Below are positions 1-64,000 of a DNA stretch of 64,000 bases, piece after piece (positions within the stretch are counted from its first letter, which is position 1; every line of letters starts with the position of its first letter). This stretch comes from Cellulomonas composti. GTDB lineage: Bacteria; Actinomycetota; Actinomycetes; Actinomycetales; Cellulomonadaceae. The DNA is taken from positions 62,001 to 126,000 of the forward strand of contig NZ_BJWG01000011.1 of assembly GCF_007990245.1 (NCBI RefSeq), written 5' to 3'. The notes under the pieces were generated by a model. The model ran no database searches, was not told the origin of the DNA, and saw only the letters and a program-made list of their open reading frames with translations. The translations under genes and the position numbers were made by a program.

Positions 1-323
1 GGCCTGGCGCGCAGCGCGGCACCGTCGACGCGGCCCGAGACCTGCGCGGCCCAGTAGTGCACGCGCTTGAGCCGACCGTCGGACAGCGGGTACTCGAGCG
101 GGGCCAGCGGGACGCCGAGGACCACGTCGTCGCCGGTCTCCTCGGCGACCTCGCGCCACGCGGCCGTGACGACGGACTCGCCCGGGTCGACCTTGCCCTT
201 GGGCCAGGACCAGTCGCGATAGCGCGGCCGGTGGACGAGCGCGACCTGCAGGCGGCCCGTGCGCACGCGCCAGACGACCGCGCCGGCCGCCTCGACGACG
301 GTCGGGGGTGCCGTTGTGCTCAC
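1..323 (-). CDS. NUDIX hydrolase, MutT1-like (3' end outside window)
   Basis: Reading the minus strand from a GTG at 323 gives a NUDIX domain with the box [20 protein letters not shown] at about residues 39-58, which fits G-x5-E-x7-REUxEExG. Such enzymes hydrolyse nucleoside diphosphates linked to another moiety. The start overlaps the ppk1 stop by 4 bp (320-323), so it is the distal gene of the mshD-ppk1 operon. In mycobacteria the gene beside ppk1 is mutT1, an 8-oxo-dGTP/Ap4A hydrolase with a NUDIX domain followed by a histidine-phosphatase domain. The C-terminal half lies beyond base 1, so the two-domain form cannot be confirmed here. Confidence 0.85.
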
Positions 324-2551
324 CGCGTCGACCCCGGCCGACGGCGCTGCCGGTGGATCAGCTCGGCCTGCAGGTCACGCAGGGGGCCGTCGACGCCGCG
401 GGCGTGACGCGTCCACTCGCCGTCCGGCTCCAGGTGCCAGCTCGAGGTGTTCTCGTCCATCGACTCGTCGACGAGCTCGATCAGCTCCGCGACCTGGTCG
501 GGGTCGGCGACGCGGACCAGCGCCTCCACACGACGGTCGAGGTTGCGGTGCATGAGGTCGGCCGAGCCGATGAACACCTCCGGCCCCTCGAACCCGTCGT
601 CGGGCGAGGGGTCCGCGTGCGCGAAGGCGAAGATCCGCGAGTGCTCGAGGAAGCGCCCGAGGATCGAGCGCGCGCGGATGTTCTCGCTCAGACCCGGCAC
701 GCCCGGACGCAGCGCGCAGATGCCGCGCACGACGATGTCGATCTGCACACCGGCCTGGCTCGCGCGGTAGAGCGCGTCGATGGTCTCCTCGTCCACCATC
801 GAGTTGAGCTTGAGCTTGATCCAGGCGGGGCGCCCGGCCCGGGCGGACACGGCCTCACGGTCGATCCGTTCGACGAGCCCGGTGCGCACGGACCGCGGAG
901 CGACGAGCAGGCGGTTGAACCGGCTCTTGGGCGCGTACCCCGAGAGCTGGTTGAACAGCCGGGTGAGGTCCTGACCCACCTCGGGGTCGCTCGTGAGCAG
1001 CCCGACGTCGGTGTACAGGCGCGCCGTCTTCGGGTGGTAGTTGCCGGTCCCGACGTGGCTGTAGCGCCGCAGGCCGTCGGCCTCCTGGCGCACGACGAGG
1101 CTCAGCTTGCAGTGCGTCTTGAGCCCGACGATGCCGTACACGACGTGCACGCCCGCCTGCTCGAGCTTGCGTGCCCAGGAGATGTTGTTCTGCTCGTCGA
1201 ACCGGGCCTTGATCTCGACGAGCGCGAGCACCTGCTTACCCGCCTGGGCGGCGTCGATCAGCGCGTCGACGATCGGCGAGTCGCCGGAGGTCCGGTAGAG
1301 CGTCTGCTTGATCGCGAGCACGTGCGGATCGGCCGCGGCCTGCTCGAGGAACGTCTGCACGCTCGTCGAGAACGAGTCGTACGGGTGGTGCAGCAGGATG
1401 TCGCGCTCGCGAATCTTGGCGAACACGTCCGTCGGCGTCGCGCTCTCCACCTCGGCGAGCTGGCGGTGCGTCGTAGGGACGAACCGGGGGAACTGCAGCT
1501 CGGCGCGGTCGAGGTCCGCGATGACGTTCAGGCCGGTGTGGTCGAGCGGCGCCGGCAGCGTGTGGACCTCGTCCTCGGCCATGCCGAGCTCGCGGATCAG
1601 CAGCGTGCGGATGCGGGGGCTGATGCCATCGGCCAGCTCGAGCCGCACCGGCGGGCCGAACTTGCGGCGCAGCAGCTCCTTCTCCATGGCCTTCAGAAGG
1701 TTCTCGGCGTCGTCCTCCTCGACCTCCACGTCCTCGTTGCGCGTGACGCGGAACGTGTGGTGCTCGACCACGTCCATCCCGGGGAACAGGTGGTTCAGGT
1801 GCTCGGAGATGACGTCCTCGACGGGCACGAAGCTCGTCGGGCCCTTCTCGACCGCCGCGGTCTGCTCGTCGGGAGCGCTCGGGCGCCCGCTCGCGTCGAC
1901 CGCGATGAACCGGGGCAGCAGTGGCGGGACCTTGACGCGCGCGAAGTGCTCCTTGCCCGTCGTCGGGTTCAGCAGCACGACCGCGAGGTTGAGCGAGAGC
2001 CCCGAGATGTACGGGAACGGGTGCGCCGGGTCCACGGCGAGCGGCGTGAGCACGGGGAAGATCTGGCGGCGGAAGAACTTGCGCAGCCGGTCCTGCTCGG
2101 ACTCGCCGAGGTCCTGCCAGCGCACCAGCGTGATGCCCTCCGCCGCCAGCGCCGGCTGCACCTGGTCGGCGAACACCCGGGCGTGCCGGTCCATCAGGGC
2201 GTGCGTGGACTCCGAGATGGCCTCGAGCACCTGGCGCGGCGAGCGGCCGGACGCCGCGGTGACCGCGATACCGGTCGCGATGCGACGCTTGAGCCCGGCC
2301 ACGCGCACCATGAAGAACTCGTCGAGGTTCGAGGCGAAGATCGCCAGGAAGCGCACCCGTTCGAGCAGCGGGAGCTCGGGGTCCTCGGCGAGCTCGAGCA
2401 CGCGCTGGTTGAACGCGAGCCACGACAGCTCGCGGTCCAGGAACCTGTCGTCGGGGAGCGGCTCGCGCTCGACCTGCGTGGTCGGTTCGCTGGCGATGTG
2501 CTCGGCGATCTCGGCGGCGAGCTCGGCGTCGAGGGCGGGGGCATCCGTCAT
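320..2551 (-). CDS. ppk1: polyphosphate kinase 1
   Basis: 743 residues, normal length for PPK1, which makes inorganic polyphosphate reversibly from ATP. The N-terminal domain begins with the typical [21 protein letters not shown] and continues with [15 protein letters not shown]. The segment [20 protein letters not shown] holds the histidine that is autophosphorylated in this family, and a second conserved His lies in EHSRIFAF. The ATG at 2551 overlaps the mshD stop by 4 bp, and the stop overlaps the NUDIX start by 4 bp, so the three genes are probably translationally coupled. No truncation or missing catalytic segment was seen. Confidence 0.96.
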
Positions 2552-3570
2552 GGGGCCATGGTGGCACCGGCAGGTGAACCCTGCGTGTCCGGTCCGAACA
2601 TCACGTCGACCGCACTTCGCTCGAACCCGACGGAGCGGTACGTCCGGATCGCGACCGTGTTCTCCGCACCCGTGTACAGCAGCGCGCTCGTCAGCCCGCG
2701 CTCGCGCAGGTGGGCGAGGCCGAGGTCGGTCAGCGCACCCCCGAGCCCGAGGCCCTGCGCGTCGGGATCGACGCCGACGACGTAGATCTCGCCGACCGGC
2801 GCCGGCCCGTGCTCACCCGCCGGGTGCACCTTCGTCCAGACCGATCCGAGCAGCTTGCCGTCACGCTCGGCGAGCAGGAATCCGGCGGGGTCGAACCACG
2901 GCTCGCTCTCCCGCGCGACGAGGTCCGCCTTGGAGATCCGCCCCTGCTCGGGGTGGTGCGCGAACGCGCGCGAGTTCACGCGCCGCCACGCCTCCTCGTC
3001 CTGCCCGGGGACGAACGTGCGCACGACGACGCCCGCAGGCAGCGGTCGCGGGGCCGGGGCGGGCACCGTCAGGTCGAGCCGCATCTGCCACAGCTCGCGC
3101 ACGACGGCCATCGCCGTCGCCGCGGAGAACGTCCGCGCGTCGGGCAGGTCGCCGTGCGCCCACACGTGCAGTCGTCGTCCGGGTTCGAGGGCGGCCTCGG
3201 CGTGCGCCGCGGAGAGCAGCGCACGGCCCACGCCCACGCGCCGGTGGTCCGGGTCCACGACGAGCTCGGCGCGCGCGGTCGTCGTCGTGCCCACGTCCAC
3301 CTGCGCATATCCGACGAGCCGGACGTCGCCACCGTCGTCGTCGGGTGCGTCGTCGGGTGCGTCGTCGTTCGCCCACCCGTCGTACGCGACGAGGTGCACG
3401 ACGGGCGCCTCGGCCGACGTCAACCACAGCAAGGGTTGCTCGGACAAGGGGGCGACACCGTCGGACGACGCGGCGCGGGCAGCCAGGTCGCGGACGTCCC
3501 GTGCGGTGCGCGCATCCAGCGGACCTGGGCGCGCGACGACGGAGAACAGCTCCTTCGTCGGCTCGACCAC
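2548..3570 (-). CDS. mshD: mycothiol synthase (two GNAT domains)
   Basis: 340 residues with two tandem GNAT acetyltransferase folds. Each carries the acetyl-CoA loop: [15 protein letters not shown] in the N-terminal half and [18 protein letters not shown] in the C-terminal half. This layout is that of MshD, which acetylates Cys-GlcN-Ins in the last step of mycothiol synthesis. Mycothiol is the main actinobacterial low-molecular-weight thiol, so the gene is also a lineage marker. It is the first gene of the minus-strand operon with ppk1 and the NUDIX gene. The upstream 194 bp is shared with the divergent monooxygenase gene and should hold both promoters. Confidence 0.9.
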
Positions 3571-3764
3571 CCGTCATCCCTACCACCAACGTGTGCGCCG
3601 GGTGTAGCCGTCACCCGTCCGGGGGACCCTGGTGCACACCATCCGGTCGCCACCCGAGGTCGGTTCGCGGACCGGTCCGTTGGTGTGGTCGTGGCGGGCA
3701 TCCGGGTGGCGGGCGCCGCCGGGCATGGCCCGAAGCCGCGCACGCCGGGTACCGTGGGCGGGTC

Positions 3765-5072
3765 ATGGATGCCGTCCCGGACCCGCCGCTCGTGGCTGAG
3801 CGGACCCCGGATGCGGGCCTGGTGCCACCTCCGCCGGCGTTCGCGCCGGCCCCCACGCGGCGTTCGTTGCGGCGGGCTCGCGAACGCGAGCGCCCGGCCG
3901 TCCCCGGCACCGCGGTCGACGTCGACGTGCTGGTGATCGGCGCGGGACAGGCGGGCCTGTCCGCCGCGTACCACCTGCGCAAGGCCGGTTTCGTGCCCGT
4001 CGGCGCGGCCGGCTGGGACACCGCGGAGCGCACGTTCGTCGTGCTCGACGCCTCGCCCGGACCCGGCGGCGCCTGGCAGGAGCGCTGGCCCGGCATGACC
4101 ATGGCGGACGCGCATGCGGTGCACGAGCTGCCGGGGATGCCGCTCGTCGTCGTCGACCCGGCCGAGCCGGCCCGTGCGGCGGTCCCGTACTACTTCGCGC
4201 AGTACGAGGACGCGTACGGCCTGCACGTCCAGCGGCCGGTCGTGGTCAGCGCGGTGCGCGACGACGGCGCGGGGCGGCTGCTCGTCTCGTCGCACGTGGT
4301 CGACCGGCCCGACGAGGCCGTCTCGTGGCGCGCCCGCGGCCTGGTGAACGCGTCCGGGACGTGGCGCAAGCCGTTCTGGCCCGCGTACCCCGGCGTCGGC
4401 GTGTTCCGGGGCCGCCAGCTGCACGCCCGGGACTTCGTCTCGCCCGAGGCGCTCGCGGACGGGCACGTCGTGGTCGTCGGTGGCGGGACGTCGGCGGTGC
4501 AGCTCCTGCTCGCGGTCGCGGAGGTCACGACGACGACGTGGGTGACCCGGCGGCCGCCCGCGTGGCGCGACGAGCAGTTCACGCCCGAGCTCGGGCGCGC
4601 GGCTGTCGCGTTGGTCGACGAGCGCACGCGTGCCGGCCTGCCGCCCGGGTCCGTCGTGTCCGTGACCGGGCTGCCGCTGACGCCCGCGTACCGCGCCGGC
4701 ATCGAGTCCGGCGTGCTGCGCGCCCGTCCGATGTTCAGCCGGCTGACGGCCGACGCCGCGGTGTGGGACGACGTCACGCCGCCGCCGGTGCCCGCGGCCG
4801 ACGACGGACTGGACGGCCTCGGCGGCTGGGTCGCCGGGCCGGCCGAGGTCCCCGCGCGCACGATCCTGTGGTGCACGGGCTACCGCGCGTCGCTCGACCA
4901 CCTCGCGCCGCTGCGGCTGCGCGGCCCCGGCGGCGGGATCGTCATGGCCGGTACGCAGGTCGCCGCGGACCCGCGGCTGCAGCTCGTCGGGTACGGCCCG
5001 AGCGCGTCGACGATCGGCGCGAACCGCGCCGGCCGCGAGGCCGTCCAGAACCTCGAGCGTATGCTCCCCTGA
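3765..5072 (+). CDS. flavin-containing monooxygenase-like FAD/NAD(P) oxidoreductase
   Basis: 435 residues from the ATG at 3765; the frame stays open far upstream, but this Met is the first plausible start past the divergent mshD promoter region. DVLVIGAGQAGLSAAYHLRK (about residue 49) is an FAD-binding GxGxxG fold. FRGRQLHARDF fits the FMO/Baeyer-Villiger fingerprint FxGxxxHxxx(Y/F). GHVVVVGGGTSAVQLLLA is the second, NAD(P)H-binding dinucleotide fold. The protein ends with a typical GPSASTIGANRAGREA segment. It probably oxygenates a small organic substrate with NADPH; the substrate cannot be inferred, and the neighbours do not help. Confidence 0.82.
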   Translation: MDAVPDPPLVAERTPDAGLVPPPPAFAPAPTRRSLRRARERERPAVPGTAVDVDVLVIGAGQAGLSAAYHLRKAGFVPVGAAGWDTAERTFVVLDASPGPGGAWQERWPGMTMADAHAVHELPGMPLVVVDPAEPARAAVPYYFAQYEDAYGLHVQRPVVVSAVRDDGAGRLLVSSHVVDRPDEAVSWRARGLVNASGTWRKPFWPAYPGVGVFRGRQLHARDFVSPEALADGHVVVVGGGTSAVQLLLAVAEVTTTTWVTRRPPAWRDEQFTPELGRAAVALVDERTRAGLPPGSVVSVTGLPLTPAYRAGIESGVLRARPMFSRLTADAAVWDDVTPPPVPAADDGLDGLGGWVAGPAEVPARTILWCTGYRASLDHLAPLRLRGPGGGIVMAGTQVAADPRLQLVGYGPSASTIGANRAGREAVQNLERMLP

Positions 5073-5128
5073 CCCCGGCGCGGCTCGGCGCCTCGCGAGG
5101 CCGGCCACCCGGCACCGCGACGACCCGA

Positions 5129-6055
5129 TCAGTCCTCGCGGTGGCGCTCGCCGAAGAGGGTGACGTCGATGACCTGTGCGGGCTCCTGCGCCGCCCGCGT
5201 CACCGCCTCGATCGTCGTGAGGTCGCCCAGGTACTCGGCCTCCCCCTCGCCGAGGACCGGCATCGAGATCGTCCCGTCGTCCGCGACCAGCCCCAGCAGC
5301 GCGCTGCCGCGGGAGGCGGTGCGAAGCGTCGGGTCCGGGGTGAAGGTGTTCGGCGGGTCCAGGACGGCCAGCACGTGCCGCCCGGCGAAGGCCTTCAGCA
5401 TCGTCTCGGTGTCCGCACCGGCGCCGAACGTCACCGCGAGCCGCAGGACGTCGGGCGCCTCGCGGGACGGGTCGAAGTCGTTCTCGACCGCGACCGTCAG
5501 GACGACGGTGCGCCACGACGCGTCCGGTGAGCCGAAGTCGACCTCGACGGCCCGCGACCCGTTCTCCGTCTCCTCGTCTCGGTAGGCGGACCCCTCCTCG
5601 ACGGCAGTCACGTGACCCTCGACGACCCCACCGAGAACAGACCGGGCCGGCGCGCCGTCGATCGAGAACGTCACGTTGGGCAGCGCGTCGCGCAGGCTCC
5701 TGTCGAACCACACTCCGTCCACCATCCCCCAGCGTGCGGCCAGGACCTGGATCGCGTACGCCAGCGCAGCGCCGTCGGTGGGCTGCGGGGTGGGCCGATC
5801 GGGTGTGGGGTCCACGGACGTCCCGACGGACTGCGGGGTCACGCCTCGCGTGAGGAACGCCCCGGCCGCTCCTGCCCCCGCGGCGACGACCACGACCACG
5901 ACCGCGGCGGCGAGCAGGCGGACCGGGCGGCGTGGTGCGCGCTCCGGTACGAGCGGGTCGGGCCGCTCGATCGCGAACTCGGGGACGCCCTCGGCGAGCT
6001 CGCGGTCGACCTCGGCGCGCAGTGCCTTGCGCAGGTCTGCCTCGGTGAACATCAA
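5129..6055 (-). CDS. single-pass membrane protein paired with an ECF sigma gene
   Basis: 308 residues. A cytoplasmic N-terminus of about 45 residues is followed by one hydrophobic segment (LLAAAVVVVVVAAGAGAAGA, about residues 47-66) and an external domain of about 235 residues that I do not recognise. No H-x3-C-x2-C anti-sigma zinc motif is visible. The ATG overlaps the stop of the upstream sigma factor gene by 4 bp, so it is probably a regulator or target of that sigma factor. The same arrangement recurs at 27259-28592, 32227-34526 and 34673-36507. Since the sigma gene here is frameshifted, coupled translation of this protein may be reduced. Confidence 0.75.
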   Translation of the reverse strand: MMFTEADLRKALRAEVDRELAEGVPEFAIERPDPLVPERAPRRPVRLLAAAVVVVVVAAGAGAAGAFLTRGVTPQSVGTSVDPTPDRPTPQPTDGAALAYAIQVLAARWGMVDGVWFDRSLRDALPNVTFSIDGAPARSVLGGVVEGHVTAVEEGSAYRDEETENGSRAVEVDFGSPDASWRTVVLTVAVENDFDPSREAPDVLRLAVTFGAGADTETMLKAFAGRHVLAVLDPPNTFTPDPTLRTASRGSALLGLVADDGTISMPVLGEGEAEYLGDLTTIEAVTRAAQEPAQVIDVTLFGERHRED

Positions 6056-6617
6056 CGGACCTCCTCACGGTTCGACGGTGGCTGCGCCCACGTGTGCAAC
6101 CTGCCCAGCGCCTGGTGCGCCGTGACGCGCACGGTGCTGCGGGAGATCCCGAGGGTCTCGGCGATCTCCCGGTCGCTCATGTCCTCGAGGTAGCGCAGCG
6201 CCAGGACGGCCCGCGCCCGGGGCGGCAGGTGCCGGAGCATCGCGACCGCGGCGTGCAGGGAGTCGAGCCCCGCGACCTCGTCGACCTGACTGGCCAGGTC
6301 TGCAGGGAGCTCGGTGGGAGGGGGCTCCTCGGCGCGTCCGTCCAGGTAGAGCCGTCCAGGTAGAGCCGCACCATCACGGTCCGGGCGTACGCCAGCGGAC
6401 GACGGGCGTGGCCGAACGCCGGCTGGGTCAGCAGCCGCAGCAGCGTCGCCTGGACCAGGTCCTGGGCGTCGGTACGGTCGCGACAGATGCCCAGCGCGAT
6501 CCGGTACAGCGCCGGGGCGTGCTGCGTCGCAAGGTCGGCGACGAGGTCGCCCTCGCCGGGTGTGCGCGACAAGACGAGCGCCCCTCCGATCGGCTCTACG
6601 ACGTCCAGCATGGACAA
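6052..6617 (-). pseudogene. ECF (SigE-type) sigma factor gene, frameshifted by a 14-bp duplication
   Basis: The first frame (TTG at 6617 or ATG at 6611) encodes sigma region 2, including CRDRTDAQDLVQATLLRLL, up to TVMVRLYLDG. The frame then shifts, and region 4 (MSDREIAETLGISRSTVRVT) continues in another frame to a stop at 6052. The break lies exactly at a 14-bp direct repeat (6338-6351 and 6352-6365). Removing one copy leaves 552 nt, an unbroken gene of 183 residues. The gene overlaps the downstream membrane protein start by 4 bp (ATGA). It is either a recent loss of function, a reversible contingency mutation, or a sequencing error; the exact duplication argues against a simple base-calling error. 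Confidence 0.88.
6338..6365. repeat. 14-bp perfect tandem duplication inside the sigma factor gene
   Basis: Two adjacent copies of CCGTCCAGGTAGAG, followed by 3 further matching bases (CCG). As 14 is not a multiple of 3, the second copy shifts the frame between sigma regions 2 and 4. Such a short direct repeat can be lost by replication slippage. Confidence 0.95.
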
Positions 6618-6683
6618 GGAGACCGGTTCGGGCCGCCGATCTGTTTATCGCCGGTCGAAGCTGCTCGCCGTGCGGTCCTGCGC

Positions 6684-8672
6684 TCAGTCCTCCGAGGTCG
6701 TCGCGGGCGTGGCGAGGCCCTGCGCGATCAGGTCCATGACGGACGAGTCCGCGAGGGTCGTCGCGTCGCCGACCTGGCGGTGCTCCGCGACGTCCCGCAG
6801 GAGGCGGCGCATGATCTTGCCGGACCGGGTCTTGGGCAGCTCCGCCACGACGAGGATCTGGCGCGGCTTCGCGATCGGGCCGATCTCCTTGGCGACGTGG
6901 TTGCGCAGCTCGGTCTGCACGTCGTCGGCGCTCCTGTCGCCCACGCCCGCGTCGCCGCGCAGGATCACGAACGCGACCACGGCCTGCCCCGTCGTCTCGT
7001 CGGACGCGCCGACGACCGCTGCCTCGGCGACCCACGGGTGCGAGACCAGGGCCGACTCGATCTCGGTGGTCGAGAGCCGGTGGCCCGAGACGTTCATGAC
7101 GTCGTCCACGCGGCCGAGCAGCCAGATGTCGCCGTCGCCGTCCTTCTTGGCGCCGTCGCCCGCGAAGTACAGGCCGCGGAACCGCGACCAGTACGTGTCC
7201 TTGTACCGCTCCGGGTCGCCCCAGATGCCGCGGAGCATCGCCGGCCAGGGAGCCGTGAGCACGAGGTAGCCGCCCGCGCCGTCCGGCACGGCCTGCGCGT
7301 CGTCGTCGACGACCTCGGCCGCGATGCCCGGCAGCGCGACCTGCGCGGAGCCCGGCTTGGTGGCCGTGACCCCGGGCAGCGGGCTGATCATGATCGCGCC
7401 CGTCTCGGTCTGCCACCACGTGTCGACGATCGGCGCGCTGTCGCCACCGATCACGCGGCGGTACCACATCCACGCCTCGGGGTTGATGGGCTCGCCCACG
7501 CTGCCGAGCACGCGCAGGCTCGACAGGTCGAACTGCGCCGGGATGTCCTCGCCCCACTTCATGCAGGTCCGGATCGCGGTCGGCGCGGTGTAGAGGATCG
7601 TCACGCCGTACTTCTGCACGATCTCCCACCAGCGGCCCTTGTGCGGGGTGTCGGGCGTGCCCTCGTAGATGACCTGCGTCGCGCCGTTGATCAGCGGCCC
7701 GTAGACCACGTACGAGTGGCCCGTGATCCAGCCGATGTCCGCCGTGCACCAGTACACGTCGGTCTCCGGCTTGAGGTCGAAGACGTTGAGGTGCGTGTAC
7801 GCCGACTGCGTGAGGTAGCCGCCCGTGGTGTGGAAGATGCCCTTCGGCTTCCCCGTGGTGCCCGACGTGTACAGGATGAACAGCGGGTGCTCGGCGTCGA
7901 CCTCGACCGGCTCGTGCTCGTCGGACGCGGTGTCCACGACGTCCGACCACCACACGTCCCGGCCGTCGGTCCACGCGACGTCCTGGCCGGTGCGGCGCAC
8001 GACGAGCACGTGCTGCACCGTCGTCTCGCCCTTGGCGAGCGCCTCGTCGACCGCGGGCTTGAGCGCCGACGGCGCGCCCCGGCGGAACCCGCCGTCGGCG
8101 GTCACGACGAGCTTGGCCTCCGCGTCGAGGATGCGGCTGTACAGCGCCTCGGCCGAGAACCCGCCGAAGACGACCGAGTGCGGCGCCCCGATACGCGCGC
8201 ACGCGAGCATCGTGACGACGGCCTCCGGGATCAGCGGAAGGTAGATCGCGACGCGGTCGCCCGTGCCGACGCCCAGCGCGACGAGCGCGTTGGCGGCCCT
8301 GGCGACCTCGCGCTGCAGATCGGCGTACGTGATCGTGCGGGTGTCGCCCGCCTCACCCTCGAAGTGCAGCGCGACCCGGTCGCCGCGACCCGCCTCGACG
8401 TGCCGGTCGACCGCGTTGTACGCGGCGTTCAGCCGGCCGTCGGCGAACCACTTCGCGAACGGTGCGTCCGACCAGTCGAGCACCTGCGTGAACGGCGTGC
8501 TCCACGTGAGCAGCTCGCGGGCCTGGTCCGCCCAGAACGCCTCACGGTTCGCGTCGGCCCACGCGTACAGGTCGTGCTGGGCGTTGGCCTGTGCGCTGAA
8601 CTCGGGGGACGGGGCGAAGCGGCGGTCCTCGGAGAGCAGGTTCTCCAGGCCGCCGGGGGTCGACTCGGTCAC
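6684..8672 (-). CDS. acs: acetyl-CoA synthetase
   Basis: 662 residues, full length for Acs, which makes acetyl-CoA from acetate, ATP and CoA through acetyl-AMP. The adenylate-forming motif [16 protein letters not shown] is present, as are WWQTETG (substrate pocket) and [16 protein letters not shown] (hinge to the C-terminal domain). The C-terminal [15 protein letters not shown] contains the lysine that is reversibly acetylated in this family. The gene lies downstream of a long palindrome at 8705-8736 and is followed after 66 bp by the broken sigma gene. Its position beside the ssd/tad cluster is like that in mycobacteria. Confidence 0.97.
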
Positions 8673-8704
8673 GCGGACCTCCTGTGCAGCGTCATTGATG
8701 CAGC

Positions 8705-8736
8705 GTTTCGGACGGGACCTAGGTCCCGTCCGAAAC
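8705..8736. terminator. 32-bp perfect palindrome between two minus-strand genes
   Basis: The two 16-base arms, GTTTCGGACGGGACCT and its exact complement, meet at 8720/8721 around a central CCTAGG. It lies 15 bp after the stop of the gene ending at 8751 and 33 bp before the acs start. As RNA it would form a strong hairpin that could end transcription. There is no clear U-tract, so an operator for acs is also possible. Confidence 0.6.
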
Positions 8737-8750
8737 TCTAGTGCGAGCGA

Positions 8751-9749
8751 TCAGCGATGACGCGCGCGGAACTCGCCGATGCGCACCCCGCGACGCCGTG
8801 CGGCCCCGGCGACGATGCCGCCGACGAGCATGAGCGTGCCGACCGTGACCAGCGTCCCCGACGTCCCGGCGACCGTCACCTGCGTGATCGTGAGCTTCCA
8901 GCCCGACGAGTCGAGGACCGCGAGCACCTGCTCGTGCGCGACTCCCGGCAGGACCAGGGCGAACCCGCCGACCAGCGTCAGCACCGCGCCGCCCGCGATC
9001 GGTGCGGCGGGTGTCCACAGCCCCAGCAGCGCGACCCACACGAGCGAGAGCAGCCCGACCCCGACGAGCACGACGCCCGCGACGTCCAGCGTGCCGTCCC
9101 ACTGCGGCGCCTGCTCCGCGAGGATGCGTGCCTGCCCGAGCAGCAGGACCGCCGCGCCGATCGGCGCCAGCAGGATCCCGACGAGCGCGCCCAGCACGTG
9201 CGTGCCCTTCGACGTGCTCGTCGGGGCGTTCGGCTCGGGGAACAGCTCGGTCGTGGCCGCGGGTGCGGCCGCGGCGGGTGCCGCCCCGACACGTGCGGCG
9301 GTCATCGGTGCGGCGGCGATCGGTGCGGCGGCGATCGGCGGCAGCGTCGCGGTCGTCTCCGCGGAGGACGCTGCCGGTGGCGCGGCGACGATCGGCTGCT
9401 CGGCCGTGACCGTGGGCACCGGAGCCGGCGCGGGAGCCGGTGCGGGAGTCGGTGCAGGAGCCGGCGCGGGAGTCGGCGCTGCGGCGGCCGTCGATGCAGC
9501 GGCGGCTGCGGGAGCGCCGATCGGGGGTGCGTCGCGGTAGCTCGTGCGGATCAGCGGCGCAGCCGCATCCGTCTCGGGCGCCGGGGGCGGCGGCACGGGC
9601 GCGGGCCGGACCACCGCGTGCTTGCCGGTCTCCGCCGCGGGCTCGGGCGCGTCGACCGGCGCACTGGGCGACGCGGGTTCCGCGGTGGCCGGGTCGGTGG
9701 CGTCCGTCGGACGTCCGGTCGCGCTCCCGGCCGGGTCGGCGGTGCTCAT
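8751..9749 (-). CDS. Ala/Pro-rich membrane protein of unknown function
   Basis: 332 residues, not assigned to a family. The first 190 residues are low-complexity Ala/Pro/Thr, including a PAPAPAPTPAPAPAPAP stretch, and would be a disordered cytoplasmic or surface tail. The C-terminal 140 residues hold four hydrophobic segments (VLGALVGILLAPIGAAVLLL, VAGVVLVGVGLLSLVWVALL, GGAVLTLVGGFALVLPG, GTLVTVGTLMLVGGIVAG) and end in a basic tail. It follows the formate/nitrite-type channel gene by 45 bp on the same strand and may be co-transcribed. The palindrome at 8705-8736 closes the unit. Confidence 0.7.
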   Translation of the reverse strand: MSTADPAGSATGRPTDATDPATAEPASPSAPVDAPEPAAETGKHAVVRPAPVPPPPAPETDAAAPLIRTSYRDAPPIGAPAAAAASTAAAAPTPAPAPAPTPAPAPAPAPVPTVTAEQPIVAAPPAASSAETTATLPPIAAAPIAAAPMTAARVGAAPAAAAPAATTELFPEPNAPTSTSKGTHVLGALVGILLAPIGAAVLLLGQARILAEQAPQWDGTLDVAGVVLVGVGLLSLVWVALLGLWTPAAPIAGGAVLTLVGGFALVLPGVAHEQVLAVLDSSGWKLTITQVTVAGTSGTLVTVGTLMLVGGIVAGAARRRGVRIGEFRARHR

Positions 9750-9794
9750 CGGCTGCTCCTCGCGTTCGGCGACGGCCGACGTGGCCGCCTCCGG

Positions 9795-10790
9795 TCACGG
9801 TAGGCGCAGCGGCACCGCCTCGCGCGGGCCGACGCGCGTGTCGCGCATCCTGGTCGCGTCGTCGCCGGCCGCGGCCGCATCGAGGCCGGCGGGTACGGGC
9901 CCGACCGCGAGTGCAGCGGCGCGGGGGGTCGGCGAGCCGTTCTCGTCGGGCGCAGGAACCGGCGCGGGAACCGGTGCAGGAACGGGTGCCGAGACGGGCA
10001 CGACCACGGGGGCGGTGCGGACCGCGCCCGTGCCGTACGCGTAGGCGGCGCCGACGAGCAGCGCGCCGCCGAGGGTGTTGCCGAGGCCGACGAACACGAC
10101 GTTGCGCGCGAACTCGAGGATCGTCGCGCCCGGCAGGTCGCCGAGCAGGCCGAGCGAGAAGGTCGTCATGTTCGCGACGACGTGCTCGAACCCGGAGGTG
10201 ATGAAGACCATCACGCACGCGAAGATCACGGCGATCCTCGCGGACTCGCTGCGCAGCCTCGTCGCGCACCACACGGCGAGGCAGACGAGCAGGTTGCACA
10301 GGATGCCGCGCACGAGGAGCTGGACGTTGGACTCGGCGGCCTTGTGCTCGACCATGTGCGCGATCGCGTCGCCGGGTGCCGTCCCCGGCGCGACGATGCC
10401 GGACAGGTGCACGAGGCCCGCGAACAGGAACGCCCCGACGAGGTTGCCCGCCAGCACGGCGAGCAGCGTGACCCCGGCCCGGGCCCAGCCGATCAGACCC
10501 CGCAGCGCACCCTGCGTGAGCATCATCATCGCCGAGGTCGCCAGCTCGCCGCCCGCGATGACGACGATCGTCAGCGCCACGCCGAAGACCATGCCCTGGA
10601 CGAGCGGTGCCCACGGCGAGCCCGCGGCCACGAGCGGTCCGCCCGCGGTCACCATGATCACCACGCCGATGCCGATGTAGGCGCCCGCGAGCATGGTGCG
10701 GACCAGGAACAGACCCGGGGTCCGCGTGAGGTCGACCTTGTGGAGCGCAGCGTCGGCGTGCGCGTCGACGGCGTCGGAGATGCTCAGCAC
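9795..10790 (-). CDS. formate/nitrite transporter (FNT) family channel
   Basis: 331 residues from a GTG at 10790. The core has about six membrane segments typical of FNT pentameric channels for formate, nitrite, acetate or hydrosulfide, including MLAGAYIGIGVVIMVTAGGP, GELATSAMMMLTQGAL, LAGNLVGAFLFAGLVH, VRGILCNLLVCLAVWCA, GFEHVVANMTT and GLGNTLGGALLVGAAYAYG. An unusual C-terminal tail of about 75 residues contains PVPAPVPAPVPAP. The gene lies between malic enzyme and acs, so carriage of acetate or formate is plausible but unproven. The frame is open further upstream, but the GTG agrees with the usual FNT N-terminus. Confidence 0.88.
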   Translation of the reverse strand: MLSISDAVDAHADAALHKVDLTRTPGLFLVRTMLAGAYIGIGVVIMVTAGGPLVAAGSPWAPLVQGMVFGVALTIVVIAGGELATSAMMMLTQGALRGLIGWARAGVTLLAVLAGNLVGAFLFAGLVHLSGIVAPGTAPGDAIAHMVEHKAAESNVQLLVRGILCNLLVCLAVWCATRLRSESARIAVIFACVMVFITSGFEHVVANMTTFSLGLLGDLPGATILEFARNVVFVGLGNTLGGALLVGAAYAYGTGAVRTAPVVVPVSAPVPAPVPAPVPAPDENGSPTPRAAALAVGPVPAGLDAAAAGDDATRMRDTRVGPREAVPLRLP

Positions 10791-10841
10791 CGTTCCAGGG
10801 TGCCTTGCGGGCGTGCGCAGGTCGTGGGACGAAAGGCTGGG

Positions 10842-10859
10842 CGCCGCCGTACGGCGGCG
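10842..10859. terminator. 18-bp palindrome downstream of malic enzyme gene
   Basis: CGCCGCCGTACGGCGGCG is a perfect palindrome in the 125-bp gap between the malic enzyme stop and the FNT start, both on the minus strand. It could be a terminator or an attenuating hairpin; no U-tract follows. Confidence 0.4.
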
Positions 10860-10915
10860 GGGTCCGCACGTACGTGGCGTCGACCCCGCGGTCCGACGGT
10901 CGTGCCGGGCTGACG

Positions 10916-12340
<1,425 letters not shown>

Positions 12341-12407
12341 CAGCCCATCGTGCCGTGCCCGGCCGGTCCTGGCGTGAACTGCGTGCGCGCGTCGTAGGGT
12401 CGGGCGC

Positions 12408-13238
12408 GTGGACGCGCTCGCGAGCTGGGTCGAGGTCGCCGCCGATGCCGTCGCGCAGTCGCGGACCGCGTGCGACGAGCTGCGCTGGCACGAGGCGTAC
12501 CGTCGTCGGTGGCGCGAGGTGCGCGCCGAGGCGAGCCTGCGGGCCGCCGCCGCGAGCGCCGAGCTCGAGGGTGCGCGGCTCGGGCTCGACCGGGTGCGGG
12601 CGCTCGCGGCAGGTGCTGCCGTCCCCTCAGCCAGCCCGTCCGCCGACCTGACCGATGCCGTTGCGCTCGGATGCGTCCGGGCGAACGCGCTGGTCGAGGG
12701 CCAGATGCCCGACCTCGGCGCGTCCGGCGCCGCAGCGCTCGCGCCCCTGTCGCAGGTGCTGGCCCGGCTGCACACGGTCGTCGGGCTCGGCTGGTTGCCC
12801 GTCGACTCCCTGGGACGGCTGCGGTCCGACGAGCCCGCGCAAGATCTGACCGGCCTCGGGCCCGCTCCGAGCGGGCGGGACGTCGCGGCCCGGATCGACC
12901 TGCTGGGTCGCACCGTCGCCTCGACCCACGCGCCCGCGCTCGTCGTCGCCGCGATCGCGCATGCCGAGGTGCTCGCGGTGCGACCGTTCGTCGCGGGCAA
13001 CGGGGCGGTCGCCCGAGCCGTCGGGCGGTTGCTGCTGACCGCGGGCGGGCTCGACCCGACCGGAACGGCGCTGCCGGAGGTCGCCTGGGCCGCGGCGCCG
13101 CAGCCCTACCTGGGGGCGGCGGCGGGATATGCGACCGGCACCGTCGCGGGGGTCGCGGCGTGGATCGACGCGTACGCACGAGCGGTCGTCGCCGGTGCGG
13201 CCGAGGCACGGGTCGTCGCAGACGCGGTGCTGGGCTGA
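12408..13238 (+). CDS. Fic-fold protein with degenerate active-site motif
   Basis: 276 residues from a GTG at 12408. The C-terminal half resembles the Fic core: AIAHAEVLAVRPFVAGNGAV (then ARAVGRLLL) aligns with the canonical H-P-F-x-(D/E)-G-N-G-R-x-x-R. The catalytic His is replaced by Arg and the acidic residue by Ala, while GNG and the last Arg remain. AMP transfer is therefore unlikely by the known mechanism. The N-terminal 100 residues are Ala-rich helices and may be a regulatory segment. Proteins of this kind sit before the HAD/ssd/tad cluster in actinobacteria, sometimes labelled oxidoreductase. Function unknown. Confidence 0.65.
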   Translation: MDALASWVEVAADAVAQSRTACDELRWHEAYRRRWREVRAEASLRAAAASAELEGARLGLDRVRALAAGAAVPSASPSADLTDAVALGCVRANALVEGQMPDLGASGAAALAPLSQVLARLHTVVGLGWLPVDSLGRLRSDEPAQDLTGLGPAPSGRDVAARIDLLGRTVASTHAPALVVAAIAHAEVLAVRPFVAGNGAVARAVGRLLLTAGGLDPTGTALPEVAWAAAPQPYLGAAAGYATGTVAGVAAWIDAYARAVVAGAAEARVVADAVLG

Positions 13239-13539
13239 GCGCAGGTGCATCTCGCAGGGTCCGTCGCCGGACACGAGCGACGGCGTCCCGCGGGGGAACG
13301 CCGTCGTCGTCCTGCCTACCGCGAGGGTGATCAAGCGTGCTCATCGTCGGTCGCTACGGGACCAGCCCGGTCGACCTGCCCATAAGTGGGCCATGCTGCG
13401 CGTGGGTGCCCTCGCGGCTGTGCAGTTGTGAGGTCTTGCTACCGCAGTCGAGAGACGGCGGCAATCGCGGCCGGCATCCGTGCAGGTCGTCGGCGGTGGG
13501 GGGTCGCATGGCGGGACGGGTGTCCGCGATGCGGTCGCC
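13239..13539. terminator. 301-bp convergent gap with one hairpin
   Basis: The gap separates the Fic-like gene (plus) from the HAD gene (minus). It holds one inverted repeat, CGACGGCGT at 13278-13286 and ACGCCGTCG at 13298-13306, followed on the plus strand by TCGTCCTGCC. This is a plausible terminator for the plus-strand gene. I see no gene or other structure in the rest. Confidence 0.5.
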
Positions 13540-14355
13540 TCAGGCCGAGGACCTGCCGCGGCGGTGCCGCAGCGCGAGCCACACGACGACCGCGGCGACC
13601 AGGACCGTGACCACGACGCCGGCCGAGACGCCCGCGGACCGCCGGCCGCCGAGCAGCGGCACCGGACGCTTGAACGTCAGCGTGCCCCACCCTCGCTCGT
13701 CCGCCAGCCGGCGCAGCGTGCGGTCCGGATTGACCGCGAACCCGTGCCCGACCGCCGCCAGCATCGGCGCGTCGGTGATCGAGTCCGAGTACGCGAAGCT
13801 CTCCGCGAGGTCGTACCCGTGGCGGGCGGCGAGGTCCACGATCGCCGTCGCCTTGTTCTCGCCGTACGCGTAGAAGTCGATGCCGCCCGTGTATCGACCG
13901 TCGTGCACCTCCATGTGCGTGGCGACGACGTGATCGGCCCCCAGCACTGCGGCGATCGGTTCGACGATCTCGCTGCCGGACGCGGAGACGACGACCACGT
14001 CCCGCCCGGCGGCGTGGTGCTCCTCGATCAGTGCGACGGCCTCCGCGTAGACCTGCGGGTCGATCGCCTCGTGCAGCATCTCGGCGACGACCTGCGAGAC
14101 CGTCGCCACGTCCCAGCCCGCGACGGTCCGCGAGAGCTGGGCCCGCAGCCGCTCGGTCTGCTGCGCGTCGGCGCCGCCGAACAGGTAGGCCAGGTGCGCG
14201 TAGGCGGTGCGGGCCGCGGACCGGCGGGTGAGCAGGCCGCTCGCGAGGAAGCCGCGGGAGAACGCCGTGGCCGACGACGTCGCGATGATCGTCTTGTCGA
14301 GGTCGAAGAACGCGGCCGTTCGTGCGTGCGCGCCCGCCGTGCTCGCCCCGCTCAT
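13540..14355 (-). CDS. HAD-IB family phosphatase with C-terminal membrane anchor
   Basis: 271 residues from the ATG at 14355, which has GGGAG 6 bases upstream; a longer frame start at 14418 lacks this. AAFFDLDKTIIATSS is the DxDxT nucleophile motif. VVVVSASGSEIVEPIA is motif II, and AYSDSITDAPMLAAVGHGFA is the acidic motif. The enzyme is of the SerB/CicA type and hydrolyses a small phosphomonoester; the substrate is unknown. A hydrophobic C-terminal helix (VVVTVLVAAVVVWLAL) with basic end residues suggests membrane attachment. It is divergent from the ssd/tad operon, as in M. tuberculosis (Rv3661 beside Rv3660c). Confidence 0.88.
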   Translation of the reverse strand: MSGASTAGAHARTAAFFDLDKTIIATSSATAFSRGFLASGLLTRRSAARTAYAHLAYLFGGADAQQTERLRAQLSRTVAGWDVATVSQVVAEMLHEAIDPQVYAEAVALIEEHHAAGRDVVVVSASGSEIVEPIAAVLGADHVVATHMEVHDGRYTGGIDFYAYGENKATAIVDLAARHGYDLAESFAYSDSITDAPMLAAVGHGFAVNPDRTLRRLADERGWGTLTFKRPVPLLGGRRSAGVSAGVVVTVLVAAVVVWLALRHRRGRSSA

Positions 14356-14542
14356 CGTGTCTCCCGTCGGTCTCGTCGTGTCCCCGGCGAGGGTACCGAC
14401 CTGCACCGACACGCACACCCGGTCGCGTCAGCCGCCCCCAGCCCGGCGGACGGCTGCGCCCGTCCCCAGGGGTGCGCCGACGGCGACCGGCGGCTGCGCG
14501 TGGACGGGCAGGGTGGCGGCACGACGGCGACAGGGGGTGCTC

Positions 14543-15283
14543 GTGACGCAGCCGGGCGTGGTGTGGGCGGCGGGTGTCTCCTCGGCGCGCGCGCTCGTCG
14601 TCGGGATCGTCGGGGGACGCGGTGGCGCAGGCGCGTCGTCGTTCGCCGCGGCGCTCGCGCGGCGTGCGGCGGGGACGAGCGCCACGGTGCTCGTCGACCT
14701 CGACCGCAGCTGCGCGGGCATCGACGTGCTGCTCGGGCTCGAACAGGTCGACGGTGTGCGGTGGCCGGACCTGGGCGGTGCGCGCGGGGACGTGGACGGC
14801 GGACAGGTCGTCGCGCTGCTGCCGCGGTGGGGGAGGTGCGCGGTGCTGAGCACGGACCGCTCGCGGCCCGTGCCGCCGGACCCGGCCGTGGTCGCCGACG
14901 TGCTGCACGCGCTCACGACCGCGGCGGGCGTGCTGGTCCTCGACCTCGACCGCGGCGCCGTCGTGGCGGGCGAGTCGGTCGCGGCGGCGTGCGACGTCCT
15001 GCTCGTCGTCGCGCCGCGTGACCTGCGGACCGTCGCGGGTGTGCTCGCGATGCGCGAGCAGCTCGTCGGGCACGGCGCGGACGTCGGGCTCGTCGCGACG
15101 GGACCCGCGCCGGCCGGGCTGGGCGTCGCCGAGCTCGCGCGCGCCGTCGACCTGCCCGTGCGCGGCACGATCGGCATCGACCGGCGCACCGCGGCGGCGA
15201 CCGAACGTGCCGGTCTGCCGTCGTCGGGGCTGCTCGCGCGCGCGGCCTCGCGCGTCGCGCGGACGATCGGCGTGGCGTCGTGA
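14543..15283 (+). CDS. Ssd/CpaE-like septum-site or pilus-positioning ATPase, short form
   Basis: 246 residues from the GTG at 14543, chosen because ACAGGGGG ends 5 bases before it. The fold is MinD/ParA-like: VVGIVGGRGGAGASSFAAAL is the P-loop region, but the lysines of the deviant Walker A (KGGxGKT) are missing. VLVDLDRSCAGIDVLLGLE follows as the switch segment. Ssd/CpaE proteins usually have an extra N-terminal receiver-like domain, absent here. The family positions Tad pilus machinery or regulates septation. It overlaps tadA by 4 bp and opens the tad operon. Confidence 0.8.
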   Translation: MTQPGVVWAAGVSSARALVVGIVGGRGGAGASSFAAALARRAAGTSATVLVDLDRSCAGIDVLLGLEQVDGVRWPDLGGARGDVDGGQVVALLPRWGRCAVLSTDRSRPVPPDPAVVADVLHALTTAAGVLVLDLDRGAVVAGESVAAACDVLLVVAPRDLRTVAGVLAMREQLVGHGADVGLVATGPAPAGLGVAELARAVDLPVRGTIGIDRRTAAATERAGLPSSGLLARAASRVARTIGVAS

Positions 15284-16476
15284 ACCGGACGCTCGGCCCG
15301 CCGTCGGTGGGCGCTCCCGACGGCGCGTTCGTCGACGCCGTACGCGAACGGTGGCAGGCGCTGCCGGGCAGCCCGGACCCGGCGGGCCTGTCCGGGGTCG
15401 TCGACGCCGTGGCCCGCGCACGCGGGACGGTGCTCGGCTCGGCCGCGCTCGCCGGGGCGGTGCGCACGGTGCGGGCGGCGATCGTCGGCGCCGGGCCGTT
15501 GCAGCCGCTGCTCGACGACCCCGCGGTGACGGACGTGCTGGTCAACGGGCCGTCGGACGTCTGGGTCGAGCGGTCCGGACGGCTCGTGCGCGTGCCGCTC
15601 GAGCTCGGGTCCGACGACGACGTGCGCGCGCTCGCGGTGCGCCTGGCCGCGGCGGGCGGGCAGCGGCTCGACGATGCGGTGCCCACTGTCGACGCGCGGC
15701 TGCCGGACGGCACACGGCTGCATGCCGTCATCCCGCCCGTGGCGGGCGGCTCGACGCTGCTCAGCCTGCGGGTGGTGCGCTCACGAGCGTGGTCGCTGGC
15801 CGAGCTCGAGGCCGCGGGGACGGTGGCGCCCGCCGCGCACGCAGTCCTGCGCGCGCTCGTCGCGACGCGGGCCAACGTGCTCGTCTCGGGTGCGACGGGC
15901 TCGGGCAAGACGACGCTGCTCGCCGCGCTGCTCTCGCACGTTCCGCACGACGAGCGGATCGTCGTGATCGAGGAGGCCGAGGAGCTGCGTCCGCGGCATC
16001 CCCACGTCGTGCGGCTGCTCGCGCGGCGCGCGAACGTGGACGGCGCGGGCCGTGTCGAGCTGGCCGAGCTGGTGCGCCAGGCGCTGCGGATGCGTCCCGA
16101 CCGGCTGGTGCTGGGCGAGTGCCGCGGCGCCGAGGTCCGCGAGGTCATGGCCGCGCTCAACACCGGCCACGACGGCGGCTGCGCGACCGTGCACGCCAAC
16201 GCCGCCGCGGATGTGCCGGCGCGGCTCGAGGCGCTCGCGGCCCTCGCCGGGATGTCCGGGTCGGCCGTGGCCGCGCAGGCCGCGAGCGCGTTCGACGCCG
16301 TGCTGCACCTGCGCCGCGCGGGCGGACGGCGCTACCTCGCCGAGCTGGCCGTCGTGCGGCGGGTCGGGAGCGAGCTCGAGGTCGTTCCCGCGCTCACGCT
16401 CACGCCGGACGGGCACCCGACCCGCGAACCGGCCTGGTCCCGACTGTCCGCCCGCCTCGAGTCGGGAGCGCGATGA
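15280..16476 (+). CDS. tadA: TadA/CpaF-type pilus assembly ATPase
   Basis: 398 residues from a GTG overlapping the previous stop. ILVNGPSDVWVER-like N-terminal features (here VTDVLVNGPSDVWVERSGRL) and the Walker A SGATGSGKTTLLAALL at about residues 203-217 mark a secretion-superfamily ATPase. IVVIEEAEELRP is the Asp/Glu box, LVLGECRGAEVREVMAALNTGHDG the Walker B region with the usual His, and CATVHANAA the His box. It powers assembly of Flp/Tad pili at the cytoplasmic face. It is coupled to the ssd-like gene before it and tadB after it by 4-bp overlaps. Confidence 0.95.
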   Translation: MNRTLGPPSVGAPDGAFVDAVRERWQALPGSPDPAGLSGVVDAVARARGTVLGSAALAGAVRTVRAAIVGAGPLQPLLDDPAVTDVLVNGPSDVWVERSGRLVRVPLELGSDDDVRALAVRLAAAGGQRLDDAVPTVDARLPDGTRLHAVIPPVAGGSTLLSLRVVRSRAWSLAELEAAGTVAPAAHAVLRALVATRANVLVSGATGSGKTTLLAALLSHVPHDERIVVIEEAEELRPRHPHVVRLLARRANVDGAGRVELAELVRQALRMRPDRLVLGECRGAEVREVMAALNTGHDGGCATVHANAAADVPARLEALAALAGMSGSAVAAQAASAFDAVLHLRRAGGRRYLAELAVVRRVGSELEVVPALTLTPDGHPTREPAWSRLSARLESGAR

Positions 16477-17279
16477 GTCTGGTGGCAGGGTTGGCAGTCG
16501 GGGCGGCGCTGCTCGCCGGGACCGGGTCTGCCGGGCGTGCGGCGTCGAACCTCGCAGACCGAGGTCGCAGCTCCTCGGCAGGTCGGACCGCGTCGGCGGT
16601 CCCGGCGGGTCCGGGTGCCGGCTCGTCGGACGGGCTCGGTGGGGGCGGTGGCCGACGACCCGTTCGGCGAGGTGACGTGCTTCGGGGCCCGCCGTGGTCG
16701 CAGCGGTCGGCCGGGGCGGCACCCGATGCCTCGGAGGTGCTCGTCGGCGTCGTCGCGCAGCTGCGTGCGGGGCGCACGCCCGAGCGGGCGTGGTCCGAGG
16801 TGCTCGGCCGACCCGTCCCGCCCGGCGGACCGGACGAGCGGCTGCTGGTCACGGTGCTGACCGGTGACGGCCGCGTCGGCGCCGAGCGGCGTCGCAGTGC
16901 GACCGGTGCGGCTCGCACCGTCGTCGCCGCGGGAGCCGTCGCCGCACGGGTGGGGGCGCCGCTCGCGGCGGTGCTCGAGAGCGCGGCTGCAGGCGTCGCG
17001 GCCGATCAGGAGGCAGCCGACGAGCTCGCGGCGGCGCTCGCCGGGCCGCGCGCGACGGCCCGGGTGCTGACGATCCTGCCGCTGCTGGGCCTGGCCCTCG
17101 GGGCGGCGCTCGGCGCGCATCCGGTGGCGGTGCTGCTCGACGGCGGTCCCGGCAGCGCGTGCGGCGTGCTCGGCGTGGCGCTGCTGCTCGTCGGGCGGCG
17201 CTGGACGACGGGCCTGGTCCGGCACGTGGAGCGGTCGGCCCGGTCCGGCGTCCGGGCCGGGTCCGGATCGGAGCCGTGA
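16473..17279 (+). CDS. TadB-like pilus assembly membrane protein
   Basis: 268 residues from the ATG at 16473. One hydrophobic segment lies near the N-terminus (SLVAGLAVGAALLAGTG), then a Gly/Arg/Ser-rich linker to about residue 80. The rest has the helical GspF/TadB domain core (AAVLESAAAGVAADQEAADELAAALAGPRATARVLTILP) and two C-terminal membrane segments. TadB and TadC form the inner-membrane platform of the Tad pilus. It is coupled to tadA and to the next gene by 4-bp overlaps. The family is assigned largely from context and the general pattern. Confidence 0.82.
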   Translation: MSLVAGLAVGAALLAGTGSAGRAASNLADRGRSSSAGRTASAVPAGPGAGSSDGLGGGGGRRPVRRGDVLRGPPWSQRSAGAAPDASEVLVGVVAQLRAGRTPERAWSEVLGRPVPPGGPDERLLVTVLTGDGRVGAERRRSATGAARTVVAAGAVAARVGAPLAAVLESAAAGVAADQEAADELAAALAGPRATARVLTILPLLGLALGAALGAHPVAVLLDGGPGSACGVLGVALLLVGRRWTTGLVRHVERSARSGVRAGSGSEP

Positions 17280-17881
17280 GGCTCGGCGCCGCCGTGTTCG
17301 ACGTGCCGCTGCTCGTCGGGCTGCTCGTGCTGTCGGCGGTGGTCGCCGTGCCGTGGTTCGCGGCGCGGCGGGTCGGACCAGGTCGTGCGGGCGGTGGACC
17401 CGGCGCCGCGCAGGCTCGCCGCGGCGGCCGGGCGCGACGCGGTGCCGAGCCCGACCGGCCGGATCCGGTGGCGGTGCTGGACCTCGTCGACGCCGCGCTG
17501 TCCGCCGGAGCCGCCGTCCCCCGGGCGCTCGAGGCGGTCGGCGCGGCCGTGGGCGGGGACGACGGCGCCGCGTTGAGCCGCGCGGGTGCGGCGCTCGTGC
17601 TGGGTGCGTCGTGGCAGGTGGCCTGGGCGGGTTCGCCCGCGGTCGCGGCGGTGGTGCGTGACGCGTTGCGTCCGGCGTGGACGACCGGCGTCGCGCCGGG
17701 TCCCGCGCTGCGCGCGCGGGCGGCACGGGAACGCCGGGAGCGGCGTCGGCGGGCCCGCACCCAGGCGGGGGCGCTCGCCGTGCGGCTCGTGCTCCCGCTC
17801 GGGCTGTGCTTCCTGCCGGCGTTCGTCCTGCTCGGGCTCGCGCCGCTCGTGCTCGGTCTCGTCGGCGACCTGCTCGGCTGA
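17276..17881 (+). CDS. TadC-like pilus assembly membrane protein
   Basis: 201 residues from a GTG at 17276 overlapping the tadB stop. An N-terminal membrane helix (VPLLVGLLVLSAVVAVPWF) is followed by a basic linker, a helical domain that resembles GspF (LDLVDAALSAGAAVPRALEAVGAAVGG...) and a C-terminal pair of hydrophobic helices (LVLPLGLCFLPAFVLLGLAPLVLGLVGDLL). It is the second platform component beside TadB. It is short for a GspF-domain protein, as is usual in the actinobacterial ssd/tad cluster. A hairpin just after the stop separates it from the pilin-like gene. Confidence 0.82.
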   Translation: MRLGAAVFDVPLLVGLLVLSAVVAVPWFAARRVGPGRAGGGPGAAQARRGGRARRGAEPDRPDPVAVLDLVDAALSAGAAVPRALEAVGAAVGGDDGAALSRAGAALVLGASWQVAWAGSPAVAAVVRDALRPAWTTGVAPGPALRARAARERRERRRRARTQAGALAVRLVLPLGLCFLPAFVLLGLAPLVLGLVGDLLG

Positions 17882-17883
17882 GG

Positions 17884-17900
17884 GCCCGCCTCCGGCGGGC
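17884..17900 (+). terminator. hairpin after tadC-like gene
   Basis: GCCCGCC-TCC-GGCGGGC lies 2 bases after the stop and has a 7-bp GC stem with a 3-base loop. It could reduce transcription into the pilin-like gene or stabilise the upstream mRNA. The 166-bp gap before the next gene leaves room for a separate pilin promoter. Confidence 0.45.
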
Positions 17901-18047
17901 GCGCTCGTCGTGCGCGCGCTCGACCCGACCCCAGCCCCGTTCCGGACGCGTCCGTCCTCCGATCGTGGCGCCCGGCCCGCGAGCCCGGGGGCGCTGCGCC
18001 GAGGCTGGACGAGCGTCGGCAGGGCGTCGACGGGAGAGGAGACGGAC

Positions 18048-18323
18048 ATGACGACGACGGTGCTGACCACACCACAGGAGCCGCATCCGCCACGGCGTCG
18101 GCGGGCCCGGCGGCCGCAGGCGGTCGTGGTGGTCCGGCCGGCCCCGCGCCGGCTCGCGGCACGTCTGACGGGACCGGCCCGGGAGGCAGGGATGGCGACG
18201 GCCGAGTACGCGATCGCGACGCTCGCCGCGGTCGGATTCGCCGGGCTGCTGGTCGTCATCCTCAAGAGCAACGAGGTGCGCGGGCTGCTCACGGGGATCG
18301 TCAAGCAGGCGCTGTCGCTGTGA
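18048..18323 (+). CDS. DUF4244 pilin-like small membrane protein
   Basis: 91 residues from an ATG with GGGAGAGGAG upstream. A basic proline-rich leader of about 50 residues precedes GMATAEYAIATLAAVGFAGLLVVILKS, a type IV pilin-like hydrophobic helix. The Glu five residues after the Gly of GMATAE is typical of prepilins (G/xxxxE). In this actinobacterial gene order the position corresponds to the Flp pilin. No prepilin peptidase gene is present in the window. It overlaps tadE by 4 bp. Confidence 0.86.
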   Translation: MTTTVLTTPQEPHPPRRRRARRPQAVVVVRPAPRRLAARLTGPAREAGMATAEYAIATLAAVGFAGLLVVILKSNEVRGLLTGIVKQALSL

Positions 18324-18694
18324 GTCCGACGGGCGGGCGGGCGGCGGGTGAGGTCGGTGCGGACGCCGAACGCGGTGCCGTGACCGCCGAGCTCGCCGTC
18401 GGCCTGCCCGCGGTCGTGCTCGCGCTGCTGCTGGTGCTGGGCGTGGCCGCTGCGGGCGTCGGGCAGCTGCGCTGCGGTCAGGGCGCCCGGGTCGGGGCCA
18501 GGGTCGCGACGCTCGGTGAGGACGACGAGGCGGTGCGTGCCGCGGTGCGGCGCGTCGTCGGCGACGAGGCGAGCATCACCATCGACCGGGACGGCTCATG
18601 GGTGACGGTGCGCGTCTCGACGGGTCTGCCCGTTCCGGTGCTCGACGCGGCCGTGACTCTCGACGGGGCGGCGACAGGGTGGCGCGAGCCGTGA
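18320..18694 (+). CDS. TadE-like pseudopilin
   Basis: 124 residues from a GTG overlapping the preceding stop. ERGAVTAELAVGLPAVVLALLLVLGVAAAGV is the TadE signature: a short leader, a Glu-containing start and one hydrophobic helix. LRCGQGARVGARVATLGE follows, then a small extracellular domain of about 60 residues. TadE-type proteins are minor pilins or assembly factors of Tad pili. It overlaps the next TadE-like gene by 4 bp and belongs to the same operon. Confidence 0.88.
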   Translation: MSPTGGRAAGEVGADAERGAVTAELAVGLPAVVLALLLVLGVAAAGVGQLRCGQGARVGARVATLGEDDEAVRAAVRRVVGDEASITIDRDGSWVTVRVSTGLPVPVLDAAVTLDGAATGWREP

Positions 18695-19032
18695 CGGCCG
18701 TCGATCGTGAGCGCGGCTCAGGCAGCGTGCTGCTGCTCGCGGTGCTGCTCGTCGCGGCGCTGCTCGCGGTCGGGGTCGCAGCGGTCGTGAGCGGACATGC
18801 CGCGCGGGCGCGCGCGCAGGACGCCGCGGACCTGGCGGCGCTCGCGGGGGCGGGTGCGGTGCGAGCAGGGCTTGACGGGTGCGACGTCGCGCGGCAGGCC
18901 GCGGGCCGCAACGCTGCGACGCTCGTGAGCTGCACCCCGGCGGTCGGCGGCGTGGTCGAGGCGGAGGTGCGCGTGCGGTCGGTCGTCGGCGACGCGCACG
19001 CGGTCGCCCGCGCCGGGCCGCGGCCCGTGTCA
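18691..19032 (+). CDS. second TadE/TadG-like protein, 3' end without stop
   Basis: It starts with a GTG at 18691 overlapping the tadE stop. ERGSGSVLLLAVLLVAALLAVGVAAVVSGHAARARAQDAADLA is the helicase/secretion-neighbourhood TadE-like pattern seen as Rv3654c in mycobacteria. The family ends after about 110-120 residues, which would be near 19032. There is no stop there: the frame runs through a hexamer tract and on, antisense to the helicase gene, until 22449. The end given is the expected one, not an observed stop. Stop loss, tract expansion, a frameshift or an assembly error could explain it. Confidence 0.7.
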
Positions 19033-21519
19033 GGTGCCGGTACTGGTGCTGGTACTGGTACTGGTACTGGCGCTGGTGTCGGCTCCGGCGTCGGTTCCGG
19101 TGCCCGTCTCGGCGGAGTCGGCGTGGTGGACGACGACCTCGAGCAGCCGCAGGGCGGCGGCCTTGTCCAGCGGGTTGTTCGCGTTGCCGCACTTGGGCGA
19201 CTGGACGCACGCCGGACAGCCGGTCGCGCACGGGCACGCGGCGATCGCGTCCCGGGTCGCGGCGAGCCAGGTCGCGCCGAGGTCGAAGCCGCGTTCGGCG
19301 AAGCCGGCGCCGCCCGGGTGGGCGTCGTGGACGAAGACGGTCGGCTCGCCGGTGTCGGCGTGCAGCGCGGTGGACAGTCCGCCGAGGTCCCAGCGGTCGC
19401 ACGTCGCCAGCAGCGGCAGGAGCCCGATCGAGGCGTGCTCGGCGGCGTGCAGCGCGCCCGGCAGGGCCTCGAGCGTGATCCCGGCCTCCGCGAGCACCGC
19501 GGGCGGCGCGGTCCACCACACCGCCGAGGTGCGCAGCGTGCGCGCGGGCAGGTCGAGTTCCTCACGGCCCAGCACGCGCAGGTCCGGGATGCGCTTGCGC
19601 TGGAAGCCGATCACCTTCGTCGTGACGTCGACGGTCCCGACGTGCCAGGTCACGGGTCCCCAGGCACGCTCGTCGTGCACGTCGACGACCTCGGTCGAGG
19701 TGACCCAGTCCGCCCAGGTGCCGTAGTCCACGTCGCGGCGCGTGGCGAGCGCGACGGCGTCCGCCAGGTGCAGCTCGTCGACGACGAACGTCGTGCCCTG
19801 GTGCACGTACACCGCGCCGGCGTGCACGGTTGCGTCCGCCGAGGGTGCGTCGACGGTGCCGAGCAGGCGCCCGGTGCCGGACTCGACGACGCGCACCGGG
19901 CTGCCCCCGGCGCCCCGCAGGTCGGTCAGGCGCGCGGCGGGCTCCTCGTGGGTCCAGTACCAGCCGGACGTCCGCCGGCGCAGGATCCCCTGCGCGGTGA
20001 GCCGGTCCAGCACGTCGAGCGCGCCGTCGCCGAACAGCGAGAGCTCGTCGGCGCGGACGGGGCGCTCGGCCGCCGCGGCGCACAGGTGGGGCGCCAGGAC
20101 GTAGGGGTTCGCGGGGTCGAAGGTCGTCGCCTCGACGGGGGCGTCGAGCGCAGCCTCGGGGTGGTGCGCCAGGTAGGTGTCGAGCGGGTCCTCGCGGGCG
20201 ACGAACGCGACCAGGCCGTCGGCGCCGGCTCGACCCGCGCGCCCGGCCTGCTGCCACAGCGAGACGCGCGTACCGGGCCAGCCGGCGATGAGCACGGCGT
20301 CCAGGCCGGAGATGTCGACACCGAGCTCGAGCGCGTTGGTCGTCGCGAGCGCGCGCAGCCAGCCGGTGCGGATCGCCTGCTCGAGCGCGCGCCGTTCCTC
20401 GGGCAGGTAGCCGCCGCGATAGGCCTGCACGGAGGTCGCGAGCGAGGGGTCGATCTCGACGAGGTGGGCGCGGGTCGCGGCCGCGACGGACTCGGCGCCC
20501 CGGCGCGACCGCGTGAACGCCAGGCAGCGCGCCCCCGCCGCGACGAGGTCGGCCAGCAGGTCCGCGACCTCGGCCGTGGCGGTGCGGCGCGGCCGGTCCG
20601 CAGGTTCGCCCGGCGTGGACCACGGGTCGTCGTCGGGCACGAGCTGCGCCCACGGGTCGTCGCGGCCGGGCAGCTCGGGCGGCTGCCACAGCACGAACGT
20701 CTTGCGGCCGGCCGGCGAACCGTCGTCGGTGACGGCCAGCACGTCGTCCGGCGTGACGCCGATCATCCGCGCCGCGCTCGCGGCCGGGTCCGCGGTCGTC
20801 GCCGACGCGAGCACGACGACCGGCTCGGCGCCGTACGCCGCGGCGAGCCGGCGCAGGCGACGCAGCACCAGCGCGACGTGGGCGCCGAACACCCCGCGGA
20901 ACGCGTGGCACTCGTCGAGCACGATGTAGCGCAGGTTGCCCAGCAGCCGCGCCCAGCGCTGGTGCTGCGGGAGCAGCGCGTGGTGCAGGAAGTCCGGGTT
21001 GGTGAGGACGACGTCCGCATGCTCCGCGACCCACCGTCGCTCGTCGCGGCTGGTGTCGCCGTCGCACTGCGCGACCCTCACGTCGCGCAGACCGGCCGAC
21101 GAGAGCAGGCGCTCGAGCGCCGCGAGCTGGTCGGCGGCGAGCGCCTTGGTGGGCGACAGGTACAGCACGCTCGCGCGCCGACCCACCGACTCGATCCGGC
21201 CCGGGTCGAGCGTCCGGGCGGCCGCGGAGGCGCGGACCGCGCTCAGTGCGGGCAGCCAGAACGCCATCGACTTGCCCGACCCGGTCGAGGTCGCGAGCAC
21301 CGTGTGCCGACCGGCCCAGACCGCGTCCGCGGCCTCGACCTGGTGCGTCCACGGCTCGAGGACGCCCGACGCGCGATAGCCGGTCACCACGTCGCGGTCC
21401 GCCCACGCCGGCCACGGCGCATGCCGGGCCTCGCGTGCCGGAAGGTGCCGCACGTGGGTGGCCCGATCGGCCCGCCGGCCCCCGGCAAGCAGCACGTCCA
21501 GCAGCTCGCCGGTGGTCAC
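19030..21519 (-). CDS. DEAD/DEAH-box helicase with C-terminal zinc-binding MZB/DUF1998 region
   Basis: 829 residues from a GTG at 21519, the second of two in-frame GTGs; a longer open frame to 21705 has a low-complexity N-terminus. Motif I is LATSTGSGKSMAFWLPAL, motif II DECHAF, and motif III region ASATTADP. TTNALELGVDISGLDAVLIAGWPGT and QQAGRAGR are the C-terminal helicase motifs. The C-terminal ACPCATGCPACVQSPKCGN has the cysteine set of the MZB domain in Rv3649-type/Hrq1-like helicases, which act in DNA repair. The last 25 residues are an Ala/Ser/Thr/Gly repeat tail encoded by the hexamer tract. Confidence 0.93.
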   Translation of the reverse strand: MTTGELLDVLLAGGRRADRATHVRHLPAREARHAPWPAWADRDVVTGYRASGVLEPWTHQVEAADAVWAGRHTVLATSTGSGKSMAFWLPALSAVRASAAARTLDPGRIESVGRRASVLYLSPTKALAADQLAALERLLSSAGLRDVRVAQCDGDTSRDERRWVAEHADVVLTNPDFLHHALLPQHQRWARLLGNLRYIVLDECHAFRGVFGAHVALVLRRLRRLAAAYGAEPVVVLASATTADPAASAARMIGVTPDDVLAVTDDGSPAGRKTFVLWQPPELPGRDDPWAQLVPDDDPWSTPGEPADRPRRTATAEVADLLADLVAAGARCLAFTRSRRGAESVAAATRAHLVEIDPSLATSVQAYRGGYLPEERRALEQAIRTGWLRALATTNALELGVDISGLDAVLIAGWPGTRVSLWQQAGRAGRAGADGLVAFVAREDPLDTYLAHHPEAALDAPVEATTFDPANPYVLAPHLCAAAAERPVRADELSLFGDGALDVLDRLTAQGILRRRTSGWYWTHEEPAARLTDLRGAGGSPVRVVESGTGRLLGTVDAPSADATVHAGAVYVHQGTTFVVDELHLADAVALATRRDVDYGTWADWVTSTEVVDVHDERAWGPVTWHVGTVDVTTKVIGFQRKRIPDLRVLGREELDLPARTLRTSAVWWTAPPAVLAEAGITLEALPGALHAAEHASIGLLPLLATCDRWDLGGLSTALHADTGEPTVFVHDAHPGGAGFAERGFDLGATWLAATRDAIAACPCATGCPACVQSPKCGNANNPLDKAAALRLLEVVVHHADSAETGTGTDAGADTSASTSTSTSTSTGT
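19033..19104. repeat. hexanucleotide repeat tract at two converging gene ends
   Basis: Twelve successive hexamers follow the pattern GGTRCT and variants (GGTGCC, GGTACT, GGTGCT, GGCGCT...). On the plus strand they read Gly-Thr/Ala; on the minus strand they encode the Ser-Thr tail of the helicase. The period is a multiple of 3, so changes in copy number keep the frame. Confidence 0.9.
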
Positions 21520-21637
21520 GCCCCATCGTCCCACCCGCGGACTCCCACCCCCCGCGCGGTCTCCGGCGCGTCGGCACAGGAGCGTCGTCGTCCGGGAGCA
21601 CGGCGGTGCTCCGGCGCGCGCGTGGGAAGGTGGGGGC

Positions 21638-22432
21638 GTGGACCTCAACTGCGATCTGGGCGAGGGGTACGACGACTGGGAGCCGGGGGTCGAGGGCCTC
21701 GACACTCGGCTGCTCGCGATCGTGACCAGCGCGAACGTGGCGTGCGGCGCTCACGCGGGGGACGACCGGGCGATGGCCGAGGTGTGCCGGGTCGCGGCTC
21801 GGCACGGGGTCGCGGTGGGTGCGCACGTGTCGTACGAGGACCGCGCGGACTTCGGCCGGACGTTCCGCGACGTGCCGCCCGACGAGCTGCGCGCACAGGT
21901 GGCCGCGCAGATCCGCGCGCTCGCGGCGCACGCCGCCGCTGCCGGGACCCGGATCCGGTACGTCAAGCCGCACGGCGCGCTCTACAACGCGCTCGTCCAT
22001 CACGACGAGCAGGCCCGCGCGGTGCTCGACGGTGTCGCCGACGCGTGCGCCGACCGGCGGGTCGCCGACCTGCGGACCGCCGAGCCCCTCCCGGTCGTCG
22101 GGCTGCCGGGGTCGGCCGTGCTCGCGCTCGCGGCGAGCCGAGGCGTGCGTGCGGTGGGCGAGGCGTTCGCCGACCGCGGCTACCGGTCCGACGGGACGCT
22201 CGTGCCGCGCACGGAGCCCGGGGCCCTGGTCACCGATCCTCGCGAGGTCGAGCGGCGGGTCGTGCAGCTCGCGACGACCGGCACGCTGACCGCCGCCGAC
22301 GGGTCACAGCTCGCACTCGACGCCGAGACCGTCTGCGTCCACTCCGACACACCGGGTGCCGCCACGCTCGCGGCGGGTGTGCGTCGCGCGCTGGAGCGCG
22401 CCGGGGTGCGGCTCGCGTCCTTCGCCGACTGA
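21638..22432 (+). CDS. pxpA: 5-oxoprolinase subunit A (LamB/YcsF family)
   Basis: 264 residues from a GTG with GGAAGGTGGGGG upstream. VDLNCDLGEGYDDWEPG at the N-terminus and TSANVACGAHAGDDRAM are the LamB/YcsF signature; IRYVKPHGALYN and AFADRGYRSDGTLVPR are further family segments. PxpA, PxpB and PxpC together hydrolyse 5-oxoproline to glutamate with ATP. It is the first gene of the trio and is separated from pxpB by a 126-bp gap filled by a tandem repeat. Confidence 0.95.
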   Translation: MDLNCDLGEGYDDWEPGVEGLDTRLLAIVTSANVACGAHAGDDRAMAEVCRVAARHGVAVGAHVSYEDRADFGRTFRDVPPDELRAQVAAQIRALAAHAAAAGTRIRYVKPHGALYNALVHHDEQARAVLDGVADACADRRVADLRTAEPLPVVGLPGSAVLALAASRGVRAVGEAFADRGYRSDGTLVPRTEPGALVTDPREVERRVVQLATTGTLTAADGSQLALDAETVCVHSDTPGAATLAAGVRRALERAGVRLASFAD

Positions 22433-22440
22433 TCGTCGCG

Positions 22441-22504
22441 CACGGGTGACGTCGTGCACGGGTGACGTCGTGCACGGGTGACGTCGTGCACGGGTCACGT
22501 CGTG
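22441..22504. repeat. 16-bp tandem repeat, four copies, between pxpA and pxpB
   Basis: The unit CACGGGTGACGTCGTG occurs at 22441, 22457, 22473 and, with one change, at 22489. Each unit contains the 6-bp palindrome GACGTC and the junctions form CGTGCACG. It occupies the space before the pxpB ribosome binding site. Confidence 0.95.
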
Positions 22505-22558
22505 CACGTGGCGCGGAGGTCCGGTGTCGGCGGCGCGCCGGTCCGGCAGGATCGGGGG

Positions 22559-23287
22559 GTGCGCGTGCTCAGGTACGGCGACGACGCCCTGCTCGTCGAG
22601 GTCGACGACCTCGACGAGGTCCGGCGCGTCGACCTCGCGCTGCGCGCCGCCCGGTCGCACGCGCCGCACGAGCACGCGCCGTACGAGCACGGCGCCGCGA
22701 CGCTCGCGCACGTCGTCGACCTCGTCCCGGCGGCGCGCTCGGTGCTGCTGCGCGTCGACGCACGCGGTGACCTCGACGCACTCGCCCGGGAGGTCACACG
22801 TCTCGTGACCGACTCGACGACCTCGTCGTCGGCCGGCGCCTCGCCCGAGAGCACGGCGCCGACGAGCACGGCGCCGACGAGCACGGCGCGGCCCGACGCT
22901 GCCGGGGTCGTCGAGCTGCCGGTCGTGTACGACGGGATCGACCTGCGCGAGGTCGCCGAGCTCACCGGGCTGGCGGTGGGCGACGTCGTTCGACGACACA
23001 CCGCCGCGCTGTACACCGTGGCGTTCGGCGGGTTCATGCCGGGCTTCGCGTACCTCGTCGGGCTCGATCCGTCGCTGCGTGTCCCGCGCCGCGACACCCC
23101 GCGCGAGCGGGTGCCCGCCGGCTCCGTGGCGATCGCCGACACCTTCTCGGCCGTGTACCCCCGCGCGACCCCCGGCGGCTGGCGCCTCCTGGGACGGTGC
23201 GCGACGACGCTCTTCGACGTCGACCGCGACCCGCCCGCACTGCTCACTCCCGGCACCGCGGTGCGCTTCGTCCCGGTGACCCCATGA
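22559..23287 (+). CDS. pxpB: 5-oxoprolinase subunit B (KipI-like)
   Basis: 242 residues from a GTG at 22559 with AGGATCGGGG upstream. The N-terminal domain begins VLRYGDDALLVEVDDLDEVRR. A Ser/Thr/Ala linker (residues about 85-115, with STAPT repeats) joins it to the cyclophilin-like C-terminal domain, recognised by the family segments LPVVYDGIDLREVAELTGL and AFGGFMPGFAYLVGLDPSL with PRRDTPRERVPAGSVAIA. The repeated linker is unusual for PxpB. The stop overlaps the pxpC start by 4 bp. Confidence 0.94.
   Translation: MRVLRYGDDALLVEVDDLDEVRRVDLALRAARSHAPHEHAPYEHGAATLAHVVDLVPAARSVLLRVDARGDLDALAREVTRLVTDSTTSSSAGASPESTAPTSTAPTSTARPDAAGVVELPVVYDGIDLREVAELTGLAVGDVVRRHTAALYTVAFGGFMPGFAYLVGLDPSLRVPRRDTPRERVPAGSVAIADTFSAVYPRATPGGWRLLGRCATTLFDVDRDPPALLTPGTAVRFVPVTP
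22850..22890 (+). repeat. 15-bp repeat in the pxpB linker
   Basis: The unit GAGCACGGCGCCGAC is repeated in frame nearly three times and encodes STAPT repeats between the two PxpB domains. Confidence 0.85.
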
Positions 23288-24252
23288 CCGCGACGACACC
23301 GACTCCGACGACACCGAGCGCGACGACACCGAGCGCGACGACACCGAGCGCGACGACACCGACCGCTCCCGTCGGGGCGCTCGAGGTGCTCGCACCCGGG
23401 TTGCTCACGCTCGTGCAGGACGACGGCCGGCCGGGTTGGGCGCACGTCGGCGTCGGACGCGCGGGCGCGGCGGACCTCGGCGCGCTGCACCTGGCGAACC
23501 GGCTGGTCGGGAACGACGAGGGCGCGGCGGGGCTCGAGGTGCTGCTCGGCGGGCTGCAGGTGCGGGCGCGGCGGCCGTTGACCGTCGCACTCGCGGGTGC
23601 GCCGGCGCCGACGACGGTCCGCCGCGGGTCGCTGGTGGTACCGGTCGGGCCGCACGCGCCGCTCGAGCTGGCCGCGGGCGACGTGCTCACGCTCGGCACT
23701 CCGGTGCGCGGCCTGCGGACCTACCTCGCGGTGCGCGGCGGGGTCGCGGTGCCGCCGGTGCTCGGGTCGCGCTCGAGCGACCGGCTGGCCGGGCTGGGGC
23801 CTGAGCCGCTCACGGCCGGCGAGGTGCTGCCCGTCGGGCCTGCGCCGGCGGGCGGGATCGTCGTGGACGTCGCACCCGTGCGGCCCGTGCCGGACGTCGC
23901 GGTGCTTCCGGTCTGGCCAGGCCCGCACGTCGCGTGGTTCGGGCCGCATGCACTGAGCACGCTGCGCACCTCGTCGTACCGGGTCACGCCCGCGACCGAC
24001 CGCACGGCGCTACGACTGGGGGGCACGACGCTGCGCCGCGCGCCGGAGCACGAGGGCCGCGAGCTCGCGCCGGTCGGGCTCGTGCGCGGTGCGGTGCAGG
24101 TGCCGGCCGACGGGCTGCCGGTCGTCTTCGGTGCCGACCACCCCGTCACGGGCGGCTACCCGGTGCTGGCGGTCGTCGCCGGGGGTGCGGTGGACCTCCT
24201 GGCGCAGCTGCGACCCGGCGACCCGGTGCGCTTCGCCCCGGCGCGCCGCTGA
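23284..24252 (+). CDS. pxpC: 5-oxoprolinase subunit C (KipA-like)
   Basis: 322 residues from an ATG overlapping the pxpB stop. The first 30 residues are a Thr/Pro/Ala/Ser repeat (three SATTP units). The family domain starts at ALEVLAPGLLTLVQDDGRPGW, followed by GVGRAGAADLGALHLANRLVGN, both typical of KipA/PxpC. GADHPVTGGYPVLAVV lies near the C-terminus. It binds PxpB to form the ATP-dependent part of 5-oxoprolinase. A strong inverted repeat lies 20 bp after the stop. Confidence 0.94.
   Translation: MTATTPTPTTPSATTPSATTPSATTPTAPVGALEVLAPGLLTLVQDDGRPGWAHVGVGRAGAADLGALHLANRLVGNDEGAAGLEVLLGGLQVRARRPLTVALAGAPAPTTVRRGSLVVPVGPHAPLELAAGDVLTLGTPVRGLRTYLAVRGGVAVPPVLGSRSSDRLAGLGPEPLTAGEVLPVGPAPAGGIVVDVAPVRPVPDVAVLPVWPGPHVAWFGPHALSTLRTSSYRVTPATDRTALRLGGTTLRRAPEHEGRELAPVGLVRGAVQVPADGLPVVFGADHPVTGGYPVLAVVAGGAVDLLAQLRPGDPVRFAPARR
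23296..23358 (+). repeat. 15-bp repeat in the pxpC 5' region
   Basis: Units of CGACACCGAGCGCGA occur in frame and encode the SATTP repeats of the N-terminal extension. It is the third short tandem repeat within 1 kb of this operon. Confidence 0.85.
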
Positions 24253-24272
24253 CGCGGGTCGCGTCCGCGGGG

Positions 24273-24306
24273 GGCGTGTCGCCGCACCCCTCGCGGGCGA
24301 CACGCC
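24273..24306 (+). terminator. hairpin after pxpC
   Basis: GGCGTGTCGCC at 24273-24283 pairs perfectly with GGCGACACGCC at 24296-24306 around a 12-base loop. It lies just after the pxpABC operon and would act as its terminator, although no T-run follows. Its right arm is also the beginning of the first repeat of the next block. Confidence 0.6.
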
Positions 24307-24415
24307 GGGCGATCGCCCAACCGCCAGGAGCGACACGCCGGGGATCGCGGAACCGCCTCGGAGCGACACGCCGGGGATCGCGGAACCGCCTGGGAGCGAC
24401 ACGCCGGGCCACGCA
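24295..24415. repeat. 33-bp direct repeats upstream of nrdD
   Basis: Two adjacent copies (24327-24359 and 24360-24392) differ only in the last base. A diverged copy precedes them (from 24295) and a truncated one follows (from 24393). Each begins GGAGCGACACGCCGGG. They fill the space between the pxpC terminator and the nrdD regulatory region; no spacers separate them, so this is a minisatellite, not CRISPR. Confidence 0.9.
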
Positions 24416-24510
24416 GCGTGTCGGCCGCTCGGTCCCCGCGCACCCTTCGGCGCGACGGCCTTCGAGTAGGACCTTAGGCCCAGGACCCCCGTGGACCCGG
24501 GCATAGAACT

Positions 24511-24526
24511 TCCCCACATCTTGTGA
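24511..24526 (+). promoter_or_regulatory. NrdR-box-like site 1 upstream of nrdD
   Basis: TCCCCACATCTTGTGA matches 10 of the conserved positions of the NrdR box acaCwAtATaTwGtgt. NrdR is the ATP/dATP-sensing repressor of ribonucleotide reductase genes. It starts 93 bp before the nrdD ATG and 32 bp before a second site, as is usual for paired NrdR boxes. Confidence 0.65.
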
Positions 24527-24542
24527 GCCACACCGCGCCGGA

Positions 24543-24558
24543 CCACTACATGTGGGAT
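24543..24558 (+). promoter_or_regulatory. NrdR-box-like site 2 upstream of nrdD
   Basis: CCACTACATGTGGGAT has the conserved C, A, AT, T and G of the NrdR box around a central ACATGT. It is 32 bp (three helical turns) from site 1, start to start, so that NrdR could bind both on one DNA face. Confidence 0.65.
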
Positions 24559-24603
24559 CCGCGGCAGACAATGGATTCAGACTCAGCAAAGGAGCGCCCA
24601 CCC

Positions 24604-26457
24604 ATGACCGAGCAGCTGACCGAGCAGGCCGCAGCGCGTGAGCAGGCCGTGCCGCCGGTGACGATCGACGTCACGAGCTCGATCGAGGAGTACCTCGACC
24701 GGTCGGACTGGCGCGTGAACGCCAACGCGAACCAGGGGTACTCGCTGGGCGGCCTGATCCTCAACACGGCGGGCAAGGTCGTCGCGAACTACTGGCTCAG
24801 CAGCGTCTACCCGGCCGCGATCGGCACCGCCCACCGCGAGGGTGACCTGCACATCCACGACCTCGACATGCTCTCGGGCTACTGCGCGGGCTGGAGCCTG
24901 CGCACGCTGCTGCAGGAGGGCCTGGGCGGCGTGCCGGGCAAGGTCGAGGCGCGCCCGGCCAAGCACTTCTCCGCCGCGATCGGTCAGATCGTCAACTTCC
25001 TGGGCACGATGCAGAACGAGTGGGCCGGCGCGCAGGCGTTCTCCAGCTTCGACACCTACATGGCGCCGTACGTGCGCACCGACGAGCTGACGTACACGCA
25101 GGTCAAGCAGGGCATCCAGGAGCTCATCTACAACCTCAATGTGCCGAGCCGGTGGGGGACGCAGACGCCGTTCACCAACCTCACGTTCGACTGGGTGTGC
25201 CCGGACGACCTGCGCGACCAGGTGCCGTTCGTCGGCGAGGAGCCGTGCGACTTCACGTACGGGGACCTGCAGGCCGAGATGGACGTGATCAACCGCGCGT
25301 ACATCGAGGTCATGACCGAGGGTGACGCCAGCGGGCGTGTGTTCACGTTCCCGATCCCCACGTACAACATCACCAAGGACTTCGACTGGGAGAGCCCCAA
25401 CGCGGACGCGCTGTTCGCGATGACCGCCAAGTACGGGCTGCCGTACTTCCAGAACTTCATCAACTCGGAGATGAACCCGGGCGACGTCCGCTCGATGTGC
25501 TGCCGCCTGCAGCTCGACCTGCGCGAGCTGCTCAAGCGCGGCAACGGGCTGTTCGGCTCGGCGGAGCAGACGGGCTCGATCGGCGTCGTCACGGTGAACT
25601 GCGCGCGCCTGGGGTACGTGCACGCCGACGACGAGGCGGCGCTCATGGTCCGGCTCGACGAGCTGCTCGAGCTGGCGCGCACGAGCCTGGAGCTCAAGCG
25701 CGTCGTGATCCAGAAGCTCATCGACGACGGCCTCTTCCCGTACACCAAGCGCTACCTGCCGTCGCTCGACAACCACTTCTCGACGATCGGGGTCAACGGC
25801 CTCAACGAGATGATCCGCAACTTCACGGGCGACGCGTACGACATCACCGACGAGCGCGGGCACGCGATGGCGCTGCGCGTGCTGGACCACGTCCGCGCGC
25901 GGATGGTCGAGTTCCAGGAGGAGACGGGCCACCTGTACAACCTCGAGGCCACGCCGGCCGAGGGCACCACGTACCGGTTCGCCAAGGAGGACCGCAAGCG
26001 GTTCGCGGAGATCATCCAGGCCGGCACGCCGGACCAGCCGTACTACACCAACTCCTCGCAGCTCCCGGTGGGCTTCACCGACGACCCGTTCGAGGCGCTG
26101 CTGCGCCAGGACGAGCTGCAGACGAAGTACACCGGCGGCACGGTGCTGCACCTGTACATGTCCGAGCGCCTGTCCACGCCGGCCGCCGCGCGTGAGCTGG
26201 TCAAGCGGTCGCTGTCGACCTTCCGACTGCCGTACATCACGGTCACGCCGACGTTCTCGATCTGCCCGCGGCACGGCTACCTCGCCGGCGAGCAGCCCAC
26301 CTGCCCGCGCTGCGCGGAGACGGGCCGTGAGCAGGTGTGCGAGGTCTGGACGCGCGTCATGGGCTACCACCGCCCCGTCTCGAGCTTCAACGTGGGCAAG
26401 AAGGGCGAGCACGCCGAGCGTCAGCACTTCCGCGAGTCCGTGGCGGCGCTGGCGTGA
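24604..26457 (+). CDS. nrdD: anaerobic (class III) ribonucleoside-triphosphate reductase
   Basis: 617 residues from the ATG at 24604, with AAAGGAG 8 bases upstream. DVRSMCCRLQLDL contains the active-site cysteine pair (Cys299/300). CPRHGYLAGEQPTCPRCAE supplies zinc-ligand cysteines, and WTRVMGYHRP holds the glycyl radical site Gly587 (RVxGY). It reduces NTPs to dNTPs without oxygen, after activation by NrdG, whose gene overlaps its end by 4 bp. It is about 95 residues shorter than E. coli NrdD because no N-terminal ATP-cone is present, so allosteric activity control by dATP is probably lost. Two NrdR-like boxes precede it. Confidence 0.96.
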   Translation: MTEQLTEQAAAREQAVPPVTIDVTSSIEEYLDRSDWRVNANANQGYSLGGLILNTAGKVVANYWLSSVYPAAIGTAHREGDLHIHDLDMLSGYCAGWSLRTLLQEGLGGVPGKVEARPAKHFSAAIGQIVNFLGTMQNEWAGAQAFSSFDTYMAPYVRTDELTYTQVKQGIQELIYNLNVPSRWGTQTPFTNLTFDWVCPDDLRDQVPFVGEEPCDFTYGDLQAEMDVINRAYIEVMTEGDASGRVFTFPIPTYNITKDFDWESPNADALFAMTAKYGLPYFQNFINSEMNPGDVRSMCCRLQLDLRELLKRGNGLFGSAEQTGSIGVVTVNCARLGYVHADDEAALMVRLDELLELARTSLELKRVVIQKLIDDGLFPYTKRYLPSLDNHFSTIGVNGLNEMIRNFTGDAYDITDERGHAMALRVLDHVRARMVEFQEETGHLYNLEATPAEGTTYRFAKEDRKRFAEIIQAGTPDQPYYTNSSQLPVGFTDDPFEALLRQDELQTKYTGGTVLHLYMSERLSTPAAARELVKRSLSTFRLPYITVTPTFSICPRHGYLAGEQPTCPRCAETGREQVCEVWTRVMGYHRPVSSFNVGKKGEHAERQHFRESVAALA

Positions 26458-27272
26458 CCACGCCCGTCGGTGGGTGGGCTTCCCGTCGCGAGGCGACGGG
26501 AACTCCACCCGCCAGCCCGGGCAAGGGCCCCGGCGAGCCGCTCGGGCTCGGGATGCCGGGGGTCGGGAGCCGCGGGGCCGCGCGGATCGCCGAGCGGGAG
26601 CGGGACGGCGCGTGCGCCGGGGACCTGGTGATCGCCGGGGTCACGCCGCTGTCAACGTGCGACTGGCCCGGGCACCTGGTGGCGACCGTGTTCCTCCAGG
26701 GGTGCCCCTGGCGGTGCACGTACTGCCACAACTACGCGATCCTCGACCCGCGCGCGCCGGGGCAGGTGCCGTGGCGCACCGTCCGCGACCTGCTGTCTCG
26801 TCGGACCGGGCTGCTGGACGGCGTGGTGTTCTCCGGCGGTGAGCCGACGCGCCAGCCCGCGCTCGCGGACGCGATGCGCGAGGTCCGGGCCGCGGGCTTC
26901 GGCGTGGGCCTGCACACCGGCGGTGCCTACCCGCGCCGGCTGGCCACCCTGCTGCCGCTGGTCGACTGGGTCGGCTACGACGTCAAGGCGCCGCGCGCGC
27001 TCTACCGCGCGATCGTGCGCGCGGGCGGCGAGACGACGGCCGCGGACCAGGCCTTCGAGGGCCTGCGCCTGGTGCTGGAGTCGGGCGTCGACGTGCAGGT
27101 CCGCACCACCGTCGATCCCACGGTCCTGTCCGACGACGACGTGGCCGCGCTGACGCGCGAGCTCACCGCGCTCGGCGTGCGCGAGCACGTCCTGCAGACG
27201 GTCCGCCCGGACGGCACCTCCGACGAGTACCGCGCGGCGCTCGCCGGGGTCGGGGCGCTCAGGGCACCGTGA
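26454..27272 (+). CDS. nrdG: anaerobic ribonucleotide reductase activating protein (radical SAM)
   Basis: 272 residues from the GTG at 26454, which overlaps the nrdD stop. CPWRCTYC at Cys84/88/91 binds the 4Fe-4S cluster, and VVFSGGEPTRQPAL is the SAM-contacting GGE motif. The enzyme cleaves SAM to install the glycyl radical on NrdD. Homologues start close to IAGVTPLSTCDWPG (residue 63 here); the extra 60 residues are low in conservation and contain a REP-like palindrome (26472-26510). A later start, for example ATG at 26552, is possible. The 3' end overlaps the convergent gene by 14 bp. Confidence 0.93.
   Translation: MTTPVGGWASRREATGTPPASPGKGPGEPLGLGMPGVGSRGAARIAERERDGACAGDLVIAGVTPLSTCDWPGHLVATVFLQGCPWRCTYCHNYAILDPRAPGQVPWRTVRDLLSRRTGLLDGVVFSGGEPTRQPALADAMREVRAAGFGVGLHTGGAYPRRLATLLPLVDWVGYDVKAPRALYRAIVRAGGETTAADQAFEGLRLVLESGVDVQVRTTVDPTVLSDDDVAALTRELTALGVREHVLQTVRPDGTSDEYRAALAGVGALRAP
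26472..26510. repeat. REP-like palindrome inside the nrdG 5' coding region
   Basis: The arms are GGGTGGGCTTCCCGTCGC (26472-26489) and GCGACGGGAACTCCACCC (26493-26510), separated by GAG. Sixteen of 18 positions pair. It shares GGGTGG...CGTCG...GGGA..TCCACCC with the four copies at 39305-39735, so it is the same repeat family. Confidence 0.8.
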
Positions 27273-28035
27273 TCGTGCGCGGGTCGGCGATCGCGACGAC
27301 CGTCTGCGCGGTCCCGGCGTCGAAGTCGTGCAGGACGACCGGGACGTACGGCCAGGCGACGAGCCGGTCGCCCGTCTCGGGGCCGTCCACCTCGCACGCC
27401 ACGAGGTGCAGCGGGCCATCCAGGCCCAGGCTCGACCCGGGCGTGAACGACGCGTAGCTCGGTTCGTCGTCGTCGGGCACGACGAACCCGACGACCGTGC
27501 CGTCGGCGCCGACCAGCGCATACGACCCGCCGGCGACCTCGACGGTGGTGTCGGTCGAGCTGCCGGCCGAGAGCACCATCGACAGGTCGTCGTCGGCCGC
27601 GAGCACGATGCCGTCGGCGTCGGGTCGGGTCTGGATCGTGACTCCGACCTCCTCGCCGCACCAGAAGATCCCCGCAGCCGGCCCGAGCGCGGCGGCACGT
27701 TCCTGCGGCGTCGCGTCGCTCAGGTCGTCGTCGACCGTCGGATCCGACGAGGCCGCGCGGGTGGGGGCCGGCGTCGGCGTGCGCGACGGCGGCGTGCTCG
27801 TCGTGCCCGGGGTGCCCGCGGGGAGCGAGGGCGAGCCCTCGCGCACCTGTGCGGCGCCGATGCCGAGGGCGCCGACCGCGCACGCCGCGGCCACGCCCGT
27901 GCCCGTCTGGCGGGCCACGCGACGGCGGCGCACGCGCGTCGTCACACGCTTCGCCGCGGTCTCGTCGAGGCCGTGGGCGCCGCGGGCGACGGTGTCGGCC
28001 AGGTCCGCCAGCAGGTCGTGAAGCTCGTCGTTCAT
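27259..28035 (-). CDS. single-pass membrane protein paired with an ECF sigma gene
   Basis: 258 residues from the ATG at 28035, which overlaps the sigma gene stop by 4 bp. About 40 basic cytoplasmic residues precede one hydrophobic segment (GTGVAAACAVGALGIGAA, about residues 43-60). A Thr/Pro/Ser linker (residues 70-100) leads to an external domain of 150 residues with two cysteines (FWCGEEVGV, LVACEVDG). No anti-sigma zinc motif is seen. The external domain is not recognised. By position it is the partner of the sigma factor, and resembles in layout the proteins at 5129, 32227 and 34673. Confidence 0.75.
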   Translation of the reverse strand: MNDELHDLLADLADTVARGAHGLDETAAKRVTTRVRRRRVARQTGTGVAAACAVGALGIGAAQVREGSPSLPAGTPGTTSTPPSRTPTPAPTRAASSDPTVDDDLSDATPQERAAALGPAAGIFWCGEEVGVTIQTRPDADGIVLAADDDLSMVLSAGSSTDTTVEVAGGSYALVGADGTVVGFVVPDDDEPSYASFTPGSSLGLDGPLHLVACEVDGPETGDRLVAWPYVPVVLHDFDAGTAQTVVAIADPRTITVP

Positions 28036-28592
28036 CGTGTCCTCCGCTCGATGAGGTCCAGCCGTTCGGGTGTGGGTGCGTCGCCGTCGGGAGATCCGAG
28101 CCGGGTGCGCAGGTTCGCGCGGCCGTCGGCCAGGTAGCGCTTGACCGTGCCGGTGCTCAGTGCGAGCAGGTCCGCGATCTCGTCGACCGGCAGGTCCTCG
28201 AGGTGGTGCAGCACCACGCACGTGCGTTCGCGCGGGGTGAGCTGCTGCAGCGCCTGCGCGAGCACGAGGCGATTGCCGACGAGCTCGTCGGGCGGCCCGT
28301 CCAGGCCGTGCGCGGGGCTCGACGCGGGCACCGCGGCCAGGTGCCGGATCGTCGCCCAGTGCCGCCGGCGACGGAACCCGTCGAGGTAGATGGTGTGCAT
28401 CGCGCGGCGCACGTACGCCTCCGCGGAGTCGATCTCGCGCGCCGCGCGCCGCCCGGCGAACACCTTCACGAGCGCGTCCTGCACGAGGTCCTCGGCCTCC
28501 CTCGTGTCGCCCGTCAGGAGGTAGGCGCGCCCGACGAGCGCGCGCCCGCGTTCGCGGACGAGCGTGTCGAGCACCTCCTGCCAGTCGTGCAC
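28032..28592 (-). CDS. ECF sigma factor, SigE-type
   Basis: 186 residues from the GTG at 28592 (GGAGA 5 bases upstream); the frame opens earlier at 28640. Region 2 is present as GDTREAEDLVQDALVKVFAG with EAYVRRAMHTIYLDGFRR, and region 4 as LPVDEIADLLALSTGTVKRYLADGRANL. ECF sigma factors direct RNA polymerase to stress or envelope promoters. The gene is joined to the membrane protein at 27259 by an ATGA overlap and lies after the Cthe_2159-like gene on the same strand, with a 150-bp gap. Confidence 0.93.
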   Translation of the reverse strand: MHDWQEVLDTLVRERGRALVGRAYLLTGDTREAEDLVQDALVKVFAGRRAAREIDSAEAYVRRAMHTIYLDGFRRRRHWATIRHLAAVPASSPAHGLDGPPDELVGNRLVLAQALQQLTPRERTCVVLHHLEDLPVDEIADLLALSTGTVKRYLADGRANLRTRLGSPDGDAPTPERLDLIERRTR

Positions 28593-28742
28593 CGTGTCTC
28601 CTCGCCTGTTCCTACCCCAGATGACGCACGGGGACCCCATCCGGTTGGGGTGTGGACGCCACCCGGGGGATCCGGGCCGCTGGAGCAGGCGCGCGATGCG
28701 GGCGGCCGGCGGGTCGACCTCAGGTCGGTCGCCGGTCGTCGG

Positions 28743-30677
28743 TCAGGTGTCGGAACCGGTGTCCTGGCCGGGCTGCTGTCCGTCCGCGGGGCGGCCGCCG
28801 CCGGGCCCGCCGTCACGACCACCGCCCATGCCGCCGCCGCCCATGCCCCCGCCGCCCATCCCGGCGGTGACCTCGCCGGCCGTGCCGGTGCCGGCCTGGG
28901 TGGTGCCCGCGGTGCCCCCGTGGCTCAGCGGGCCGGCGACGGTCTCGCCGGCGGTGCCGCCGAGGACGGCTGCGTACGCGTCACCGTCGACCACATCGGG
29001 CGAGGAGTAGACCACCGACGAGAAGGACTTGGTCGCGGTGAACGAGGCGAGCAGGTCGCCGTCGGAGGAGACGACCTGCACGACGTCGCCCGCCCCGCCC
29101 TGGGTCTGCAGCGTGATCCCGACGAACGACTGCGAGCCGCCCGACGGGGTCTGCGCCATCCCGGAGGACCCGACCGCGATCAGCTCACCGCCCGAGATCT
29201 CGAACGTGCCGTTGTAGTCGAGCGCGCCGTTGCCGTCGTTCGTCGGACCGGACACGACCACCGTGCCGCCGGTCATCGTCATCGACCCGTTGGAGTCGAG
29301 GCCGTCGCCCTCGGCGTCGACCACGAGCGTGCCGCCGGAGATCGTCACGGACACCGCCGCGTCGTTCCCCATCTCGCCGCCGCCCATGTCGCCGCCCGGA
29401 CCCTGCTGGGCCTGCGCGTCGGTCTCGGTCGTCGTGTCGTCCGTCGTGTCGTCCGTCGTCGCGTCCGCGGCCGAGCCGTTCACGCCGTCGTCGCTCGTGA
29501 CGAGCGTGGTGTCCCCGCCCGAGACCGTGATGGTCTGGGCCTCGAGCCCCTCGACCGCCTGCGTGACGTCGAGCGTCCCGCCGCTGATCTGCAGCGCGTA
29601 CTCGCCGTGCACCGCGTCGTCGCCCGCGGCCACCGTGAGAGCGCCGTCGGTGATCGAGACCGCGCCGTCGGAGTGGATCGCGTCGTCGGCCGCGTCGACC
29701 GAGAGCGTGCCGCCCCCGACGACGACGGCCACGTCTCCGACGAGCCCCTTCGGGGAGGCGTCCTCGGCGAGAGTCGCGCCGGCGCCGCCGCCGGTCTCGA
29801 TCGTGACCGTCCCGCCCGCGACCAGCGCATCCGTCGCGGCGGTGATGCCGTCGTCGCCGGCGGTCAGGGTCAGCGTGCCGTCGTTGACCAGCACGTAGCC
29901 GGTGGTCGCGTCGTCGTCGGCGTCGGACTTGATCGCGTCGCCCGCCGCGTCGACGGTGACGTCGCCGCCGTCGACCACGACGTAGTCCTTGCCCCGGATG
30001 CCGTCGTCCACCGAGGTCACCGTGATCGTGCCGGACTCGATCAGGAGGCCGTCCTTGGAGACGATCCCGTCGTTCCCGTTGCCCGCCACCGACAGGGCGC
30101 CCGCGCCGGTGATCGTGAGGTCCGCCGTGCTGAACAGCGCGCCGGAGGCCTCGTCGTCGTCGGCGTAGCTCGTCGTGTCCGCGAGCGTGCTGGTCGAGCC
30201 GTCGGCCAGCGAGACCGTGACCTCGTCGGCGTCGAGCACCTGCAGCGGGGAGGTGGTCGCGCTCGTGAGGTCGACGCCGTCGAGGATCAGCACGACCTTC
30301 TCGTCGGGCGCGTTCACCACGACCGAACCGTCGCTCAACGTGCCCGTCAGGCGGTAGACGCCGCCGGCGGTGATGGTCACGGTGTCGCCGTCGACGCTCA
30401 CGGCGTCCGACGAGGACGAGGACGCGCCGTCGGCGAGCGTGACGTCGACCGCGGCCGAGGCGTCGACCTCGTCGGCGGAGTGCGGCTCCTTGTTCGCCGC
30501 CATCGCGGACTCGACCGTCAGGTTCGCGTCGGTGGCGACCTCGACGGTCGACGAGGACGACGAGGTGCCGCTCGCGGACGTCGCGTCGTCGGTGGACGAG
30601 CCGGCCGCCGTGCAGCCGGCCAGGATCAGGGCGAGAGCAGCCGCCGGAACGGCGACCTTCCTCAGGTGGGTGCGCAT
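28743..30677 (-). CDS. Cthe_2159-like carbohydrate-binding lipoprotein
   Basis: 644 residues from the ATG at 30677. The signal peptide ends in a lipobox, LALILAGC. The mature part is Asp/Ser/Thr-rich and built from parallel beta-helix rungs with repeated motifs such as GDDGI, ADDAIHSDG, GNDGIVSKDG and VDDGIRGKD. This is the pattern of Cthe_2159, a polygalacturonate-binding beta-helix protein. The C-terminus is Gly/Met-rich (GMGGGGMGGGGMGGG). In many Gram-positive genomes the gene accompanies VTC-like and DUF4956 genes, as here. Its Asp-rich rungs probably bind calcium; the role in the cell envelope is not known. Confidence 0.82.
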   Translation of the reverse strand: MRTHLRKVAVPAAALALILAGCTAAGSSTDDATSASGTSSSSSTVEVATDANLTVESAMAANKEPHSADEVDASAAVDVTLADGASSSSSDAVSVDGDTVTITAGGVYRLTGTLSDGSVVVNAPDEKVVLILDGVDLTSATTSPLQVLDADEVTVSLADGSTSTLADTTSYADDDEASGALFSTADLTITGAGALSVAGNGNDGIVSKDGLLIESGTITVTSVDDGIRGKDYVVVDGGDVTVDAAGDAIKSDADDDATTGYVLVNDGTLTLTAGDDGITAATDALVAGGTVTIETGGGAGATLAEDASPKGLVGDVAVVVGGGTLSVDAADDAIHSDGAVSITDGALTVAAGDDAVHGEYALQISGGTLDVTQAVEGLEAQTITVSGGDTTLVTSDDGVNGSAADATTDDTTDDTTTETDAQAQQGPGGDMGGGEMGNDAAVSVTISGGTLVVDAEGDGLDSNGSMTMTGGTVVVSGPTNDGNGALDYNGTFEISGGELIAVGSSGMAQTPSGGSQSFVGITLQTQGGAGDVVQVVSSDGDLLASFTATKSFSSVVYSSPDVVDGDAYAAVLGGTAGETVAGPLSHGGTAGTTQAGTGTAGEVTAGMGGGGMGGGGMGGGRDGGPGGGRPADGQQPGQDTGSDT

Positions 30678-30700
30678 GGTGCGGTCCTTTCGTCGGGCGC

Positions 30701-31486
30701 TCAGGCGTACGCGCTCAGGCGGGCGGTGGGCTGGACGTGCCGGTCCAGCACGCGGCGCCACGGGGTCAGGGGGAGGTCGGGGTGCAGCACGGCCATGCCG
30801 GTGCCGTACTTGGAGATGCGGACGGGCCGGTGCCCGTGCCGCCACAGGAGACGGTCGGTGGCCGACGGCGTCGCGCCGGTCTTCGTCTCGATCACGACGA
30901 GGGGGCCCATCGCCCGCTGCTCGCCGGTCGCCATGTCGACCCACACCAGGTCGGTGTCGATCGTCGTGCGGGCGACGAGCCCGGGGCGACCGCCGTCGAC
31001 CAGCAGCGTGCTGCGCTGGTAGCGGGTCGCGAGCGTGGGCTGCAGCGCCGCGGGTGCCCGATGGGCGCCGAGCGCCTCGACCGTGAACTCGTGGGCCGCC
31101 GACGTCAGCTCGGCCGCGTCGCCGTCGTGCGCCTGCCGGGTCTTGACCGTCGCGCCGCGGGCGCCGCGCGTCTTGACCTCGACGAAGCAGTCGCCCGAGT
31201 CCGCGTAGGTGCGGGTGCGGACCTTGAACCGGCCGCGGCGGCGGTGCGCCGCCCCGAGGTAGCTCACGAGGTCGGGGGTGTCGAAGTAGACCGACTCGTA
31301 CTCGCTGGTGCGCCGGCCGGCGATCTCCAGGACGCGCGCGCCGACCGTGAGCGGGAGCGTGTCGAGCGCCGCCGTCGGGAGCACGTACTTGCGGTCCACC
31401 CGGGTCTGGAGCGCGGCGCCGGCCGCCTCGAGCTCGTCGAGATCGACCGTCGGCAGGGTCGCCAGCCGGTCCTTGAGCGCGGTCAC
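30701..31486 (-). CDS. VTC-domain (CYTH-like, polyphosphate polymerase type) protein
   Basis: 261 residues from a GTG with GGAGGTGA upstream; it overlaps the DUF4956 stop by 4 bp. ALQTRVDRKYVLPTAALDTL, YESVYFDTPDLVSYLGAAHRRRGRFKVRTRTYADSG and CFVEVKTRGARGATVKTR give the alternating basic and acidic strands of the VTC/triphosphate tunnel fold, with VVIETKTGA near the end. In yeast Vtc4 this fold makes polyphosphate; in bacteria such proteins usually sit beside DUF4956 membrane proteins. Whether this one makes polyphosphate is open. A separate ppk1 exists at 320-2551. Confidence 0.88.
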   Translation of the reverse strand: MTALKDRLATLPTVDLDELEAAGAALQTRVDRKYVLPTAALDTLPLTVGARVLEIAGRRTSEYESVYFDTPDLVSYLGAAHRRRGRFKVRTRTYADSGDCFVEVKTRGARGATVKTRQAHDGDAAELTSAAHEFTVEALGAHRAPAALQPTLATRYQRSTLLVDGGRPGLVARTTIDTDLVWVDMATGEQRAMGPLVVIETKTGATPSATDRLLWRHGHRPVRISKYGTGMAVLHPDLPLTPWRRVLDRHVQPTARLSAYA

Positions 31487-32100
31487 CGGGTCACCTCCGG
31501 CATGGCCGCGTGCGCCGTGCCCGACGAGGGTGCGCCGTCCGCCGTCGTCGTCGTCGGGATCCCGACGGAGTAGCGCACGTCGACCGTCGTCGTGTCGTTC
31601 ACGAGGTCGAGGCGCAGGATCGTCGCGGAGTGCACCTGACCGCCGAGCAGGCGCTCGAGGTGCGCGACGAGCGCGGTCTCGTCGGGGATGGCCCGGTCGA
31701 CCACGACGATCTGCTGGCGCAGCCGGGTGAGCAGTCGCGGGCTGTCGGCGACCGCGATGACCGCGACGATCGCGGCCATCAGGCCGACGCCGAGCCACAG
31801 CGACGTGGTGCCGAGCCCCCCGATCAGCCCGAGCGCGAGCGCCGCGAAGTAGTAGGCGACCTCGTGCTGCGAGAGCTCGGTGGACCGCAGCCGGATGATC
31901 GAGAGCACGCCGAACAGCCCGAGCCCGAGGCCCGCCGCGATCGTGCTCTGCGCGAGCGCCGCCGAGACGGCCAGCACACCGACGTTGACCGCCAGGAACG
32001 CCACGACGAGGTCGCGACGCCGGTGCCGGGGCAGGTACACGGCGAACGTGAGGACGACGATGGCGACGAGGTCCGCCAGGTAGAGGGCGTAGGGGGACAC
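31483..32100 (-). CDS. DUF4956 membrane protein
   Basis: 205 residues. Three to four membrane segments lie in the N-terminal half (LADLVAIVVLTFAVYL, LVVAFLAVNVGVLAVSAAL, GLGLGLFGVLSIIRL, YYFAALALGLIGGL, LWLGVGLMAAIVAVIAVA). FGVLSIIRLRSTELSQHEVAYYFAALALGLI is the DUF4956 signature. A soluble C-terminal domain follows. It is the first gene of the DUF4956-VTC-Cthe_2159 set and overlaps the VTC-like gene by 4 bp. It may be the membrane channel or anchor for the VTC-like enzyme, as yeast Vtc4 needs membrane helices; this is inference. Confidence 0.9.
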   Translation of the reverse strand: MSPYALYLADLVAIVVLTFAVYLPRHRRRDLVVAFLAVNVGVLAVSAALAQSTIAAGLGLGLFGVLSIIRLRSTELSQHEVAYYFAALALGLIGGLGTTSLWLGVGLMAAIVAVIAVADSPRLLTRLRQQIVVVDRAIPDETALVAHLERLLGGQVHSATILRLDLVNDTTTVDVRYSVGIPTTTTADGAPSSGTAHAAMPEVTR

Positions 32101-32226
32101 CGGGGCCTCCAGGGTCGGGAGCTGCTGACCTGACCTATTCAGGGCCTCCGACCTGGACGAACGCTGTGACCCGCCTGGATGCGCGGTCCGAGTCGTTCAC
32201 CGGGTGTTCACCTTGTGCCGGTGCGC

Positions 32227-33990
32227 TCAGTCGGTGATCACCAGCGAGATCGGACCGGTGACGGCGTAGAACTCGTCGGGGTAGCCGAAGTCGGCCCGCA
32301 GCCACAGCTCGTACTCCCCCGCGGGCAGCGGGAGCTGCGCATCCGGCTCGGCGAGCGTGCTCGCGCACCTCACGAGCTGGATCCCCGCGCCGACCGGATG
32401 CGCCGCCGTCTCACCGGCGTCGACGTCCACGGTCACCAGCGGGTCCTCCATCGCGAGCGTCCGGGCGACGATCTGGCCGTCCTTCGCGACGAACACCCAG
32501 GCGGAGCCGGAGTACCCGGACTCCACGTGCGCGCCCGAGCGGTTGCGGATGGCGACGTCGAGCGCCAGAAGCGTGCCCGTGGGAGTCGGGGCCGGGGGTG
32601 TCACGACGAGCTCGAGAGGCGCCTCGTCGACGCCCGCCGCGGCCAGCGCCTCCAGGTCGTCGCTGGTGCCGCACTGCCCGGTGGCGACGGTCGCACCCGG
32701 CGACGGTGTCTCGCTCGTCGGCGCGCCGACGAGCTCCGCCGGGAACGGCCCGACGACCAGCTCCTGCTGACCGACCGTCCCGTCCGCCAACCGATAGTTG
32801 GCGTGCTCGACCAGCCAGATCTCGACCTGTCCGGAGATCGGCTCGCCCGTCGCGCAGCTGGTCTTCGAGATCGGGAAGGACGACGTGGTCGACTCGCCGG
32901 GTTCGAGGTCCGTGCCCATGGCGTCGTACATCGCCCACATGTCGTCTATCACGACACCGTCCTGCGTCACGATCCCGCTGTTGTCGTTCGGGTAGTAGCT
33001 CAGGTTCTGGTCGCTCGTGTTGACGACGTGCCCTTGGGCGGCCATCGCCTGGCGTCCGTCGCCGACCGCGAACGGGTCGCCCGGCTCGAGCGCCAGCGGG
33101 CCCGGCTGAGGCGCCGCGACGCGTGCGCGCAGCTCCGCGTCGGAGTCGCCGCACGCGATCTCGCCGAGGGGCGTCGGCGCCGGTGACGCACCGCCGTCGT
33201 CGGGCACGACGACGGCCACCGGCTCGCTCGTGCCGCGCGCGGCCCACGTACCGCCGGAGTGGTACGTCCAGCCGGTGGTCTGCGTGACGACGAGGTCGTA
33301 CGAGCCGGGGGCGAGCGGTTCGCCGTCGCACGCGACGATGTCGACAGCGACGTCGGGCGAGCGCAGCGGGAACGGGTCGACGCCGAAGTCGGCGGCCATG
33401 GCGAGCGCGTCGTCCACGTCAGGCGCGCCCTCGCCCTCCTGCTGCGCGACGACGACCCCGTCACGCAGCAGCGCGACCGTCCAGCCGTACCGCCAGCCGA
33501 CCGGATCGCCCACCGGCTCGGTCGTCGCGCCGTCGTCGGTGCCGCCGTCGGCCGTGCTGCCGGCGGTGGGCTCGACCGGCGGTGGCACGGTCGCCACGCC
33601 CATCTCGACGACGGTCGTGAGCGTCCAGGTCCCGGCGGCGGAGGGAACGACCGAGGCCGGGTCCACGACCGGAGCGCGCGGCACGCTGCCGTCGGGCCCG
33701 ACCCCCGAGGCGTGGTCGTCGGCCCGCAGCTCCGCGACGGTCTGCCCGCACACGCCGACGCCCGAGGGCTCGACGACGTGCTCGGTACCCAGGCGCGGCA
33801 CCACGACGGCGCCGACCGCCACGACGGCCGCGAGCGTGCCCGCGGCGACCGTGACCCGGCCGGTGCGGCGGCGGCGGGCGCGCGTGCGGATCAGCTCGAC
33901 GGGGACCTCGTAGGCACGGGCCTCGGGCGAGGCCGCCGCGTCGTCGAGCGCGCTGGTCAGCGGGTGGCGCTCGTCGGGGTGGTGCGTCAT
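32227..33990 (-). CDS. single-pass membrane protein with external CGxxxxEL repeats, ECF partner
   Basis: 587 residues from the ATG at 33990, which overlaps the sigma gene stop by 4 bp. A basic N-terminus is followed by a hydrophobic segment (VTVAAGTLAAVVAVGAVVV, about residues 46-64). The long external region holds three related starts, VCGQTVAELRADD, ACGDSDAELRARV and QCGTSDDLEALAA, each opening a section with a beta-rich pattern ending in VVVTQT or YELWLRADFGYP. This suggests a repeated extracellular domain. It is paralogous to the protein at 34673. The function is unknown; sensing for the coupled sigma factor is possible. Confidence 0.75.
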   Translation of the reverse strand: MTHHPDERHPLTSALDDAAASPEARAYEVPVELIRTRARRRRTGRVTVAAGTLAAVVAVGAVVVPRLGTEHVVEPSGVGVCGQTVAELRADDHASGVGPDGSVPRAPVVDPASVVPSAAGTWTLTTVVEMGVATVPPPVEPTAGSTADGGTDDGATTEPVGDPVGWRYGWTVALLRDGVVVAQQEGEGAPDVDDALAMAADFGVDPFPLRSPDVAVDIVACDGEPLAPGSYDLVVTQTTGWTYHSGGTWAARGTSEPVAVVVPDDGGASPAPTPLGEIACGDSDAELRARVAAPQPGPLALEPGDPFAVGDGRQAMAAQGHVVNTSDQNLSYYPNDNSGIVTQDGVVIDDMWAMYDAMGTDLEPGESTTSSFPISKTSCATGEPISGQVEIWLVEHANYRLADGTVGQQELVVGPFPAELVGAPTSETPSPGATVATGQCGTSDDLEALAAAGVDEAPLELVVTPPAPTPTGTLLALDVAIRNRSGAHVESGYSGSAWVFVAKDGQIVARTLAMEDPLVTVDVDAGETAAHPVGAGIQLVRCASTLAEPDAQLPLPAGEYELWLRADFGYPDEFYAVTGPISLVITD

Positions 33991-34526
33991 GGTCGGGTCC
34001 TCCCGCCGGTGAGCGGCGCGGTCTCGTCGGTCCCGTCCGGGAGCGGGCCGAGCAGCGCCTCGAGCTTGTGACCGGCCGTCGACAGGTAGCGCTTCACGGT
34101 GCCGTCGGCCAGGCCCATGCGGGCCGCGACCTCCGGCACGGTGAGGTCCTCGCACCAGCGCAGCACCGCGGCGGCCCGCTCCTGCGGCGCGAGCGTCGCG
34201 AGCGCGGCCCGCACGTCGAGCGTGGCTCCGACGACGGGCCCGGGGTCGCGCGCAGGCTCGTCGGACGCGCCGACGAGGTGCCGCACCCGGGCCCAGCGGG
34301 CTCGTCGTCGAGCGCCGTCGAGGAAGACGGTGAGGATCGCGCGCCGGACGTACGCCTCCGCGTCGTCGGGCGTGAACCCCGCCCGGCGACGCGAGAACGT
34401 GCGCACCAGCGCCTCCTGCACGAGGTCCTCGGCGGCGTGCCGGTCCCCGCTGAGCAGGTAGGCATAGCCGAACAGCGCCCGCCCGCGCTCGCGGGCCAGC
34501 GTCGCCAGCAGATCCTCGTCCCCCAC
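33987..34526 (-). CDS. ECF sigma factor, SigE-type
   Basis: 179 residues from a GTG at 34526 (MGDEDLLATLARERG); the frame opens 15 codons earlier at 34571. Region 2 is DRHAAEDLVQEALVRTFSRR with DDAEAYVRRAILTVFLDGARRR; region 4 is LTVPEVAARMGLADGTVKRYLSTAGHKL. It is very similar in pattern to the genes at 35953 and 28032, so these are tandem paralogues. It overlaps the membrane protein at 32227 by 4 bp. Confidence 0.93.
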   Translation of the reverse strand: MGDEDLLATLARERGRALFGYAYLLSGDRHAAEDLVQEALVRTFSRRRAGFTPDDAEAYVRRAILTVFLDGARRRARWARVRHLVGASDEPARDPGPVVGATLDVRAALATLAPQERAAAVLRWCEDLTVPEVAARMGLADGTVKRYLSTAGHKLEALLGPLPDGTDETAPLTGGRTRP

Positions 34527-34672
34527 CGCTGCCCTTCCCCGATCCGGTCGAGGCGGCAACCGCCACCTCACCAGTCAAGACGCACACCGCGTCGGAACCG
34601 TTGTACCGGCCCGGCGGCGCGATCGTGCGAGGAATCGGCCACGATCCGTGGCCAGTCCTTCGCGCGATCGGA

Positions 34673-35956
34673 TCAGGGGGCCTCGGAGTGGGGGTGCGGG
34701 TGGGGCGCGGTGATCGTGAGCGGGTACGGCCCGGCGGCCGCGGTCCAGGTCGTGGTGCCGGGGGCCGCGGTGTCCGCGTCGGCCTGCGGTGTCAGCGGCA
34801 CGACGATCCAGTACTCGTACTCGCCCTCGTCGAGACCGGTGCGCGGGGCGTCGCCCGTGTCGCAGCGGCCCAGCTCGCTCGGCGCCTGGATCGTCTGCTC
34901 GCCGCCGGGCTCGAGGCCGATCGCCGTGGTCCCGTCGTCGGTGTGGTCGAGGCCGCCGACGATCGTGCCGTCCCGCGTGACGACGACCGTGGGCGTCCGC
35001 ACGTCGACCACCAGGCCGTCGGGAGAGTCGTTCGTCAGGGTGACCGGCAGGTCGAGCGTGTCGTCGGCGTCGCGGGTCGTCGTCGGGTCCTCGACCGAGA
35101 GCCGCACCGGGCTCGGGTTCTGCTGCGGGTCCGCCAGCGCGGCCAGCTCGTCGTCGTCGCCGCCGCACGCGAGGGAGGGCGCCGAGGGCGCGGCGGTCGG
35201 TACGTCGACGGCCGAGACGCTGATCCCGGCGCTGGTCGCCCGCGCGACCCAGCCGTTCGAGCCCGCGACGGTCCAGCCGAAGGTCGTCGAGGTCACCAGC
35301 TCGTAGCTGCCGACCGGCACCGCACCCTTCTCGGCGGTCGCGCACCAGACGAACTCGCCCTCGTACGTCGCCGTCATCGGGAACGGCTGCGGGACGGCGT
35401 CGACGGCGACGCGCTGCGCCGTCTCGAGCGGCATGTCCTCGTGGTCGTCGAGCACGGCGACCACCCGGTCGCCCTGCAGCAGCACGACCTGCGAGCCGAT
35501 CGTCCACCCCTCCGGCACCGTCGGCACCGAGGCCGCCAGTGCCTCCCCGACGGCCAGCCGCACCGTGACCACCCATGTGTTCCCCTGCGCGGACGCGGCA
35601 GCGTCGCTGGCGGTCGCCCCCACGACCCAGAGGTCCGTCCCCGACGCGGGGGTGTCCCCGGACGGCGCGATGCCGTCCCCGGCGCGAATCTCGTCGGAGG
35701 TCTGCCCGCAGGCCGCCGGGGCGCCGGGGTCGATGGTCGGGGTGGTGCCGCTCGCCGGGCCAGGCTCGGCGGACAGCCGGGGGACCGCGGTGGCGGTCGC
35801 GGCGACGACGAGAACTGCGGTGACGCTCACCGCGAGCATGCGGCCCGCGCGGTGCCGGTGGGTACGGCGCAGCACCACGTCGAGGTCCTCGAGCGGGCGG
35901 TTCAGGTCGTCCTCGTCGCCCAGCGCATGCAGGCGCGAGCGCAGGTCGTCGTTCAT
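34673..35956 (-). CDS. single-pass membrane protein, paralogue of 32227, ECF partner
   Basis: 427 residues from the ATG at 35956, which overlaps the sigma gene stop by 4 bp. One hydrophobic segment (RMLAVSVTAVLVVAATATAV, about residues 39-58) precedes an external region with two CGxxxDE starts (ACGQTSDEIRAGD and ACGGDDDELAALAD), against three in the protein at 32227. The segments VGSYELVTSTTFGWTVAGSN and EGEYEYWIVVPL have direct counterparts in 32227. It ends in a His/Pro tail. This is a duplicated ECF/membrane module that lost or gained one external repeat. Function unknown. Confidence 0.75.
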   Translation of the reverse strand: MNDDLRSRLHALGDEDDLNRPLEDLDVVLRRTHRHRAGRMLAVSVTAVLVVAATATAVPRLSAEPGPASGTTPTIDPGAPAACGQTSDEIRAGDGIAPSGDTPASGTDLWVVGATASDAAASAQGNTWVVTVRLAVGEALAASVPTVPEGWTIGSQVVLLQGDRVVAVLDDHEDMPLETAQRVAVDAVPQPFPMTATYEGEFVWCATAEKGAVPVGSYELVTSTTFGWTVAGSNGWVARATSAGISVSAVDVPTAAPSAPSLACGGDDDELAALADPQQNPSPVRLSVEDPTTTRDADDTLDLPVTLTNDSPDGLVVDVRTPTVVVTRDGTIVGGLDHTDDGTTAIGLEPGGEQTIQAPSELGRCDTGDAPRTGLDEGEYEYWIVVPLTPQADADTAAPGTTTWTAAAGPYPLTITAPHPHPHSEAP

Positions 35957-36507
35957 GCGTCCTCCTGGGCCGCGTGGGTGCGGGCGATCACCAGCACCTC
36001 GGGTGCGTCGTCGTCGGGCAGACCGAGCGGTCCGAGCACCACCTCCAGCCGGCGCAACGCGTCGTGCACGTAGCGCTTGGCGGTGCCCGTCGACACGTTC
36101 ATGCGTGCGGCGACCTCGGGCACGGTGAGGTCGTCGTAGTAGCGGAGCACCACCGCCGCGCGATGCTGCGGGCCGAGCACCCCGAGTGCCGCGCGCAGGT
36201 CCAGCCGCGTCTCCACGGACGGGATGGCCGGTGCCTCGTCGGGTACGGCGACCGCGTGCCGCAGTGCCGCGAAGCGGGCGCGCCGGCGGTGGTCGTCGAG
36301 GAACACCGTGAGGATCGCGCGGCGCACGTACGCCTCGGCGGCGTCGGGTTCGAAGCCGCGCCGGATCCGCCGGAACACCTTCACGAGCGCGTCCTGCACC
36401 AGGTCCTGGGCCGCGGCGTGGTCCCCGCTGAGCAGGTGTGCGTACGCCACCAGCGCCGGCCCGCGGGTGCGGACCAGCTCCGTGAGCACGTCGTCGGCTC
36501 GCGGCAC
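35953..36507 (-). CDS. ECF sigma factor, SigE-type
   Basis: 184 residues from a GTG with AAGGAGG about 5 bases upstream. Region 2 is DHAAAQDLVQDALVKVFRRI with DAAEAYVRRAILTVFLDDHRRR; region 4 is LTVPEVAARMNVSTGTAKRYVHDALRRL. Together with the partner at 34673 it forms the third intact ECF module. It is divergent from hppA, with a 301-bp upstream region. Confidence 0.93.
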   Translation of the reverse strand: MPRADDVLTELVRTRGPALVAYAHLLSGDHAAAQDLVQDALVKVFRRIRRGFEPDAAEAYVRRAILTVFLDDHRRRARFAALRHAVAVPDEAPAIPSVETRLDLRAALGVLGPQHRAAVVLRYYDDLTVPEVAARMNVSTGTAKRYVHDALRRLEVVLGPLGLPDDDAPEVLVIARTHAAQEDA

Positions 36508-36808
36508 ACCGCCTCCTTGGTCGTCGCGGGCCCGTCCGGCCCGTCACCACCTTGACGCACGGCGAGCGCCGGAACGTTGCAGCCGCCCAGGAAGCGTCGC
36601 TGGCGACCAGCGTCGTCAGCACGTCGTCGTCGCACCCCCAGACCCCCGGACCCAGAGAGTTCCGCCCGGACGCACGATCGGGTGAGGTCGCGGTGTTACC
36701 CGCGCGTCACCTCGTGGTCGTGGCGGCTGGCTAGACTGCCCCGGTCGCGCGGCAACGAGGCCGCGCGACTGGGGCGCTTCGGGGGAGGCGCCGGGTCGAG
36801 GAGGATGC
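36508..36808. promoter_or_regulatory. divergent regulatory region between ECF module and hppA
   Basis: No gene is seen. On the plus strand TAGACT at 36732-36737 is a likely -10 for hppA. The leader that follows has an inverted repeat, GTCGCGCGG at 36744-36752 and CCGCGCGAC at 36761-36769. GTCGAGGAGG just before the hppA ATG is a strong ribosome binding site. Confidence 0.45.
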
Positions 36809-39118
36809 ATGGTCGAGCTCGGGTCCACGAGCATCACGATCGTCTGGGTCATCGCAGGTCTCGCGGTCGCCGCGCTGGTCGCGGCGCTGCTGCTGCGGCG
36901 CCAGGTGCTCGCGGCGGGCGAAGGCACGGCGTCGATGCAGGAGATCGCCAAGGCGGTCCAGGAAGGCGCATCGGCGTACCTGAACCGTCAGTTCCGCACG
37001 CTCGCCCTGTTCGCCGTGGTGGTCTGTGCGCTGCTGTTCCTGCTGCCGGGGGACTCCGGCGTCAAGGTCGGCCGTTCGGTGTTCTTCCTGGTGGGTGCGG
37101 GCTTCTCCGCGACCATCGGGTTCGTCGGCATGTGGCTGGCGACGCGCGCGAACCTGCGCGTCGCGGCGGCCGCGTCCCATCCGGGAGGCCGGGCCGAGGG
37201 CGCGCGCATCGCGTTCCGCACCGGCGGTGTCGTCGGGATGTCCGTGGTGGGCCTGGGCCTGCTCGGTGCCGCGAGCGTCCTGCTCATCTTCGGTGCCGAC
37301 GCGCCGGCCGTGCTCGAGGGCTTCGGCTTCGGCGCCGCGCTGCTCGCGATGTTCATGCGCGTGGGTGGCGGCATCTTCACCAAGGCGGCGGACGTCGGCG
37401 CCGACCTCGTCGGGAAGGTCGAGCAGGGCATCCCGGAGGACGACCCGCGCAACGCCGCGACGATCGCGGACAACGTCGGCGACAACGTCGGCGACTGCGC
37501 CGGCATGGCGGCCGACCTGTTCGAGTCGTACGCCGTGACGCTGGTCGCGGCGCTCATCCTCGGCAAGGCGGCGTTCGGCGAGCAGGGGCTCGTGTTCCCG
37601 CTCATCGTCACCGCGATGGGCGCGCTCGTCGCCGGGCTCGGCGTCCTCATCACGCGCGTGCGCGGCGAGGAGAGCGGGCTCACCGCGATCAACCGCGGCT
37701 TCTACATCTCGGCCGTCGTCGGCGTGCTGCTCTCGGCCGTCGCGGCGTTCGTCTACCTGCCCTCGTCGTACTCCGAGTTCACCGGCGGTACCGCGGACCT
37801 GTCCGGCCTGGACTCCGATCCGCGCGTCGTCGCCACGCTGGCGGTCGCGATCGGCGTGGTGCTGGCCGGCATCATCCTGTGGGTCACCGGCTACTTCACG
37901 GGCACGACGAGCAAGCCCACGCTGCACGTCGCGGCGACCACCCGCACCGGCGCCGCGACCGTGGTCCTGTCCGGCATCGGCGTGGGGCTCGAGTCCGCCG
38001 TCTACACCGCGGGCATCATCGCCGCCGCGATCTGCGGCGTGTTCCTCATCGCCGGTGGCAACGTGGCGCTCTCGCTGTTCCTCGTCGCGCTGGCCGGCTG
38101 CGGCCTGCTGACCACCGTCGGCGTGATCGTCGCGATGGACACGTTCGGCCCGGTCAGCGACAACGCGCAGGGCATCGCCGAGATGTCCGGCGACGTCACG
38201 CCCGAGGGTGCGCAGATCCTCACGGACCTGGACGCCGTCGGCAACACGACGAAGGCCGTCACCAAGGGCATCGCGATCGCCACCGCCGTGCTGGCGGCGA
38301 CCGCGCTGTTCGGCTCGTACTTCGACGCCGTGCAGAGCAAGCTCGCCCAGATCGGCGACGTCTCGATCGATCCGCTGACCGAGGCGATGATGTCGTCGAA
38401 CATCATCAGCCCGGTGACGCTCGTCGGGGTGATCCTCGGCGGCGCGACGGTGTTCCTGTTCTCCGGGCTCGCGATCGACGCCGTGACCCGCGCCGCCGGC
38501 GCGATCGTCTTCGAGGTGCGCCGCCAGTTCCGGGAGAACCCCGGGATCATGACGTACGAGGTCCGTCCCGAGTACGGCAAGGTCGTCGACATCTGCACGC
38601 GCGACTCGCTGCGCGAGCTCGCCACGCCGGGCCTGCTGGCCGCGTTCGCGCCGATCGCCGTGGGCTTCGGCCTGGGCATCGGCCCCCTCGCGGGCTTCCT
38701 GGCCGGCGCGATCGGCACCGGCGTGCTCATGGCCGTGTTCCTCGCGAACTCGGGCGGTGCGTGGGACAACGCGAAGAAGATCGTCGAGGACGGGCACCAC
38801 GGCGGCAAGAACTCGCCGGCCCACGCGGCGGCGGTCATCGGCGACACCGTCGGCGACCCGTTCAAGGACACCGCCGGCCCGGCGATCAACCCGCTCATCA
38901 AGGTGATGAACCTGGTGGCCGTGCTCATCGCCCCGGCGATCGTCGTGATCTCCGTCGGCGACGACGCCAACACCGTCGCCCGCATCTCCATCGCCACCGT
39001 CGCGGCCCTCATCGCCTTCGGCGCCGTCATCGCGAGCCGCCTGCGCGCCGCGAAGGTCGACCGCGAAGGCGCGCTCGAGCACGCGATCGAGGAGCAGGAG
39101 GCCGCCGCGGCCCACTGA
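36809..39118 (+). CDS. hppA: membrane-bound proton-translocating pyrophosphatase, K+-independent type
   Basis: 769 residues with about 16 membrane segments. It hydrolyses pyrophosphate and pumps protons. DVGADLVGKVEQGIPEDDPRN and IADNVGDNVGDCAGMAADLFESY are the pyrophosphate/Mg-binding motifs, mirrored near the C-terminus by AAVIGDTVGDPFKDTAGPAINPLIKV. GNTTKAVTKG carries Lys482 where potassium-dependent enzymes have Ala, which marks the K+-independent H+-pumping class. The ATG at 36809 has GAGGAGG upstream. It is a single-gene unit closed by a strong hairpin at 39145-39180. Confidence 0.97.
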   Translation: MVELGSTSITIVWVIAGLAVAALVAALLLRRQVLAAGEGTASMQEIAKAVQEGASAYLNRQFRTLALFAVVVCALLFLLPGDSGVKVGRSVFFLVGAGFSATIGFVGMWLATRANLRVAAAASHPGGRAEGARIAFRTGGVVGMSVVGLGLLGAASVLLIFGADAPAVLEGFGFGAALLAMFMRVGGGIFTKAADVGADLVGKVEQGIPEDDPRNAATIADNVGDNVGDCAGMAADLFESYAVTLVAALILGKAAFGEQGLVFPLIVTAMGALVAGLGVLITRVRGEESGLTAINRGFYISAVVGVLLSAVAAFVYLPSSYSEFTGGTADLSGLDSDPRVVATLAVAIGVVLAGIILWVTGYFTGTTSKPTLHVAATTRTGAATVVLSGIGVGLESAVYTAGIIAAAICGVFLIAGGNVALSLFLVALAGCGLLTTVGVIVAMDTFGPVSDNAQGIAEMSGDVTPEGAQILTDLDAVGNTTKAVTKGIAIATAVLAATALFGSYFDAVQSKLAQIGDVSIDPLTEAMMSSNIISPVTLVGVILGGATVFLFSGLAIDAVTRAAGAIVFEVRRQFRENPGIMTYEVRPEYGKVVDICTRDSLRELATPGLLAAFAPIAVGFGLGIGPLAGFLAGAIGTGVLMAVFLANSGGAWDNAKKIVEDGHHGGKNSPAHAAAVIGDTVGDPFKDTAGPAINPLIKVMNLVAVLIAPAIVVISVGDDANTVARISIATVAALIAFGAVIASRLRAAKVDREGALEHAIEEQEAAAAH

Positions 39119-39144
39119 CGCCCACGACGTCCGTCGCCCGCACC

Positions 39145-39180
39145 CGTCGGCCGCGCCCCCCTCGGGGGTCGCGGCCGACG
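39145..39180 (+). terminator. strong terminator hairpin after hppA
   Basis: CGTCGGCCGCGCCCCC (39145-39160) pairs with GGGGG and CGCGGCCGACG (39164-39180), with a 3-base loop and one bulged T. It lies 26 bp after the hppA stop. Confidence 0.75.
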
Positions 39181-39304
39181 CCGTCCCCGCCGACCACACG
39201 GTGGGGCCAGGCCGGCGGCTGCCGCGGCGCGCGGTAGCGGGCAGGCCGGGCGGGATCGCCGGCCGGAGGTGCCCGGCGAGGGGGTCGGGGCGCCGCGGCG
39301 GGTT

Positions 39305-39735
39305 GGTGGGTGGCGTTCTCGTCGCGAGGCGGCGGGAAGTCCACCCATCGGTGTGCGCGCCGGCGGGGGTGGGCCGCGGCGGGTTGGTGGGTGGCGTTGC
39401 CGTCGTGGGGTGGCGGGGAGTCCACCCATCGGTGTGGGCGGCGGCGGAGGCGGGCCGTGCGGCCGGGAGTCCGGACACTGCTGCGGGTGGCTGTGTCCGG
39501 CGAGGGGCTCGGGGTGGCGCGGCGGGTTGTGGGTGGCGTTGCCGTCGCGGGGCGGCGGGGAGTCCACCCATCGGTGTGCGCGGCTGCTCGGTGTGGGCGC
39601 CGGCCGAGGCGGGCCGTGTGGCCGGGAGGTCCGGACACTGCCGGGGGTGGTTGTGCCTGGTGAGGGGGGTCGGGGTGCTGCGGCGGGGTGGTGGGTGGCG
39701 TTGGCGTCGTGGGGTGGCGGGGAGTCCACCCATCG
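39305..39735. repeat. four REP-like repeat copies in a 640-bp gene-free region
   Basis: A unit of about 46 bp opens with GGTGGGTGGCGTT and ends with AGTCCACCCATCGG. The GGGTGG/CCACCC arms lie at 39308/39341, 39389/39422, 39531/39564 and 39693/39726, so the internal length is almost constant (39 bp). The arms can pair to form an imperfect hairpin. Between copies 2-3 and 3-4 a second repeated segment occurs, GCCGGGAG(G)TCCGGACACTG. No gene is seen in 39181-39759 despite open frames, which come from the high GC content. A related copy is in nrdG at 26472-26510. Confidence 0.9.
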
Positions 39736-39759
39736 GTGGGTGTCGGGGAGGATGGGCGC

Positions 39760-41334
39760 GTGGATGCACCTGTGACGGATGTGCGACTGACGAGTGCGCT
39801 GCGCGCCGACCTCGAGGCGGCCGAGTACACCGTCGAGCGGGTCGAGGACGTGCTCGGGCCGGTGGCGACAGAGGCGCTGCACCGCGAGCAGCTATTACCG
39901 GCGCTGCGCGCGACGGCCGGCGCCGAGCGTCCGGGCGCGGACCCGGCCGCGGTGCTCACCCGCCTGCTCGTCCTGGGCCGCACCGTGCGGCGCGATGCGC
40001 TGGCCGCGGCGCTGCCGGGGGTCGGGCTCGACGGCATGGCGGCGCTGGGGCTCGTCGTCGCGGCCGGGCACGGGGACGACGACGAGGTGCGCGCGCTCGT
40101 CGACCTGCGGCCCTACGCCGCCACGGACGGGCACGGCGACGTGCGGTGGTGGATCGCGTCGGACCTCGGCGAGGCCGTGACGGGCCGGGCGCTGCGGACC
40201 GACCACGTGCTGGGGGTCGGCGGCGCGTCGACCACGCTCGCGCAGGTCACGGTGCGCGACGAGCGCGCGCGGGCACTCGACCTCGGCACGGGTTGCGGGA
40301 TCCAGGCGCTGCACGCCGCGCGGCACGTCCGGCAGGTCGTCGCGACCGACATCTCGGCCAGGGCGCTCGCGTTCGCGCGGTTCAACGCCGCGCTCGCGGG
40401 GGTGGGCGACGGCGTGCTGGACCTGCGTGCCGGCTCGATGCTCGAGCCGGTGGCCGACGAGCGCTTCGACCTCGTGGTGAGCAACCCGCCGTTCGTCATC
40501 ACGCCGCGGCGCCCGGACGTGCCGGCGTACGAGTACCGCGACGGCGGCCGCGCGGGCGACGCGCTGGTCCGCGACCTGGTCACGGGTGTCGGGGTGGTGC
40601 TCGCGCCGGGCGGTGTCGCGCAGCTGCTCGGCAACTGGGAGGTGCCGCGGGGCGAGCGGTGGGAGGACGTCGTCGGGCGCTGGCTCGACGAGGCCGGGCT
40701 CGACGGCTGGGTGGTGCAGCGCGAGCTGCAGGATCCGGCGCAGTACGCCGAGACGTGGATCCGCGACGGCGGCACGACCCCGGACCGTGACCCCGAGCAG
40801 TGGGCGCTGCGGTATGGGGCGTGGCTGGACGACTTCGCGTCGCGCGACGTCGAGGCCGTCGGCTTCGGGATCGTGACGTTGCGCCGGCCGGCCGCCGCCG
40901 TCTCGTCGGGAAGGGCGACGGAGGGTACGCGGCTGCGCAGGCTCGAGGAGGTCACGGGGACGGTGCGGCAGCCGCTCGGTCCGACGATCGCCGCGGGCCT
41001 GGCCGCGCACGACTGGCTCGCGGAGCGCGACGACGCGGCGCTGGCCGCCGAGCGGCTCGTCGTCGCGGCGGACGTCACCGAGGAGCGCTACCTGACGCCC
41101 GGCGACCCGGACCCGCGCATCGTGCTGCTGCGCCAGGGCGGCGGCCTGGGCCGGACGGTCCAGCTCGGCACGGCGACGGCGGGCCTCGTCGGCGCGTGCG
41201 ACGGCGAGCTCGGCGTGGGTCAGATCGTCGCGGCGCTCGCGGCGCTGCTCGAGGTCCCGGCGGCCGAGGTCGCCGCGGACGTGCTGCCGACGGTGCGCGG
41301 ACTGCTCGCCGACGGGCTCCTGCTGCCGGCCTGA
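39760..41334 (+). CDS. SAM-dependent methyltransferase (HemK/RlmG-like, NPPF motif)
   Basis: 524 residues from a GTG with GGGGAGG upstream; the ORF could extend into the repeat block, but this start is free of it. The N-terminal 150 residues form a winged-helix-like/DUF7059 region. ARALDLGTGCGIQALHAARH (about residue 171) is the SAM-binding motif, and FDLVVSNPPFVITP the catalytic NPPF motif of N-methyltransferases acting on Gln, adenine or guanine. The C-terminal 150 residues are an extra domain of unknown role. The substrate may be a ribosomal or release-factor-related target; this is not determined by the sequence. Confidence 0.85.
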   Translation: MDAPVTDVRLTSALRADLEAAEYTVERVEDVLGPVATEALHREQLLPALRATAGAERPGADPAAVLTRLLVLGRTVRRDALAAALPGVGLDGMAALGLVVAAGHGDDDEVRALVDLRPYAATDGHGDVRWWIASDLGEAVTGRALRTDHVLGVGGASTTLAQVTVRDERARALDLGTGCGIQALHAARHVRQVVATDISARALAFARFNAALAGVGDGVLDLRAGSMLEPVADERFDLVVSNPPFVITPRRPDVPAYEYRDGGRAGDALVRDLVTGVGVVLAPGGVAQLLGNWEVPRGERWEDVVGRWLDEAGLDGWVVQRELQDPAQYAETWIRDGGTTPDRDPEQWALRYGAWLDDFASRDVEAVGFGIVTLRRPAAAVSSGRATEGTRLRRLEEVTGTVRQPLGPTIAAGLAAHDWLAERDDAALAAERLVVAADVTEERYLTPGDPDPRIVLLRQGGGLGRTVQLGTATAGLVGACDGELGVGQIVAALAALLEVPAAEVAADVLPTVRGLLADGLLLPA

Positions 41335-41480
41335 CCAGCCCTTTCGCCCACCCGCGAGCACGAGTCCCCAGGTCGTTCCCAGGTCCGTCACATCTTCGCC
41401 ACAGTCGGCCTCCCTACGGTCGCACCCGGACGCACCGCGTGACGGTGCCGAGGCAGGTCGACCGGAGTGGGAGAAAGCAC

Positions 41481-42728
41481 GTGCACGCACGGCGCAGATG
41501 GATCTGGCGGGGAGTGGCCGCGCTGGTGGCGGTGGCCCTCCTCGTGGGCGGGGCATGGTGGATCTGGTGGCGCGAGCCCGCTTCGGCGCAGGCCGCGACG
41601 CAGGACACCACGCAGACCGTCCAGGCGAGCCTGACGACGATGGAGAAGACGGTCACCGGCACGGGCACGCTCACCCCTACGGTGAACGAGGACGTCTCGT
41701 TCGAGGTCTCGGGGACGGTGCTGACGGTCGACGTCGCGGTGGGTGACACGGTGACCGCGGGCCAGACGCTCGCGACGGTGGACACCCTCCAGCTCAACGC
41801 GGACCTGCTCGCGGCGAACGCGACCCTCAAGGAGGCGCAGGCGCGGCTCGACGACGCCGAGGACGCCGACGACGGCACCGACCTCGCGCAGGCGCAGATC
41901 GACGCGGCGGACGCTCAGGTCGACGTCGCGCAGGCCGCGTACGACGAGGCGGACGAGGCGATGTCGGACGCGACGCTGGTCGCACCCGCGGCCGGCCTGG
42001 TGACGACGGTCGACCTCGAGGTCGGCGACGCGGTCACGGGCACGGGCTCGAGCAGCGGCTCGGGCGGCGCCGGCGGCGCGACGGGCGGCACGGGAGCGAC
42101 GGGCAGCAGCACGTCGGACACGTCGTCCGCCCAGTTCGTCATCGTCGGCACGGACGCGTGGCAGGTCACGACGAGCGTCGACGAGACCGACGTGGCGCTG
42201 ATCGAGGTCGGCGACCAGGTCGAGATGACGTCGGACGACCTGACGGACACGCTCTACGGCACGGTCGGCGAGATCGGGCTCGTCTCGACGAGCTCGTCGG
42301 GCGTCGCGTCCTACCCCGTGACGGTCGACGTCACGCTGCCCGACGAGACGCTGCACGACGGCGTGAGCGTCGACACCACGATCATCTACGAGCGCCGCAC
42401 GGACGTGCTCACGGTCCCGTCGATCGCTGTCACGCAGGCCGACGACGGCACGTCGCAGGTGACCCAGGTGGCCGACGACGGCACCACGTCGATCGTGGCG
42501 GTCGAGACCGGCGAGACCTCGGGAACGTTGGTCGAGATCACCTCGGGACTGTCCGAGGGCGACTCCGTGCAGGTCGAGGTCGTCACGCGGCAGCAGGGCC
42601 AGAACGGTCAGACCGGCCAGAACGGCCAGCAGAGCGGTGACTTCCAGCTGCCGGACGGTTTCCAGCCGCCCGAGGGCGGCTTCCCCGGCGGCGGGAACTT
42701 CCCGGGCGGGGGCCAGGGCAATGGCTGA
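41481..42728 (+). CDS. membrane fusion (MacA/HlyD-type) efflux adaptor
   Basis: 415 residues from the GTG at 41481. One membrane anchor (GVAALVAVALLVGGAWWIWW) is followed by the two halves of the biotinyl-like barrel (VSFEVSGTVLTVDVAVGDTVTAGQTLATVD, and ATLVAPAAGLVTTVDLEVGDAV), with an alpha-hairpin rich in Asp/Ala between them. A Ser/Gly linker lies in the second half. The C-terminus is Gln/Asn/Gly/Pro-rich (GQNGQTGQNGQQ, FPGGGNFPGGGQ). It links the MacB-type permease encoded downstream to outside structures. It overlaps the ABC ATPase start by 8 bp. Confidence 0.9.
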   Translation: MHARRRWIWRGVAALVAVALLVGGAWWIWWREPASAQAATQDTTQTVQASLTTMEKTVTGTGTLTPTVNEDVSFEVSGTVLTVDVAVGDTVTAGQTLATVDTLQLNADLLAANATLKEAQARLDDAEDADDGTDLAQAQIDAADAQVDVAQAAYDEADEAMSDATLVAPAAGLVTTVDLEVGDAVTGTGSSSGSGGAGGATGGTGATGSSTSDTSSAQFVIVGTDAWQVTTSVDETDVALIEVGDQVEMTSDDLTDTLYGTVGEIGLVSTSSSGVASYPVTVDVTLPDETLHDGVSVDTTIIYERRTDVLTVPSIAVTQADDGTSQVTQVADDGTTSIVAVETGETSGTLVEITSGLSEGDSVQVEVVTRQQGQNGQTGQNGQQSGDFQLPDGFQPPEGGFPGGGNFPGGGQGNG

Positions 42729-43461
42729 CCTCTTCCCGACGAGCGTGCTCGAGGCGCCCGACCCGTCCGAGCGCCCCGTCATCGAGCTGACGGGCGCCCG
42801 CAAGACGTACCGCTCCGGCACCGTCGAGTTCGAGGCGCTCCGGGGCGTGGACCTGACGATCGCGCGCGGCGAGTACGTCGCGATCGTCGGGCCGTCCGGC
42901 TCCGGCAAGTCGACGCTGATGAACATCCTCGGCTGCCTCGACACGGTGACGGCCGGGGAGTACCGGCTGGCCGGCGAGGACGTCGAGCAGCTCGACGAGG
43001 TCGAGCTCGCGGAGATCCGCAACCGCCGGATCGGCTTCGTCTTCCAGCAGTTCCACCTGCTCGCGTCGCTCTCGGCGCTGCGCAACGTCGAGCTGCCGCT
43101 GCAGTACCGCGGCGTGCCGACGGCCGAGCGCCGGGAGCGGGCCACGGCTGCCCTCGAGCGGGTCGGCCTCGGCGACCGGCTGCGCAACCGTCCGGGCGAG
43201 CTGTCCGGCGGTCAGCAGCAGCGGGCCGCGGTCGCGCGCGCGCTCGTCGGAGACCCGGACCTGCTGCTGGCCGACGAGCCGACGGGCAACCTCGACTCGA
43301 CGTCGACGCACGACGTGCTCGCGCTGCTCGACGAGCTGCACGCGCAGGGCCGCACGATCGTGCTCATCACGCACGAGCACGACGTCGCGGCGCGCGCCCA
43401 GCGCGTGGTGCACGTGCTCGACGGGCTCACGCAGGAGGAGACGCGGGGGGCTGTCGCATGA
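42721..43461 (+). CDS. MacB/LolD-type ABC transporter ATPase
   Basis: 246 residues. VAIVGPSGSGKSTLMNILGCLD is Walker A with its family-specific extension, FVFQQFHLLASLSALRNVELPL the Q-loop, ELSGGQQQRAAVARALV the signature, LLLADEPTGNLDS Walker B, and LITHEHDVA the switch His. It energises the permease encoded next, with which it overlaps by 4 bp. These mechanotransmission ABC systems export peptides, lipids or drugs. Confidence 0.96.
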   Translation: MADLFPTSVLEAPDPSERPVIELTGARKTYRSGTVEFEALRGVDLTIARGEYVAIVGPSGSGKSTLMNILGCLDTVTAGEYRLAGEDVEQLDEVELAEIRNRRIGFVFQQFHLLASLSALRNVELPLQYRGVPTAERRERATAALERVGLGDRLRNRPGELSGGQQQRAAVARALVGDPDLLLADEPTGNLDSTSTHDVLALLDELHAQGRTIVLITHEHDVAARAQRVVHVLDGLTQEETRGAVA

Positions 43462-44690
43462 CGTGGGCGGAGACGCTGCGCACCGGCTGGGCGGCGATCC
43501 GCAGCCACGCGCTGCGCTCGGCACTGACGGTGCTCGGGATCCTCATCGGCATCGCGGCCGTCATCCTCACGGTCGGGCTCGGGCTGGGCACGCAGCAGGA
43601 CGTGAGCGCGCAGATCAGCGCGCTGGGCTCCAACCTGCTCATCGTCACGCCGGGGTCGAGCACGTCGAGCGAGGGGATCCGCGGCGGCTTCGGCTCCGCG
43701 GCCTCGCTGACGCGCACCGATGCGGAGGCGCTCGACTCGGACGTGTCCGCACCGGACGTCGCGGGCGTCGCCCCCGAGAAGGAGACGAGCCTGTCGCTCG
43801 AGGCGAACGACACGAACTGGACCACCACGGTCACCGGCACCACGTCGGACTGGCTCGAGGTCCGCTCGCGTGAGCTGGCGTACGGGACGTTCCTGACCGA
43901 CGACGACGACACCGATCGTGCCGCCGTCGTCGTGCTGGGCTCCGAGACGGCGACCGAGCTGTTCGGCCGGACGAACGTCGTCGGCCAGACCGTGACCCTG
44001 TCCGGCACCGACTTCACGGTGCAGGGCGTCCTCGCGGAACAGGGGGCGAGCGGTGACGCGAACCTCGACGACCTGGCGGTCGTGCCGTTGTCGACCATGT
44101 CGGAGCAGCTCGTCGGCGGCTTCCAGCGCAACTCGCTGAGCACGATCTACGTGCAGGCCGCGTCGGCCGACCAGCTCTCGGCGGCCTCGCAGGAGGTCAC
44201 GACGCTGCTGCTCAACCTGCACGGCATCACGTCCGCCGACTCGGCGGACTTCACGGTCGCGTCGCAGGACTCGCTGGTCTCGACGGCGACCGCGGTCTAC
44301 CGGACGCTGACCGTGCTGCTCACGGGCATCGCCGCGCTGTCGCTGCTGGTCGGCGGCATCGGGGTCATGAACATCATGCTCGTCTCGGTCACAGAGCGGA
44401 CGCGCGAGATCGGCCTGCGCAAGGCGCTCGGCGCCCCGCCGTGGGCGATCCGCCGCCAGTTCCTCGTCGAGGCGTCCGTCCTCGGCCTGGGCGGCGGGCT
44501 GCTCGGTGCCGCGCTCGGCATCGGCGCCGCGACCTGGCTGCCCGCGCTGCTCGACAGCACGATCGTCGTCTCCGGTGCGGCCGTGGCCGGCTCGGTCGTG
44601 ATCGCCGTCGGCATCGGACTCGTCTTCGGCGTGTACCCGGCCACCCGGGCCGCACGCCTCGCCCCCATCGACGCCCTGCGCGCGCAGTGA
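43458..44690 (+). CDS. MacB/FtsX-type ABC transporter permease
   Basis: 410 residues with an N-terminal helix (ALRSALTVLGILIGIAAVILTVGLG), a periplasmic-type MacB core domain (about residues 45-270), and three C-terminal membrane segments (LTVLLTGIAALSLLVGGIGVMNIMLVSVTERTREIGLRKALGA, LGLGGGLLGAALGIGAA, VAGSVVIAVGIGLVFGVYPA). The four-helix FtsX topology and the GIGVMNIMLVSVTERTREIG segment identify MacB. It works with the ATPase at 42721 and the adaptor at 41481. Confidence 0.95.
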   Translation: MTWAETLRTGWAAIRSHALRSALTVLGILIGIAAVILTVGLGLGTQQDVSAQISALGSNLLIVTPGSSTSSEGIRGGFGSAASLTRTDAEALDSDVSAPDVAGVAPEKETSLSLEANDTNWTTTVTGTTSDWLEVRSRELAYGTFLTDDDDTDRAAVVVLGSETATELFGRTNVVGQTVTLSGTDFTVQGVLAEQGASGDANLDDLAVVPLSTMSEQLVGGFQRNSLSTIYVQAASADQLSAASQEVTTLLLNLHGITSADSADFTVASQDSLVSTATAVYRTLTVLLTGIAALSLLVGGIGVMNIMLVSVTERTREIGLRKALGAPPWAIRRQFLVEASVLGLGGGLLGAALGIGAATWLPALLDSTIVVSGAAVAGSVVIAVGIGLVFGVYPATRAARLAPIDALRAQ

Positions 44691-44713
44691 CCGCGCAGGA
44701 GAAGGAGAGAGCT

Positions 44714-45733
44714 GTGAACACGCGACACACCCGCGCCACGCGCGCGTTGCTCGTCACCCTGACCGCGGGGGTCACCGCGCTGACGCTCGCCGCGTGCTCG
44801 TCGTCGGACGACACCGCGACGCAGCCCACCGCGGCCGCGACCCAGGACGCCCAGGGCGACCAGGGCGCCGCCCAGAACGGCGGCCAGAACGGTCAAGGGG
44901 GCCAGGGTCAGGGCGGCGGCGGGCTGAGCGGCGAGATCGTGCAGGTCGGCGACCAGCTCCTGCAGCTGCGCGACGACGACGGCCAGACCTCGGTCACGTG
45001 GTCGGCCGAGACCACGGTGACGCTGCAGAAGTCCGTCGGGCTCGAGGCCGTGACCGTCGGCTCCTGCGTCATCGCGACGAACGGGTTCTCGGGCATGCCG
45101 TCCGACGACGCGGCCTCCGACGACGCGGCTGCGGACGACGCCGCGGTCGCGACGGTCGTCGTGAGCGATCCGGTCGACGGCGAGTGCACCGGCCTCGGCG
45201 GCTTCGGCGGTGGGGGCAGCTTCCCCGGCGGCGGCCCGGACGGCGCGCCCGGCGACATGCCCACGGATCTTCCGACCGACATGCCCGCACCCGGCGGCGA
45301 CGGCCAGCCCGGCGACCAGCCGACCGACCTGCCGACCGACCTGCCGGACGGCTTCCCCGGTGGCGACTTCCCCGGTGGCGGCTTCCAGCCGACCTCGGGC
45401 CTCGTGACGGCGGTCGACGGCGCCACGATCACCGTCCAGACGACGGACCAGGACGGCACGACCGGCACTGCGACGATCACGACCGACGCGGACACCACCG
45501 TGACCACGACCGTCGCGGCGGACGCCACCGCGCTCGTCGTCGGCCAGTGCGCGGCCGTGCGGGGCGAGGCCGACGACAGCGGCAAGGTGACCGCCGCGAC
45601 GATCACGCTCTCCGAGAAGAGCGCCGAGGGCTGCTCGACCGGCTTCGGCGGCCGCGGCGGGTTCCCGGGCGGCCAGGGCGGTCAGGGCCGTCAGGGCGGG
45701 CAGGGCGAGCAGCAGGGCGGCGGAGATGCCTGA
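44714..45733 (+). CDS. DUF5666-type lipoprotein
   Basis: 339 residues from a GTG with GAAGGAGAG upstream. The signal peptide ends in a lipobox LTLAAC (VTALTLAACSSSDDTA). Two small beta domains have the pattern GEIVQVGDQLLQLRDDDGQT and GLVTAVDGATITVQTTDQDGT, each followed by a Cys-containing strand (GSCVIATNG, GQCAAVRGE). They are joined by Gly/Pro/Asp-rich linkers with PTDLPTDMP repeats. This resembles DUF5666. It lies between two efflux adaptor genes and overlaps the second by 8 bp, so it is likely part of that envelope system. Function unknown. Confidence 0.75.
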   Translation: MNTRHTRATRALLVTLTAGVTALTLAACSSSDDTATQPTAAATQDAQGDQGAAQNGGQNGQGGQGQGGGGLSGEIVQVGDQLLQLRDDDGQTSVTWSAETTVTLQKSVGLEAVTVGSCVIATNGFSGMPSDDAASDDAAADDAAVATVVVSDPVDGECTGLGGFGGGGSFPGGGPDGAPGDMPTDLPTDMPAPGGDGQPGDQPTDLPTDLPDGFPGGDFPGGGFQPTSGLVTAVDGATITVQTTDQDGTTGTATITTDADTTVTTTVAADATALVVGQCAAVRGEADDSGKVTAATITLSEKSAEGCSTGFGGRGGFPGGQGGQGRQGGQGEQQGGGDA

Positions 45734-47909
45734 CGTGCGCAAGCGACGCGGGCGCACGCGCCGGGTCGTCGGGATCGCGTCCGGGGTCGTCGTGCTGACG
45801 CTCGTCGGCGGCGGGGTCGCGCTCGCGCTGGCCTCCGACGGCGGCGAGCAGTACCGCACCGCGGTCGCCGGGCCGGGGTCGGTCGCGCAGAGCGTGTCCG
45901 CCGTCGGCACGGTCGCATCCGCCTCACGGCGCGACGTGGCGTTCCAGGTGAGCGGCACGGTCGCGAGCGTCGGGGTCGGGGTGGGCGACACGGTCGCCGC
46001 GGGCGACACGCTCGCGACGCTGGACGACACCGACCTGCAGTCCGAGGTCGGCTCGGCGGCCTCGGACCTCGCGGACGCCGAGCAGCAGCTCGAGGACGAC
46101 CTGGACTCGCAGACCTCGAGCAGCACCTCGAGCACCAGCACGACGAGCGCGACGACGGCCTCGGCCGCCGGCACCGGCACGGCGGCGTTCGTCGTGCAGA
46201 CGGCGGCCTACGCGACGGGCACGACGACGACCGCGGAGCCGGCCGCCGCGCCGACCGCGGCCCCCGGCCCGCAGCCGACCGCCGCACCGACCACGGAGCC
46301 GACCGCCGCACCGACCGACGGACCGACGGATCCGCCGGCCGACGACGACGTGCCGCAGGCGGTCCTCGACGCCGAGTCGGCGGTGGACCAGGCGCAGCAG
46401 GACCTGCTCGATCAGTACGACGCGACGTCGCAGCTCCTCACCGACTCGGGTGCCGACGTCAGCGCCGCGCAGCTCGTCTGCCAGGAGTTCCTCGACGCGG
46501 ACCTGGGCTCCGGCACGCCGTCCGTCGGTGACGTCCTCACGCTGACGCCGGGCTCGGTCGCGGCAGGTGCGGCGCTGCGCGTCGACGCGGCCGGTGTCGC
46601 CGCGCTCGGCGACGGCGAGGCCTACACGTTGCGGCTGGCCTCGTCGGGCGCGGTCGTCGGGACGGTCACCGCGACCGACGGCGACGCGTTCCACGTCGCG
46701 GTCCTCGTGCCCTCGGGCGCGTCGGGCGACGACGCGATCGAGCTGGTCGGCCCCGACGGGTCGACGGTCTCGAGCACCTCGATGACCGTGACCGCGGCCG
46801 ACGAGTCGTCCCTCCCGGCGGCGCTCGCGGCGTGCCAGGACGCGATCTCCGGCGTGCTCGGCGGCCAGAGCGGGGTCGACGAAGCGCAGCAGCAGCTCAT
46901 GACGCTGGCCGCGGCCCTCGACGACGCCGTGGACGCGCTCGAGCAGGCGTGGCGGGACGCGTGGGCGGACGGCTCGACGCCGACGCCGGACCCCGAGCCC
47001 ACGCAGCCCGGAGACCCGGGCACGGAAGATCCCGGCACGGGCGATCCCGGCACGGGCAGCCCAGGCACGGGCGACGGCGGGAGCGGCGGAACGGGCGGCA
47101 CCGGCGGCACCGGCGGCGAGCAGGAGTCGGCGGTGGCCTCGGCCGCGGACGTCCTGGCGGACCGCGCGGCGATCGACCTCGCGCAGGCGCGGCTCGACCT
47201 GGCGAACGCGCAGCTCACGTTCGTGACGCTGACCGCGCCGATCGGCGGCACGGTCGCGGCGGTCTCGATCGTCGCGGGCGAGGACGTCGGCGCGGCGTCG
47301 GACTCGACGGTCGTGACGATCATCGGCGGTGACGGGTACGTCGTCACGTCGTCGGCGACGCTCGCGCAGGTGGGCCTGCTCGCGGTCGGTCAGAGCGCGG
47401 ACGTCACGGTCCGCACGACGGACGCTCCGCTGACGGCGACGATCTCGTCGGTCGGTGTGCTCAACACGGAGACGTCGAGCACGACGCCGTCGTACACGAT
47501 CGACCTCGTGGTCGACCCGACGGACGAGACGCTCTACGACGGGTCGTCCGCGCAGCTCACGATCGCGGTCGCCGACGGCGACGAGGTGCTCACGGTCCCG
47601 ACCTCCGCGGTGCACGTGGAGTCGGGCACGACGACCGTGCAGGTGCTGCGCGACGGTGCCCCGGCGCAGGTCGAGGTCACGACGGGCGCGGTCGGTGCGG
47701 AGCTGACCGAGATCACCGACGGCCTGTCCGCGGGCGACGAGGTGGTGCTGGCCGACCTGGAGCAGCAGCTCGTCTCCGACGACTCGTCCTCGTCGGGCCT
47801 GTCCGGCCTGGGCGACACCGACGACCAGCAGCAGACCGGCCCGGGCGGGAACTTCGGCGGTGGGTTCGGCGGGGGACCGCCCGCGGGCTTCCAGCCCCCG
47901 AACGGCTGA
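45726..47909 (+). CDS. long membrane fusion (HlyD/MacA-type) adaptor with inserted domain
   Basis: 727 residues, nearly twice the family length. One membrane anchor (VVGIASGVVVLTLVGGGVALALA) precedes the lipoyl half-barrel (AFQVSGTVASVGVGVGDTVAAGDTLATLDDTDL). A helix then leads to a Pro/Thr linker (residues 170-205), a helix, a predicted beta-sandwich (residues 265-355, LTLTPGSVAAGAALRVDAAG... to VSSTSMTVTAA), a third helix, a Gly/Pro linker (415-465), and a last helix before the second half-barrel (TLTAPIGGTVAAVSIVAGEDV). The insertion sits inside the alpha-hairpin. No ABC genes follow; it may partner with 42721-44690. A strong hairpin follows. Confidence 0.85.
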   Translation: MPDVRKRRGRTRRVVGIASGVVVLTLVGGGVALALASDGGEQYRTAVAGPGSVAQSVSAVGTVASASRRDVAFQVSGTVASVGVGVGDTVAAGDTLATLDDTDLQSEVGSAASDLADAEQQLEDDLDSQTSSSTSSTSTTSATTASAAGTGTAAFVVQTAAYATGTTTTAEPAAAPTAAPGPQPTAAPTTEPTAAPTDGPTDPPADDDVPQAVLDAESAVDQAQQDLLDQYDATSQLLTDSGADVSAAQLVCQEFLDADLGSGTPSVGDVLTLTPGSVAAGAALRVDAAGVAALGDGEAYTLRLASSGAVVGTVTATDGDAFHVAVLVPSGASGDDAIELVGPDGSTVSSTSMTVTAADESSLPAALAACQDAISGVLGGQSGVDEAQQQLMTLAAALDDAVDALEQAWRDAWADGSTPTPDPEPTQPGDPGTEDPGTGDPGTGSPGTGDGGSGGTGGTGGTGGEQESAVASAADVLADRAAIDLAQARLDLANAQLTFVTLTAPIGGTVAAVSIVAGEDVGAASDSTVVTIIGGDGYVVTSSATLAQVGLLAVGQSADVTVRTTDAPLTATISSVGVLNTETSSTTPSYTIDLVVDPTDETLYDGSSAQLTIAVADGDEVLTVPTSAVHVESGTTTVQVLRDGAPAQVEVTTGAVGAELTEITDGLSAGDEVVLADLEQQLVSDDSSSSGLSGLGDTDDQQQTGPGGNFGGGFGGGPPAGFQPPNG

Positions 47910-47913
47910 CGCG

Positions 47914-47964
47914 TACCGACCCCGGCGTCGCCGTGCGCGAGGCCGGGCGACGCCGGGGTCGGTA
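47914..47964 (+). terminator. 19-bp perfect stem after the efflux cluster
   Basis: TACCGACCCCGGCGTCGCC at 47914-47932 pairs perfectly with 47946-47964 around a 13-base loop. It lies 5 bp after the second adaptor stop and 50 bp before proC, so it probably separates the two units. Confidence 0.8.
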
Positions 47965-48014
47965 GGCTCGCGCGCGTCGCCGTCCGGCGGCGCACGACGA
48001 GCGAGGTGGCGGCG

Positions 48015-48842
48015 ATGACCGAGGAGATGCGCGGCGGGTCGACGCCCGCGGTCGCGGTGCTGGGCGGCGGCGTGATGGGCGAGGCGCTGCTCTCGGCCCT
48101 GCTCACCGCGGGGTGGCCGACGCACCAGGTGGAGGTCGTCGAGCAGCACGTGCCCCGGGCCGACGAGCTCGCGGGCCGCTACTCCGTGCGGACCGGCGCG
48201 ACCGGCGCGCAGGCGGCCGCTCGTGCCGACGTCGTGCTCGTCGCGGTCAAGCCGAACGTCGTCGCCACGGTGCTCGACGAGATCGCCCCGGTGCTGCGCG
48301 GCGGCACGGTCGTCGTCAGCGTCGCGGCGGGTGTGCCGATCGCGGCCTACGAGCAGCGACTGCCGGCGGGCACGCCGGTGGTGCGCGTCATGCCGAACAC
48401 GCCTGCGGTGGTGGGCAAGGGCGCGAGCGCGATCGCCCCCGGGACCCGCGCCGGCGAGGGGCACCTGCTGCTCGTCGAGCGCATGCTGACCGCGACGGGT
48501 CTGGTCGTGCGCGTCGCGGAGAAGGACCTCGACGCGGTCACGGCGATCTCCGGGTCGGGCCCGGCGTATGCGTTCTACCTGATCGACGCCATGGCCGAGG
48601 CGGGCGTGCTGCTGGGCCTGACGCGCGACCTGGCGACCCGCCTCGCCGCCGCAACCGTCGAGGGTGCGGGCGCCCTGGCGGTCCAGGGCGAGCACCCGGC
48701 GGTGCTGCGCGAGCGCGTCTCCTCGCCGGGGGGCACGACGGTCGCGGCCGTCGCGGAGCTCGACGCGCACGCGGTCCGCGCCGGCGTCGTCGCGGCGGCA
48801 CGCGCCGCCTACGAGCGCTCGCGCGAGCTCGGTGCGCACTAG
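48015..48842 (+). CDS. proC: pyrroline-5-carboxylate reductase
   Basis: 275 residues from the ATG at 48015, preferred over a GTG at 48006 because GAGGTGG lies 5 bases upstream. VAVLGGGVMGEALLSALL is the NADPH-binding fold, VVVSVAAGVPIAAYEQRLPAG and VVRVMPNTPAVVGKGASAI are typical ProC segments, and AVTAISGSGPAYAFYLIDAMAEAGV and ERVSSPGGTTVAAVAELD are C-terminal family signatures. It carries out the last step of proline synthesis. It is a single-gene unit. Confidence 0.97.
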   Translation: MTEEMRGGSTPAVAVLGGGVMGEALLSALLTAGWPTHQVEVVEQHVPRADELAGRYSVRTGATGAQAAARADVVLVAVKPNVVATVLDEIAPVLRGGTVVVSVAAGVPIAAYEQRLPAGTPVVRVMPNTPAVVGKGASAIAPGTRAGEGHLLLVERMLTATGLVVRVAEKDLDAVTAISGSGPAYAFYLIDAMAEAGVLLGLTRDLATRLAAATVEGAGALAVQGEHPAVLRERVSSPGGTTVAAVAELDAHAVRAGVVAAARAAYERSRELGAH

Positions 48843-48907
48843 ACCTGACCGCGTACGCCAGGCGCGGACCGGGCACCTTCGGGGCCGCCGCTGCGTGGGA
48901 ACCGGCG

Positions 48908-49930
48908 CTACTCCTTCAGGAGGACACGGTTCGCAGGCTTCTCGGTGAGGGTCGCGGGGTCGAGTCCGGTCAGGTCGATGCTGACCCGGACGTTCGTCAG
49001 TGCCGTTCCGTCCGGCCCGGTCTCAGGGACCTGGATGGCGCCGAGCTGCCCCAGCGGTGCCGTGATGTCGGCGTCGTTGCCGAGCAGCCAGAACTGCAGG
49101 GTCCGACTCTCGTCCACGAAGGCGTTCACGGACAGGTCGGGCGTCTGGTCGCCGTCGGTGTGGAAGCAGTCGCTCCAGCCCGCGTCGATGTGCGTGCAGA
49201 TGGTGAGCGGCTTCCCGCTGTCGTCGACGAGCCGCTGGACGGGCTCGACTCGCACGCCGATGTAGTCGAGGTTCTTGGTGCGGTTGGTGCCCGGCTCGAG
49301 GACGGCTTCGTGGCTGGGCTCGGACGAGGGTTCCGGAACCCCGAGGATCTCGCGGGCCTCTGCCTTGGTGGTGCCGGGGAGCCGGCCCAGCAGGAGCGCC
49401 CAGTCGGCGCCGTATTCCTTCTGCATCCTCTGGTCGTACACCAGGTCCATGCACTGGCCGGGGATGAACCCGTCTCCGGTGGGTAGCACGACGATCGGGT
49501 AGGCGACCGTGTCCTCGCCCGCACCTGAGTCCGCGGTCGCCATCGCGAACCACACGCCGGCGTCGTTGCGCTCGGCCCAGGGCACCACCGTCAGGAAGCT
49601 CGCGTGGATGCGCAGCCGCTCGGTCCTCCGGACGCCGTCCTCGAGCACGACGACCTGTGGCGTGGCGAGGTCCCAATCCTGGTCCCACCCCGGTGCCGTG
49701 GTCGGGATCGCTTCGGCGGGCACCTCGATGACCTGCAGCCACCGCTTGGTGCCCGTCAGGTCACTCATGATGCTGTAGACCGGCCCGGCATCGGGCAGGT
49801 TGCAGGCACCGAACTGCCGGGCGAGCGCCTCGGGCGACATCGCGTCGGACGAGGCGGTCGGTCCACTTCCGCACGCGGTGGCGAGCAGAACAACGCCGAT
49901 GAGGGGGCCGAGTGCGAGCGTGTGCCTCAC
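48908..49930 (-). CDS. lipoprotein of unknown function
   Basis: 340 residues from a GTG at 49930, with GGGTGG upstream. The signal peptide (HTLALGPLIGVVLLATACGSG) ends with a lipobox ATAC. The mature domain has Cys in GACNLPDAG, GQCMDLVYD, ICTHIDAGWSDCFHT and a Trp-rich middle; no known family was recognised. The start overlaps the remnant ORF at 49927-50208 by 4 bp, so it was once or is still in a two-gene unit with it. It is convergent to proC. Confidence 0.7.
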   Translation of the reverse strand: MRHTLALGPLIGVVLLATACGSGPTASSDAMSPEALARQFGACNLPDAGPVYSIMSDLTGTKRWLQVIEVPAEAIPTTAPGWDQDWDLATPQVVVLEDGVRRTERLRIHASFLTVVPWAERNDAGVWFAMATADSGAGEDTVAYPIVVLPTGDGFIPGQCMDLVYDQRMQKEYGADWALLLGRLPGTTKAEAREILGVPEPSSEPSHEAVLEPGTNRTKNLDYIGVRVEPVQRLVDDSGKPLTICTHIDAGWSDCFHTDGDQTPDLSVNAFVDESRTLQFWLLGNDADITAPLGQLGAIQVPETGPDGTALTNVRVSIDLTGLDPATLTEKPANRVLLKE

Positions 49931-50208
49931 GGGACCACCCCGATCCGAACGTTGTCGATCTTGAGGGGCGAAGAGCCGGCATCGGCGTAGGCCCGAACCT
50001 GTAGGGCGTACCCGTCGCCCTGAGCGAGCGTCGACATGAACTTGGTCGTTGACGACAGCCCGTACCAGCTCGTGCCGGGCGGAGTCGTAGCGCGAGATGT
50101 CCTCATTGCGCGCCTCCGCTCTGGAGGCGGACGGTATCGCGCTGACGGCGTCGTGCGCTTCATCCACTCGGGTGACCCCAGCCTCCACGACGTCGCACAG
50201 GCCGGCAC
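49927..50208 (-). pseudogene. 3' remnant of a secreted protein gene
   Basis: 93 codons. The first half (to about residue 40) has no protein-like pattern, while the end (GTSWYGLSSTTKFMSTLAQG, then DGYALQVRAYADAGSSPLKIDNVRIGVVP) looks like the C-terminal strands of a jelly-roll or carbohydrate-binding domain. No signal peptide or 5' part is present; the GH43 promoter and operator begin next to it. It is likely the end of a larger gene lost by deletion. A short intact gene cannot be excluded. Confidence 0.45.
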
Positions 50209-50219
50209 TTTGCGGAGAA

Positions 50220-50236
50220 TGTGAGCGTTAACATAC
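50220..50236 (+). promoter_or_regulatory. LacI-type operator and -10 before GH43
   Basis: TGTGAGCGTTAACATAC matches the operators before araB and the sugar transporter (core TGTNAGCGYTNACA). TAACAT within it could be the -10 element. It lies about 65 bp before the GH43 start, so binding of the repressor would block transcription initiation. Confidence 0.75.
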
Positions 50237-50302
50237 AGTCGCCGCGGCGCCTGGTGACGCCACCACTGCCGGCAAGGGCGCCGGCCGGACCCGAGGATGA
50301 CG

Positions 50303-53300
50303 ATGACGCTTCCCCGCGCTGCCGCAGCAGCACTGACGACCCTGGCCCTCGTGGCGGCGACCGTCGCGACGGCGATGGCACCCGCCGCCGCCGAGGCCCC
50401 CTCCGACCACCTCGTCGCGCACTACGAGATCGACGAGACGAGCGGGTCGGTCGTCGCCGACTCGTCGGGCAACGGGCACGACGGCACGGTCGTCGGCGCG
50501 AGCGGCTGGGCAGCGGGGGGTCTGCAGCTCTCCGGTGCCGCCTCCAACGCCAACTACGTGCGCCTGCCGGACGGGCTGCTGGCCGGCCAGGCGTCGGCGA
50601 CGGTCAGCATGCAGGTCAAGGCGGACGACCTCGCGGGCACGACGGACAACTTCCTGTGGAACTTCGGCGGGTTCTCCTCGGCGAGCGGCAGCGGCACCGG
50701 GTCGTGGTTCGTCGCTCCCCGCAACGCGCTGCGCACGGTCGTGACGCCGAGCCACTGGAGCGGCGAGCAGAGCGCGACGTGGACGGGCACGCGGCTCACG
50801 GCGGGCACGTGGCAGAACGTCACGGCGACGATCGAGCCGAACGCGGCCCCGAGCACCACCTCGACGCTCAAGCTCTACGTGGACGGCACGCTCCGGGCGA
50901 CGAACGCGGCGGTCACGACCACGCCCGCGACCCTGACCGACCACACGCGCAACCGCCTCGGCGGATCGGCCTACGACGGCGACCGCGGCTTCCCCGGCAC
51001 GATCGGCGAGACGCGCATCTACGACACCGCGCTGACGGCCGCGCAGGTGGTCGACGTCGTCGCGGACGACGCCGCGGACACCGCCGGCGACATCCTGGCC
51101 GGGATCGCCCTCGGCGACACGTCCGCGGTGACCCAGGACCTCTCGCTCCCGACGAGCAACGTCACGTGGACGACGAGCGACGCGGCGGTCGTCACGGCGA
51201 CGGGCGTCGTCACGCGCCCGGCGACGGGCACCGCCGACACGACGGCGACGCTCACCGCGACCGCCACCGTCGCGGGACGCACGGCCACGCGCGAGTTCCC
51301 GATCACGGTCAAGGCGCTCGCCGAGGGTGAGGACCCCATGCCGGCGACCGCCGCCCTGCGCTCCTGGTTCCCGCTCAGCTCGTCGTACCCGGGCACGCCC
51401 GCGGCCGGCACGACGACGTTCGTCGGCGCGACCAACGCGCCGGTGTGGACGTCGACGCACCTCGACGTGACGGGCGGCGGCTACGTCGCGAACAACGCCG
51501 CGACCGGCCTGACGCTCGCCGGCTCGTCGACCTCGTCGTTCGACTTCCTGCTGCCCTCGAGCGCCACGGGCACCGTCAGCTCCACGCTCTACACGCTCGG
51601 CAGCAACGCGACCACCAGCAACCTGTCCTTCCACCCGTTCTACGCGGACGGCAGGGCGGCCGCGGTGATCCGGCTCGGTGGTGCCGTCGTCGCGACCGCG
51701 CAGCTCACCTCGGACCTCCCGCGCGACGTGTGGGTGAACGCGACGATCGTGCTCGACGACACCGCGGACACGCTGACCGTCTACCTCGACGGCCGCCAGG
51801 TCGCGCAGGCGACGGGGGTCACGACGACGGCCTCCGCGATCGGCACCACCGTGCTGCGCCTCAACCGCGAGGGCTGGGGCTTCTCCAACCTCGCCTCGAA
51901 GTACCGTGACCTGCGCATCTACTCGGCGGCCGCGGCTGCCGCGGAGGCGCGCGCGCTCGCCCGCCAGAACGCACAGTTCGCGTTCGACCAGCTCGTCGCG
52001 TCCGTCGACCTGCCGGAGCTCGCGTCCGACGACCTCACGCTCCCGGGCGCGCCGACGTTCACGTGGACGTCGTCCGACGAGGACGTCGTCTCGACCGCCG
52101 GCGTCGTGACGCAGCCCGCTCCCGGCGAGGACGACGCCACGGTGACCCTGACGGTCTCGTCGGACCGTGGTGGCCTGCAGCTCTCGCACGCGTTCGTCGT
52201 GACGGTCCCGGCGGAGCTCGGCGAGGCCGACAAGGTCGCGGCGGACGCGGCGGCGGTCGTGCTCGACGGCGCCGGTGACCTGCGCTCGGTCGAGACGCTC
52301 CCGACGACGGGCGCCCGGTACGGCTCGACGATCACGTGGGCCACCTCCGACGCCGGGGCCGTGGCCGTGGGCGCCGACGACGGCACCACCTACGCCGAGC
52401 CGCGGCGCCCGGCCTACGGCCACGGCGCGGTGTCCGCGACGCTGACCGCGACCGTCACGCTCGGCTCGACCTCGCTCGACGTCCCGGTCGAGGTGACCGT
52501 CCCGGCCCTGCCGCGCAAGGTCGACGACGAGGGCTACGCCTTCGCGTACTTCACGGCCAACACCGTGGCGGGCGAGAACATCTACCTCGCGGCGTCGAAC
52601 GGCAACAACGCGCTGTCCTGGCGGACGCTGAACGACGGTCAGTTCGTGCTGACCTCGCAGTTCGGCGAGAAGGGCCTGCGTGACCCGTTCGTCATCCGCT
52701 CGGCGGAGGGCGACAAGTTCTACCTCATCGCGACGGACCTCTCGATCGGCCGCAACGGCGACTGGGGCCGCGCGCAGGTCTCCGGCAGCCAGTACATCGA
52801 GGTGTGGGAGTCCACCGACCTGGTGCACTGGTCCGACCAGCGCCACGTCAAGGTCTCGCCGGACACCGCGGGCATGACCTGGGCGCCCGAGGCGTACTGG
52901 GACGAGGACCTCGACGCGTACGTCGTGTTCTGGGCCTCGCGCGTGTTCACCGACGCGACGCACACCACGTGCCTCACGACCGACAGCGGCTCGGGCTGCT
53001 ACGCCCGCATGATGTACGCGACGACGAAGGACTTCCGCACCTTCTCCGAGCCGAAGATCTGGCAGGACACGGGTGCCGCGCGCATCGACTCGACGGTCCT
53101 GCGTGACGGCGGCACGTACTACCGGTTCACCAAGGACGAGGGCGCGCAGTCGGGTTGCACCGACATCATCGCCGAGCGTTCGTCGTCGCTGATCACGGTC
53201 ACGACGAAGGCGAGCGTGCTGGCCGACGAGGGCTGGCAGAACGTGGGCTCGTGCCTCGCACGCGACGCCGGGTTCGGCGGCGCCGTCGAGGGGCCGACGA

Positions 53301-54589
53301 TCTTCAAGGCCAACCCCGGCGACACGTCGGCGTACGACTACTACCTCTACCTCGACAACTACGGCGGCTCGGGCTACTTCCCGCTGGGCACCGACGACCT
53401 GTCGACCGGCTCGTGGAGCATCGCGTCCGGCCAGCTCCCTGCGTCGCGGCACGGCACGGTCATGCCGGTCACGCTGTCGCAGTGGCAGACGCTGACGGGC
53501 AACGCGGTCACGACGACCACGTCCACCACGGCCGTGGCCTACACCGCGGCGAGCCGCACCGCGTCCGTGACGGTCACGGCGGCGGACGGCTACGAGGTCG
53601 GCGGGACGGTCACCTTCGCGGCCGGCGACTGGTCGCAGGACGTGCTGCTCGGGGCCGACGGCACGGCGCAGGCAGTCCTGCCCGCAGGTTCGTCGGGCAC
53701 GCTCACCGCGACCTACGCGGGCACCGCGGAGATCGCGGGCAGCGCCGGTCAGACCCCGGTCGTCGCCCCCGCGCCCACGGGCCTGGAGCTCACGGCGCTC
53801 CCGCGCACCGCCTACCCGACGGGCTCGACGCTCGACCTCACGGGCCTCGCGGGGACCGTCGCGTACGAGGACGGCACGACCCGCACCGTGGGTGGCGTCG
53901 ACGTGGTCGCGACGGGCTTCGACGCGAGCGCGCCGGGCACCCGGACGGTCACCGTCGCGTACGCCGAGGGCGGTACGACCGTCACCGCGACCTACGACGT
54001 CACCGTCGTGCGGGCGACGACCTGGGTGACGCTGACCGCGTCGAGCACCCGGGTCGTGCACCGGAGCTTCGTGACGTTGACCGCGGTCCCGTCCGGCCCG
54101 CTGGACGCGACGGGCAAGGTCTCGTTCTGGCTCGACGGCAAGCAGGTCGGCGTCGCCGCGCTGAGCGACGGCGTCGCGGTCAAGAGGATCCGGGTCTCCG
54201 GCGTCGGCCCGCACGCGTTCGTCGCCCGGTACGCCGGGTCCACGACGCTCGCGCCGAGCGCGTCGTCAGCCGTGTCCGTGACCGCGGTCAAGGCGCGCCC
54301 GACGAGCATCGCGGTGACCAGCACGACCTTCTGGCGGGGCACGCCCCCGACGCTGCGGGTCATGGTCGGCAAGCTCGACAACGGCGACTACCCGACGGGC
54401 CGGCTCACCCTCCGGCTCGACGGATCGGTGCGTGTCGTCACCCTGACCAAGGCCGACAAAGGCGTGGCCAAGGTGACGCTCGCCAAGGAACGCACCGCCG
54501 CGTTCCGGGTGAAGGCGACGTTCACGCCGTCCGACCCGACGAACGTGCGCGGGCTCGCGAGCGGCTGGGTGAGCGTGCGGCCGCGCTGA
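50303..54589 (+). CDS. multidomain secreted GH43 glycoside hydrolase (arabinanase/arabinofuranosidase type)
   Basis: 1428 residues. The ATG at 50303 is 6 bases after GAGG; an ATG at 50297 is too close to it. After the signal peptide (to about AAAEA, residue 30) come a LamG-type domain (35-255), an Ig-like domain with TWTTSDAAVVTATGVVTRP (260-337), a second LamG (345-545) and two more Ig-like domains (TWTSSDEDVVSTAGVVTQP). The GH43 five-blade propeller follows (745-1070), with GLRDPFVI (base Asp), TWAPEAYWDED (second acidic residue) and GGAVEGPTIF (acid Glu). Four beta domains end the protein. It probably releases arabinose from arabinan or arabinoxylan; its promoter carries the arabinose-type operator. 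Confidence 0.9.
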   Translation: MTLPRAAAAALTTLALVAATVATAMAPAAAEAPSDHLVAHYEIDETSGSVVADSSGNGHDGTVVGASGWAAGGLQLSGAASNANYVRLPDGLLAGQASATVSMQVKADDLAGTTDNFLWNFGGFSSASGSGTGSWFVAPRNALRTVVTPSHWSGEQSATWTGTRLTAGTWQNVTATIEPNAAPSTTSTLKLYVDGTLRATNAAVTTTPATLTDHTRNRLGGSAYDGDRGFPGTIGETRIYDTALTAAQVVDVVADDAADTAGDILAGIALGDTSAVTQDLSLPTSNVTWTTSDAAVVTATGVVTRPATGTADTTATLTATATVAGRTATREFPITVKALAEGEDPMPATAALRSWFPLSSSYPGTPAAGTTTFVGATNAPVWTSTHLDVTGGGYVANNAATGLTLAGSSTSSFDFLLPSSATGTVSSTLYTLGSNATTSNLSFHPFYADGRAAAVIRLGGAVVATAQLTSDLPRDVWVNATIVLDDTADTLTVYLDGRQVAQATGVTTTASAIGTTVLRLNREGWGFSNLASKYRDLRIYSAAAAAAEARALARQNAQFAFDQLVASVDLPELASDDLTLPGAPTFTWTSSDEDVVSTAGVVTQPAPGEDDATVTLTVSSDRGGLQLSHAFVVTVPAELGEADKVAADAAAVVLDGAGDLRSVETLPTTGARYGSTITWATSDAGAVAVGADDGTTYAEPRRPAYGHGAVSATLTATVTLGSTSLDVPVEVTVPALPRKVDDEGYAFAYFTANTVAGENIYLAASNGNNALSWRTLNDGQFVLTSQFGEKGLRDPFVIRSAEGDKFYLIATDLSIGRNGDWGRAQVSGSQYIEVWESTDLVHWSDQRHVKVSPDTAGMTWAPEAYWDEDLDAYVVFWASRVFTDATHTTCLTTDSGSGCYARMMYATTKDFRTFSEPKIWQDTGAARIDSTVLRDGGTYYRFTKDEGAQSGCTDIIAERSSSLITVTTKASVLADEGWQNVGSCLARDAGFGGAVEGPTIFKANPGDTSAYDYYLYLDNYGGSGYFPLGTDDLSTGSWSIASGQLPASRHGTVMPVTLSQWQTLTGNAVTTTTSTTAVAYTAASRTASVTVTAADGYEVGGTVTFAAGDWSQDVLLGADGTAQAVLPAGSSGTLTATYAGTAEIAGSAGQTPVVAPAPTGLELTALPRTAYPTGSTLDLTGLAGTVAYEDGTTRTVGGVDVVATGFDASAPGTRTVTVAYAEGGTTVTATYDVTVVRATTWVTLTASSTRVVHRSFVTLTAVPSGPLDATGKVSFWLDGKQVGVAALSDGVAVKRIRVSGVGPHAFVARYAGSTTLAPSASSAVSVTAVKARPTSIAVTSTTFWRGTPPTLRVMVGKLDNGDYPTGRLTLRLDGSVRVVTLTKADKGVAKVTLAKERTAAFRVKATFTPSDPTNVRGLASGWVSVRPR

Positions 54590-54743
54590 CCGGAACCGGC
54601 CGAGCGGTGCCCCGTGCGGGTGCCGCTCGGCCGTGCTGGCGCACATCGTCCGCGGGGAGCCGTACGGTACGTGAGGGAGAGGTACCGGTGCCGGGCCCGG
54701 CACCGGGGGTTGCGACGAGTCGTCGTCGCGTAGTGGGGAGCAT

Positions 54744-55772
54744 GTGGTGGCGACAGACACAGCGGCACGGCCGCCGGCGATGAGCGATGTGGCGTCCGCC
54801 GCCGGCGTCTCGCACCAGACCGTCTCGCGCGTGCTCAACGGGCACCCGAGCGTGCGGCCCGAGACCCGCGAGCGGGTGCAGGACGCGATCGCACGTCTGG
54901 GCTACCGGCGCAACAGCGCCGCCCGCGCCCTGGTGACGCGGCGCACCGACACGCTCGGCGTCGTCACACCGGCCTCCGCGCTCTACGGTCCGACGAGCAC
55001 GCTCGTCGCGTTCGAGCAGGCGGCCCGGGAGGCCGGCTGGTACGTGTCGGTGGCGACGATGCGCCGCTTCGACGCCGACTCGATGCGCACCGCCGTCGAG
55101 CACTTCCTCGACCACGGCGTCGACGGGCTCGTCGTGATCGCCCCGACGACCGAGGTCGCCCAGGCGGTCGTCGGCGTCGAGGTCCCCGTACCCGTCGTGA
55201 TGATCTCCTCGGCCCCCGAGCTCCCGCTGGGCGCCAACGCGGTGGCCGTCGGCGTGGACCAGCGCTTCGGCGCGCGGCTCGCGACCCGCCATTTGCTCGA
55301 GCGCGGCCACCGCGACGTGCTGCACGTCGCCGGCCCGCAGGACTGGTTCGACGCGCAGGACCGCCTGGCGGGCTGGCGCGAGGAGTGCGCCGCGTGGGGC
55401 GTCACCCCGCCCGAGCCGGTGACCGCGGGGTGGTCCGCGGACGACGGGTACGCGGTGGGCCGCAGGCTCGTCGCCGACGGGCTACCCGGCGCGATCTTCG
55501 CGGCCAACGACCAGCTCGCGCTCGGTCTCGAGCATGCGTTCGCCGACGCCGGCGTCCACGTGGGCGAGGACCTCGCGCTCGTCGGGTTCGACGACGAGGC
55601 CGGCTCCGCGCACTACCTGCCGCCCCTGACGACCGTCCGCCAGGACTTCGCGAGGCTCGGCGAGCGCGCGATCGCCGTCATCCACGGCGCGCTGACCGGC
55701 AAGCCCGACACGGGCGCCCGCCTGGTCGCCCCCGAGCTGGTCGTCCGCCGCAGCAGCGGCGCCACCTCCTGA
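54744..55772 (+). CDS. LacI-family transcriptional regulator, probable arabinose repressor
   Basis: 342 residues from a GTG at 54744 with GGGGAG upstream. The DNA-binding domain is MSDVASAAGVSHQTVSRVLN with GHPSVRPETRERVQDAIARLGYRRN, the LacI HTH and hinge. The rest is the periplasmic-binding-protein-like effector domain (TDTLGVVTPASALYGPTST ... GFDDEAGSAHYLPPLTTVRQDF). It lies between the GH43 gene and araBDA, and the three operators found at 50220, 56107 and 60828 fit a LacI-family palindrome. It is probably their repressor, with an L-arabinose-derived effector; that assignment is inferred from context. Confidence 0.92.
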   Translation: MVATDTAARPPAMSDVASAAGVSHQTVSRVLNGHPSVRPETRERVQDAIARLGYRRNSAARALVTRRTDTLGVVTPASALYGPTSTLVAFEQAAREAGWYVSVATMRRFDADSMRTAVEHFLDHGVDGLVVIAPTTEVAQAVVGVEVPVPVVMISSAPELPLGANAVAVGVDQRFGARLATRHLLERGHRDVLHVAGPQDWFDAQDRLAGWREECAAWGVTPPEPVTAGWSADDGYAVGRRLVADGLPGAIFAANDQLALGLEHAFADAGVHVGEDLALVGFDDEAGSAHYLPPLTTVRQDFARLGERAIAVIHGALTGKPDTGARLVAPELVVRRSSGATS

Positions 55773-55832
55773 CCCTCCTCGTCCACCCGCGGCCCGCCGA
55801 CCCGCCTCTGGTGGACCCGAGGGTGCCCGGTT

Positions 55833-55870
55833 GACGCGAGTGCGCCGGGTCCTTGTGGCGCACTCGCGTC
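55833..55870. terminator. 14-bp stem hairpin after the LacI-type gene
   Basis: GACGCGAGTGCGCC at 55833-55846 pairs exactly with GGCGCACTCGCGTC at 55857-55870; the pairing extends to GTTG/CAAC with one bulge. It is in the 415-bp gap before araB, 60 bp after the regulator stop. The rest of that gap up to the operator at 56107 shows no gene or other structure. Confidence 0.7.
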
Positions 55871-56105
55871 CAACTGCGCACGGCTCGACGCGGGCGCGTA
55901 CCCCATCGCGTCCGTCCTCGCAGCAGCGGAGATCCACCATGACCCGCGCACAGCAGCACCGGGCGCGGACCGTCCGTGGAGGCGGGCCCGCAGGACGTCG
56001 TTGACGACGCAGGCGGGCCGCCGCGGCCGGTCGGTCCAGGGCGACCGGGCACGGTCCGCGGGGGCCCGTTGCGATCACGGTCCGGTCACGGTCATCGGTG
56101 ACGGG

Positions 56106-56135
56106 TTGTTAGCGCTCACATGAGAGCGCTAACAT
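56106..56135 (+). promoter_or_regulatory. double LacI-type operator and promoter of araBDA
   Basis: Two adjoining 14-bp operators, TGTTAGCGCTCACA (56107-56120) and TGAGAGCGCTAACA (56121-56134), form together an inverted repeat. TTGTTA (56106-56111) and TAACAT (56130-56135) are 18 bp apart and would be the -35 and -10 hexamers. A repressor bound here would cover the whole promoter. The araB ATG follows at 56188. Confidence 0.85.
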
Positions 56136-56187
56136 GTTCAGGTCGCCCGATCGGTGGCGACGAGGACGGAACGTGCGAAGGGGCGCG

Positions 56188-57795
56188 ATGACGGACACCA
56201 GGGCGCAGGTGGCCGAGGCCGTACGCGCGGGTCGGACCACCGTGGGCGTCGAGCTGGGCTCGACCAGGATCAAGGTCTGCCTCGTGGGGCCCGACGGCGC
56301 GCCGGTCGCGACGGGCAGCCACGACTGGGAGAACCAGCTCGTCGAGCGCGTGTGGACGTACTCGCTCGACGCGGTGTGGGCCGGCCTCCAGGGTGCGTAC
56401 GCGTCGCTCGTCGCGGACGTCGAGGCGCGCTACGGCGTGCGTCCGACGACGTACGAGGCGATGGGCGTGTCCGCGATGATGCACGGCTACCTCGCGTTCG
56501 ATGAGCACGACGAGCTGCAGGTGCCGTTCCGCACCTGGCGCAACACGTCGACCGGACCGGCGGCCGCGGAGCTGAGCGCGCTGCTCGGGCAGAACATCCC
56601 GCTGCGCTGGTCGGTCGCGCACCGCCACCAGGCCGTGCTCGACGACGAGCCGCACGTGCCCGCCACGCGCTTCCTGACGACGCTCGCGGGCTACGTGCAC
56701 TGGCGCCTGACGGGCCGCAAGGTGCTGGGTGTGGGCGACGCGTCGGGCATGTTCCCGGTCGATCCCGCGACCCGGGACTACGACGCCGACCTGCTCGCGC
56801 GGGCCGACGAGCTGCTCGCGGGCCGGGCGCGCACCGCGGGTGCGCCGGGGCTCGCGGAGCTGCTGCCGCAGGTGCTGGTCGCGGGTCAGGAGGCGGGGCG
56901 CCTGACTGCGGAGGGCGCCGCGCTCCTCGACCCGTCCGGCGGGCTGCTGCCGGGCGTCCCGCTGTGCCCGCCGGAGGGCGACGCCGGGACGGGGATGGTC
57001 GCGACCGCGTCGGTCGCGCCGCGCACGGCGAACGTGAGCGTCGGCACGAGCATCTTCGCGATGGTCGTGCTCGAGCAGCCGCTGGCCCGCGCGCACGACG
57101 AGCTGGACCTCGTCACCACCCCGGCGGGCGACCTCGTCGCGATGGTGCACTGCAACAACGGCGCGAGCGAGCTGGGCGAGTGGGCCGGGCTCCTGGGTGA
57201 GCTGACGGCGGCGCTGGGTCACGACGACGCGTCCGACGAGGTGTTCGGCGCCTTCCTGCGCGCGGCGCTGGACGGCGACGCCGACGGCGGCGGGCTGCTG
57301 GCCTACAACTACCTGTCGGGTGAGCCGATCACGGGTCTGGTCGAGGGCCGCCCGCTGCTGGTGCGCACGCCGGACAGCCGGCTCACGCTCGCGAACTTCG
57401 CGCGCGTCCAGGTGTACGGCGCGTTCGCGACGCTGAGCCTGGGGATGCGGGTGCTGGCCGACGAGGGTGTCGCGCTCGAGGCGATGTTCGCGCACGGCGG
57501 GCTGTTCCGCACCGCCGGGGTCGCGCAGCGGCTGCTCGCCGCGGCGATCGACGCGCCGGTGGCCGTCGGCCAGGCGGCCGGCGAGGGGGGCGCGTGGGGC
57601 ATCGCGGTGCTCGCGCGCTACCTCGTCGCCGCTCAGGGTCGCGACCTGGGCACGTACCTGGCGCAGGACGTGTTCGCCGACGCGGCGATCGACGTCGTGA
57701 CGCCGGACCCGCACGACGTGCAGGGCTTCGCCGCGTACCTGCGGCGCTACGAGACGGGGCTCACGGTCGAGCGCACCGCGACGGAGGTGCTCTAG
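56188..57795 (+). CDS. araB: FGGY-family carbohydrate kinase, probable L-ribulokinase
   Basis: 535 residues from the ATG at 56188, with GAAGGGG upstream. TTVGVELGSTRIKVCLVGPDG is the phosphate-1 motif of the ASKHA fold, PFRTWRNTSTGPAA and LPQVLVAGQEAGRLT are FGGY segments, and MFAHGGLFRTAGVAQRLLAAA is the C-terminal ATP-site region. By sequence alone, members of this subfamily are often named xylulokinase-like. The direct fusion of the operon with araD and araA (spacing 0 bp and -4 bp) and the arabinose operator indicate phosphorylation of L-ribulose. The canonical E. coli AraB is only a distant relative. Confidence 0.85.
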   Translation: MTDTRAQVAEAVRAGRTTVGVELGSTRIKVCLVGPDGAPVATGSHDWENQLVERVWTYSLDAVWAGLQGAYASLVADVEARYGVRPTTYEAMGVSAMMHGYLAFDEHDELQVPFRTWRNTSTGPAAAELSALLGQNIPLRWSVAHRHQAVLDDEPHVPATRFLTTLAGYVHWRLTGRKVLGVGDASGMFPVDPATRDYDADLLARADELLAGRARTAGAPGLAELLPQVLVAGQEAGRLTAEGAALLDPSGGLLPGVPLCPPEGDAGTGMVATASVAPRTANVSVGTSIFAMVVLEQPLARAHDELDLVTTPAGDLVAMVHCNNGASELGEWAGLLGELTAALGHDDASDEVFGAFLRAALDGDADGGGLLAYNYLSGEPITGLVEGRPLLVRTPDSRLTLANFARVQVYGAFATLSLGMRVLADEGVALEAMFAHGGLFRTAGVAQRLLAAAIDAPVAVGQAAGEGGAWGIAVLARYLVAAQGRDLGTYLAQDVFADAAIDVVTPDPHDVQGFAAYLRRYETGLTVERTATEVL

Positions 57796-58542
57796 ATGGC
57801 CGGGACGCTGGACGGCTACCCGCAGCACGTGCGCGAGCAGGTCGCACGCACGCGTGAGCTCGTGGCCCGGCTGCACGCCGAGCTGCCCCGCTGGGGTCTG
57901 GTCGTGTGGACCGCGGGCAACGTGTCGCAGCGCGTGGTCGTCGACGCCGCAGGCCCGAGCGGGCGCGACCTGCTCGTCATCAAGCCGTCGGGCGTGACCT
58001 ACGACGAGCTGACGCCCGAGTCGATGGTGGTCTGCGACCTGGACGGCGTGCTCGTCGACGGCGGCCGCGCACCCTCGTCGGACACCGCGGCGCACGCCTA
58101 CGTGTACCGGAACATGCCCGAGGTCGGCGGCGTGGTGCACACGCACTCGACGTACGCGACCGCGTGGGCCGCGCGCGCCGAACCCGTGCCGTGCGTGCTG
58201 ACGATGATGGCCGACGAGTTCGGCGGGGACATCCCCATCGGCCCGTTCGCACTCATCGGCGACGACTCGATCGGTCGCGGCATCGTCGAGACGCTGCGCG
58301 GCTCGCGCAGCCCGGCGGTCCTCATGCGCAACCACGGCCCGTTCACCATCGGCCCGGACGCGAAGGCCGCCGTGAAGGCCGCCGTGATGGTCGAGGAGGT
58401 CGCGCGGACCGTGCACGTCAGCCGCCAGCTCGGGGAACCGCTGCGCATCGAGCAGGACCACGTCGACTCGCTGTACGCGAGGTACCAGAACGTCTACGGC
58501 CAGGGCGAGGGTGCCCCGGCGCAGGAGAAGGAGCACGCGTGA
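57796..58542 (+). CDS. araD: L-ribulose-5-phosphate 4-epimerase
   Basis: 248 residues; its ATG directly follows the araB stop. It is a class II aldolase fold enzyme: [38 protein letters not shown] and [22 protein letters not shown] carry the zinc-ligand histidines (HTHST), with the third His later in [11 protein letters not shown]. It converts L-ribulose 5-phosphate to D-xylulose 5-phosphate, which enters the pentose phosphate pathway. It overlaps araA by 4 bp. Confidence 0.95.
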
Positions 58543-60047
58543 GCAAGCCGTACGCCGACCGTGAGGTCTGGTTCTTCACCGGGAGCCAGGACCTGTACGG
58601 CGAGGAGACCCTCCGCCAGGTGGCCGAGCAGTCGCAGGAGGTCGCCCGACTCCTGGACGCGAGCGGCGACGTGCCTGTGCGCATCGTCTGGAAGCCCGTC
58701 CTGAAGGACTCGGCCTCCATCCGGCGCGCGATGCTGGACGCGAACAGCGACGACCGGGTGCTGGGTGTGATCACGTGGATGCACACGTTCAGCCCGGCGA
58801 AGATGTGGATCGCGGGCCTGTCCGCGCTCGCCAAGCCGCTGCTGCACCTGCACACGCAGGCGAACGTCGAGCTGCCGTGGGAGTCGATCGACTTCGACTT
58901 CATGAACCTCAACCAGGCCGCGCACGGCGACCGCGAGTACGCCTACATCGCGACGCGGATGGGCGTGACGCGCACGACGGTCTCGGGCCACGCGAGCAAC
59001 CCCGCGGTCACGCGCCGCGTCGGTACCTGGGTGCGCGCCGCGGCGGGCCGGGTGGCGACGCAGTCGCTGCGACTGGCGCGGTTCGGCGACAACATGCGCA
59101 ACGTCGCGGTCACCGAGGGTGACAAGACCGAGGCGGAGATCCGGTTCGGCGTCTCGGTGAACACGTGGGGCGTGAACGACCTCGCCGCGGCGATCGCGCA
59201 GGTCGCCGACGCCGACGTCGACGTGCTGGTCAAGGAGTACGAGGACCTGTACGACCTGGTCCCCGAGCTGCGGGCCGGCGGTGAGCGGCACGAGTCGCTG
59301 CGCTACGCGGCGCGCCAGGAGGTCGCTCTCGAGACGCTGCTGTCGTCGATCGGGGCGAAGGCCTTCACGACGAACTTCGAGGACCTGGGTGACCTGCGCC
59401 AGCTCCCCGGCCTGGCCGTGCAGCGGCTGATGTCCAAGGGCTACGGCTTCGGCGCCGAGGGCGACTGGAAGACCGCGGTACTGGTGCGGGCCGCCAAGGT
59501 GATGGGTGCCGGCCTGCCCGGTGGCGCATCCCTCATGGAGGACTACACCTACGACCTGACGCCCGGCGACGAGGTGATCCTGGGCGCGCACATGCTCGAG
59601 ATCTGCCCGTCGCTGACCACCTCGACCCCGCGCGTGGAGATCCACCCCCTCGGGATCGGCGGCAAGGAGGACCCCGTCCGCATGGTGTTCGACGCCGACC
59701 CGGGCGTGGGTGTCGTCGTGTCCCTCGCGGACATGCGCGAGCGGTTCCGGCTCACCGCGAACGTCGTCGACATCGTCCCGCCGCGCGCGTCGCTGCCGCA
59801 CCTGCCCGTCGCGCGGGCCGTATGGCAGCCGCGCCCGGACTTCACGACGAGCACCGAGGCCTGGCTCACCGCGGGCGGCGCGCACCACACGGTGCTCTCC
59901 ACGGCCGCCGGCATCGAGGCGTTCGAGATCTTCGCGGACCTGTCGCAGGCGGAGCTCCTCGTCATCGACGAGGACACCACCCGCCGCGGCTTCCGCGACC
60001 AGGTCCGCTGGAACCAGGCCTACCACCGCCTGGCCCAGGGCTTCTGA
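58539..60047 (+). CDS. araA: L-arabinose isomerase
   Basis: 502 residues, normal length, from a GTG overlapping the araD stop. [23 protein letters not shown] is the typical N-terminus; [48 protein letters not shown] and [14 protein letters not shown] are conserved AraA segments. The Mn-site residues lie in [18 protein letters not shown] and MLEICPSL. It converts L-arabinose to L-ribulose, the first step of the pathway. It is the last gene of araBDA; repeats follow. Confidence 0.98.
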
Positions 60048-60094
60048 CCCCCCACCAACCAGTCCGGCCCCACCCGCCGACCCCACCCGCCGGC

Positions 60095-60663
60095 TGATCC
60101 CAGCGCGAGCTGGCCGGACCGCGAGCCGGCCAGCTCGATCGCGTCAGCCAGTTTCGATCGCGTCAGCCAGCATCTGCGGACCCCCCAAACGTCCGCGGAC
60201 CCCTGGACCGTCTGCGGACCTCGCCATGTCACGGTCCGCAGACGGTTCAGGGGTCCGAGGGTGCGCCAGCTGTCCGCAGACGGCCGAGGTGCGGGCCGGC
60301 CGGGCGGCCCGCCGGCTGATCACGGCGCGAGCCGGCCGGAGCGCGAGCCGGCCAGCGCCTGCGGACGCCGCAAACGTCTGCGGACGCCGCGGATGTCTGC
60401 GGACCCCGCCATGTCACGGTCCGCAGACGGTTCAGGGGTCCGTGGATGCGCCAGCTGTCCGCAGACGGCCGAGGTGCGGGCCGGCCGGGCGGCCCGGCGG
60501 CTGATCACAGCGCGAGCCGGGCGGCGCGCCGGCTGATCACAGCGTGAGCCGGCCGGAGCGCGAGCCGGCCAGCTCGGTCGCGTCAGCCAGCTTCTGCGGA
60601 CGACGCAAACGTCTGCGGACGCCGCGGAAGTCGATGGACCGCACGGTTGCGCGGTCCGTCGAC
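60095..60663. repeat. diverged 186-bp direct repeats with hairpins after araA
   Basis: A unit containing ATGTCACGGTCCGCAGACGG (60225 and again 60411, exactly 186 bp apart) is present in two close copies, with a partial upstream one from about 60095 and a downstream one from about 60530. Each includes the GAGCCGGCCGGAGCGCGAGC motif and GTCTGCGGAC elements. In the first, the arms 60197-60219 and 60234-60256 pair over 23 bp with one mismatch. A last hairpin lies at 60630-60663. The block holds no gene; it may include the araBDA terminator. Confidence 0.85.
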
Positions 60664-60669
60664 GTTCCA

Positions 60670-60778
60670 AGGGTCCGTAGGTGTGCGAGGGGTCCGCAGG
60701 GGAGCGAGGGGTCCGCAGGGGGGCGAGGGGTCCGTCGGTGTGTGGGGTCCGTCGGCGCGGGAGGGGTCCGTTGGGGGT
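60670..60778. repeat. GGGGTCCG minisatellite upstream of the sugar transporter
   Basis: The motif GGGGTCCG followed by a G-rich segment of about 10-12 bases recurs six times, as GCGAGGGGTCCGCAGGGG and variants. It lies between the 186-bp repeats and the transporter operators. No coding potential is evident. Confidence 0.75.
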
Positions 60779-60814
60779 TCTGGTCACAGGTTCGTAACGG
60801 AACGGATGGGGGCT

Positions 60815-60861
60815 TTGCGTCCGCGTGTGTGAGCGCTAACATCGCTAAGTGAACGCTCACA
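60815..60861 (+). promoter_or_regulatory. promoter and double LacI-type operator of the sugar ABC transporter
   Basis: TGTGAGCGCTAACA (60828-60841) and AGTGAACGCTCACA (60848-60861) match the araB and GH43 operators. TTGCGT (60815-60820) and TAACAT (60837-60842), spaced 16 bp, would be the promoter, with the -10 inside the operator. The substrate-binding protein gene starts 110 bp downstream. Confidence 0.82.
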
Positions 60862-60971
60862 TCGACGGTGGGTCGGAGCCCACAGCGGTGTGAGCACGCT
60901 CCGGACGGAGCTCCAGGACAGACCGGCCGATCGGCCGGCGAGGCGGTCAGTTTTCTCGAGGAGGAGAAGGC

Positions 60972-61982
60972 ATGGTCAGCAAGAAGATGCGGATGCGTGG
61001 AGTCGCGGCGGCTGTCGCGGTTCTGGCACTGGGCCTCGCGGCGTGCAGCAGCGACAGCGACGACACCGCGAACGACGACACCAACGCCACGCAGGACTCG
61101 GGCGACGGTGGCGACAGCGGCGAGCTCATCAAGGTCGGCTTCTCGCAGCTCGGCGCCGAGTCAGGTTGGCGCACCGCCAACACCGAGTCGGTCAAGGCGA
61201 GCCTGACCGAGGAGAACGGCATCGACCTCACGTTCGTCGACGCGCAGCAGAAGCAGGAGAACCAGATCAAGGCTCTCCGCGACTTCATCGACCAGGGCGT
61301 CGACGTGATCGCGTTCTCGCCCGTCGTGCAGACCGGCTGGGACGAGGTGCTCCAGGAGATCCAGGACGCCGAGATCCCCGTCGTGCTCGTCGACCGCACG
61401 GTCGACACCACGGTGACCGACCCCTACGCCACGTGGATCGGCGCGGACTTCAAGTCCGAGGGCGTCAAGGCGGGCGAGTGGGTCAAGGAGAACTACCCGG
61501 ACGCGAAGATCTTCGAGCTCCAGGGCACGCTCGGCTCGGGCGCGCAGGTCGACCGTGAGGCCGGCTTCGACGAGACGGTCGGCGCGGACAAGATCCTCGG
61601 CAAGGCGTCGGGCAACTTCACCCGTGCCGAGGGCAAGGCGGCCATGGAGGCGGCGCTGCAGGCGTACCCCGACATGAACCTCCTGTTCACGCACAACGAC
61701 GACATGGGCCTGGGCGCCATCGAGGCCATCGAGGCCGCGGGCAAGGTTCCGGGCAAGGACATCGTCATCGTGTCGGTCGACGGCGTTCGCGACGGCCTGC
61801 AGGCCCTCGTGGACAAGAAGTTCAACTTCGTCGTCGAGTGCAACCCGGTCTTCGGTGACCAGATCCTCGACGCCATCAAGAAGGTCTACGCCGGCGAGGA
61901 CGTGCCGAAGGAGACCATCGTCGTGGACGCCACGTTCGACCAGACGATCACGCAGGAAGAGGTCGACGCTCGTCCCTACTGA
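60972..61982 (+). CDS. YtfQ-like furanose-binding lipoprotein of an ABC transporter
   Basis: 336 residues with GAGGAGGAG before the ATG. The signal peptide ends in the lipobox GLAAC. Much of the mature sequence follows YtfQ: IKVGFSQLGAESGWRTANTES, DAQQKQENQIKALRDFIDQG, VDVIAFSPVVQTGWDEVLQEI, ELQGTLGSGAQVDREAGFDE, SGNFTRAEGKAAMEAAL, LLFTHNDDMGLGAIEAIEAAGKVPGKDIVIVSVDG. E. coli YtfQ binds galactofuranose and also arabinofuranose. The operator and the neighbouring araBDA genes suggest L-arabinose, probably its furanose form, as ligand here. Confidence 0.93.
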   Translation: MVSKKMRMRGVAAAVAVLALGLAACSSDSDDTANDDTNATQDSGDGGDSGELIKVGFSQLGAESGWRTANTESVKASLTEENGIDLTFVDAQQKQENQIKALRDFIDQGVDVIAFSPVVQTGWDEVLQEIQDAEIPVVLVDRTVDTTVTDPYATWIGADFKSEGVKAGEWVKENYPDAKIFELQGTLGSGAQVDREAGFDETVGADKILGKASGNFTRAEGKAAMEAALQAYPDMNLLFTHNDDMGLGAIEAIEAAGKVPGKDIVIVSVDGVRDGLQALVDKKFNFVVECNPVFGDQILDAIKKVYAGEDVPKETIVVDATFDQTITQEEVDARPY

Positions 61983-62027
61983 TCGGTTGCTGACCCGGCC
62001 TGATCTGTAGCACGAACGTCCGACGAC

Positions 62028-62064
62028 AGCCGTGCGGCGGGGTGTCCCGCCCCGCCGCACGGCT
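62028..62064 (+). terminator. attenuating hairpin between binding-protein and ATPase genes
   Basis: AGCCGTGCGGCGGGG (62028-62042) pairs perfectly with CCCCGCCGCACGGCT (62050-62064) around 7 bases. It lies in the 187-bp gap between two genes of one operon. Such stems commonly stabilise the binding-protein mRNA and lower expression of the following genes. Confidence 0.65.
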
Positions 62065-62169
62065 TCGCCGTTCCCGCGCACCCTTGCGTGCGGCCCCCCT
62101 GCCGAGTAACCAGGCAAGCGACAGTCGCGCCGCTGAGCGGCGCCCCGCTCGCCAGGACGGAAGACAACG

Positions 62170-63726
62170 ATGTCCCAGACGTCCGCATCCGCACCGGTCG
62201 TCGAGATGCGCGGGATCACCATCGAGTTCCCGGGCGTACGTGCGCTCGACGGCGTCGACCTGACGCTTCGACCCGGCGAGGTCCACGCCCTGATGGGCGA
62301 GAACGGTGCCGGCAAGTCCACCATGATCAAGGCGCTCACGGGCGTCTACCAGATCGACGCGGGCACGATCCGCGTCGACGGGGCCGAGCACCGGTTCCAC
62401 GGCACCGCGCAGGCGCAGGTGGCCGGGATCAGCACGGTCTACCAGGAGGTCAACCTCTGCGCGAACCTCTCCGTCGCCGAGAACGTCATGCTCGGCCACG
62501 AGGTCCGCGTCGGCCCGTTCATCAACTGGCCCGCTACGCGGCGCAAGGCGCGCGAGCACCTCGCGCTGCTGAACCTCGACATCGACCCGAGCTCGCAGCT
62601 CGGTTCGCACTCCATCGCCGTCCAGCAGCTCTGCTCGATCGCGCGGGCCATGGTCGTCCAGGCCAAGGTCCTCATCCTCGACGAGCCGACCTCCAGCCTC
62701 GACAAGGCCGAGGTCGCCGAGCTGTTCACCGTGATCCGCTCGCTGCGGGACCAGGGCGTCGCGATCCTGTTCGTCTCGCACTTCCTCGAGCAGGTCTACG
62801 AGATCAGCGACCGCATGACGATCCTGCGCAACGGCAAGTTCGTCGGGGAGCACCTGACCCGCGAGCTGCCGCGCCTTGAGCTCATCTCGCAGATGCTGGG
62901 CCGCGCGGGCGACGAGCTCGCCGCGATCGAGGCCGGCGCCCAGCGGGTCGCACGCGAGGACGACGAGTCCCGCACACCGCTCATGACCGCGCTCGGGCTG
63001 GGCCGCAACGGCTCCATCGAGCCCGTCGACCTCGAGCTGTTCGCGGGCGAGATCGTCGGTTTCGCCGGTCTGCTCGGGTCGGGCCGCACCGAGCTCGCAC
63101 GCCTGCTGTACGGCGCGGACAAGTCGGACTCCGGCACGCTCAGCTACGCGGGTGAGCCGATCCGTTCCGCGGCGCCGCTGGCGTCGCTCAAGAGCGGGGT
63201 GGCGTACTCGACCGAGGACCGCAAGAAGGAAGGCATCATCGCCGACCTCACGGTCCGGGAGAACATCGCGCTCGCGATCCAGGCGAACCGTGGCGCGTGG
63301 CGCCGCATCCCCGCCAAGGAGCTCGACGAGGTCGTCGCGCGCTACATGACGGCGCTCAACGTGCAGCCGCCGAACCCGAACATGCTCATCCGCAACCTCT
63401 CGGGCGGCAACCAGCAGAAGGTGCTGCTCGCCCGATGGCTCGCGACGTCGCCGAAGCTCATGATCCTCGACGAGCCCACGCGCGGCATCGACATCGGTGC
63501 CAAGGCGGAGATCCAGCGGCTCGTCGTCGAGCTGGCTGCGCAGGGCCTGAGCGTCGTGTTCATCTCCTCGGAGCTCGAGGAGGTGCTGCGCCTGTCGCAC
63601 CGCCTCGTCGTGCTGCGGGACCGCCAGAAGATCGACGAGCTCGCGAACGGACCCGAGGTCACGTCCTCGACGGTCCTGGAGATCATCGCCGCGAGCACCA
63701 CGGAGCACGAGGAGGGTGCCGCATGA
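62170..63726 (+). CDS. sugar ABC transporter ATPase, two ABC domains (YtfR/MglA-type)
   Basis: 518 residues. The first ABC domain has Walker A MGENGAGKSTMIKALTG and Walker B VLILDEPTSSLD, but its signature is altered (HSIAVQQLCSIARAM instead of LSGGQ). The second has an altered Walker A (GLLGSGRTELARLLYG) but an intact signature NLSGGNQQKVLLARWLA and Walker B LMILDEPTRGIDIGAKAEI. This pairing of complementary degenerate sites is typical of CUT2 monosaccharide transporters. It overlaps the permease start by 4 bp and works with the binding protein at 60972. Confidence 0.95.
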   Translation: MSQTSASAPVVEMRGITIEFPGVRALDGVDLTLRPGEVHALMGENGAGKSTMIKALTGVYQIDAGTIRVDGAEHRFHGTAQAQVAGISTVYQEVNLCANLSVAENVMLGHEVRVGPFINWPATRRKAREHLALLNLDIDPSSQLGSHSIAVQQLCSIARAMVVQAKVLILDEPTSSLDKAEVAELFTVIRSLRDQGVAILFVSHFLEQVYEISDRMTILRNGKFVGEHLTRELPRLELISQMLGRAGDELAAIEAGAQRVAREDDESRTPLMTALGLGRNGSIEPVDLELFAGEIVGFAGLLGSGRTELARLLYGADKSDSGTLSYAGEPIRSAAPLASLKSGVAYSTEDRKKEGIIADLTVRENIALAIQANRGAWRRIPAKELDEVVARYMTALNVQPPNPNMLIRNLSGGNQQKVLLARWLATSPKLMILDEPTRGIDIGAKAEIQRLVVELAAQGLSVVFISSELEEVLRLSHRLVVLRDRQKIDELANGPEVTSSTVLEIIAASTTEHEEGAA

Positions 63727-64000
63727 GCGGCGACGGCACGGCGACGTCCTGGATCAGGACGGTCAGCCGGCACCATCTGTTCTGGCCGGTCGTGGCGCTG
63801 GTCGCGCTGTGGATCGCCTGCGGCATCGTCTCGCCGGGCTTCCTCGACATCAAGCTCGTCGACGGCCACCTGTTCGGCCAGCTCGTCGACATCGCACGCA
63901 ACAGCGTGACGTACATGCTCCTCGCGCTGGGCATGTGCCTGGTCATCGCGACCGGCGGCATCGACCTGTCCGTCGGCGCGGTGATGGCGATCGCGCTGTC
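63723..64000 (+). CDS. sugar ABC transporter permease (YtfT/RbsC-type), cut by window end
   Basis: The first 92 codons, from an ATG overlapping the ATPase stop. LFWPVVALVALWIACGIVSPGF is the first membrane segment, VTYMLLALGMCLVIATGGIDLSVGAVMAIAL the second with the CUT2 permease signature (GGIDLSVG). It continues beyond 64000. YtfQRT systems have a second permease (YjfF), expected next downstream. Confidence 0.93.
   Translation, partial: MSGDGTATSWIRTVSRHHLFWPVVALVALWIACGIVSPGFLDIKLVDGHLFGQLVDIARNSVTYMLLALGMCLVIATGGIDLSVGAVMAIAL

Follow-up and report, generated by a model that had tools for sequence, protein, structure and literature searches.

The ssp1 gene of fission yeast is among the closest described parallels to the allele that we report here. 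Microhomology-mediated tandem duplications in fungal ssp1 are described as reversible in the available excerpts of that work (PMC13207564), and the duplication examined here resembles them in being bounded by a short microhomology pair within a coding region, although it is a single bacterial allele known from one sequence. In pneumococcus, capsule genes (the type 3 locus, cap8E, and tts) undergo phase variation by spontaneous sequence duplication (Waite 2001, 2003; excerpts of PMC4243769 and PMC4022640). As in those genes, a duplication within an ORF would inactivate the gene described here; however, this gene encodes a sigma factor and is represented by one sequence only, whereas the excerpts report reversibility for the capsule genes. 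In Staphylococcus aureus, agr variants arise either when agrC undergoes a duplication combined with an inversion or when a poly(A) tract in agrA changes, and revertants were measured at 0.12-2.07% (PMC6686034, in part). They provide another example of a regulatory gene hit by a small duplication and, for agr, of reversible inactivation. Among the matches listed in our literature search, from whose scope subscription literature mostly fell out, no title described an ECF sigma factor gene that phase-varies by tandem duplication.

Here, we describe a locus of Cellulomonas composti that lies within a 64,000-nucleotide stretch of DNA (the window; C11:62001-126000) of a 3.54-Mb draft genome consisting of 34 contigs. 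Like operons that encode an ECF sigma factor and a membrane regulator, the locus encodes sigma regions 2 and 4 and a single-pass membrane partner that starts at the sigma stop. Unlike those operons, its sigma reading frame is broken, and its partner carries no recognized anti-sigma domain. Our analysis suggests that a recent, frame-breaking 14-bp tandem duplication probably inactivated this accessory ECF sigma factor gene.

Results

The two halves of the sigma factor are encoded on the minus strand in different frames. The region-2 frame (6177..6617) is native up to the duplication and then continues as an out-of-frame tail to a TGA at 6179-6177, such that translation from the ATG at 6611 yields 144 aa comprising region 2 and a foreign tail. 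The ORF matches Pfam Sigma70_r2 (PF04542; E 1.2e-10, residues 29-88). The frame that encodes region 4 of this sigma factor (6052..6351) is open to a TGA at 6054-6052 and lacks a convincing start of its own, and Sigma70_r4_2 (PF08281; E 2.7e-16) is found in that frame within 6055-6378(-). The two regions do not lie on one polypeptide, as the frames differ and a stop intervenes at 6179-6177, which indicates that the gene is a broken member of the ECF sigma-70 factors. Against the SigE-fam_strep model (TIGR02983), the separate pieces score 32.4 and 62.0 bits relative to a curated cut-off of 141.55, which presumes an unbroken protein. Judged by codon usage alone, the frame changes at 6351, which is the boundary between the two copies of the repeat.

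The repeat is an exact 14-bp tandem duplication within the sigma ORF, with two copies of CCGTCCAGGTAGAG arranged head to tail without a spacer at 6338-6365 and a length that is not a multiple of three. The period-14 run extends to 6368 through a partial third copy, CCG, at 6366-6368. Tandem Repeats Finder reports the same run (6338-6368, period 14, 2.2 copies, 100% match), and a separate scan for exact tandem repeats recovers it identically. The preliminary description of this DNA had proposed an exact 14-bp duplication that joins regions 2 and 4 across different frames within a 183-codon gene. Direct reading and the two repeat searches confirm the duplication; Pfam, the homolog profile presented below, and the codon scan bear out the frame arrangement; and interval arithmetic agrees with the gene length.

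Chance does not account for the repeat. In 100 dinucleotide shuffles of the window, exact tandem runs averaged 0.69 in all, those with a period of at least 13 averaged 0.04 (maximum 1), and none reached 31 nt. The window itself contains 11 exact tandem runs with periods of 10-40, nine of which have a period that is a multiple of three; the remaining two are the 14-bp run at 6338 and a 16-bp run at 22440-22495. Across 39 loci of related genomes (191,732 bases, some overlapping), the period was a multiple of three in 15 of 18 runs with periods of 10-60. When inspected by eye, the other three comprised a 14-bp run that looks intergenic, a 10-bp run that leaves its ORF open, and a G+C-simple 10-bp run near a gene start. 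The 16-bp unit in the window forms an array of ~4.7 copies (22434-22508, 96% match) that appears to be intergenic, as it follows the end of one gene at 22432 and codon support resumes only with a segment that begins at 22559. A further stretch at 39292-39738, probably between genes, holds long direct repeats (81 and 162 bp, 87-88% alike) and follows a 769-aa ORF that ends at 39118.

We considered whether the two halves could function as they stand. Two-piece sigma systems exist, such as SigO-RsoA of Bacillus subtilis, and regions 2 and 4 could in principle be expressed as separate polypeptides here, given that the region-2 stop overlaps an ATG of the region-4 frame (ATGA, 6180-6177) that has a GAGG 2 nt before it, which makes re-initiation conceivable, and that 62 aa of region 4 are listed in the database as a separate protein (P0006). 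However, a start at ATG 6180 would yield only 42 aa, and none of the relatives encodes a split protein. Furthermore, none of the 11 in-frame ATG, GTG, TTG, or CTG codons showed a Shine-Dalgarno sequence, in a weak test that ignores the last 3 nt before the start and that also scored none for the sigma gene's own starts (6617 and 6611). A functional split sigma factor is thus ruled out mainly by the unsplit relatives, with internal starts that look poor by this weak test, and we regard it as exceedingly improbable. A full-length protein could also result if ribosomes shifted frame at the repeat or bypassed it, as identical copies would allow a hop in principle, but we recognized no slippery or bypass signal by eye and the relatives do not carry the repeat, which leaves hardly any likelihood for this explanation.

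To place the break, we used a profile of seven intact homologs, which consisted of P0003, one sequence each from G020, G024, G032, and C. persica, and two from G025, with the C. persica sequence and one G025 copy nearly identical. The profile matches the region-2 frame over positions 6-89 (98 bits) and the region-4 frame over positions 83-174 (123 bits). The two matches have in common RLYLDG, which is encoded by the duplicated bases. Matches to the sigma family at E<=1e-15 occur in eight of 40 genomes of the genus, including that of C. composti. In the seven other genomes, each of the eight loci gives one continuous match free of stops, and the C. composti locus alone is in two pieces. None of the seven aligned relatives has a repeat at the position of the duplication. 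Because the homologous loci are unbroken, the duplication is derived.

Neither half of the gene shows visible decay. Defining a conserved column as one with the same residue in at least six of the seven homologs, we found that region 2 keeps 24 of 26 such columns and region 4 keeps 36 of 40, with an alignment gap among the six that are lost. The G+C content by codon position in the region-4 frame (0.787/0.511/0.926) is like that of the partner gene (0.766/0.513/0.925), and the tail in frame 0 displays a wrong-frame pattern (0.481/0.923/0.885). This retention of conserved residues and coding composition suggests that the break is recent, as had been proposed, and disfavors an old pseudogene. 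The term is relative, as slow decay would be hard to detect where tblastn identity between the homologs and the two pieces is only about 36-71%.

The draft state of the genome raises the alternative of an assembly or consensus artifact, in which the strain would have a single copy. The 31-nt run fits within the span of single reads, which argues against this explanation, and assemblies usually err by collapsing copies rather than by creating them. The genome is also 99.99% complete, and our codon-usage scan, for which 23 ORFs from the window served as the training set and which sees segments above a score threshold such that small breaks could escape it, found no further clear frame break inside a gene across the 64 kb. 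The scan identified 22 same-strand frame changes, of which four have no start codon close to the point of change. Two of these are weak signals on the minus strand, opposite stronger genes of the plus strand; a third reflects one gene that finishes at its regular stop and is followed by another; and the fourth is the sigma locus. Completeness and the codon scan likewise disfavor a generally low-quality assembly. We therefore judge an artifact to be unlikely. A mixed culture is a further alternative that we counted against a loss-of-function allele.

Database matches at 100% to the region-2 ORF, the 62-aa region-4 piece, and the partner protein were found only on the 141,593-base contig of C. 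composti itself. The database clusters that hold them contain 1, 2, and 1 member sequences, respectively, all from that one contig. Part of this search for proteins of sister strains scored just the 7999 candidates with the most shared words. A DNA search of 58 genomes, including that of C. composti, returned matches in 49, mostly short and in unrelated places.

Downstream of the sigma gene, 5129..6052 (minus strand) encodes a 307-aa protein with one hydrophobic segment at residues about 41-71, a candidate cognate anti-sigma factor or regulator. The gene had been delimited as 5129-6055; its start is most likely the ATG at 6052-6050 rather than the TTG at 6055. This ATG shares bases with the sigma stop (TGATG) and lies downstream of GAGGAGG, a site that the Shine-Dalgarno scan scored from a position one base off. 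Because this Shine-Dalgarno sequence is strong and belongs to the partner gene itself, the break need not silence the gene, which weakens the earlier proposal that the repeat is a switch for the coupled membrane protein. Coupling between the sigma factor and its partner might even persist if ribosomes were to re-initiate at ATG 6180.

The 307-aa protein has no Pfam or NCBIfam match of any kind at E<=0.001. Its N-terminal motif, MFTEADLRKALRAEVD, resembles the partner in G020 (60% over 20 residues) and that in G024 (44% over 43); besides C. composti, G020 and G024 are the only genomes with matches in a search of 40. Likeness to the remaining partners is visible in the alignment and not significant by BLASTP. 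Structure prediction from three sequences was uninformative (mean pLDDT 32) except for a helix at 4-20. A motif like FTExxFRxAFRAxVDxE precedes the membrane segment at window 5990-6052 and in the partner genes of loci L040 and L041, and it occurs in weaker form in L035, L036, L079, and L080, with divergent outer parts of the proteins. It is possible that this motif represents a short anti-sigma element.

The locus lies between two conserved neighbors: the acetate--CoA ligase gene acsA (6684..8672, minus strand), which is supported by Pfam/NCBIfam and the relatives, and a gene for a flavin-dependent oxidoreductase (3861..5072, plus strand), with an ArsO-family match under the family cut-off. 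In all three relatives tested with Pfam (G020, G025, and G032), acsA is followed by a GH5+CBM2 cellulase gene, with ~5 kb of other genes between cellulase and oxidoreductase genes in G032. At the same site, G024 looks cellulase-like by sequence only, and G022 carries other genes. No orthologue of the sigma pair was found at the acsA site in the five relatives inspected, which form part of a set of nine with a located acsA gene. Because relatives carry the cellulase there, the sigma/membrane-protein pair is accessory at this site. The contrast between the sigma pair at window 5129-6617 and the GH5+CBM2 cellulase at L077, L078, and L081 would represent a gene replacement or an insertion/deletion at a conserved site.

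Homologous sigma pairs in G020, G024, G025, and C. persica lie near a gene for an anaerobic ribonucleotide reductase activase-like protein, presumably nrdG; in the first three of these genomes, the pairs lie 19-28 kb from acsA. Outside the locus, the sigma family has eight additional, weaker matches in the C. composti genome, three of which are in the window. These three ECF sigma genes (27265-28598, 32230-34529, and 34706-36498, minus strand) have both regions in one frame, and each is followed by a gene for a Pfam-less protein, with a clear hydrophobic segment in two of the three partners.

Discussion

We propose that the 14-bp duplication arose by replication slippage, aided by the 3-bp direct repeat CCG, the copies of which are 14 bp apart. 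The involvement of a 3-bp microhomology is suggested by the presence of CCG on both sides of the unit. The product would consist of region 2 and a foreign tail and would lack region 4, in which case the regulon would be off. This loss of sigma function follows, as a prediction, from the broken continuity of the domains. Production of the membrane protein encoded downstream may continue from the ribosome-binding site of that gene. Like other short tandem duplications, the repeat would lose one copy at low frequency and so regain the frame, and such reversibility would need no evolved switch at the locus. With respect to repair, excerpts of one report state that mutSL homologs went undetected in nearly all members of the phylum and that loss of nucS in Streptomyces ambofaciens did not considerably affect indel rates (PMC11109965).

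The preliminary description had also presented the repeat as a candidate phase-variation switch, in which one-copy (on) and two-copy (off) cells coexist and toggling is maintained by selection. The gain and loss of tandem copies is intrinsically reversible, and both halves of the sigma gene look undamaged, as this proposal would predict; however, any young mutation would leave the halves undamaged. The proposal loses further ground because the unit is present in just two copies and the seven aligned relatives have no repeat there. A reversion frequency of ~1e-5 is low beside those of dedicated switches. Pneumococcal capsule genes do phase-vary by sequence duplications (PMC4243769 and PMC4022640, in part), yet the excerpts of the latter give an expected reversion of ~1e-5 at most for inserts of <=9 bp. 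The 14-bp pair is expected to revert rarely, below switch-like rates. We therefore find a selected switch quite improbable. Even less probable is that gain and loss of the 14-bp copy toggles the ECF sigma factor and its whole regulon as bet-hedging of envelope signaling in an environmental actinobacterium, with the reversible duplication located immediately behind sigma region 2.

Taken together, our findings from one allele in one draft genome would support, at most, a real, recent, and potentially revertible loss of function. If real, this allele would offer a clean natural case of a regulator that was turned off by one small tandem duplication, before visible decay. If its reversion is measurable, the locus would furthermore serve as a test of short two-copy duplications as low-rate switches in high-G+C bacteria.
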